From: Acidobacteriaceae bacterium
GTDB taxonomy: Bacteria; Acidobacteriota; Terriglobia; Terriglobales; Acidobacteriaceae
DNA: 35,871 bases
Direction: 5' to 3'
Assembly: GCA_025361625.1 (NCBI GenBank)
Contig: JANYKL010000119.1
Location: forward strand, 1-35,871
Shown: positions 1 through 35,871 of the stretch, one piece after another
How positions within the stretch are numbered: position 1 is the stretch's first letter
How the letters are laid out: every line of letters begins with the position of its first letter
The notes under the pieces: generated by a model
Seen by the model: the letters and a program-made list of their open reading frames with translations, nothing else
The model's database searches: none
Told to the model about the DNA's origin: nothing
Translations under genes and position numbers: made by a program

Positions 1-1133
1 TGCAGCTTGCCTAGAAAAAAATAAGGCTCGGGATCGGCGACATTCAAGTCGCACGCGCTTACGAGGCTTTGAGCGGCGCGACTGTAAAAGCCTCGCGAAT
101 ACCATGCAATACCGAGCGCAATCAACATACGGTCGGATTTCGGAAACAAATGATTGCCCTTGACGAACACTTCGGTCGAAGGTTCCAGCGCGAGATGCGA
201 GAGTAGTTCTGTCCCCCAATCGAACAGATTCGCTTCGCTCGAGTCTATCTCCGCGGCGCGCTGGTACTCACGGACTGCCTCCAAAGAATTATTTAACTTC
301 TCGTCGGCCTTCCCAAGCAGGTGGTGAGACTCGGCGTCCTGTGGCCGCAGGCGGACTCCGGTTATCAAAAGCGGTCGGGCGCTGGCCGCGAGACCTCGTT
401 CTAAAAGGAGCGACCCTAGTTGTCGGTTGGCTTCGAAATCGTCTGGGTTCTGCTTGAGCCTGGTTCGGAGCGAATCCTCCGCGGACTTCGTATCTGCGGT
501 ATCACTTCTAGAAAATTTGTCACTGAGTGATACAGTCTCTCGCGCCAGCGCTTCGGTCGCTCGTGTGGTCGCGTCTGAGCCGTGGCCGCCGGAACCGGCT
601 TCGGTGACCCCTGCGACGGTGAATTTCGGCTCGTCGTAGAGTTCAGGCGCCCTCGAAATGGTCATCGTAAAATCAATCGCAGTGGTTTTCGTGGCCGCTA
701 TTGTGACCTCGCCTGACTCTACGTCAGCGAACCCACCTTTAGCCGCATGAATTTTATAAACACCTTGAGGTAACTCAGCAAATCTGTAAGTGCCCTGCGA
801 GTCCGTGCGTGTAGTTTGCAGCGGGCCGGAATTCGCCGGGGTTTCATCGGAGGGTCGGATCAGTACACTTACTCCGGCCAAAGCGCGATTCTGAGCGTCA
901 CGAACGAATCCTGTGACCGCCCCACTGGACGAGATCGGGTCGGAGTGATGTTCTTGGGCGCTTGTAACTCCAAAAGAGACTCCAAAAGAAACAATGATAA
1001 TGATGAAGATGGTCACAAAGCCCACCAGCACCGCTTTGGTTCGCACACTCCATAGACAGGCGTCAGCTTCGACCTGAGGCAACTCTTTAGTACCGCGCTC
1101 AAGTGCGGCTTTATTACGATCGCTCTCATCCAT
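1..1133 (-). CDS. Membrane-anchored carboxypeptidase-regulatory-like / TPR protein (partial, 3' end outside window)
   Basis: The reverse strand is open from an ATG at 1133 to the left edge (about 377 codons) with no stop, so this is the N-terminal part of a larger protein. An in-frame TAG lies a few codons upstream of the ATG. Residues 1–33 are polar. Residues 34–57 form a strong hydrophobic helix (VGFVTIFIIIIVSFGV), so the protein is probably a signal-anchored membrane protein facing the periplasm. Residues about 70–155 look like a carboxypeptidase regulatory-like beta-sandwich (GAVTGFVRDAQNRALAGVSV, then TDSQGTYRFAELPQGVYKI). A Ser/Thr-rich linker follows, then TPR-like helices from about 220 (DDFEANRQLGSLLLERG; AESHHLLGKADEKLNNSLEAVREYQRA). 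TPRs suggest a protein-interaction scaffold; no catalytic motif is visible. The gene is divergent from the nucleoside hydrolase genes. Confidence 0.75.
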   Translation of the reverse strand, partial: MDESDRNKAALERGTKELPQVEADACLWSVRTKAVLVGFVTIFIIIIVSFGVSFGVTSAQEHHSDPISSSGAVTGFVRDAQNRALAGVSVLIRPSDETPANSGPLQTTRTDSQGTYRFAELPQGVYKIHAAKGGFADVESGEVTIAATKTTAIDFTMTISRAPELYDEPKFTVAGVTEAGSGGHGSDATTRATEALARETVSLSDKFSRSDTADTKSAEDSLRTRLKQNPDDFEANRQLGSLLLERGLAASARPLLITGVRLRPQDAESHHLLGKADEKLNNSLEAVREYQRAAEIDSSEANLFDWGTELLSHLALEPSTEVFVKGNHLFPKSDRMLIALGIAWYSRGFYSRAAQSLVSACDLNVADPEPYFFLGKL

Positions 1134-1312
1134 CACGCGGCTATTCTATTCGTGATTCCTTGTCATCTGCAATTTCACGCCAAGCAATTTCTGATGGGGC
1201 CAATTATTCACGGCCCTCGACTCTCATAAAATCGGGTAGCGTAAGCGAGCGATAGGTTCTAGAATTGCACGCCACGGCGAACTCATTTTGGTGGCTAGCG
1301 AGGGTAGAAGAA

Positions 1313-2521
1313 TTGGAAGAACAAGCACAGGTTTCACGCCGCCGCTTCGTAACGTCAACTTTCGCCGCGGCAGCGTTGGCGGGGTTCGCGAATCAGGCCT
1401 CTGCGGCAAACCCTGAGGGAAGGCCTTCCCGGGAGCAGCCAAAGGCCGGAGAAACGACACCCCGGGCAATAGGTGGCGGTTCGATCTCGCGTGTGATCAT
1501 TGATACCGACCCCGGGATTGACGACGCCTTTGCGCTACTCCTGGCCCTGCGGTCGCCAGAATTGACGATTGAGGCCATCACTCCCGTTGCGGGCAATGTC
1601 CCGCTGGAGTTCACGCTGCCAAACGCCCTGCGGATGGTAGAGATTGCCGAGCGCACGGATATTCCAGTTGCCGCCGGAGCGAGTGCGCCGCTAGTGCGGC
1701 GGCTGGTCACTGCAACCTATGCTCACGGCGAAAATGGGCTGGGCGGAGCAGTCTTCCCTGAGCCGCATACCAAGCCGGTGTCCATGCCCGCGGCGGAGAT
1801 GATTCGCGAGGTGATTCGCAAATATCCGAACCAGGTCACGCTGATCACGATTGGACCGCTGACGAACGTCGCGGTCGCTTTGAGCTTGGATCCCGAGATT
1901 GCTCACCTGGCGCGCGGTCTTGTGATGATGGGAGGTTCTCTCTCGGGAGGGAATATCACCCCCGCGGCGGAGTTCAATATTTATGTTGATCCGGAGGCGG
2001 CGCGAATTGTGTTTCAGTCGGGAATTCCAATCACCATGGTCGGACTCGACGTAACCCGCAAAACAGCGCTCACCGAAGAGCATGTTCGCAGGCTTGAGGC
2101 CGCCAAGAACCCGGTAAGTCAAGCGGCGGCGATCATCGGGCGCAACGCGGTAACCCGCAACCGTGCGCAAGGTTATGTGATTGGCCCAAATATGCATGAC
2201 TCCCTTGCGATGGCTGCGTTTCTAGACCCATCGATTTTGAAATTTCAGGATTACTATATCGACGTCGAGACCTCTGGTGAATTAACTGCCGGCGAAACCC
2301 TTGGCTACAGCCCGGTTGCCGGTGACCTTCGGCGTCGCCCAGACAAAGAAAAGGATCTGGCTGCCATGAACATGCCGATTCGCGGATCAGCCCCAACGCT
2401 CGCGAGCGTGAAAACTTCTCCCGTATTACGAGACAAATTCGTGCCCAATACAAAAGTTGCAGTGGATGTAGACTCCGATAAATTCTTTGAGCTGCTGATT
2501 GGGCGATTGTCTGGCCGTTGA
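1313..2521 (+). CDS. Tat-exported nucleoside hydrolase (IUNH family)
   Basis: This is an inosine-uridine preferring nucleoside N-ribohydrolase, a family that cleaves the N-glycosidic bond of ribonucleosides. The Ca-binding N-terminal signature is intact (DTDPGIDDA, D64/D66/D70/D71 in this numbering), and the C-terminal NMHDSLA carries the expected His-Asp. Residues 8–32 form a twin-arginine signal (SRRRFV, then an Ala-rich h-region ending ASA), so it should work in the periplasm, which is less common than the cytosolic form. I chose the TTG at 1313 because GAGG lies at 1300–1303 and it leaves a normal Tat n-region. An in-frame TTG at 1265 would add 16 residues. Length, about 402 residues, is long for the family mainly because of the leader and linker. 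The next gene is a paralogue, and their ends overlap or abut depending on its start. Confidence 0.88.
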   Translation: MEEQAQVSRRRFVTSTFAAAALAGFANQASAANPEGRPSREQPKAGETTPRAIGGGSISRVIIDTDPGIDDAFALLLALRSPELTIEAITPVAGNVPLEFTLPNALRMVEIAERTDIPVAAGASAPLVRRLVTATYAHGENGLGGAVFPEPHTKPVSMPAAEMIREVIRKYPNQVTLITIGPLTNVAVALSLDPEIAHLARGLVMMGGSLSGGNITPAAEFNIYVDPEAARIVFQSGIPITMVGLDVTRKTALTEEHVRRLEAAKNPVSQAAAIIGRNAVTRNRAQGYVIGPNMHDSLAMAAFLDPSILKFQDYYIDVETSGELTAGETLGYSPVAGDLRRRPDKEKDLAAMNMPIRGSAPTLASVKTSPVLRDKFVPNTKVAVDVDSDKFFELLIGRLSGR

Positions 2522-2576
2522 CGGATCCAGAGTCAGAATTAAGTCAAAATCAAGTCAAATTAAACTGAGGTCATGC

Positions 2577-3680
2577 GTGAAAACGAAAACTTGTGTCCGT
2601 GCAACTGTAGCTCTCATTGTGCTTTTCATTGTTTCCATCGCCTCGAGCGCTCAAGAAAAACGTAAGGTGATCATCGATCAGGATGCTGCGGGCCCGGCCG
2701 GAACCGACCAGCAGTCGATGATGCTGCTCATTCAGTCTCCGCAGACCGAAGTGTTGGGTATTACGGTTGTGACGGGAGACCAGTGGCTCACCGAAGAGGT
2801 GGCCCACACGTTGCGCATGCTGGAAATCATTGGTCGCACCGACATCCCAGTGATGCGCGGCGCTGAATATCCCTTGGTCAGGACGAAAGAAGAAACCGAG
2901 GCGATGGAGCTGCGGTACGGTTCGTTCACCTGGCTAGGCGCCTGGACGCCGAAGTTTTATCATGCCGCTCGCGAGCTCGGTAAAATGCCGGAGGGCATGC
3001 CAACGACAAAAGCGTCGGATGAAGATGCGGTGCACTTTTTATTGAGGATGGTGCATAAGTATCCACACCAGATCACGATCTACGCGGGCGGCCCGATGAC
3101 GAACCTGGCGATTGCTATTTCGATCGATCCTGAATTTCCAAGTCTGGCTAAAGAACTCGTCTTTATGGGAGCGAGCCTCAGCCCGCAAACAGTCGATCCG
3201 GAGTTTGTGAATACGCCGCGTCGTGAATTCAACCTTTGGTTTGACCCCGAGGCATCTCATATCGTGCTGCGCGCACCATGGAAAAAGATAGTGTGCACTC
3301 CGGTGGATGTCTCCGTGAAGACGAGAATGACCACCGCGTTGATCGATAAGGTGAAGTCTGGAACATCTCCGGCCGCGCAGTATATCGGCAAATACACCCA
3401 ACTGTACGGCGCGTTTAACTATCTGTGGGACGAATTGGCGGCGGCGGCATGGCTCGATCCAACACTGATCACAAAATCAGAAAAACGTTATATGGATATC
3501 TCGATCGATCGCGGCCCCGGATACGGCGACACGCTGACTTGGTCTGATCAGGACAAACCAAAGCAGGAAATGCAGGCAGTTGAGGTGCAGGTTGATCTAG
3601 ATACCGAAAGGTTTTACAAATTATTTGTTGATTTGCTCAAGGCTCCTACTCCCAAGGCTCACGACGCTCCAAACAATTAG
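2577..3680 (+). CDS. Sec-exported divergent nucleoside hydrolase paralogue
   Basis: This second nucleoside hydrolase-like protein has about 367 residues from the GTG at 2577. That start is preceded by GAGG at 2567–2570 and gives a clean signal peptide (KTKTC n-region, ATVALIVLFIVSIA h-region, cleavage near SSA-Q). An in-frame start at 2499 would overlap the upstream gene but add a non-signal extension. The fold is recognisable (VIIDQDAAG, LGITVVTGDQW, ITIYAGGPMTNLAIAI, ELVFMGASL, FNLWFDPEASHIVL). The metal loop differs: the usual DxDxGxDD is replaced by D34-Q-D36, a short insertion, then G-T-D44-Q-Q, and the C-terminal HD pair reads WD (NYLWDELAAAAW). Substrate or activity may therefore differ. 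It is probably co-transcribed with the upstream paralogue. Confidence 0.82.
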   Translation: MKTKTCVRATVALIVLFIVSIASSAQEKRKVIIDQDAAGPAGTDQQSMMLLIQSPQTEVLGITVVTGDQWLTEEVAHTLRMLEIIGRTDIPVMRGAEYPLVRTKEETEAMELRYGSFTWLGAWTPKFYHAARELGKMPEGMPTTKASDEDAVHFLLRMVHKYPHQITIYAGGPMTNLAIAISIDPEFPSLAKELVFMGASLSPQTVDPEFVNTPRREFNLWFDPEASHIVLRAPWKKIVCTPVDVSVKTRMTTALIDKVKSGTSPAAQYIGKYTQLYGAFNYLWDELAAAAWLDPTLITKSEKRYMDISIDRGPGYGDTLTWSDQDKPKQEMQAVEVQVDLDTERFYKLFVDLLKAPTPKAHDAPNN

Positions 3681-3707
3681 AATTAGCACGTCTGGGAACT
3701 CACCTCA

Positions 3708-6700
3708 CTAATGGCCAAGCTGCTCCAGCATTTGCTTTGCCTGCGGATGGTTCGGATGTTGCTTTAAAAGATCCCGCAAAACGGCTCGTGCATCGTCGGG
3801 ATGGCCTTCGATGGCGCGAATGCGCGCGAGATTCAAATAAGCCTGGTCAAATGCTGGTGCAATGCGGATGCATTCCTCAAAACTGGCAATCGCCAAATCG
3901 CGCCGTTCTGTCCGGAGATATAAAATGCCTAAATTATTCAACGCCTCCGGATACTTCGGCCGCAGCTTCAGAGCCAACTGCAGCAAATCGAATGCCCGCT
4001 CTGTGTCTCCCGCCTGCGCGTACACCATACCTAGACCGTAATTCGCCTCGGGATCATTCGGATTTACCGCGATAGCGTGCTTATAAACCTTGCCAGCCTC
4101 CTCCCACTCCTTAAGTTGCCGGTAAGCGCTGCCGAGGTTCACGAGCGCGATGGAGTGGTCAGGGCTGAGCTTTAAAGCTTGCTTGAAATCGTCGGCCGCC
4201 TCTTGCTTTTGGCCCTCGCCAGCCGCCAGTAAGCCAAGATTGTTCCACGAGTTTGCCATCGTGTCAGGATATGCGGCGTTGAGCTGCAACGCGCGTTTGA
4301 AGCAATCGCGCGCCTCGTTACTTTTTTGCTGATTGAGATACACGCTTCCCAAGCCATACATCGCCTCTGCACTCGCTGGATCATCGCGCAAGGCGATCTG
4401 AAATGAAGCGCCGGCTTGATCCATGTAACCACGTTGAAAGTACACCGAACCGTAGGAAAGATAGTTCCGGCCATAATCAACCGCATCGGTTATGCCGCGG
4501 AAAGGCAGCGCTTTCGCTACCCTTTGCGCGAGCGTCTGAGGAATTTCGCGAACGTCTCGCTCCACCTGCTGGACGTTCAGTGGTCCTTGATAAAGTTTTA
4601 TGATTTCGCCTCGAGAATTGATTAGAAATGAAGTGGGAAGTGTGAGGTCACGGTGCCGGTCAAATATGAGGCGGTAAAGAATGTTATAGATCGCTGCAAC
4701 TTCTTCGGATCCGCGCAGAATGGGAAACGAGACCCGCAGGTCGCGGAGTAGGCCTGGCAGGTTCGCCTGCCTCCCAGGTTCGTCGACATTAACCGACACC
4801 AAATGCAAACCTGCCGCTAACCATGACTTGTGGCGCCCGTTTAAAGACCGCAAGTCCTGCTTGGACTGCTCCGCCGCGGTTGCCCAGAAATGTAGAAGCA
4901 CGGGACCACCGCGAAGCGAAGCGAGCGACATCGCTTGGCCGTTTAGCGTCGGCAGGGCAAAGTCGGGCGCATCGATTGGGGCAAGCAGCCATGTTTCGGC
5001 TGCCTGCGGAAGCAATTCCGGTTCACGCACCGAGCGTGCCAGGAGCTTCCCCTCGTCGGTGGGCAAATATGGACGACTCCGACTCCGTACGAACGGCTCT
5101 ACGCGCCTTTGATCCGAACCTTCTTCAATAAAAATTCTGTGGTTGACAGGTAGGTCGTCGACCTCTTGCATCAATCCGCTTGGCCACTTGATTGATACGC
5201 TGATGACACTCTCTGAAGTATTTCCCAAACCAAAGAAAATCTCTTTACTGTGTTGCGACAGGAACCCAGATCCAGCTTGTACCGAACGCATCTGGCGGCC
5301 ATTCCTCGTTTGAAGACTAATCACCGCGCCGATAGCATCCCGATTGCTTTTTTTTCCACGGAGGGAGAAGACGATCAACGCAGGCAGCTCTTCCATCACG
5401 TTCTTCAACACCCGCAACTGAGGAGCGTTGCGATTCTTGAGAAACGCTTCCTGTCTTCCATCATGGTCGAAGTCGGAGAGAGCGAAGGAACGCCCGTCCT
5501 CCATAAAGTCGAGACCAATAGCGCCTGAGATGTCTGAAAATCTTCCTTCACCGTTATTGGCGTAAACAATATTGCGCTCGTAGCCGCTCCACGTTCCATC
5601 CGCGCGAATCAGTTCGTTAATCGCAGCCCAGGCCTGTTCGTACTGCGACGATGGCTTTGCCTGATCAGGTGATCGGGCTACGACCTGCCTCCAAAAAAAG
5701 CTATTTAAGTCTTGCGGCGATGAACCGCTGACCATACCGTTAACAATGTAGAGATCCTGAAAGCCGTCATGGTTGAAATCCCATGCGTCACTAGACCAAG
5801 CCCAACGGCCAATGCCGACGCCCGACTCAATCGTGTGATCCGTAAATCTGGATCGTCCCTCAAGCGCTCCGTTGTGAAACAACGAGTTGCCCATAGCGTG
5901 CTTTTGTAGCAGGGCCTTCACTCTGTCGTCTGAGCTCGGTTTGAATTGTGTCTGCTTTGAGACGCGCTCGCCGGCAGCGGTCCACATGTCGGCAACGTAA
6001 AGATCTTCACGACCGTCATTATCGTAATCAAACCAGCACACGCTCATGCCGGCGCCCACATCTTCAACTTCGCTGTCTGCAGCGATGTCTGTGAAAGTGC
6101 CGTTCCCGTTATTGCGATACAAATTCTTTCGTCCGAAATCATTGACCACGTATAAGTCGGGCCAGCCATCATGGTTGAAATCATTCCACCCGCAACAGAA
6201 GCTATATCGCGTGTTGTTTTTGTTAAGCCCGGTCTCCGCAGTCACATCGCTGAACGTCCCATCGCGACCGTTTCGCATCATGTAGTTCGGCGGGCCATTT
6301 TCTGCCGCGTAATACGGCGACGGATATTTGTATTGGTTGGTGCCCTGGTAGTAGACGTACAAGCAGAAATAAATGTCGAGCCACCCGTCGCGGTCGTAAT
6401 CGGCCACTGCTGCTCCCGTGAAGGTGCCTTGGGGCGGCGTGGAGAAGTGGAAGGCACCCGCTTTTTGTTTGAACGTGCGGTCGCCTTGATTCAGAAAGAG
6501 CAGAGGCCCATTGGCGCGTACCACGATCAAGTCCTGACGACCGTCGTTGTCGACATCGACGAAGAGGGCGCACGCCGTGTTCTCTATGACTCCGACGCCG
6601 GACTGTTCAGTGACGTCGTCGAATGTGCCGTCCCCGCAGTTCTTATAGAGGCGGTTGGGAAGGCCCCCGGGCTGGCACACGTAAATATCATCGAAACCAT

Positions 6701-7571
6701 CTCCATCGAAATCGCCTACTGAGACGCCATTGTGGCCATAAATATCAATTCCACTTGCTCCATCGAGGATGGTTCGCCAGTAATCGCTGCCGTGCATCAA
6801 CTGAGCTGCGAACGAATCGTTGTGACCTAAAGCTGCCGCCGATATGTCGACAAAACACAACTCCGAAGACCGGCTCTGGGTTTCTTCCGATGCTGCCCAG
6901 CGCAGGGCATGGTACTCCCCGCTTGGCAGTCTCTCCCACACGATCTGCCAATTTCCCACCCGCTGTTCCCGCCAGAAGCCATGACCCGTTCCGACCAGTT
7001 CATATCGAATCGAAGTGCGAAGCGGAACAGAAGTTGAAGGCGAGTTTATTTCGCTCTCGATCGCTGTCACCTGAAAGTCAGCTCTAAGAGCTCTGAAAAG
7101 GTGCGGCATCGAAGCGAATAGGTCGGACACAAAAGTATCGCGCCCGATCAACGCATGTTCACCGAAGCTGTTTTGCCTGATTTCAATCGCCGGGCCGGGA
7201 CGAATCATGCGAGACTCCCGAGGCCGAAGTGAACATCCCTTAAAATCCGGGGATAAGACTTTAGCGATCGGTTGCACACTCAAGGGAGAGGCGAGGAACC
7301 CATCAGTCCATGTGGCAAGGATGATTGCGATCTCGTCGGCATATCTCTCTGACACAAACTCATCGGAGCCACTCTGAGTCTTAAGCAGCAGGGCATCCAG
7401 TGCGCGCGCCTGCCGGTAATTTGGATGTAGATGATATGGCTTGCTTAAAATCGACTGCGAAGCTTGATCCGACGCGGAGAATCGAGGCCATCCGAAGCCG
7501 CCCAACAAAGAAGGAATGAATGTCGCGAGAGCACCTTGACCGCACCCCTCGAGAAATTGTCTCCGGCGCAA
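3708..7571 (-). CDS. Exported FG-GAP / ASPIC-UnbV / redoxin-like / TPR fusion protein
   Basis: This 1287-residue protein is predicted to be exported. Residues 1–32 form a twin-arginine-type leader (RRRQFLEG, then a hydrophobic stretch). Residues about 276–725 hold seven FG-GAP/VCBS blades with Ca-binding loops of the DxDxDG type (DFDGDGFDD, DVDNDGRQD, DYDRDGWLD, DFNHDGWPD, DYDNDGRED, DFNHDGFQD, DFDHDGRQE), i.e. a beta-propeller. Residues about 740–815 match ASPIC/UnbV (RDAIGAVISL, QAGSGFLSQHSKEIFFGLG, KWPSG). Residues about 862–1005 resemble a TlpA/AhpC-type thioredoxin fold, but the active-site stretch is FWATAAEQSK with no CxxC. Residues about 1040–1285 are six or seven TPRs. The start is a TTG; the nearest upstream in-frame stop lies about 80 bases away with no ATG/GTG in between and no clear Shine-Dalgarno. 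A scaffold or adhesion-like extracytoplasmic role is an inference. Confidence 0.88.
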   Translation of the reverse strand: MRRRQFLEGCGQGALATFIPSLLGGFGWPRFSASDQASQSILSKPYHLHPNYRQARALDALLLKTQSGSDEFVSERYADEIAIILATWTDGFLASPLSVQPIAKVLSPDFKGCSLRPRESRMIRPGPAIEIRQNSFGEHALIGRDTFVSDLFASMPHLFRALRADFQVTAIESEINSPSTSVPLRTSIRYELVGTGHGFWREQRVGNWQIVWERLPSGEYHALRWAASEETQSRSSELCFVDISAAALGHNDSFAAQLMHGSDYWRTILDGASGIDIYGHNGVSVGDFDGDGFDDIYVCQPGGLPNRLYKNCGDGTFDDVTEQSGVGVIENTACALFVDVDNDGRQDLIVVRANGPLLFLNQGDRTFKQKAGAFHFSTPPQGTFTGAAVADYDRDGWLDIYFCLYVYYQGTNQYKYPSPYYAAENGPPNYMMRNGRDGTFSDVTAETGLNKNNTRYSFCCGWNDFNHDGWPDLYVVNDFGRKNLYRNNGNGTFTDIAADSEVEDVGAGMSVCWFDYDNDGREDLYVADMWTAAGERVSKQTQFKPSSDDRVKALLQKHAMGNSLFHNGALEGRSRFTDHTIESGVGIGRWAWSSDAWDFNHDGFQDLYIVNGMVSGSSPQDLNSFFWRQVVARSPDQAKPSSQYEQAWAAINELIRADGTWSGYERNIVYANNGEGRFSDISGAIGLDFMEDGRSFALSDFDHDGRQEAFLKNRNAPQLRVLKNVMEELPALIVFSLRGKKSNRDAIGAVISLQTRNGRQMRSVQAGSGFLSQHSKEIFFGLGNTSESVISVSIKWPSGLMQEVDDLPVNHRIFIEEGSDQRRVEPFVRSRSRPYLPTDEGKLLARSVREPELLPQAAETWLLAPIDAPDFALPTLNGQAMSLASLRGGPVLLHFWATAAEQSKQDLRSLNGRHKSWLAAGLHLVSVNVDEPGRQANLPGLLRDLRVSFPILRGSEEVAAIYNILYRLIFDRHRDLTLPTSFLINSRGEIIKLYQGPLNVQQVERDVREIPQTLAQRVAKALPFRGITDAVDYGRNYLSYGSVYFQRGYMDQAGASFQIALRDDPASAEAMYGLGSVYLNQQKSNEARDCFKRALQLNAAYPDTMANSWNNLGLLAAGEGQKQEAADDFKQALKLSPDHSIALVNLGSAYRQLKEWEEAGKVYKHAIAVNPNDPEANYGLGMVYAQAGDTERAFDLLQLALKLRPKYPEALNNLGILYLRTERRDLAIASFEECIRIAPAFDQAYLNLARIRAIEGHPDDARAVLRDLLKQHPNHPQAKQMLEQLGH

Positions 7572-7741
7572 ATCAACGAGATCAGGTCTGGGCGATTCGA
7601 GCGTCTTGCGTGATTTCAGGACGATGTCTCCCGGATGTTATTAACGATTTCATCAACGACGAAAGCTAACACTAACTCACTCAGTCGCCCATCCATCAGA
7701 GGATCATGATGCGGCCGAATCGCTTGTTCACGACCCACTCT

Positions 7742-8386
7742 CTAGAAGCCTTGCCGCACCAACTCTTCTACCGTTAGAGAGCTTTGAGTTGGTTCGCGCC
7801 TCAACATCTTTTCAACATACTTTGCGATTAAATCAGCTTCGAGATTAAGCAGGTCTCCGGGCTTGAGCGAGTGTAGATTCGTGTGCGCGACGCTGTGTGG
7901 GATGATGGCGATTGTGCATTTCGTCCCCTCGAGTTTTGCTATGGTCAGGCTTATTCCTTCAATAGTGATAGAGCCTTTGAATACCGAATATTTTTCGACC
8001 TCGGCGGGCAGTTCGAGGTGGAGCCACCAATTGTCAGAGTCTGCAATTCTCTCCAAGGTTAAAAGTTTGCCGACACCGTCAACATGACCCTGAACGATGT
8101 GTCCGCCGAACCGTCCGTCTACCTTCATCGGCAACTCAAGATTCAGCAGCGAGCCTTCGCGCATTCGGGAGAATGATGTACGAGCCCAGGTTTCGGGAGC
8201 GAGATCGGCTGAAAATGTTGCAGATGTGATGTTAAGCACCGTCAGGCAAACACCGCTGACGGCGATACTGTCCCCTGTCTTCAGCTCTCGAATTGACTGG
8301 TCGGCCCTGATAGTGACGCGGCGGTTCTCGCCGCGCTGGTGAATACTCGACACGGCACCGACCTCTTCAATAATCCCGGTGAACAT
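7742..8386 (-). CDS. ribE: Riboflavin synthase, alpha subunit
   Basis: The enzyme dismutates two 6,7-dimethyl-8-ribityllumazines to riboflavin, the last step of the pathway, in the cytosol. The N-terminus MFTGIIEEVG is diagnostic, and the two lumazine-binding repeats are visible: residues about 1–96 (GDSIAVSGVCLTV) and about 97–200 (GHIVQGHVDGVG, KGSITIEGISLTI, PHSVAHTNL). At 214 residues the length is normal for the family. The start is supported by a strong GGAGG a few bases upstream of the ATG. It lies 136 bases downstream of ribD on the same strand, so co-transcription with ribD is likely. I saw no FMN riboswitch in the gap. The symbol ribC is also used for this gene in some genomes. Confidence 0.95.
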   Translation of the reverse strand: MFTGIIEEVGAVSSIHQRGENRRVTIRADQSIRELKTGDSIAVSGVCLTVLNITSATFSADLAPETWARTSFSRMREGSLLNLELPMKVDGRFGGHIVQGHVDGVGKLLTLERIADSDNWWLHLELPAEVEKYSVFKGSITIEGISLTIAKLEGTKCTIAIIPHSVAHTNLHSLKPGDLLNLEADLIAKYVEKMLRREPTQSSLTVEELVRQGF

Positions 8387-8522
8387 CTATCCTCCATCAA
8401 CCCACGCCAAGTGTAGGACCGTTTTGTTGTCCCCCAGCTGTGTCTATCCTTAGTGAAGAAGAACCTAGCAATGCTGCCCGGTAGTAGGTCGATCTCCTCA
8501 TGAAGCGAAATTCGCCCCTTAA

Positions 8523-9743
8523 CTACAGATCAGTGGCGTAGGGGTCGCGAAGATAGCCTTCGATGGCAAAATCTTCTGCGAACCGGTGAATCGCTGTCTC
8601 CTTCAACCGCCCGATCGAAGCAACGTTATCCCGAGCTCTGCAGCTTGCGATAAATGGAATGGCCTCCGGGCCGAGAATTGTCGGAGCGTAATAGAGAAAC
8701 AATTTGTCAACCTCTCGCGAGTTGAGCGCTTCTCGATTCACGGTTGAGCCGCCCTCGACAAGCACGCTCGTGATTTTCATCTCGCCCAAGGCGCGCGTCA
8801 CCGCCGAGAAATCCGGTCTTCCATTGCTGTCAGAAGCAATCTCGCAAACGCGAATGCCTTTGGACGCCAGCGCCGTCTTGATTTTCGGATCAGGCGCCGA
8901 ACAAAACACTACAACATCGTTTGCTGCACTTTTGATAATTCTTGATTCCATCGGAATTCGGAGCGACGAATCCAAAATAATACGCAGCAACTTTCGACGC
9001 CTTGGAAAGTCGGTTCGATCGGTTAGAAGGGGATCGTCTGCTAACACCGTTCCGACTCCAATGAGGATGGCGTCGCTTTGATGGCGCAATTGCTGCACAT
9101 GCGTTCGTGATGCTTCGCCGGTTATCCATGCCGGATAAGTGGCGGAGCGACGTCCGCCGTTTCCACCGTTCGGCGTGTCGATGCTCTCTTCGGTTTGCGA
9201 AAGTGAACCGGTTATCGCCGAGAACGCGGGCGTTTTACTGGACGCCGCAATTTTCCCGTCCAAACTCATCGCCGATTTCAGTGTTACGAATGGCTTTCCT
9301 GTTCGAATGAATTTTGTAAAGCTTTCGTTCAGCTTTCTTGCTTCGGCCTCGAACAATCCGACTTCCACTGCGATGCCCGCAGCTCGCAATTTTGCAAACC
9401 CGCCGCCTGCGACTGCGGGATTCGGATCTTCCATCGAGCAGACAACTCGTCGCACCCCAGATGCGAAAACCGCGTCGGCGCACGGGCCGGTGCGCCCTTG
9501 ATGTGAGCATGGTTCTAGATTGGTATAAAGAGCAGCGCCGCGTGCCCCATCGCCGGCCGCGGCGAGCGCGATCACTTCGGCGTGCACCTTCTCGTCGTAA
9601 CGATGGCTTCCCGAGCCAATCTCGCAACCGGAAGCTCCGACTACGACTGCGCCAACTGCAGGATTTGGCGAGACCAGGCCAATACCCGACCGGGCAAGAT
9701 CGAGCGCCTTGCGCATGTAAAATTCGTCATTTTGCATTGCCAT
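8523..9743 (-). CDS. ribD: Bifunctional riboflavin deaminase/reductase RibD
   Basis: RibD performs deamination of the pyrimidine ring and reduction of the ribosyl side chain in riboflavin synthesis. Residues 1–about 145 are the zinc deaminase domain: H54-A-E56 plus the Cys pair in EPCSHQGRTGPC (C79, C88), with the N-terminal SPNPAVGAVVV signature. Residues about 150–400 are the NADPH-dependent reductase (KPFVTLKSAMSLDGKIA, DAILIGVGTVLADDPLLTDR, VLVEGGSTVN). An insertion between the SLDGKIA and ITG motifs (about residues 172–203) is low-complexity and slightly longer than usual. At 406 residues the protein is a little longer than typical bacterial RibD. It begins at ATG 9743; a second in-frame ATG is two codons on. 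It follows ftsY, separated by a 15-bp tandem repeat array, and precedes riboflavin synthase. Confidence 0.95.
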   Translation of the reverse strand: MAMQNDEFYMRKALDLARSGIGLVSPNPAVGAVVVGASGCEIGSGSHRYDEKVHAEVIALAAAGDGARGAALYTNLEPCSHQGRTGPCADAVFASGVRRVVCSMEDPNPAVAGGGFAKLRAAGIAVEVGLFEAEARKLNESFTKFIRTGKPFVTLKSAMSLDGKIAASSKTPAFSAITGSLSQTEESIDTPNGGNGGRRSATYPAWITGEASRTHVQQLRHQSDAILIGVGTVLADDPLLTDRTDFPRRRKLLRIILDSSLRIPMESRIIKSAANDVVVFCSAPDPKIKTALASKGIRVCEIASDSNGRPDFSAVTRALGEMKITSVLVEGGSTVNREALNSREVDKLFLYYAPTILGPEAIPFIASCRARDNVASIGRLKETAIHRFAEDFAIEGYLRDPYATDL

Positions 9744-9780
9744 TGCGAAGAGGTGATTGGGGCTAGGTCATGACCCAGCT

Positions 9781-9855
9781 TGTGTTAATTGAACCTGCTT
9801 TTAATTGACCTGTTTTTGTTGAACCTATTTTTTATGCACCTTGTTTTAATTGAAC
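9781..9855. repeat. Five-unit 15-bp tandem repeat at the ftsY 3' end
   Basis: Five consecutive units of exactly 15 bases are seen: tgtgttaattgaacc, tgcttttaattgacc, tgtttttgttgaacc, tattttttatgcacc and ttgttttaattgaac. The consensus is close to tgttttaattgaacc, with two to six differences per unit and no length change. The last unit includes the ftsY stop codon (9846–9848). The array fills most of the 102-base gap before ribD and is much richer in AT than the flanking genes. Confidence 0.85.
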
Positions 9856-10802
9856 AACGATTCTACGAAGTCGTGTGCGTCAAATGGCAACAAGTCGCCA
9901 ACTTTTTCACCGACGCCAACGAACCGCACCGGAAGTCCAAGCTCTCGCGTGATCGCCACAACCACGCCCCCCTTTGCCGTTCCATCGAGTTTAGTTAGAA
10001 CGATGCCGGTAACGCCGGCTGACTGGGTAAACTGCCGAGCCTGCTGCAAGCCATTCTGCCCGGTGGTGGCATCCATGACAAGCAGTGTTTCGTGAGGAGC
10101 GCCCGGAACAATGCGCTGGGCGGTGCGTTTCATCTTTTCCAACTCAAGCATAAGGTTCTGTTTAGTGTGCAAGCGGCCGGCAGTATCGACGATCACGTAA
10201 TCCGTGCCGCGGGCAGTTGCCGATTGCAGGGCGTCAAATAAAACGGCCGAGGGATCGCCTCCAGGTTTGGTCTTGATGACCTCGGTGCCGGTCCGTTGGC
10301 CCCAGATTTCAAGTTGCTCAATCGCGGCTGCTCGAAACGTATCGGCAGCACAGAGCAGCACGGTCTTGCCTTGTGAGCGAAATGTTTGAGCTAGCTTTCC
10401 AATTGACGTGGTTTTACCGGCGCCATTGACGCCAACCACCATGATCACCTCGGGAGTGCCGTTGACTTTGGTTATAGGCCGGGATCCGGTCGTGGTCAAA
10501 ATCGCGAATAATTCGGCTTTAATCAGCTTCTTTAGTTCGCTAATATCTCTGATCTGCTTGCGGTCGGCTTTGTGTCTAAGTTTTTGCAGAACTTCTTCGG
10601 TGGTCGCCATGCCCAGGTCGGCGCTGATCAGGATCGCCTCTAGGTCGTCCAAGGTCGAGCGGTCTATTTCTTTTCCGATCGACACCACATCTTCAAGGCG
10701 CTCGCTAAGGCTCTCCCGCGTACGCGAGACCGCCTCTTTCATAAGTTCGACAAAACTAGGTTTCTTCTCTTCGTCCAAACTGCCAAAAAGGGTTTGAATC
10801 AT
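9846..10802 (-). CDS. ftsY: Signal recognition particle receptor FtsY
   Basis: FtsY is the SRP-receptor GTPase that delivers ribosome-nascent chain complexes to the Sec translocon at the inner membrane. This copy has 318 residues and lacks the long acidic A domain of E. coli, as in many bacteria. The N domain covers about 20–95 ([24 protein letters not shown]). The G domain shows the P-loop GVNGAGKTT, the insertion-box motif [29 protein letters not shown] and the C-terminal [23 protein letters not shown] perfect TATAAT lies 15 bases upstream of the ATG, giving a very short predicted leader. ribD and riboflavin synthase follow on the same strand. Only the last residues touch the 15-bp repeat array. 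Confidence 0.96.
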
Positions 10803-10817
10803 GAGGGTCCGCCTAAG

Positions 10818-10847
10818 ATTATATAGACCTTGGCGGAGCGCTGTTGC
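10818..10847 (-). promoter_or_regulatory. Predicted sigma70-type promoter for ftsY
   Basis: On the minus strand a perfect TATAAT occupies 10823–10818. A weak -35 (GCAACA, 10847–10842) lies 18 bases upstream. Transcription would start about 8 bases before the ftsY ATG, leaving almost no leader. Confidence 0.45.
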
Positions 10848-10867
10848 GGCGGGGAAGCGCTGAACGG

Positions 10868-12754
10868 TTAGGTTCGAACCGTTTCTAGAGGAACCAAATC
10901 GGCCGCTCGCGCGGGAACCGTTGGAGCTGGTGACTCCGCGGCCATATCCGAAACTAACGGCCTTTCAATTGTGATTTCACCGCGATTGAATACCGCCATG
11001 AGCCCGGCGATCGCTACAGGATCCAATCGCTGCCCTGACAGATTCTGAATAATCTTGAGTGCTTCAATCGGATCGTGAGCTTTCTGGTAAGGGCGGTTCG
11101 TCGTGAGCGCGTCGAAAGTGTCTCCTACCGCGATAATGCGCGCCAGCAGCGGAATTTCGTCGCCCTTCAGGCCATAAGGATATCCTCGGCCATTTAACGC
11201 TTCATGATGCAACTCGATTCCCGGCAGCATGGCGCTCAATTGCGGCACCGGGCGCAAAATGTTCGCGCCTTTCGTGGTGTGCGTTTTCATGATCTCAAAT
11301 TCTTCCGGAGTCAGAGCGCCCGGCTTCTTAAGAATGCGGTCTTCGATTCCAATCTTGCCCACATCGTGAAGCTGTGCTGAAATGCGAACAATTTCGAGAA
11401 AATCCGCATCCGCGCCCATCTCTCTCGCCACCATCAAAGAATATTTTGTGACGCGGTCAGAATGGCCGCGCGTGTACGGGTCTTTTTCGTCGACCGCGCC
11501 AGCGAGCATTTGAATCGATCCCATGAATAGCGATTTGTTCGCTTCGGCTGCGTGTTTGAGATCTTCGACGAAGTGCTCAAGATCTTCCGACATGGTGTTA
11601 AACGTGGAAGCCAGTTCACCGATCTCCGTGCGAGTCTTGAGGTGGACGCGCTGCGAAAAGTCTCCACGCGCGATGGCACGGCTGGATTGAGCCAGGGTTT
11701 GCAGCGGGCTCGTAATGCGACGTGCAGAGTAGATGCTGACCAGGACGCTAAGGAAGACGGCAAGCCATGCCAGCAACCGTCCGGTGCGCTGCATATCGTA
11801 GATACCGCGATAAGCATCCTCGCGCGGTTTTTGAACCACAACCGCCCAATCGAGCGCGGTGACTGGCACGTACGTTCCCAGCATCTCGACAGAATCTTTT
11901 GCTTGGCTGACTCTAAATTCTCTTGTCGCCGCCAGTTGTGCCTTCGCACCTTCGCCGACAAAGCTTCGAACAATTTCAAAGTGCGTCATGTCTTGTCCGG
12001 TCGCATACTGCGACGTTGCAGCCGCAACCAATCGGCCTTGGGAATCGACGACGTACGGCATCAACCCCGTCAGGCTGACCTGCTGCAATCGCCGGATTAG
12101 GAATTCCATGTCAACTACCGACCCAATCATCCCAAGAAAACGCCCGCCATACATGACCGGGGAGCTGACGAGCATAACCGTGCGGGCGCTCTTGCCGCTG
12201 CCCACCATGAGCGGCTGGCCGCTATAGACACGGCCTTCTTGCGAGGCCTGAAAGGCTCGTTCTAATTCGCGCTGCAAAAAAGCGTCGGGCGCGATGCGTC
12301 CGGCGGAAACGCCCTTGGCATCAGCATTAAGGAGCGTGGCGTACGCGATGTCGTTCGATGACGATACGAAGTTCTCGATCATGGCGCGAAGTTCTGGCGT
12401 GGGCAGAGTCTGCGCGTTCATGTCGTTGCTGCCCGGGGTGGCCAGCATCATGACTTCTACTGACGACGAAAGATTTGACAGCATCATGTGGAGCGCTTCT
12501 TGATGCTGCGAGATGTCATCCGCCAGCGACCGCGTGACCGTGTTTTGCAATAGCATTTCGTTCGTCTTGAGGCGGTCCCGGTTCATGTTCTCAATTTGGA
12601 CCGAGTAAAAGTACATGGGCAAAACACTGATCGCGAGCAGTACGCCAAGAATGACGTAGAGCAGTGGAATGCGCGTCGGAATAGGAAGTTTGAACGGCAA
12701 AAATGGCCCCTTCAGCGCCAGCCCGGGGGCAAACTGGTCCTTACCAGAACTCAT
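10868..12754 (-). CDS. Membrane dCache–HAMP–HD-GYP cyclic-di-GMP phosphodiesterase
   Basis: This 628-residue sensor-effector likely hydrolyses c-di-GMP in response to an extracytoplasmic signal. Segments in order: TM1 about 30–52; a periplasmic Cache-type sensor about 55–320 (GRVYSGQPLMVGSGKSARTV, PYVVDSQGRLVAA, LDWAVVVQKP); TM2 about 326–345; HAMP about 346–400 (ITSPLQTLAQSSRAIARGDF); HD-GYP about 408–590. Catalytic signatures are complete: H463-D464 in LHDVGKIGI, HTTKGANIL, HHEALNGRGYP (516–526) and AVGDTFDALTTNRPY. A Pro/Ala-rich tail closes the protein. It stands alone, divergent from the unknown exported protein; a GTTAC-N4-GTAAC palindrome lies in the shared upstream region. The PilZ gene about 21 kb away may be a receptor for the same messenger, which is inference. 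Confidence 0.94.
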   Translation of the reverse strand: MSSGKDQFAPGLALKGPFLPFKLPIPTRIPLLYVILGVLLAISVLPMYFYSVQIENMNRDRLKTNEMLLQNTVTRSLADDISQHQEALHMMLSNLSSSVEVMMLATPGSNDMNAQTLPTPELRAMIENFVSSSNDIAYATLLNADAKGVSAGRIAPDAFLQRELERAFQASQEGRVYSGQPLMVGSGKSARTVMLVSSPVMYGGRFLGMIGSVVDMEFLIRRLQQVSLTGLMPYVVDSQGRLVAAATSQYATGQDMTHFEIVRSFVGEGAKAQLAATREFRVSQAKDSVEMLGTYVPVTALDWAVVVQKPREDAYRGIYDMQRTGRLLAWLAVFLSVLVSIYSARRITSPLQTLAQSSRAIARGDFSQRVHLKTRTEIGELASTFNTMSEDLEHFVEDLKHAAEANKSLFMGSIQMLAGAVDEKDPYTRGHSDRVTKYSLMVAREMGADADFLEIVRISAQLHDVGKIGIEDRILKKPGALTPEEFEIMKTHTTKGANILRPVPQLSAMLPGIELHHEALNGRGYPYGLKGDEIPLLARIIAVGDTFDALTTNRPYQKAHDPIEALKIIQNLSGQRLDPVAIAGLMAVFNRGEITIERPLVSDMAAESPAPTVPARAADLVPLETVRT

Positions 12755-12804
12755 TCTATGGCGATACAGGGCAAGGCTCTGAGGTGCTTAAAGTACAACT
12801 CACC

Positions 12805-12818
12805 GTTACTTGGGTAAC
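12805..12818. promoter_or_regulatory. GTTAC-N4-GTAAC inverted repeat in a divergent promoter region
   Basis: A perfect 5-bp inverted repeat with a 4-base spacer lies 51 bases upstream of the HD-GYP start, in the 177-base gap shared with the divergent gene at 12932. It could be an operator half-site pair or a small hairpin; it may equally be chance. Confidence 0.3.
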
Positions 12819-12900
12819 TAAAGTTAGCAGCGGAAGCCGCTCGATTGGGTCAGTTTGCGGGCGAATCGGCTGGAAATCAAAATGTCACCACACTCTGATT

Positions 12901-12906
12901 TATAAT
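12901..12906 (+). promoter_or_regulatory. Predicted -10 element for the gene at 12932
   Basis: A perfect TATAAT is placed 25 bases upstream of the ATG. I cannot see a convincing -35 at the right spacing, so only the -10 is claimed. Confidence 0.4.
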
Positions 12907-12931
12907 CGGGAGAATTGGTTCAGGGTGCTGC

Positions 12932-13924
12932 ATGCCGTCTTTCCGGTTCCGTACCGTTTATTCCGGCTTTCTGATTGTGGGTTTTCTTCTTCTCCAGTAC
13001 ACCGCCGTAGCAGGAAATACCCAGTCGCCAAAAATCAGTAAAACTACGCGTGAGGAAATCATTCACGCCTTCAACGAGGACCTGGTTTACATCAGCACTA
13101 AGTTTCCGATGGGGAAGACTGGGCTCAGGCTAAAGAACGGAGTTATTACCCCGAACGGTGCAGAGCTTGAACACTTGATGGCACTGTGGGGTCCAGCCGC
13201 AAAGCCAGGGGACCGCGCTCGAATCAGTGACGTCCTGATTAAAGACAATTACATCCGGTTTGAAATTAATGGTGGGCCGGTTAAGAAACAGAAGTGGTAC
13301 CAGCACATTCAGATTTCGGGTGCCAATTCATCAACGCCGATTGCGCCATCTGACGCAAGCGCCAATGCGCGCGGATCTTTCGTCGACTTGTATTTCGACA
13401 AATACGTGCCCGAACTCACTGGGCCAGAGCTTAAAGAGCTGTTGCGCCCGATTTTTGATTTCAATTCGAAGTCGCCGTTAGAAGCATATCTCGAATCCGT
13501 CTCTGCTCCGGTGCGGGATGCTATCAAGAGCCATCATGTTCTGGTTGGGATGAATGGCGAGATGGTTATTTACTCGAAGGGGAGACCTCCGAAGCGTGTG
13601 CGCGAGCATGCCAACGACGCCGATTACGAAGAGTGGATCTATGGCACGCCGCCGCAGGACGTGGACTTTATCCGCTTCGTTGGTGATGAAGTAGTGCGCG
13701 TCGAGACCATGAAAGTTGACGGGCAAAAGATCGTCCGCGTAGATAAAGAAATCGATGCCGGGACGGCCACCTTGGCAAAAAAGGAACAAGTTCGACCCGC
13801 CACTGCCCCAACCTTGCGTAGGCCGGGAGAAGAAATGCCGGAGAATGACCGGCAAAGTCCGAGCAACGCGCCACCAATCGCATCGCCGCCCCCGCCGAGT
13901 GGCCCTGACTCACAGCCTAACTGA
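12932..13924 (+). CDS. Exported protein of unknown function with Pro-rich tail
   Basis: I do not recognise this 330-residue protein. Residues 1–28 look like a Sec signal peptide (RFRTVYSGFLIVGFLLLQYTAV, likely cleavage at VAG or later). The mature part is charged and globular: TREEIIHAFNEDLVYISTKF, GLRLKNGVITPNGAEL, NYIRFEINGG, FVDLYFDKYVPELTGPELKELL. From about 205 it contains GMNGEMVIYSKGRPPKRVRE, then YEEWIYGTPPQDVDFIRFVGDEVVRVE. The pairing of a beta-strand containing EEWIYG with FIRFxGDxVV recalls small outer-membrane-assembly lipoprotein folds, but no lipobox Cys is present and I would not assign it. The last 40 residues are Pro/Ser-rich and likely disordered. A TATAAT lies upstream. 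nadE follows 188 bases downstream. Confidence 0.8.
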   Translation: MPSFRFRTVYSGFLIVGFLLLQYTAVAGNTQSPKISKTTREEIIHAFNEDLVYISTKFPMGKTGLRLKNGVITPNGAELEHLMALWGPAAKPGDRARISDVLIKDNYIRFEINGGPVKKQKWYQHIQISGANSSTPIAPSDASANARGSFVDLYFDKYVPELTGPELKELLRPIFDFNSKSPLEAYLESVSAPVRDAIKSHHVLVGMNGEMVIYSKGRPPKRVREHANDADYEEWIYGTPPQDVDFIRFVGDEVVRVETMKVDGQKIVRVDKEIDAGTATLAKKEQVRPATAPTLRRPGEEMPENDRQSPSNAPPIASPPPPSGPDSQPN

Positions 13925-14076
13925 TTTCACATTCCAGGGCGCGAAAGGCTTTGGCGCAGTAGGAGCTCCCCGAGTTCGCACCTTTGCTGATGTTGTACTG
14001 TGATGTTTGTTTCACGCAAGGGAATGATGAGCACCACGGAAGTCACTTATCTCTTACCTTCTTGCTGATCGTGTCC

Positions 14077-14106
14077 TCGACCTTGCAGCCACCAACCTTC
14101 TAAACT
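14077..14106 (+). promoter_or_regulatory. Predicted promoter giving a leaderless nadE transcript
   Basis: A -35 TCGACC (14077–14082), an 18-base spacer and a -10 TAAACT (14101–14106) end only 6 bases before the GTG start. Transcription would begin at or next to the start codon, and no properly spaced Shine-Dalgarno is present. Confidence 0.4.
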
Positions 14107-14112
14107 AGAAGA

Positions 14113-15753
14113 GTGAAGATTGCTTTAGGCCAAATTAACCCCACCGTGGGAGATTTTTCTGGCAACGCTGCAAAGATCATTCGATTTTCTTTGGAGGCGC
14201 GAAGTGCTGGCGCCGAGCTGATCCTCTTTCCCGAACTATCCGTGTCCGGCTATCCGCCGCGCGACCTGGTAGAGAATTCATTGTTTGTTACCCGCTGTCG
14301 AGCGACTGTCGAGAAAATCGCTGCCGAGACAATGGGGATATCCGTCATTTGCGGCACCGTGACGCCTGCGCAATCGGAATCGGGCAAGAAGGCCATGAAT
14401 TCTGCCTGCCTGCTTCGAGATGGCCGCATCGACTTTACTCAATCGAAGATGCTGTTGCCCACCTACGACGTCTTTGACGAGATGCGCAACTTTGCCCCGG
14501 CACTCAGCCAAAAGCTTTTAAATTGCTGCGGCAAGCAAATGGCACTGACTATTTGCGAAGATGCGTGGAATGACAAGCGCTTTTGGAACCAGCGCATGTA
14601 CGGCATCGATCCGGTTGAGGAGTTGGTGCGAGCGGGAGCGAACTTTGTCCTGAACATCTCAGCTTCCCCTTTCTGGCTGGGAAAGCGTGAGCTTCGCCAC
14701 GACATGGTTGCCGCCATTGCTAAGAACCAAAAAGTGCCGGTAGCTATGGTGAATCAGGTAGGCGGTAATGACAGCTTGGTTTTCGACGGGTCAAGTCTGG
14801 TGATTGCGCCAGACGGAAAAGTGATCGCTCAGGGAAAATCTTTCGAAGAAGATTTGATCTATTTTGATACCGAAACACTGACCGGCGATATGCATCCGCA
14901 AATTTGCGGAGAAGAAGCCAGCGCCTATCACGCACTCGTGCTCGGCACGCGCGATTATGTTCATAAGTGCGGTTTTGAACGGGCCATCATTGGCCTGAGT
15001 GGCGGCATCGATTCCGCGTTGACCGCGGCCATCGCGGTCGATGCCCTTGGGCCCGAGAATATTATCGGCGTCGGCCTGCCCGGCCCTTATTCCTCGCGAG
15101 GTTCCATCGAAGATGCACGGGAACTTGCGCAAAACCTGGAAATCCGTTTCGAATTGCTGCCGATTCAAGATCTGTATTCGGCAGCCTGTCGAGCCCTCGA
15201 ACCGATTTTCACCGGGTTGCCCCCGGACGTCTCGGAAGAAAACATTCAATCGCGAGCGCGCGGATTACTGTTGATGGGCATGTCGAACAAACTGGGTGCG
15301 CTGGTGCTTTCGACCGGCAACAAGAGCGAATTGGCGGTCGGGTACTGCACCCTCTACGGAGACATGGTCGGAGGACTCGCCATTATTTCGGACGTCCCGA
15401 AAACTCTTGTTTACCGGTTGAGCGAATACGTAAATTTGGGGCGCCAGGTCATTCCCAAAAACACGATGAGTAAGGCTCCATCGGCAGAACTGCGAGCGGA
15501 TCAGAAAGATTCCGACTCCCTGCCGCCCTACGATGTGTTGGACGCGATACTCGAAGACTACGTGGAGGAATCATCATCGGCAGAACAGATTGCCCGGGTC
15601 AACAACTTTGATCCGGAGTTGGTTCGAAAGGTGATCAGGATGGTCGAGCGCAGCGAGTACAAGCGCCAGCAAGCGGCTCCCGGCATCAAGATTTCGGCAA
15701 AGGCTTTCGGCTCCGGGCGCAGGTTCCCAATCGCCGCGAAGTCAGAACTGTAA
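14113..15753 (+). CDS. nadE: Glutamine-dependent NAD+ synthetase
   Basis: It makes NAD+ from deamido-NAD+ and ATP, with ammonia supplied by its own glutaminase domain. Residues 1–about 260 are a nitrilase-type amidase with the Glu-Lys-Cys triad: E41 in LFPELSVSGYPPRD, K112 in QSKMLLPTYDVFDE and C148 in LTICEDAWND. Residues about 270–540 are the synthetase with the PP-loop SGGIDSAL (296–303) and the conserved STGNKSELAVGYCTLYGDMVGG. At 546 residues it is normal for the two-domain bacterial type. The GTG start is forced: MKIALGQINPTVGDF is the family N-terminus, and an in-frame TAA lies four codons upstream. A DsbA-like gene follows closely on the same strand. Confidence 0.96.
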   Translation: MKIALGQINPTVGDFSGNAAKIIRFSLEARSAGAELILFPELSVSGYPPRDLVENSLFVTRCRATVEKIAAETMGISVICGTVTPAQSESGKKAMNSACLLRDGRIDFTQSKMLLPTYDVFDEMRNFAPALSQKLLNCCGKQMALTICEDAWNDKRFWNQRMYGIDPVEELVRAGANFVLNISASPFWLGKRELRHDMVAAIAKNQKVPVAMVNQVGGNDSLVFDGSSLVIAPDGKVIAQGKSFEEDLIYFDTETLTGDMHPQICGEEASAYHALVLGTRDYVHKCGFERAIIGLSGGIDSALTAAIAVDALGPENIIGVGLPGPYSSRGSIEDARELAQNLEIRFELLPIQDLYSAACRALEPIFTGLPPDVSEENIQSRARGLLLMGMSNKLGALVLSTGNKSELAVGYCTLYGDMVGGLAIISDVPKTLVYRLSEYVNLGRQVIPKNTMSKAPSAELRADQKDSDSLPPYDVLDAILEDYVEESSSAEQIARVNNFDPELVRKVIRMVERSEYKRQQAAPGIKISAKAFGSGRRFPIAAKSEL

Positions 15754-15825
15754 CGTTTCCAAACCGACATAAACCTTCTTATGAATAGTGAATTGAAAAT
15801 CTTTGAAAGAATCGGGCTCCCAACT

Positions 15826-16770
15826 ATGAACCTAACAAAACTGTTTGCCGCCGCCCTATTGACCGGGGCGTTATTCGCTCAATCGAATAGCTCCATAACA
15901 TCCAGCGGCTCGACAACTCCTCAATCGCAAGCACCCGCAGCAACTACCCCAGCAAGCTCGGATCCATCGCTGCCCACGGAAGATACCGTGAACTCGTTTT
16001 TGTTTCAGATGCTCGGCTACGACGCCGGCACTTCACGGAAGGTGAACGACATTCGCCCATCTGAGGTGCCGGGATTGACTGAAGTCACTTTTATCATCAC
16101 GAACTCGCAGGGCTCAAACCAGAACAAGCTTCTGGTCAGCGCTGACGGCAAGCATGCGATCACGGGAGACATTCTTCCCTTCGGTGCCAAGCCATTTGAC
16201 GATGCTCGAATCAAGTTAGATAAAGGAGTAAATGGTCCCTCTCGCGGCCCGGCGAAAGCGAGCGTGACGGTCGTCGAATTTAGCGATATGCAATGTCCCC
16301 ACTGTCAGAAAGCCGCGCCCATCATCGATCAACTCATCGCCCAGGAACCAGACGTTCACTTCGTATTCCAGAACTTTCCTCTGCCTGCGCACAATTGGGC
16401 AGTGAAGGCCGCGCTTTATGTAGATTGCGCGGGTCGAAGTTCCAGCGGCGGGCCCGCAAACGAGATTGTCTGGAAGTTCATCCAGAAAACATTTGACGAT
16501 CAAGCGAATATTACTGAATCGAACATCGACGAGAAGATGAAGTCGATTGCTACAGCATCAGGGGCGAACGCCGACGAACTGGCGGTTTGCTCGGCTAAGC
16601 CGGAAACGAAGGCCAGGGTCGACGCATCGTTAGCATTGGGCAAATCGGTTGGAGTGAACGGTACTCCCGCCCTTTTTATTAACGGACAAAGCGTAGGCGG
16701 CGGCGCGCCGCTTGAGTTACTTAAGAAAATTGTTGAATTCAAAATTACTCAGGAGAAGGGACAGAAGTAG
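15826..16770 (+). CDS. Exported DsbA/DsbG-like thiol-disulfide protein
   Basis: This is a periplasmic thioredoxin-fold protein. From the ATG at 15826 it has 314 residues with a Sec leader (NLTKLFAAALLTGALFAQ), followed by a Ser/Thr/Pro-rich linker to about 48. Residues about 52–118 form a small alpha-beta domain (IRPSEVPGLTEVTFII, KLLVSADGKHAITGDI) resembling the N-terminal dimerisation domain of DsbC/DsbG-type proteins. Residues about 140–310 are the DsbA-type catalytic domain with C157-PHC160 and the cis-Pro loop GVNGTPALFING. An in-frame ATG at 15781 would add 15 residues ahead of the signal peptide; neither start has a strong Shine-Dalgarno. CPHC favours an oxidase or isomerase role. No DsbB or DsbD partner is in the window. 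Confidence 0.87.
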   Translation: MNLTKLFAAALLTGALFAQSNSSITSSGSTTPQSQAPAATTPASSDPSLPTEDTVNSFLFQMLGYDAGTSRKVNDIRPSEVPGLTEVTFIITNSQGSNQNKLLVSADGKHAITGDILPFGAKPFDDARIKLDKGVNGPSRGPAKASVTVVEFSDMQCPHCQKAAPIIDQLIAQEPDVHFVFQNFPLPAHNWAVKAALYVDCAGRSSSGGPANEIVWKFIQKTFDDQANITESNIDEKMKSIATASGANADELAVCSAKPETKARVDASLALGKSVGVNGTPALFINGQSVGGGAPLELLKKIVEFKITQEKGQK

Positions 16771-16850
16771 ACCTGAAGTCAATCTGCGCCCGTACAGAAC
16801 CTCACCAGCAATAAACTTTAGCCGCGCACGCGACAAACAGTTCCGACAAC

Positions 16851-18731
16851 CTACTTGCCTAGCCAAATCTCTTCCGTCTCGGCGTGCTCCGTACCGCGAA
16901 TGACATAGGGAGTAATCAAAATCAGGAGTTCGTCATTATCTTGATTCTTCGTGCTTTGGGCTGTCAGAAGGCCTAGACCAGGAATTTGAGAGAACAGCGG
17001 AAGGCCACTCAAACTGCGCTGATCGGACGCGGTGACCATCCCTGCTATCACGGCCGGCTCGCCTTCTTTGAGTAAAATGCCACCTTTATACTCACGATTC
17101 AGGATGTCGGGAATGCCGTTGGTGTTGGTCGTTCCTAAGGTTCGGAATTGCAGTTCGATCTCCAGCGATACGTCAGAATTGTTATGTACCACGGGCTTCG
17201 CTTTCAGAGATAGACCAATGTCTTCGTAGTTGACTGACGGAAAGGGCGCGGTAAAAGACTGATTTCCCAAAACTTGTGAGATGGCGGCGTTGTTAAATAC
17301 AGGCGCGAAGCTGCCGTTCAAAATCGGGTAGCGCGATCCAAGTTTGAAGGTCGCATCTTTTTCCTGCGACGCCCGCAGAGTGACGTGCTCAAGAGAACGC
17401 ACCGAACTCTCGCTCATGGTCAGGGCCGCTGAAAGGTGGTCGAGACTCAGGCCGCTGAAGGTTAAGCCGCCGCCAAATGTGGCAAGAGGTTGGCTGAATA
17501 TTGAATTCTGTTGTCCCTGAAGCTGGGCCAGGAGTGCCGAAATCGACTGATTTCCCGCTTGGTTGATGCCCCCGGAGGCGATGAGCTTGTTGATCAGGCT
17601 TTGAATGTTTTGGCCGCCGAGCGCTGCTAATGCTGCTACCGGAATGTTGAAAAGCTTAAACTGATCGGGCACATGTAAGCCGATGGTGTGCGCGTAGGTG
17701 TGGCTCACCTGAAATACTTTGACGTCCAGCATGACTTCTGGTCTTGATCCATTGAGCTGGCTGAGAAACTGAGTTGCCGCTTGCAGTAAGGCTTGCGGAG
17801 CGCGAACCGTAATCGTGCTCGAAGCAACGTTGAGGCTGGTGAATCTGGTTTCAAAAAGCGTGCGCAACGAGTTCATCACTTCGTTCAGTTCCGTTGCTGT
17901 GCCGCTGCCCGGAATGTAAAAGGTCCGAAGGCCCATCCGATCGTAAAGGCGATGATTCTCCGGATTTTCGGCGCAGGCAAAGAGCACGCTATCTTCAAGG
18001 GCAACCGTGAAGCTTCTCGTGACCGCTGAAGCTTGGTGAATCGCCGTAGGGAAATCGGCATTCTCAAGATCGAACCGAACCTGGCGATTGGGAAATGAGT
18101 CGTCAAATATCACTGTCAATCCAAAACTGGTGGCGACCGCAGTGAGCAGGCCGCGGGAATCTCCTCGATAACGGAAGTCGTGTTTGGCCTCAGCTGGCTT
18201 CACAGCCAACGCATCTTCGCTCGCGATGAGTTGCGGTTGACTGGCAACGCGTACCGGCGCCGCGCCGATAGCATCCTGCATGCGTTGTTGCGCAAATTGA
18301 TTCCCCGGGTCCAGTTCAAGCGCCGTGCGAAACTCCGCCATCGCTTCAACCTGTCGCCCATCCCTGATTGCGTCGTTTCCACGCTGCAAATGCATTCCCG
18401 CGAGGCGCTGCCGAGTGATTTCTCGCGCAGTTATATATTCGACATTCTGAGGAATGAGGCGCGCGGCCTCCTCGAACTCAAAAAATGCCTCATTCAAAAG
18501 TTGCGAAGGATAGGGATTGTGAGACTTGTCTCCCGATTGAAGCTGCTGAGCTTTCTCGAGATTCAGACCGCGGGCGAAAGCTTGACGAGCCGCCTTCAGC
18601 TCTGCAGCCGTTCCCGGGCAAGCCGTCCCACCGGCCGTGTTCGAGCAGATCGGGAGAGTCGCGGGAGAAGTGTCTGCGGCTAAGCACACTCCAGCCACAA
18701 GCACGATCAGACCTGCAGAAATCCATCGCAT
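16851..18731 (-). CDS. TPR-containing secretin (GspD/PilQ-type outer-membrane channel protein)
   Basis: From the ATG at 18731 it has about 626 residues with a signal peptide (RWISAGLIVLVAGVCLA). An in-frame start at 18842 would add 37 residues that spoil the leader. Residues about 40–160 are helical and TPR-like (AARQAFARGLNLEKA, AMAEFRTALELDPGNQFAQQ). Residues about 185–320 hold secretin N-domain features (LTAVATSFGLTVIFDDSFPNRQVRFDLENADFPTAIHQ; STITVRAPQALLQAATQFL). From about 325 the secretin core is clear (VMLDVKVFQVS, FPSVNYEDIGLSLKAKPVV, GGILLKEGEPAVIAGMV, LPLFSQIPGLGLL, ELLILITPYVIR). No other type II secretion or pilus genes are present in the window, so it is an isolated component. 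A promoter with TATAGT sits right at the start codon. Confidence 0.88.
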   Translation of the reverse strand: MRWISAGLIVLVAGVCLAADTSPATLPICSNTAGGTACPGTAAELKAARQAFARGLNLEKAQQLQSGDKSHNPYPSQLLNEAFFEFEEAARLIPQNVEYITAREITRQRLAGMHLQRGNDAIRDGRQVEAMAEFRTALELDPGNQFAQQRMQDAIGAAPVRVASQPQLIASEDALAVKPAEAKHDFRYRGDSRGLLTAVATSFGLTVIFDDSFPNRQVRFDLENADFPTAIHQASAVTRSFTVALEDSVLFACAENPENHRLYDRMGLRTFYIPGSGTATELNEVMNSLRTLFETRFTSLNVASSTITVRAPQALLQAATQFLSQLNGSRPEVMLDVKVFQVSHTYAHTIGLHVPDQFKLFNIPVAALAALGGQNIQSLINKLIASGGINQAGNQSISALLAQLQGQQNSIFSQPLATFGGGLTFSGLSLDHLSAALTMSESSVRSLEHVTLRASQEKDATFKLGSRYPILNGSFAPVFNNAAISQVLGNQSFTAPFPSVNYEDIGLSLKAKPVVHNNSDVSLEIELQFRTLGTTNTNGIPDILNREYKGGILLKEGEPAVIAGMVTASDQRSLSGLPLFSQIPGLGLLTAQSTKNQDNDELLILITPYVIRGTEHAETEEIWLGK

Positions 18732-18738
18732 AGCTACT

Positions 18739-18767
18739 ACTATAGAATGCCCATCCCGGCATGTCTT
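18739..18767 (-). promoter_or_regulatory. Predicted promoter giving a leaderless secretin transcript
   Basis: On the minus strand AAGACA (18767–18762), a 17-base spacer and TATAGT (18744–18739) lie just 7 bases before the ATG at 18731. No Shine-Dalgarno is visible. The geometry matches that seen at nadE and hpnK. Confidence 0.45.
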
Positions 18768-18854
18768 GCAATAGAAATACCTGAATGGATACTCACACAC
18801 AACGGCGGATGGGCGCTTTTCGCGGCTGACCAATGCACGCAACGGCGTTTTTGC

Positions 18855-19646
18855 CTATTTCAAGATGACTTGATCGATCTTAGAGGCGCGGCCAGTTTGA
18901 TCGTTGCATTCCACTACCACCGCGCACAAGCGAACATCGCCAGTCGCCGCTTCAAAACGAGAGGGCATTCCGCTAAGAAACTTTTCAATCACCAATTCCT
19001 TTTTCACTCCGATCACGCTGTCATAAGGCCCGGTCATGCCAACGTCCGTTATATACGCGGTGCCCTTTGGCAGCACCGTCGCATCGGCTGTAGGAATATG
19101 CGTGTGGGTGCCGACAAGGGCGGTGGCGCGGCCGTCGAGGTACCATCCAAAAGCAACCTTCTCTGAGCTCGCCTCGGCGTGAAAATCGATGAAGATTACT
19201 TTCGACTTGGTCTGATCAAGGAGCTTGTCTACATGACGAAACGGATCGTCGCTCGATCCCATAAACACGCGCCCTTGCAGGTTCATCACGGCGTAGTTTG
19301 TGCCATTTGTTTGGCCTTCGTAAACTCCCCATCCCGGCAGGCCAGGAGAAAAATTGGATGGTCGCAGTAACCGCCTTGCCGGGCTGTGAGGGTTGCCGTC
19401 CGCCATCTGAAAATATTCCATGATCTCGCGCTTGTCCCAGACGTGATTGCCGGTTGTCATCACGTCGATGCCGAGATCGAAAAGCTCCTCCGCAAGCGCT
19501 GGAGTAATTCCAAATCCGGCCGCCGCATTTTCGCAGTTTGCGATAACGAGGTCGATGGCATGTTGCTTGCGTAACTCGGGAAGACGGTCCTTAACAATCG
19601 TTCGCCCAGGGCGTCCGAAGATGTCGCCGATAAAAAGTATTTTCAA
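18855..19646 (-). CDS. ymdB: YmdB/TIGR00282-family metallophosphoesterase
   Basis: This 263-residue dinuclear metallophosphoesterase belongs to the YmdB family, whose studied members hydrolyse cyclic nucleotides or 2',3'-cyclic phosphates. Metal-binding signatures are visible: GDIFGRPGR (first Asp), ANCENAAAGFG (Asn/Glu), MTTGNHVWDKRE (Asn-His), IDFHAEASSEK and GTHTHIPTAD. The start is a TTG at 19646, with an in-frame TAG four to five codons upstream, so the start cannot be far out. It is separated from the secretin by about 120 bases and from the solute-binding lipoprotein upstream by 201 bases. In Firmicutes and some other phyla ymdB sits beside rny; no rny is seen here. Confidence 0.92.
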   Translation of the reverse strand: MKILFIGDIFGRPGRTIVKDRLPELRKQHAIDLVIANCENAAAGFGITPALAEELFDLGIDVMTTGNHVWDKREIMEYFQMADGNPHSPARRLLRPSNFSPGLPGWGVYEGQTNGTNYAVMNLQGRVFMGSSDDPFRHVDKLLDQTKSKVIFIDFHAEASSEKVAFGWYLDGRATALVGTHTHIPTADATVLPKGTAYITDVGMTGPYDSVIGVKKELVIEKFLSGMPSRFEAATGDVRLCAVVVECNDQTGRASKIDQVILK

Positions 19647-19847
19647 AATGAGTGCTCGCTAAATAATGCTCTCTAACGACACAAGCTTGCGAACTGTCCC
19701 GACGGGTTTGCCCTCCGCACGACGAGCGCAATGCCCTTCGAGCCGCCGAAATGGCCGGGCACCCGGAAAATCGAACCTCGATGGTATCACGCAGAAATAT
19801 TGCATACCGAGGCTTGCCAGAGCAGTGTGCCGTTGCGCTGCTGGGAT

Positions 19848-21431
19848 TTAGTTAGTGCTGAGATCAGCGGTCTTCAAGAAATCGTAGTTGCCCGATGGAT
19901 TCAGCCTTGCATTGCGCACGCGTCGGGAGTGAACCAGCACGTTATCGAAATACCACAAATTGATGTAGGGAACATCGTTCGCCAGAATTTGCTGGATTTC
20001 GGCATACATTTGCTTTCGTGCGCTCTGGTCGACCTCACGCCGCGCTTGATCGATCAAAGTATCGACTCGCGGATTGCTATAAAAACCGCGATTGGCCCCT
20101 TTCGGCGGAAAGCGACTGGAGTGAAATGCGTACTCAAAAATATCGGGATCTTCGTTTCCGCCGATCCAGCGCAAAGAATAAAGCTGAAAAGCTCCACTAG
20201 TGACGTCGGCAAAAAAGGTCGCAAACTCGAATGTCCGAATGTCCAGCGCAATCCCCACTTCGCGCAATTGTTGTTGCCACACGGCCGCCATCAATCGCGT
20301 CGATTCTTCGGTCGACGTCTTCATCACGAGATGAAAGCGAATGCCGTTGTGCGCCGGATAGCCCGCGGCGTCGAGCATCTGCCGCGCTTTTTCGGGGTCG
20401 TGGCCGTAGAAAGTCACTTTTTCGTCATAGGCCCAGCTTTGCCGCGGAAGGATGCTGAGCGCAGGTTGGGCAAAGCCTCGCCAGATATATTGCAGTAGCG
20501 GAGCGCGATCGATTGCATATGCTATCGCTTGCCGCACACGAACGTCGCGCAAAGTCGGGTCATGCAGATTGAACGCAAGATAGGAGAGAACTGTGCCGGG
20601 AGCTCGGTCAACCTGCAAGTTCGAATCACGCTGCAGTGCCACAATCGTGTCAGACGTCAGCGCGTTGATCGCCGCATCTGCGCTACCCTTCCGCAGTTCG
20701 AGAGCTCGTGTTGTTGCGTCGGGCACGACCGTGAACCGAATCTTCGTTAGTGGCGGCTTGGGCCCCCAGTAACTATCGTTGCGAGCGATGATGATTTCTT
20801 TGTCCTGTTCTGCGCTGACGAACTTGAACGGTCCTGTTCCAATTGGTTGCCGCGTGATTTCGTCGAGTGCTCCGAAAGGCACGATGCCGCTCGCCCCTTC
20901 AGAAAGATTCCAAAGTAAAGTGGAATTCGGTTCTCTAAGATGAAACGTAACTTTGTAATCGTCGGTTGCGTCAATGTGATCAACAAACCGGTATGCCGCC
21001 GCTTTTGTGCTGCGTATCTTGCCCTCTAGTAATGAATCGAGCGTCCACTTCACGTCACGCGATGTCAGCGGTCTCCCATCGTGGAAATTAACGCCACGAC
21101 GAAGATGAAAAACATAAGTCAACGCATCGGGAACTTCCCATCGCTCCGCAAGTCCCGGCCGGACGTTGAGGTGCTCATCACGAGTCAGCAGCGCGTCAAA
21201 AATCAGCTCGCCGATCCGCTCCGACTGAGCATCAATGCCGACACGCGGATCTAGATTCGTAGGACTGCTCTCGATGATCATCACCATCGTGTTTCGATCG
21301 GCGGGCTGAGAGCAGGAAATAAGAGGCACCATGACGGCACACGAAATCAAAAGAAGGATTGTCATCCGATGCGCAGAAAATAAAGCATAGAGTGTAGTGT
21401 TTTCTGGCACATTCCGGCATGTGCTAAACAT
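19848..21431 (-). CDS. Peptide-type ABC solute-binding lipoprotein (SBP family 5)
   Basis: This 527-residue extracytoplasmic binding protein belongs to the DppA/OppA/MppA family. A lipobox LISC with C40 follows a hydrophobic stretch (TILLLISCAVMVPLISC). Family motifs are present: NLDPRVGIDAQSERIGELIFDALL, VYVFHLRRGVNFHDGRPLTSRDV-like (here TYVFHLRRGVNFHDGRP), RQAIAYAIDRAPLL, and NDVPYINLWYFDNV near the C-terminus. The ATG at 21431 overlaps the anmK stop by 8 bases (ATGTTTAG) and is preceded by GGGGAAGG at proper spacing inside anmK, so translation is probably coupled. An internal ATG at 21365 would give a more conventional leader. No permease or ATPase genes are adjacent. Because nagZ and anmK precede it, I infer a ligand related to peptidoglycan fragments or peptides. 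Confidence 0.9.
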   Translation of the reverse strand: MFSTCRNVPENTTLYALFSAHRMTILLLISCAVMVPLISCSQPADRNTMVMIIESSPTNLDPRVGIDAQSERIGELIFDALLTRDEHLNVRPGLAERWEVPDALTYVFHLRRGVNFHDGRPLTSRDVKWTLDSLLEGKIRSTKAAAYRFVDHIDATDDYKVTFHLREPNSTLLWNLSEGASGIVPFGALDEITRQPIGTGPFKFVSAEQDKEIIIARNDSYWGPKPPLTKIRFTVVPDATTRALELRKGSADAAINALTSDTIVALQRDSNLQVDRAPGTVLSYLAFNLHDPTLRDVRVRQAIAYAIDRAPLLQYIWRGFAQPALSILPRQSWAYDEKVTFYGHDPEKARQMLDAAGYPAHNGIRFHLVMKTSTEESTRLMAAVWQQQLREVGIALDIRTFEFATFFADVTSGAFQLYSLRWIGGNEDPDIFEYAFHSSRFPPKGANRGFYSNPRVDTLIDQARREVDQSARKQMYAEIQQILANDVPYINLWYFDNVLVHSRRVRNARLNPSGNYDFLKTADLSTN

Positions 21432-22599
21432 AAGAAACCTTCCCCAGGATCGCAGGTCTCAGAGCGCCGGTCGCCGACGGAAGATTGCTTGGCCGCCGAT
21501 TCCAGGTCTCGTAGGCAAGCAAAGCAAACGCGACCGCTTCTTTCGCTTCAGAGGGAAGGCCGAACTCATCGGAGAGGCGCACGCTTAGCTTGAGAGGCTC
21601 GGCATCGCGGCGCAACATCGCCATCAGCGTGGAATTCTTTGCGCCACCCCCCGAAACGATCATTTCGGGACGGCTCTGATTATTCGACACGAATTTGGGG
21701 ATCACGAAGCGTTGCACGGCCCTTGTGATCGAACGCGCGGTAACTGCCGTGGCCGTCGCCACAATGTCGACCTTCCGCGCTCCCCGGCACTGCCGCAAAA
21801 AGCGATCTGCAAATTGGCGACCGAACTCCTCCCTCCCAGCCGTTCGAGGAGGTCTCTGGTCAAAAAAAGACGACTCCAGGACTTTGGCGACTACCTTTTC
21901 TAATATCAGGCCCGATGCCGCTACTTTGCCATCGAGATCGAAGCGCTTGCCAAACATCTTCTCCATCAACGCGTCGATCACCATATTTCCGGGACCTGTA
22001 TCGAACGCGAGCACATCGCCGCTCGCAGCGCCGGCAGGAATTGCTGTGAGGTTGGCGATTCCACCAACATTTTGCGCGATGCGATTTCGAGCTCGAGGCG
22101 CAATCCGATGATCACGAAAAAGAAAATAGTCAAGGAATGGCACTAGAGGCGCGCCTCTTCCTCCAGCGGCCATATCCGCTGGGCGAAAATCGGAAACAAC
22201 GGGCGCCTTCGCGCGCGCCGCCAGCACCGCCCCTTCACCGGTTTGCCAAGTGACTGCTAGCTTTTTTCCCAGAAACCGTTGCGCGATACCCTGGTGATAA
22301 AGCGTTTGCCCGTGGCATCCAATTAGTTCAACTTTGACTCGGAGCTTGCGTGCGGCCTTTAAGACAGCTTCGGCATAAAGTTCTCCAAGCAGAAAATTAA
22401 GTCGCGCTAAGTCGGCCACGCGCGCTGATTCTGCGTTCATCATCGAAAGAATGGTGCGCCGCACAGCGGGAGGAAAATTGTATTCAGAGTGCCCGAGCAG
22501 AGTGTAGCGCAGCCCTCCTCGCCCTCGTGCCCGCAGTTCTACAACCGCGACATTAATCCCGTCCGCCGAGGTTCCACTCATTACTCCGGCGACGATCAC
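21424..22599 (-). CDS. anmK: Anhydro-N-acetylmuramic acid kinase
   Basis: AnmK phosphorylates and hydrolyses 1,6-anhydro-MurNAc to MurNAc-6-phosphate in peptidoglycan recycling. The family N-terminus is clear (VAGVMSGTSADGINVAVVEL); the last position of the usual MSGTSxDGxD is Asn here. Other conserved parts: ELIGCHGQTLYHQG, TWQTGEGAVLA, VSDFRPADMAAGGRGAPLVPFLDYFLF, QNVGGIANLT, FDTGPGNMVIDALM and VSGGGAKNSTLMAML. At 391 residues it is typical. It overlaps nagZ by 4 bases (ATGA) and the lipoprotein gene by 8. MurNAc-6-P etherase (murQ) is not in the window. Confidence 0.95.
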   Translation of the reverse strand: MIVAGVMSGTSADGINVAVVELRARGRGGLRYTLLGHSEYNFPPAVRRTILSMMNAESARVADLARLNFLLGELYAEAVLKAARKLRVKVELIGCHGQTLYHQGIAQRFLGKKLAVTWQTGEGAVLAARAKAPVVSDFRPADMAAGGRGAPLVPFLDYFLFRDHRIAPRARNRIAQNVGGIANLTAIPAGAASGDVLAFDTGPGNMVIDALMEKMFGKRFDLDGKVAASGLILEKVVAKVLESSFFDQRPPRTAGREEFGRQFADRFLRQCRGARKVDIVATATAVTARSITRAVQRFVIPKFVSNNQSRPEMIVSGGGAKNSTLMAMLRRDAEPLKLSVRLSDEFGLPSEAKEAVAFALLAYETWNRRPSNLPSATGALRPAILGKVSYV

Positions 22600-23717
22600 G
22601 AGTGATCCTTGCGCGCCGAAGTCGAAAGCTTGATCTCTTCCGTGAACTCCATGAGCTGTCGCTTGAGTTGTTCTGTTCTAGCCGCGGTAGGAGCGGCGTT
22701 CAAGCGTAGCGAAGGTGAAATCGCATCCAGTCTTTTTTTCTTAAACCGAAGCACGCGTTGCGACGATTGCTTCACCCGACTGGCGAGCTTGCGATCGCGC
22801 TCAACTTCGCGCGTCATTGCTTCATAGGCGCGCAAAACGAAGTCCTCCTGATGACAGATCAGACCAAGATCGCCTCCGGCGCGAATATGCCCGATCATGG
22901 CTTGTTCGATCGGCGCCGCGGCAAGCACGCCTCCCATCTCCAAGTCGTCCGAACAAACAAGCCCGCCATAGCCAATCTTTCTACGCAAAATATCGGTAAT
23001 CCACTTTGTCGATAGCGAAGCAGGAGTTTTCTGGCTACAGCCGCCTTTTGTGCGCGTACCAGTGACAGCCGGGAAATCCGCATGCGACACCATGACCATG
23101 GGCAACTGGCGGTGTAGCAGCCGGTAAGGGACAAGGTCGTCCGTCCACATCTTTTTTAGCGGCTTAATTACACTCGGCAGATCGAGATGGGTATCGAGCG
23201 TGGCTTCTCCAAGTCCAGGGAAGTGCTTGCCGCAACCGATCACGCCCGCGTCGCCTAAGCCGCGAAGAAATTCGCTTGCGTATGCCGTAACTTGTTTTGG
23301 ATTATCCGACACCGCCCGCGAACTCATCACCTTCCGCGAGGCCGCAAACGCCAAGTCCATGACTGGCGCAAAATCGACGTTGAACCCCAGTGCGCGGCAA
23401 TTCTCACCGATCACGCGCCCATGTTTTCGAAATAATTCACGGTCTCCGGTGGCAAATGCGTCGGCCGCAGACGGAGCGGGCCCGAGCACTTTACGAAATC
23501 GGTCGACAGAACCGCCTTCAAGGTCGACACACGTGAATAAGGGGGTCGCAACGTTTTTCTGGCATTCGCGCAGCAACTGGTACGTTTGCTTCGGTGATGC
23601 AATGTTGCGGGCAAAGAGGATGACGCCGGCGGGCTGTACTTTCTGAAGAAGGGAAGCGATACGAGGCGACATTTCTGTGCCGTCGAACCCGATGATAAAG
23701 AGTTGACCGATATCCAT
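22596..23717 (-). CDS. nagZ: Beta-N-acetylhexosaminidase (glycoside hydrolase family 3)
   Basis: NagZ removes GlcNAc from GlcNAc-anhMurNAc peptides in the cytosol during cell wall recycling. Diagnostic stretches: QPAGVILFARNI at the start of the barrel, FAPVMDLAF, GCGKHFPGLGEATLDTHLDLP (with the mobile-loop His that acts as acid/base) and VCSDDLEMGGV with the nucleophile Asp. At 373 residues it is slightly longer than the E. coli enzyme because of a basic C-terminal tail (RVLRFKKKRLDAISP and beyond). No signal peptide is present, consistent with a cytosolic site. It lies 39 bases downstream of mutS and overlaps anmK by 4 bases, forming a recycling operon with the lipoprotein gene. No good Shine-Dalgarno precedes the ATG. 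Confidence 0.95.
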   Translation of the reverse strand: MDIGQLFIIGFDGTEMSPRIASLLQKVQPAGVILFARNIASPKQTYQLLRECQKNVATPLFTCVDLEGGSVDRFRKVLGPAPSAADAFATGDRELFRKHGRVIGENCRALGFNVDFAPVMDLAFAASRKVMSSRAVSDNPKQVTAYASEFLRGLGDAGVIGCGKHFPGLGEATLDTHLDLPSVIKPLKKMWTDDLVPYRLLHRQLPMVMVSHADFPAVTGTRTKGGCSQKTPASLSTKWITDILRRKIGYGGLVCSDDLEMGGVLAAAPIEQAMIGHIRAGGDLGLICHQEDFVLRAYEAMTREVERDRKLASRVKQSSQRVLRFKKKRLDAISPSLRLNAAPTAARTEQLKRQLMEFTEEIKLSTSARKDHS

Positions 23718-23756
23718 GCGAGCAATGAGGAGGTTGACTTACTTGCGGTCCTTCTT

Positions 23757-26468
23757 TTAATCGATTTGCTTTTTCAACTCCGCAAGCAAGTTTAGCGCGT
23801 CCAGTGGCGTGAGCCGATTCAAATCGACCTCGCGAAGCTTTTCCAGTACTGGCTGCGACAGTGGAGTAAAAATGGTCAACTGCCGCAGACGGTCGCGTTG
23901 AGGCGAGGAGCCAGGAGTGAGATGTCCGGAAAGCCGATGCTCTGAAGATTCATGCTCGGCGAGAACCTCGCGAGCGCGGACTACGACTTCGTTGGGCAGG
24001 CCGGCGAGCTTTGCGACTTCGATTCCGTAGCTGCGATCGGCCGCGCCTGGCTCGACACGGCGTAGAAAGGCCACGCTGCCCCCATTCTCTTTTACAGACA
24101 CGTGATAATTCTTAACGCCACTCAACTGCTGAGATAACTCGGTCAGCTCGAAATAGTGCGTCGCGAATAAAGTCTTAGCGTGAACCCGTGAGTGCAGATA
24201 TTCAACCGCAGCCCACGCGATCGCCAACCCGTCGTAGGTGGAAGTACCACGCCCTACTTCGTCGAGCAAGATTAGCGAACGCGCGGTGGCGGTATGCAGA
24301 ATTGCAGCGGTTTCCGTCATCTCGACCATGAAGGTGGAGCGGCCGCGAGCCACGTTGTCGCTCGCTCCGATACGCGTGAACACACGGTCCACCACGCCCA
24401 GCCTTGCCGATCGTGCCGGTACGAATGAACCCATCTGAGCCATGATGACGATCAAAGCCGCCTGGCGCAGAAATGTGCTCTTGCCTCCCATGTTTGGTCC
24501 GGTCAAAACAATGATATTTTGAGCCGACGTGGTTGTCGCCGTTGTGGACGCAGGCGAATTAAGGAACAAGTCATTCGGAATGAATCGTCCGCTTCCCGTC
24601 GTCAGCTCCTGCAATTCGATCACGGGATGGCGACCTTCCAAAATTTCAAGATCTCCGCAATGCTGGCTCGCATCGTCTCCATCAGCCTTTTCAAGTTTGG
24701 GCCGGCAATAATTTCGCAACGCCGCAATGTGGGCCATGCAGCTCAACACATCTACTTCAGCCAGTGCGAGCGCAGTTTGCCGGATTCCCCTCGCCTCTGC
24801 TGCGACCGCCGATCGCAGATCCGCAAAGAGCCTCCGCTCGATTTCAACGATCTTTTCTTGCGCGTCGAGAATCTTCGACTCGTACTCCTTCAGTTCGGGA
24901 GTCGTGAAACGCTCGGCGTTCACAAGCGTCTGTTTACGCTCGTAGTCTGCGGGAGAAAGATGCAAGTTCGATTTAGAAATTTCAATGTAATAGCCAAAGA
25001 TCGAGTTGAACTTTACTTTGAGTGAGCCAATGCCGGTGCGCTCTCGCTCGCGCGTTTCAACCTGCGCAAGGTACTGCTTTGAGTTGCGGCTCAAGTCTCT
25101 CAGATCATCGAGATCCCGGTTGATACCAGTGGCGATGGCCCCGCCATCGTTGAGGGTTAAAGGCGGTTCGGGAACAAGAGTTTGATTGATCCTATCTCGC
25201 AGTTCCCCCAATTCCTCGACCGCGGATCGCAGTCCGCTCAATCGCGTTGCCGGAAGGCTCGCTAACACCGCGCGGACCGCCGGGATTCGCCCAAGCGATG
25301 CCGAGAGCGTTAAGAGATCGCGCGGGTTAGCTGTCTCCAGCGTGACCCGGCTGAGCAGTCGTTCCAGATCGAGGATTCCCGCAAGCGCCTGCCGCAGTTC
25401 ATCCCGCCTGACAGTATCTTTGAGCTGGATCTCGACAGCATCGAGCCTGGCCTCAATCTCGGCGTGGTCAATCGAGGGGCGCAAGATCCAGTTCCGCAAA
25501 AGGCGCTTGCCCATTGGGGTCACGGTCGCGTCCATGCAGCGAAACAGGGTAACGCCGGCATCGGTGCCGGAAAAGAGCGGCTCTATCAATTCCAGATTGC
25601 GAACCGTCACCGCATCCAACACCAGGCAATGCTGGCGTTCGTAAAAACCGATGCGGTCGACGTGGTCGAGTTTTCCACGCTGCGTCGAGCGGATGTAGTA
25701 AAGAATCGCCCCTGCCGCGGAGGCGGCGGCGCGCTTTGCAGCGAGGCCGAATCCCTCGAGCGATAAGACGCCAAAATGATTCTCGAGAAGCGGCAGTGCG
25801 TGATCGGGAGCAAAGATCCAATCGTCCAGAGGAGTTTCTGTAACTCCGCTGTTAGCCCCCGCGATCAGTGTCGCTGAAGACTGATTCCTTCCACTGTCCC
25901 GTCGTTGTCCCGCGTCAAACAGCGGAGCAGAAGAGCCGTACAACAGCTCTTTTGGACGCAATTGTTCGAGTTCCTCTTGAATTCGCCGACTGGCCGAGTC
26001 GCCGCTAAATTCGGTTGCCCTGAACTCTCCCGTCGACAGGTCGAGCGCAGCGAAGCCGACGTGCTCGCCCACGGTGGCGACCGCCGCCAAAAAGTTATTC
26101 TCTTCCGCATTCAAAGATGAGGCGTCTGCGGTGCCGGGGGTGACGACCCGTGTGACTTCGCGACGCACCAGCTTCTTTGCCAGACTCGCTTCTTCGACTT
26201 GTTCGCAGACCGCAACCTTAAATCCTCTGCGGATGAGCTTCGAAATGTACCCCTCTGCGGCGTGATAAGGAACGCCGCACATCGGAATAGCGATTCCTTT
26301 TTCTTTATTGCGTGAGGTCAAAGTAATTTGCAGTTCGCGAGAGGCGAGTACCGCGTCATCAAAGAAGAGCTCATAAAAATCTCCCAAACGGAAGAAAAGA
26401 AGAGCATTCGGATGCTTCTTCTTTATGGCGGCGTACTGCCGCATGAGCGGAGTGGAAGGTTCGGACAT
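23757..26468 (-). CDS. mutS: DNA mismatch repair protein MutS
   Basis: MutS recognises mismatches and small loops and recruits MutL. Its 903 residues are typical. Residues 31–33 are the mismatch-reading FYE inside [16 protein letters not shown]. The connector and lever regions follow to about 550. The ATPase has Walker A GPNMGGKS (657–664), Walker [17 protein letters not shown] (about 732–747) and [10 protein letters not shown]. The C-terminal clamp helices end [12 protein letters not shown]. It is the first gene of the run mutS–nagZ–anmK–lipoprotein, though 39 bases separate it from nagZ, so nagZ may also be read independently. No Shine-Dalgarno is evident before the ATG. Confidence 0.97.
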
Positions 26469-26503
26469 GGAAGAGTTGATAATTTTGTAGCCTCCCGCCA
26501 GCT

Positions 26504-26539
26504 AAAGTGCAATGCAAAGTGCAATGCAAAGTGCAACAC
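26504..26539. repeat. Three 12-bp tandem repeats upstream of the GalT-like gene
   Basis: Two identical units aaagtgcaatgc (26504–26515, 26516–26527) are followed by a degenerate one, aaagtgcaacac (26528–26539). They lie in the 215-base divergent region between mutS and the GalT-like gene. Their purpose is unknown. Confidence 0.75.
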
Positions 26540-26640
26540 GACGACCAGTGCAAAGGATTCCCGTCAAACGCAGTCTACCAACTCTTGGTCACTCGCAATG
26601 TTGCGAGTCCCCACCGATCGCAGCTTGCAAGTCAGAGGAA

Positions 26641-26668
26641 TTGCCATTTGACTCAGCGCTGCTATTTT
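26641..26668 (+). promoter_or_regulatory. Predicted promoter for the GalT-like gene
   Basis: TTGCCA (26641–26646), a 16-base spacer and TATTTT (26663–26668) lie 15 bases before the ATG at 26684. The predicted leader is under 10 bases and has no Shine-Dalgarno. Confidence 0.4.
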
Positions 26669-26683
26669 GCTCTCCTTGCTCCC

Positions 26684-27667
26684 ATGGAACTTCGCAAAGA
26701 CCCGATCACCCGGTCATGGGTGATCACCGGAGACGATCTCTTCGAAGCGCCAGAGCATTCCACGGAGTGCCTCTTTTGCAACTCCGCGTCGAGGCCCGGG
26801 CACGTCGTTGCCAGCTTATCGAATTCGTCCGGGTCGTGGTCCGCCCGGTCCATCGTCCACCCGCACCCGCTGTATCACATAGAGGGCGACCCCTCACGGC
26901 GCGGAGATGGTCTCTACGATCGTATGGGTTCTGTTGGAGCGCACGAAGTGATTGTTGAAAACCCTCGCCATGATGGTCACTTCTGGAATGCCACCGACAA
27001 AGAGATTGAACTGTTTCTCCGCCTTGCCGCCCAGCGAATTCAAGACTTAAAGCGCGATTGCCGTTTCAAATACATCAGCGTTTTTAAAAACTACGGCGAG
27101 GCGGCCGGGCAGGAATTTGCCCACCCCACGTCGGAGTTGACGGCCACCATCTTCGTTCCCCGAAGAGTTCTTTACGAGCTGCGCGCGGCACGAGAATTTT
27201 ACGAATCGAAAGAGCGCTGCGTATTTTGCGACATTCTCTCCCAGGAAGAGCGGCAGGGCATTCGCATCCTTGAAAGCCGTGGCGACTATGTCGCTTTTTG
27301 CCCATATGCGCCACGGGTTCCATATGAGACTTGGATATTGCCACGCGGTCACGAATCTTCTTTCGAACGAGCCGGTGCGTCGCGAGTTGGTACTCTCGCG
27401 GACCTCGCGGCGCTTCTGCGCCGAACCCTTCTTAGGATTCGGACGGTGGCTGACGCTTTCCATCTCGTGTTGCATACGTCGCCTAATAGCCAGCACCCAT
27501 CAGCCACGTTGGGATATTGGAAGACGCTCGACGAGGACTACCATTGGCACATTGAAATTCTGCCAATTATTCAAGCTAAAGCCAGGTCATACACGTTTAA
27601 AGAAATTTATTATTCGCCGGTCACCTCGGAAACCGCGGTGCTACGGCTGCGCCAGGCCAGTGTCTAG
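26684..27667 (+). CDS. GalT-like (HIT superfamily) nucleotidyltransferase homologue lacking the nucleophile His
   Basis: This 327-residue protein aligns by eye with bacterial galactose-1-phosphate uridylyltransferase: ELRKDPITRSWVI at the N-terminus, Zn-type CLFC (29–32) and CVFC (179–182), NPRHDGHF, VFKNYGEAAG, IFVPRRVLYELR and a late YHWHIEILPI. In GalT the transferase motif is HPHxQ, with the second His as nucleophile. Here the place reads H147-P-T-S-E (DNA CAC CCC ACG TCG GAG), so His becomes Thr and Gln becomes Glu. Either chemistry has changed or activity is lost. An upstream extension in the same frame (from 26507) is built on the 12-bp repeat and is unlikely to be translated. The start at 26684 matches the family N-terminus. 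Neighbours give no sugar pathway. Confidence 0.82.
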   Translation: MELRKDPITRSWVITGDDLFEAPEHSTECLFCNSASRPGHVVASLSNSSGSWSARSIVHPHPLYHIEGDPSRRGDGLYDRMGSVGAHEVIVENPRHDGHFWNATDKEIELFLRLAAQRIQDLKRDCRFKYISVFKNYGEAAGQEFAHPTSELTATIFVPRRVLYELRAAREFYESKERCVFCDILSQEERQGIRILESRGDYVAFCPYAPRVPYETWILPRGHESSFERAGASRVGTLADLAALLRRTLLRIRTVADAFHLVLHTSPNSQHPSATLGYWKTLDEDYHWHIEILPIIQAKARSYTFKEIYYSPVTSETAVLRLRQASV

Positions 27668-27741
27668 GCCGTGTTTAAGGAATGCCGGCTCGCTCGCCGA
27701 TTTGCGCGGCCTCGGCGTTAGCAACGGAGATTCGAACCATT

Positions 27742-28689
27742 ATGTTTAAAAGCAAATCTGTTTTCTGCGCGGTCCTGTGTATATCCCTACTCCGGCCGAA
27801 CACCTCGGCGATGGCTCAAGCTGTGTCCTCCGCGACCGCGAAGCAGGAGGTTCTTTGGCAGAAGCTTGAAAAGTCAATTGCTGACATTGATCGTGATCTT
27901 GACGGTGTTATGGGCGTCTTCATCACGGATCTGACCGATGGCCGCCACTATTCGTTGCATGCGGACGACGTTTTTCCGCAGGCAAGTTCCATCAAGATCT
28001 GCGTTCTAGCGGAACTCTATCGTCAAGCGCAACAGGGCAAGTTGAAACTGACGGATATGTATACAGTCAACGCAGCCGATCTCGTGCAAGACAGCGACAT
28101 CATGGGAGGTCTCACCCCTGGAGTGACGCAGATCACGCTTCGCGATCTGGCAACGATGATGGTTGCAGTGAGCGATAATTCCGCCACCAATGTTCTCATC
28201 GATCGAGTTGGGATGGAGAACGTGAACAGCTTTCTTACTTCACAGGGACTTCGTGACACGCGGCTCCGCCGCAAAATGATGGACCTCAAGGCTGCGGGCG
28301 AAGGTCGTGAAAATGTTTCTACCCCTGGTGAAATGTCGAGATTGCTGGAGGCGCTCTATCAGGGAAAGGTGCTGAACAAAGATTTGACCGCCGATTTCTT
28401 CAAGGTTCTCGCGACGCATAAAGACAGCTGGATTCCCCGACTGCTTCCAGAAGATTTGAAAATCGCCGACAAGCCCGGAGCGCTCGAAGGGGTGCGCAAT
28501 GATTCGGGAGTGATCTTTGTCGAAAAGCGCCCCTATATCTTGTGCGTCATGACAACCTACCTCGGGCGAGAGCGCGACGGAGAGGAGGCAATCAGCAAGA
28601 TCTCGCTCGCGGCGTGGAAAATGTTCGATCGAATGGCCCGGGCCAGCGAGTATGGAAGAGTGATTTCTCCCGGGAACAGCAGCAGGTGA
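27742..28689 (+). CDS. Exported class A beta-lactamase-like serine hydrolase
   Basis: From the ATG at 27742 it has 315 residues with a signal peptide (FKSKSVFCAVLCISLL, cleavage near AMA). The SxxK active site is S82-S-I-K85, the SDN motif is at 144–146 and the KTG box reads K244-PG. At the omega loop the sequence KMMDLKAAGEGRENVSTP aligns with the class A region that normally holds Glu166 and Asn170; both are missing. It may therefore acylate but not deacylate beta-lactams quickly, and the natural substrate could be a peptidoglycan peptide or another ester or amide. Resistance should not be assumed. It follows the GalT-like gene by 74 bases; CGGAGA lies 11 bases upstream of the ATG. Confidence 0.85.
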   Translation: MFKSKSVFCAVLCISLLRPNTSAMAQAVSSATAKQEVLWQKLEKSIADIDRDLDGVMGVFITDLTDGRHYSLHADDVFPQASSIKICVLAELYRQAQQGKLKLTDMYTVNAADLVQDSDIMGGLTPGVTQITLRDLATMMVAVSDNSATNVLIDRVGMENVNSFLTSQGLRDTRLRRKMMDLKAAGEGRENVSTPGEMSRLLEALYQGKVLNKDLTADFFKVLATHKDSWIPRLLPEDLKIADKPGALEGVRNDSGVIFVEKRPYILCVMTTYLGRERDGEEAISKISLAAWKMFDRMARASEYGRVISPGNSSR

Positions 28690-28777
28690 CGAATTACTGA
28701 GCGGGAAGAGAGTGAAGAGTATGAAAAAGCGTCAGTGACAGCCACCTGCATATCTTCGGGGCCACCATAGCGCCACC

Positions 28778-29140
28778 ATGATGACCATACGCCGCCTCAA
28801 AACCTATGCCGGGTCTCAAGGATTTACCTACCAATACTATTTCGTTGGGAAGCGCCCAAAACTGTCGAGCGAAGGTCCAGTCGCGCTTGGCCATGAGTAC
28901 GTCTTCGATGTAACGTCGGACAGGAAATCGACCTATGAAGTCAATATTTTCCTGCCCGAAATCGCCGCCGCCGAATGGGCGGAATTGCATCAGCGGTCAT
29001 TAAGCGACCCCGAAAAATACGCGGCTGTAAAAATGCGGTTGTTCCGCGCCTTCGACGAACCGGGAGAACTGCAGGGCCGAGTCTTGGTGATTGACGTCGG
29101 CGCCTTAGAAGAGTCCCTGTCATCCCTCGGCGTCAACTAA
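28778..29140 (+). CDS. Small conserved-looking protein of unknown function
   Basis: This 120-residue soluble protein has no signal peptide or membrane segment, and I do not recognise the family. It begins MMTIRRLKTYAGSQGFTYQYYFVGKRP, continues with LGHEYVFDVTSDRKSTYEVNIFLP, and ends VLVIDVGALEESLSSLGVN. The pattern of alternating beta-strands followed by an amphipathic helix (AAEWAELHQRSLSDPEKYAAVKMRLFRAF) looks like a compact alpha-beta fold, and codon use resembles the neighbours, so I think it is real. Two adjacent ATGs make the start uncertain by one codon. It lies 88 bases after the serine hydrolase gene on the same strand. Confidence 0.65.
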   Translation: MMTIRRLKTYAGSQGFTYQYYFVGKRPKLSSEGPVALGHEYVFDVTSDRKSTYEVNIFLPEIAAAEWAELHQRSLSDPEKYAAVKMRLFRAFDEPGELQGRVLVIDVGALEESLSSLGVN

Positions 29141-29319
29141 TCGCAGGAGCCCGCTGAGCCGACCGCAACGTTAATGCAACTAAACACGACTTGGCGTGGC
29201 TCAGCATAGTGCGGCTAAACGTTACTCCGAAATACCTGATTTGCTACCCTTATACCCACCCAGTGTTTACAGGATTATGCCGATATCGAGTCCGGTCGCT
29301 CGCCTTTATAACCTTACAT

Positions 29320-29342
29320 GTAGGCAACGGCCTACGGGAGGC
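29320..29342 (+). promoter_or_regulatory. Two mutually exclusive leader hairpins over the Shine-Dalgarno of the Lmo0937-family gene
   Basis: Hairpin A is GTAGGC-AACG-GCCTAC (29320–29335). Hairpin B is GCCT-ACGGG-AGGC (29330–29342). They share GCCTA, so only one can form at a time. Hairpin B buries the Shine-Dalgarno GGGAGG (29336–29341), while A leaves it free. The start codon is at 29347. Regulation by this switch is inference. Confidence 0.4.
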
Positions 29343-29346
29343 AGCA

Positions 29347-29514
29347 ATGAGATTCGGACCCTTTATGTTGATCGCGATTCTGCTGTTAGTGTTGTGGGCC
29401 GGTGGATTTTTCATGTTCCACGTAGCAGGCGGATTGATCCATCTGTTGCTATTGCTTGCGGTAATCGCTTTTGTGGTGCACTTTATCACGGGTAGCACGA
29501 GAACGACGGCTTAA
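29347..29514 (+). CDS. Lmo0937-family small membrane protein
   Basis: This 55-residue protein consists of two hydrophobic helices (FMLIAILLLVLWAGGFFMF and HLLLLLAVIAFVVHFI) joined by HVAGGLI, ending in GSTRTTA. The layout LVLWxxGxxxxxxxGGxIHxLLxxAVI is that of the Lmo0937 family of tiny membrane proteins, which are widespread and of unknown function. GGGAGG sits 5 bases upstream of the ATG and decides the start; a longer in-frame start at 29191 has no such support. The gene is flanked by unusual RNA-like structure on both sides, including a competing hairpin pair in the leader and hairpins with TAAACG loops downstream. The long downstream hairpin probably ends its transcript. Confidence 0.8.
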   Translation: MRFGPFMLIAILLLVLWAGGFFMFHVAGGLIHLLLLLAVIAFVVHFITGSTRTTA

Positions 29515-29529
29515 CTTGTAACTCGTTTT

Positions 29530-29545
29530 CGCACTAAACGGTGCG
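29530..29545 (+). other. Hairpin with TAAACG loop
   Basis: CGCAC pairs with GTGCG around the six-base loop TAAACG, 15 bases after the Lmo0937-family stop codon. The same loop, closed by the same C-G pair but on a different stem, is repeated at 29590–29605. This suggests a shared structural motif rather than sequence duplication. Confidence 0.5.
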
Positions 29546-29570
29546 GACTAACAGCCAGTTCTTCCCCCGT

Positions 29571-29630
29571 GAGGCTCGCTTCCGACGGTGAAACTAAACG
29601 GTTTCCTACCCGGAAGGGAGCCTCAATCTT
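29571..29630 (+). terminator. Long imperfect hairpin, probable terminator of the Lmo0937-family gene
   Basis: GAGGCTC (29571–29577) pairs with GAGCCTC (29618–29624), CTTCC with GGAAG, GGT with ACC, and GAAAC with GTTTC. That is about 20 base pairs in 54 bases, capped by the loop TAAACG (29595–29600). AATCTTTT follows directly. A Rho-independent terminator is the simplest reading, but the stem is longer and more interrupted than usual, and the loop matches the hairpin at 29530, so a small RNA or protein-binding element is possible. Confidence 0.6.
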
Positions 29631-29695
29631 TTAATACGAGCAGGCTATTTTTGCCAACTGTAGCCGTCTCGCTCCCGAACACCCTCTAGCCCCTC

Positions 29696-29701
29696 TATAA
29701 T
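29696..29701 (+). promoter_or_regulatory. Predicted -10 element for the hem operon
   Basis: A perfect TATAAT lies 41 bases before the GTG of the HemX-like gene. No good -35 is seen at standard spacing. It is the most likely promoter for the hemX-A-C-D run. Confidence 0.4.
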
Positions 29702-29742
29702 CTTCAGTTGGGCCGGACGTTATTGCTTCCGGCTTTCTCAAA

Positions 29743-30561
29743 GTGCTAACGCTTATCTGGCTCCGGGTCGCGCTCGTTTGCTACGCCGTCGGATTGCTGT
29801 ACGCCTTGGTGGCGCTGAGCAAGACCTCCGAGGTATTGAGCAAGATCGCCCTGCACGCTTCCTATCTCGGTATCATCTTCCACTTCGTTTCTCTTACGGA
29901 GGCAGTGGTTCAGACCGGCCAACTAGCTTCCGCTTCGGTGCACAACGCGGAATCGCTGCTAGCGTTTCTGATCATGGCGTTTTTCATGCTCGCCTACCTC
30001 GTGTACAAAACGACTACGCCCGGTATTGTTGTTTTTCCCATCGTGTTTTTGCTGACGTTTGTCGCGGCCACCGGGCAGCAGCCGCTGGTGTTCAATTCGG
30101 ATGTGGTCAAGAAGGGCTGGCTGGCCGTCCACATATTAATGATTTTCACCGGCTATGCCGCTCTCTTTCTGAGCTTTGGCGCCAGCATTCTGTACCTCAT
30201 GCAAGAGCGTGCTTTGAAGTCCAAGAGCGGTAGCGGAGCTTTTTCCCGGCTTCCGGCCCTGCAGGTGATCGATGACATCGGATCCCGCTCGCTGATGCTC
30301 GGTTTTCCCTTCATGACACTCGGTTTGATCGCAGGGTCGGTGGTTGCTCAGTCGACCTACGGGCGAATCGACGTTCTTGATCCAAAAATTCTACTGTCCG
30401 TCCTAATGTGGGCCGTTTATCTCCTGATGGTCTTCACTCGTCTGAGCGCCGGCTGGAGGGGGCGCCGCGCCGCGCTTCTTGCGAGCGCCGCCTTCGCTAC
30501 CGCGGTCGTGGCCTGGATGGCGAACTACTTTAGCGGGATGCACAGGTTTGTCTCTTCATGA
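29743..30561 (+). CDS. hemX: HemX/CcsA-like cytochrome c assembly family membrane protein
   Basis: This 272-residue integral membrane protein has about eight hydrophobic helices. It resembles the CcsA/ResC/HemX family (WLAVHILMIFTGYAALFLSFGASILYLMQE; TLGLIAGSVVAQSTYGR). True CcsA proteins carry a Trp-rich WGxxWxWDPKE heme motif. Here the matching stretch is STYGRIDVLDPKILL, so the DPK is kept and the Trp residues are gone, which fits HemX-type proteins found before hemA. In Bacillus, HemX lowers HemA levels; a similar role here is inference. The start is GTG at 29743 without a clear Shine-Dalgarno. It overlaps hemA by 4 bases (ATGA), so translation is probably coupled. Confidence 0.82.
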   Translation: MLTLIWLRVALVCYAVGLLYALVALSKTSEVLSKIALHASYLGIIFHFVSLTEAVVQTGQLASASVHNAESLLAFLIMAFFMLAYLVYKTTTPGIVVFPIVFLLTFVAATGQQPLVFNSDVVKKGWLAVHILMIFTGYAALFLSFGASILYLMQERALKSKSGSGAFSRLPALQVIDDIGSRSLMLGFPFMTLGLIAGSVVAQSTYGRIDVLDPKILLSVLMWAVYLLMVFTRLSAGWRGRRAALLASAAFATAVVAWMANYFSGMHRFVSS

Positions 30562-31892
30562 GATTCCATCTCATCGGCGTGAATCACACGACGGCACCCG
30601 TCGAAGTGCGCGAACGGCTGGCTATTCCAGAATCGCGGCTGCCGGAGGCTTGCAGGCGCTTGTCGCAGCACGAATCGGTCTCCGAGGGCCTGATCGTTTC
30701 GACCTGTAACCGCGTCGAGTTCATTGCCAACATGAAGAATGGAGCGGGCGATCTGCGCGAGTTTCTGCGTGAGTATTACGAAATTGATCTGGCGCCGTTC
30801 GAGAGTCATCTCTACGAATATCGCGAAGATGAAGCGATTCGGCACATCTTTCGCGTCGCATCGAGCCTCGATTCCATGGTTGTGGGCGAGCCGCAAATTC
30901 TAGGACAAGTGAAAGAAGCGTATGCCACGGCGCGAGCCGTCGGCGCCGTGCGGGCCCAGCTCGACCAATTACTGACGCGTTCATTCGCGGTCGCTAAGAG
31001 GGTTCGCACCGAGACCGCGATCGGATCATCGTCCGTGTCCATCGCCTCGGTGGCAGTTGAACTGGCCAAGAAAATCTTCGGAAGCCTGAACGGCAAGAAT
31101 GTTTATCTCGTAGGTGCTGGCAAGATGAGCGAACTCGCCGCGAAGCACTTGATGGCTCACGGGGCAACATCACTCTTCGTCGCGAACCGCACCTACGACC
31201 GCGCAGTTGGGCTGGCGCACAAATTCAACGGCGAGGCAATCGAGTTCAGCCGCCTGATCGAAAGCTGTGAGCGCGCCGATATCGTGATCACATCCACCGG
31301 ATCGCCCAGGTTCGTCTTCAAACGCGAGCATGGCGAAAAGCTGATGGCGATGCGAAAAAACAAGCCCATGTTCTTCATCGACATCGCCGTTCCTCGCGAC
31401 GTCGACCCCGAGATGAACAAGGTCGATGGACTCTTTGTCTATGACATCGACGATTTGCAGCAAGCGGTCAGTTCTCACGTTGCCGACCGCAAAAAGGAGG
31501 CGGAACGCGCCGAAGACATTGTCAACGGTGAAGTAGAAAAGTTCCACGCGCGTCTCCAAACCCTCGATGTCGTCCCCACGATTGTCAGCCTGCAGGATCA
31601 TCTTGAGACCATCCGACAGGCGGAAATCGATCGCGTTCGCGGACGGTTGGGCACCATGACGGCCGACCAGGAACTGGCCGTCGAATCTCTCACTCGCGGC
31701 ATCGTCAATAAAATTATGCACACGCCGATCACTACCCTGAAGACCGCGGCGCGCGATTCTGAATCGACAACCGTGATCGAACTGATTCGACGATTGTTCA
31801 ATCTACATACCGGGGAAGAGCAGCGATACGCCTCTGCTTCAAAGACAGTCCGCGAATCTATTCGAGAGAAAAACAAAGGCCCAAGAAGCTGA
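30558..31892 (+). CDS. hemA: Glutamyl-tRNA reductase
   Basis: HemA reduces glutamyl-tRNA(Glu) to glutamate-1-semialdehyde, the committed step of tetrapyrrole synthesis by the C5 pathway. The N-terminus [21 protein letters not shown] is diagnostic. The catalytic Cys is C50 in [10 protein letters not shown]. The substrate and hinge region contains [27 protein letters not shown], and the NADPH domain contains [16 protein letters not shown] and [14 protein letters not shown]. The C-terminal dimerisation helices follow from about 310. Its 444 residues are typical. It overlaps hemX by 4 bases and hemC by 1 base (TGATG). Use of the C5 pathway excludes 5-aminolevulinate synthase as the main route; hemL is not in the window. 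Confidence 0.96.
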
Positions 31893-32833
31893 TGGCGCAT
31901 CTCCGCATCGGCTCTCGCGGCTCGCAACTGGCATTATGGCAAGCCAACCATATTTCCAACCGTCTGCGCGACCAAGGCCATACTGTTGCGATCGAAATTA
32001 TCAAGACAACCGGCGACAAAATCACCGACGTTGCGTTGGCGAAAGTCGGTACGAAGGGAATGTTTACCAAGGAAATTGAAGAGGCGCTGACCGACGGCAA
32101 AGTCGATCTGGCGGTGCATAGCCTGAAAGACCTGCCAACCGAACTTGTTGGTGAGTTCGAAATTGCGGCCGTCACTTCCCGGGAAGATGCGCGCGATGTT
32201 TTCTGCTCCGTCAGGTTTGCGAGCATCGGTAGCCTGCCGCAACGGGCAAATGTAGGGACCAGCAGCCTCCGCCGGCAGGCCCAGATTAAGGCGCTGCGCT
32301 CCGATCTTCAGATTCATCCGGTCCGGGGCAACGTTGACACTCGTCTCCGCAAACTTGAAATGGGAGAATACGACGCGATCATTTTGGCTGCCGCCGGGCT
32401 GAATCGGCTGGGCAAGACTCAGTTGGTTCGCCAAATAATTCCGACCGACTTGATGACGCCCGCCGCGGGGCAAGGCGCGTTAGGAATCGAGATTCGTCGC
32501 GGCGATCATGAAACGCGGGCGCTGCTGGCTTTCCTTGATGATCCGGCTGCGCGCGCCGCTACCAACTGCGAGCGCGCCCTCCTGAATCGACTCGGCGGCG
32601 GCTGTCAGGTTCCGATCGGGGCTTTCGCTGAAATTCAGTCGGGGCAAATTTATCTCAATGGCGTCGTTGCACATCCAGCCGGAACCAGGGTCTTGCGAGA
32701 GACCGGGGACAGCAGCGCCGCCAACGCGGTCCGCCTCGGCCAAGAAGTCGGCGACAAGCTTCTTCGCCGCGGAGGCAATGTTATTCTCGAAGAGGTTTAC
32801 GGACAGGGCTACGCCCTACCGCAACAACCATAG
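31892..32833 (+). CDS. hemC: Hydroxymethylbilane synthase (porphobilinogen deaminase)
   Basis: HemC links four porphobilinogens into hydroxymethylbilane. The family start is seen as [18 protein letters not shown]. The catalytic Asp is D80 in [11 protein letters not shown], the Arg-rich substrate site is [11 protein letters not shown] and [14 protein letters not shown], and the dipyrromethane cofactor attaches to C238 in [13 protein letters not shown]. Its 313 residues are normal. The ATG shares its A with the hemA TGA, indicating translational coupling. hemD follows after 18 bases. Confidence 0.96.
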
Positions 32834-32851
32834 AAGAAGAGATTCCTATTC

Positions 32852-33655
32852 ATGCCAAAAGCTAACGAAAAACGGCCGCTCGCCGGCACGCGAATTCTAG
32901 TCGGGCGCGCCCGTCACCAGGCCGGGAGCCTCTCCTCAAGCCTGCGCGATTTAGGCGCGGCGGTGGTAGAAATCCCCTTCATCGAAATTCAAAAGCCATC
33001 GTCCTACCAGGCCTTGGACGACGCACTGCAGAATCTCAAGTCATACCATTGGCTGATTCTGACCAGCGCTAACGGCGTCGAAGCAATGTGGAAGAGGGTG
33101 AAGAGGCTCCGCATCTCTCGCGTCGCTCTGAAGAAGATGCAAATCGCCGCTATTGGTCCGGCGACCAAAGCCGCCCTCGTGAAACACAGCCTGAAAGTGA
33201 AGATGATGCCGAAGGAATATGTGGCCGAGTCAGTCGTGGCGGGCTTGCGCGACAAAGTTAAGGGGAAGCGCGTCCTGCTCGTGCGAGCAAAAGTTGCGCG
33301 GGACGTGATTCCGGATGAGTTGCGCAAGGCCGGAGCGCAGGTAGATGTGGTCGAAGCCTACGAAACGCTCGTGCCTGAAAAATCCAGGGTAAGACTGCGT
33401 GCCTTGATGAAGTCTGCTCGGCGCCCGCACATCGTGACCTTTACAAGTTCTTCGACGGTGAAGAACTTTGCCGAACTGTTGGGGCACTCAAGCAACGGCG
33501 TTCTCAAGGATGTTCAGTGCGCATCGATCGGACCCATCACCTCGGCGACCTTGCGCGAACTGAAGCTGCCGGTCTCGATCGAAGCCAGTGAATTCACCAT
33601 GGGTGGCCTGATTCGCGCAATCGTGATCGCGCGCTATGCGCAGATCGCTTCGTAA
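32852..33655 (+). CDS. hemD: Uroporphyrinogen-III synthase
   Basis: HemD closes hydroxymethylbilane into uroporphyrinogen III with inversion of ring D. The family is poorly conserved, but the two-domain pattern is clear: LAGTRILVGRARHQAGSLSSSLRDLGA, PFIEIQKP, WLILTSANGVEAMW, AAIGPATKAAL, GKRVLLVRAKVARDVIPDELRKAGAQVDVVEAYET, and the late HIVTFTSSSTVKNFAEL, CASIGPITSATLRE. At 267 residues it is normal. Position directly after hemC supports the call. The ATG at 32852 is preceded by GAAGAAGAGA. It is convergent with the PilZ gene; no clear terminator is visible in the 49-base gap. Confidence 0.93.
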   Translation: MPKANEKRPLAGTRILVGRARHQAGSLSSSLRDLGAAVVEIPFIEIQKPSSYQALDDALQNLKSYHWLILTSANGVEAMWKRVKRLRISRVALKKMQIAAIGPATKAALVKHSLKVKMMPKEYVAESVVAGLRDKVKGKRVLLVRAKVARDVIPDELRKAGAQVDVVEAYETLVPEKSRVRLRALMKSARRPHIVTFTSSSTVKNFAELLGHSSNGVLKDVQCASIGPITSATLRELKLPVSIEASEFTMGGLIRAIVIARYAQIAS

Positions 33656-33704
33656 ACCCGTCTACGCCAGTACTCTTCCGCAACTCTGCAAAATTTGAAC
33701 GTCG

Positions 33705-34379
33705 TCACTGCGCCCTTGGAACCTGTGGCCCCCTGGGGGGATCTATTCGATCGAGATACGCTTGAACTTTTACTTTCGTCTCCGGCGTCAGTCCCGTGAA
33801 TTCAATTCCGTTGCCCACCCCCGGATCGCAGGTACGCACGATCGCCGTCAGCGTGACCCGTTCCGTGCCTTCGATATGAAATTCGAGCCGCAAGATCGTT
33901 CCGAGCGGGAAGGGGAGCATATTCTCGACATAGCAGCCGTTGCCACTCACGTCCGAGGCATTCACGCGCGCTGGAGTCGTAGAGCGTTCGTCACGAATCT
34001 CCAGCGGAAGGGCAATTTTGTGACGGTGCCAGCGCCGCTTTTGCGACTGCAGGATTTCTTCCGTTGTTACCTTGAGGTTTATATAATTTTTCCACGGACA
34101 CTCTTGCCCCGTGAGTAACCGCAGTCCCACTTGATTTTTTACGGCGAAGCCGGAACTCATGATCCACATAATGGTGCATCGTGCCTTCGTTTCTTCGCAC
34201 TGCACGCCTATAACATCGCCCACCTTCAGTGCGCACTCGACCCCGGTGATGAGCGCGCCTTGAGCGCTAATATTTTGCGCGCGGGCGTGCTGTGAGAAGG
34301 GTCGCCCCTCGGCACTCATCCCCCAAACGCGGACCGGAAGATCAACGGTAAGGCGAGGATTGATTCGGTGCTCGGCCAT
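33705..34379 (-). CDS. Tandem PilZ-domain protein
   Basis: This 224-residue soluble protein carries two PilZ-type domains, the c-di-GMP-binding fold. Domain 1 (about 4–95) has R5-xxx-R9 and N36-IS-A-Q-G41. Domain 2 (about 113–210) has R115-xxx-R119 and D143-VS-G-N-G148. Both therefore keep the RxxxR plus (D/N)xSxxG signature, though domain 1 may be weaker since only the outline is preserved further along. No output domain is attached. AAGGTG lies just before the ATG. It is convergent with hemD. With the HD-GYP enzyme in the same window this suggests c-di-GMP signalling, but its partner and target are unknown. Confidence 0.88.
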   Translation of the reverse strand: MAEHRINPRLTVDLPVRVWGMSAEGRPFSQHARAQNISAQGALITGVECALKVGDVIGVQCEETKARCTIMWIMSSGFAVKNQVGLRLLTGQECPWKNYINLKVTTEEILQSQKRRWHRHKIALPLEIRDERSTTPARVNASDVSGNGCYVENMLPFPLGTILRLEFHIEGTERVTLTAIVRTCDPGVGNGIEFTGLTPETKVKVQAYLDRIDPPRGPQVPRAQ

Positions 34380-34555
34380 GATTCACCTTTAGCGGGCTCT
34401 GTACTCAGACCCGGCAGACTCGTCCGATGATAGCGCGAACGTCGGCAACCCGTGACGAGATACAAAGCGATAAGCAGCAAGCAATGGTCGGCCAATCGTC
34501 CTTATGGCACCGCCGATTACGCTCTGGATGGCGGTTGAAGAAAAGCTGGAAAACG

Positions 34556-35461
34556 CTATGTTCCCGAACTTTGGACGAACTCCCGGTAGCCGATGACTGA
34601 GATCTTCTGTTCCTCCAGAAATTCGCGCAGAGCCGGCGAGGAGAGCAGCCGCCGCTCTTCGTCGCGCGATTCTAGCAATCTCGTGCCGGCGGACTTCAAC
34701 TCTGCGTCGTTATATCCAGGATGGCACACGAGCTCCCACGTTCCATCGGGCAAACTTGCCAGTGACTTGCGCACGAGATCGCTGTAGCCGGCACTTTCGA
34801 GCGCCCCGGTCTCGATCATGCCAACCAGCCCGTCCGGAGTGACGAGTCCCGCACGCTTTGTCTGCTGCCGAAATGGTCTCGAAAAAGTGTGCAGCATGCG
34901 CGCCTGGCCGTAGCGCTTCCAAATGCTGCGCCTGTCTTTAAAAAGTTTCGCCTTCATCGCCTTGATGGGCACAAACGGGTTGCGGATCGCGGGAATTCCG
35001 CAAATCTTTGCCGCGCGAATCAGCGCCCACAAGATTTCGGGCAATACATGGGCGTGCTTGTGCGTGTCTAAGTGCGTGACCTCCACACCCGCCCCCTGAA
35101 CTTTCTTGATCTGCGCAACGATCTCGCCAACCAGTTGATCGCGATCAAAACCACCGAGCATAGCGCGGGCCGAAAAGGCTGAGAGGCTGGAGAAAAACTT
35201 TTCAGGCTCCGACGAACGGATCGCAAGCAGCGTGTCGACCGTCTGCGCCGTCGATACCGGAGCGCCATCGACCAGAACTACGTGGCATCCTACGGAAAGC
35301 GTCGGCGCCGAGCGGGCCGCTTGCACCGCATCGTCAAATCGAGGGCCCCCGGCCATCAGCGTAGCCGAAGTAACGACGCCTCCATTGTGGCATTCAACAA
35401 TCGCGCGATTGACTCCGCCCGTAAGACCAAAGTCATCCGCGTTAACGATAAGTCTCTTCAC
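34556..35461 (-). CDS. hpnK: HpnK/ChbG-family carbohydrate deacetylase (hopanoid-associated)
   Basis: This 301-residue enzyme of the YdjC/ChbG family is a metal-dependent deacetylase. The HpnK subgroup acts in composite hopanoid maturation. The signatures are KRLIVNADDFGLTGGVNRAI with the metal Asp pair D9-D10, SVGCHVVLVDGAPV with H60, and THLDTHKHAHVLP with H130/H134. The wording VSTAQTVDTLL after the His motif and the GTWELVCHPGYND near the C-terminus fit the HpnK group. The start is GTG at 35461, with an extended -10 promoter at 35468–35476 immediately before it. No squalene-hopene cyclase or other hpn gene lies in the window, so the pathway link is by family only. Confidence 0.88.
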   Translation of the reverse strand: MKRLIVNADDFGLTGGVNRAIVECHNGGVVTSATLMAGGPRFDDAVQAARSAPTLSVGCHVVLVDGAPVSTAQTVDTLLAIRSSEPEKFFSSLSAFSARAMLGGFDRDQLVGEIVAQIKKVQGAGVEVTHLDTHKHAHVLPEILWALIRAAKICGIPAIRNPFVPIKAMKAKLFKDRRSIWKRYGQARMLHTFSRPFRQQTKRAGLVTPDGLVGMIETGALESAGYSDLVRKSLASLPDGTWELVCHPGYNDAELKSAGTRLLESRDEERRLLSSPALREFLEEQKISVIGYREFVQSSGT

Positions 35462-35467
35462 GATAAA

Positions 35468-35476
35468 AGTGTAGCA
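35468..35476 (-). promoter_or_regulatory. Extended -10 promoter giving a leaderless hpnK transcript
   Basis: On the minus strand TGCTACACT (35476–35468) is an extended -10 (TGn plus TACACT). It ends 6 bases before the GTG start. No -35 or Shine-Dalgarno is seen. Confidence 0.4.
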
Positions 35477-35629
35477 ATGAAAGTGTCGCAGCGGATTAAG
35501 TCAGTAGCGCAGGCGGCTAGCAGGCAGTGCTTGGGGAATAGCATAGTGGTGGTGACGCGATGTACATCGAGCGCAGGCACTCCTGAAGCCACCTACTGAG
35601 TCGGCCACCACAGGCTCCTCTTGCGTAGT

Positions 35630-35658
35630 TTGACCCGTGGAAGATGCTTCAGTATCCT
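35630..35658 (+). promoter_or_regulatory. Predicted promoter of tRNA-Val
   Basis: TTGACC (35630–35635), a 17-base spacer and TATCCT (35653–35658) lie 34 bases upstream of the mature tRNA 5' end. The spacing is ideal and five of six -35 bases match. Confidence 0.55.
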
Positions 35659-35692
35659 CAAACAAGTTTGCACGCTCCGTCGAGAGCCGAGC

Positions 35693-35766
35693 GGGCGGTT
35701 AGCTCAGTTGGTTAGAGCGCCTGCCTTACAAGCAGGAGGTCGCAGGTTCGAGCCCTGCACTGCCCA
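35693..35766 (+). tRNA. tRNA-Val (anticodon UAC)
   Basis: A complete 74-base cloverleaf is visible: acceptor GGGCGGT with ACTGCCC (one G-U), D arm GCTC-AGTTGGTTA-GAGC, anticodon stem CCTGC/GCAGG with loop CTTACAA (anticodon TAC), a 5-base variable region, T arm GCAGG-TTCGAGC-CCTGC, and discriminator A. CCA is not encoded. It has its own promoter. Confidence 0.97.
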
Positions 35767-35842
35767 CAATTTTTCAATGGATTATGGGGGACGTAAGACG
35801 TTGATGAGAACTATGCGGGAACTATTTGATTTGAAAAATTGT
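35766..35842. repeat. 12-bp perfect inverted repeat abutting the tRNA-Val 3' end
   Basis: ACAATTTTTCAA (35766–35777, starting at the discriminator base) is the exact reverse complement of TTGAAAAATTGT (35831–35842), with 53 bases between. This is AT-rich and unlike the surroundings. It may be part of tRNA 3' processing or termination, or the edge of an integrated element that lies beyond the window. Confidence 0.6.
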
Positions 35843-35871
35843 AGCGTAAAAGCCATTGAGAGACAGCTCAT

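Follow-up and report, generated by a model that had tools for sequence, protein, structure and literature searches.

What is the role of two hairpins that carry the same loop on stems of different sequence and lie behind a gene for a small membrane protein? The question is raised by a 35,871-nt stretch of DNA from an Acidobacteriaceae bacterium (the window), in which the gene concerned belongs to the DUF5670 family. DUF5670 proteins are widespread, being found in 140 of 398 genomes of the bacterial family (E up to 1e-8), and are without known function. A full-text literature search returned no paper on DUF5670, and few papers deal with Lmo0937, the relative from Listeria. No description of the hairpin element was found in the literature on DUF5670, conserved terminator loops and Acidobacteria RNA motifs, a search largely confined to papers outside subscription. 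Knowledge of post-transcriptional control in Acidobacteria is very limited.

Two hairpins with a common loop in the window

Both hairpins had been reported in an earlier note on the window, and their positions were confirmed (Table 1). They share a core of ten bases, ACTAAACGGT. The loop and the closing C-G pair are kept, as the note had said; its statement that the other stem pairs differ applies to the three outer pairs, which covary, but not to the inner A-T pair, which is identical in the two hairpins. Hairpin 2 indeed forms the tip of a 54-base stem followed by AATCTTTT, and this stem comprises 22 pairs when it is folded in a slightly wider sequence context. For hairpin 1, the fold strength was z -3.3 in its own 26-nt stretch versus z -0.9 in a wider one. 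Downstream of the gene and its hairpins lie a cytochrome c assembly gene resembling hemX (29743-30561) and then hemA.

Table 1. Features of the DUF5670 locus, in window coordinates
Feature	Position	Strand	Remarks
TTTACAG-N5-TGCCGATA, conserved; probably serves the DUF5670 gene as promoter or activator site	29266..29285	+	
TTTATAAC, possible -10 region (inferred)	29305..29312	+	Placed after the TTTACAG motif; several relatives alike
DUF5670 small membrane protein gene, 55 aa	29347..29514 (stop codon included)	+	Pfam PF18919, E 3.3e-12
Hairpin 1, CGCAC-TAAACG-GTGCG, loop TAAACG	29530..29545	+	8 pairs if extended to 29528-29547
Imperfect terminator-like stem bearing hairpin 2	29571..29624	+	-31.6 kcal/mol, z -6.0; homologous stem in G007
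Hairpin 2, GAAAC-TAAACG-GTTTC, loop TAAACG, tip of the terminator-like stem	29590..29605	+	
AATCTTTT, short T tract 3' of the stem	29625..29632	+	Site listed as terminator-like by the terminator scanner

The stem that bears hairpin 2 is a G+C-rich stem-loop as expected of an intrinsic terminator, and AATCTTTT provides four consecutive T after A-A-T-C. Over the window as a whole, the terminator scan detected no excess of terminator-like sites over shuffled sequences. A strong G+C-rich stem after the stop codon is a feature of intrinsic (Rho-independent) terminators in general, and in the window and several relatives a short T tract comes after it. The present case departs from such terminators in that the apical loop is conserved across two genera over stems of changing sequence, a second hairpin with this loop occurs at some loci, and certain sites have a weak T tract or none.

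An ordinary terminator in which the repeat of the loop is coincidental was considered as an explanation. Of 100 simulated 36-kb windows, 1 contained two 5-bp hairpins with the same loop of 5-8 nt within 200 nt, and the core ACTAAACGGT is not enriched in the genus (26 sites in 24 genomes, below the reversed control in most), both of which are compatible with chance. At least five contiguous pairs were present only at the two window sites of these 26. Before relatives were compared, the repeat inside the window was at most suggestive, and it is the comparison with relatives that decides. Since the hairpin recurs at 14 of 14 close loci of a second genus and its stem passes a covariation test (see below), coincidence is refuted for the loop, and we regard this explanation as scarcely tenable. 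Termination itself may well be true even if the loop is no coincidence.

Copies of CTAAAC before the gene had also been pointed out. They exist at 29180 and 29215, but the hexamer occurs 10 times in the window versus 8.9 expected, and when the stretches before 21 related genes (up to 300 nt each) were examined, CTAAMCGG was found on neither strand. The upstream copies were rejected as chance occurrences.

The hairpin and its gene in related genomes

The named relatives in the genus of the window are Acidobacteria MAGs. When the 131-nt hairpin region was searched for at the DNA level in 101 genomes, only the window itself was returned, because sequence divergence is too rapid. The covariance model R1, built from the two window hairpins, found nothing in the 24 genomes of the genus; since R1 missed the window's own copies too, this search was powerless. 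Model R2, made from the terminators of the window and of G007 and applied to the 24 and then to 398 genomes, detected those two loci, a weak antisense echo in G007 and one weak, chance-like match. In G007, which belongs to the same genus, the homologous stem follows the orthologous gene and ends in the tip GGAAC-TAACCA-GTTCT; a counterpart of the first hairpin is absent. Of the 16 common pairs predicted for the two stems, 2 have double changes. Because this nearest relative has the loop TAACCA, TAAACG is not invariant even among the nearest relatives.

The 398 genomes of the family were then searched with the 55-aa protein, and 30 loci were fetched. Fifteen of them lie outside the genus at a protein identity of at least 66%, and 14 of these (66-80%) belong to a second genus, g7. 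PF18919 was also matched by 13 of 13 aligned close homologues. All 14 close g7 loci carry CTAACCGG downstream of the gene on the sense strand, with the loop C-TAA(C/A)CG-G on stems of differing sequence, at 13-46 nt, counted from the stop codon's first base (the stops of L124 and L126 are placed with less certainty, as their start regions are out of line with ATG). Four of them (L117, L118, L120 and L124) have a second hairpin (CTAAACGG or CTAACCGG) about 75-80 nt further on, and an additional degenerate copy at L115, CCAACCAG, was left out of the counts. Thus, the covarying homologues that the earlier note had named as the test of its proposal were found through protein homology, in a second genus. 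At L128, which represents a third genus (70% identity), the hairpin element is absent.

In three loci (L126, L127 and L129), the CTAACCGG hairpin is followed by a second stem-loop of the CATCATC...GATGATG type. Here the stems are similar and the loops differ, a pattern opposite to that of the CTAACCGG hairpin.

Deeper DUF5670 paralogues were sought in 45 g7 genomes, which added L151-L154 and L156. The element is present in one of these five (L154), and L153 has a one-base variant, GGCTAGCCGGCC, in the right place; no element was found at the other three (L151, L152 and L156), nor at L155, which represents yet another DUF5670 type. CTAAMCGG was also absent from the 170-220 nt examined at distant DUF5670 loci, 28 from the genus and 13 from the family (L130-L142).

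In most g7 loci, the DUF5670 gene and the element are flanked by a GFO/IDH/MocA oxidoreductase gene on one side and by a convergent DUF3052 gene on the other, while neither neighbour was found at L122. In the window and in G007 they precede hemX, which is present in 24 of 24 genomes of the genus and is preceded by a DUF5670 gene only in these two. With at least three gene neighbourhoods around the same gene and element, it is the DUF5670 gene to which the element is tied, and not the genes around it. Of the two linkages proposed earlier, that to the Lmo0937 (DUF5670) family was borne out; that to hem genes was not, as the 28 loci from other genera, each a fetched stretch of about 3 kb, gave no hemX match.

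Judged by analogy, the closest known architecture is the dual hairpin bound by ANTAR proteins (EutV, NasR, AmiR), in which, as here, small stem-loops with conserved hexaloops sometimes stand in tandem and overlap a terminator. Nevertheless, an antiterminator of this type is very improbable here. According to PMC3369931, ANTAR loops require A and G at positions 1 and 4, respectively, and the spacing in E. faecalis eut is 5-12 nt, whereas the loop described here, UAAMCR, has U at position 1 and A or C at position 4, so that the A1/G4 rule fails, and the spacing is about 44-75 nt. Furthermore, ANTAR elements sit in leaders, while the present element is located behind a gene, and most g7 loci have a convergent gene next to it.

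Stem covariation and specificity of the loop

For the analysis of the stem, 22 sites (20 distinct) were aligned: the two of the window, the G007 variant and 19 from g7. Since they were chosen by their loop, the loop columns are conserved by construction (UAAMCR at 22 of 22 sites), and the fair tests are the presence at 14 of 14 close loci and the pairing of the stem. Standard pairs occupied 83.0% of the 100 stem cells of the 20 distinct rows, compared to 67.2% (SD, 2.9) after shuffling; double-change cells numbered 25 versus 8.5, and the covariation score was 0.546 versus 0.239. None of these three values was reached in 500 shuffles, although the shuffles overstate independence, because the g7 loci are related (L119 and L121, for example, are near-identical). 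The number of pairs with a double change (reached in 185 of 500 shuffles) and the number of pair types (74 of 500) were not unusual. When the partner strand was slid out of register, pairing dropped to 25-51%. An independent permutation test gave 70 of 88 cells paired against a mean of 53.3, and the observed number was reached in 0 of 5,000 permutations.

On the outer side of the closing C-G, 16 sites have G-C as the adjoining pair and 5 have A-T; in 1 site these positions are unpaired. In the predicted folds, the loop is apical at 21 of the 22 sites, with z from -0.2 to -6.5; in a wider context, folding is weak not only for hairpin 1 but also for L126 (z -0.2) and the first hairpin of L124 (z -1.7). 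TTTT is present within 60 nt of the loop at 13 of 22 sites, and several sites are without a nearby T tract. Eighteen of the 22 differ from the window's arrangement of TAAACG on two hairpins. We conclude that hairpins with a conserved loop and covarying stems, located on the sense strand, are linked to the DUF5670 lineage; the claim of a conserved loop on covarying stems was upheld by the 14 close g7 loci, one of five deeper paralogues and strong pair covariation.

Is the motif specific to this gene? Within 260 nt downstream of 21 DUF5670 genes, CTAAMCGG gave a count of 21 on the sense strand and 0 on the antisense strand. CTAACCGG was the commonest shared 8-mer in these regions (15 of 21), while in a control region, after the neighbouring oxidoreductase gene of 13 of these loci, the best 8-mer was common to only 3. 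A covariance model of the 22 sites scored its members at 16.9-23.7 bits and recovered a site outside the training set, the GGCTAGCCGGCC variant of L153, at 15.7 bits; elsewhere it gave at most 12.7 bits (30 distant DUF5670 loci) and 13.5 bits (100 kb of the g7 genome G220). In Rfam (4,227 models), the window matched only a tRNA at the gathering threshold, and 17 loci searched at E up to 5 yielded one unrelated snoRNA match (E 0.24). The existence of covarying homologues and the lack of an Rfam match agree with the earlier suggestion of an undescribed Acidobacteriota RNA element.

We also took a census of the motif in two genomes, in which members can be missed, since bona fide sites may have just two contiguous outer pairs and 128-nt pieces cannot be judged as coding or non-coding. 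In the window's genome, the census covered all 90 CTAAMCGG sites; the loop was apical in a 58-nt fold at 14, and at least three contiguous extra pairs were present at 3 of the 14, namely the two described here and one within a 481-aa open frame. In G220, 100 of 114 sites were examined, of which 11 were apical and 6 had at least three contiguous extra pairs: one at the DUF5670 gene (whose second site has 2 extra pairs), one in a terminator behind a PEP-CTERM gene, two with 6 pairs, one that was weak and one in a 539-aa frame. Away from the DUF5670 gene, hairpins of this kind are thus rare: G220 has a few, and the window's genome has no convincing one. CTAAMCGG was rarer than its reversed control in both genomes.

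These data bear on the main rival reading, namely that C-UAAMCR-G is kept for the efficiency of termination, as a favourable folding nucleus or a stable loop of intrinsic terminators, with no need of a trans factor. U-A or U-G can pair within the loop, which leaves an AAMC tetraloop in predicted folds, and the clear terminator of the G220 PEP-CTERM gene has the same loop, with 11 extra pairs and a T tract, in addition to the two G220 hairpins with 6. G220 contains at least one unrelated terminator with this loop (L265). Against a generally favourable loop, however, stand the few strongly paired apical sites of G220 (6 of 100, with one of them at the DUF5670 gene and one in a frame), the absence of the loop from the commonly used loops in a 400-kb sample, and the strong stems with unrelated loops at the end of more distant DUF5670 genes. 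On balance, we consider a purely structural loop rather unlikely. C-TAAMCR-G is not a general terminator loop in G220, yet the DUF5670 gene is not its sole user there.

At L271 (position 1532, minus strand; G220:C10), a perfect CTAACCGG-loop terminator with a T tract lies behind a PEP-CTERM gene, a possible second user of the loop. At L274 (G000:C5:4855-4885), TTCCGGTTAG and CTAACCGGAA form an inverted repeat in which the motif is part of the stem and not of the loop.

Candidate roles of the element and upstream signals

The loop itself seems to be under selection, and this suggests that the element is an RNA signal; the conservation of the loop further suggests that it does more than terminate transcription. 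A loop that is kept while the stem turns over points to a sequence-specific reader. The explanation we prefer, to which we assign about an even chance, is that the DUF5670 messenger has an element in its 3' UTR, namely an intrinsic terminator with a tip that a trans-acting factor recognizes. The element would consist of one or two stem-loops after the stop codon, the last usually long-stemmed and with a T tract, and this last stem-loop would serve as intrinsic terminator and protector of the 3' end. Because the tip, C-U-A-A-(C/A)-C-(G/A)-G, stays the same as paired substitutions accumulate in the stem, we propose that it is read in trans by a putative RNA-binding protein or base-pairing RNA, which may set the stability, ending or processing of the DUF5670 message. 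Transcription through the element, termination and the existence of the reader are inferred.

Alternatively, the 3' UTR might be released as a small RNA with the loop as its base-pairing seed. Like 3'-UTR-derived small RNAs, the region is discrete, ends in a putative terminator and has conserved unpaired sequence past the stop codon; C-U-A-A also fits the U-turn type YUNR loop of antisense RNAs. Conservation after the stop codon may mark small RNA seeds, according to a review (PMC9438474). Unlike in those RNAs, the conserved part is a hairpin loop, and at 19 of 21 loci the 5' region of the same message contains no 6-mer complementary to it. A 3'-derived small RNA appears unlikely to us.

Returning to a loop read in trans, we tentatively put forward, with less than even confidence, a broader proposal: the hairpin C(UAAMCR)G may represent a new class of protein- or RNA-recognized 3'-UTR hairpins that travels with the DUF5670 gene, has a dedicated loop reader controlling the fate of the message, and might have a few further targets, such as the PEP-CTERM gene of G220. 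The element is small, and unique enough at the DUF5670 gene, for direct testing.

Upstream of the related DUF5670 genes, TTTACAG was the top shared 7-mer (17 of 21), and the fuller motif, TTTACAG-N5-TGCCGATA, was matched as a strict pattern in 10 of 21. Judged by its sequence conservation, it is probably a shared promoter or activator site of DUF5670 genes. The motif is present in both genera, even before paralogues without the hairpin.

Upstream of hemX, TGTGAC-N4-GTCACA, an inverted repeat that we take to be CRP/FNR-like, and TATAAT are kept in many relatives of the genus (L004-L025 were compared). In the window (29640-29742), the inverted repeat is seemingly lost, and TATAAT (about 29696) alone remains.
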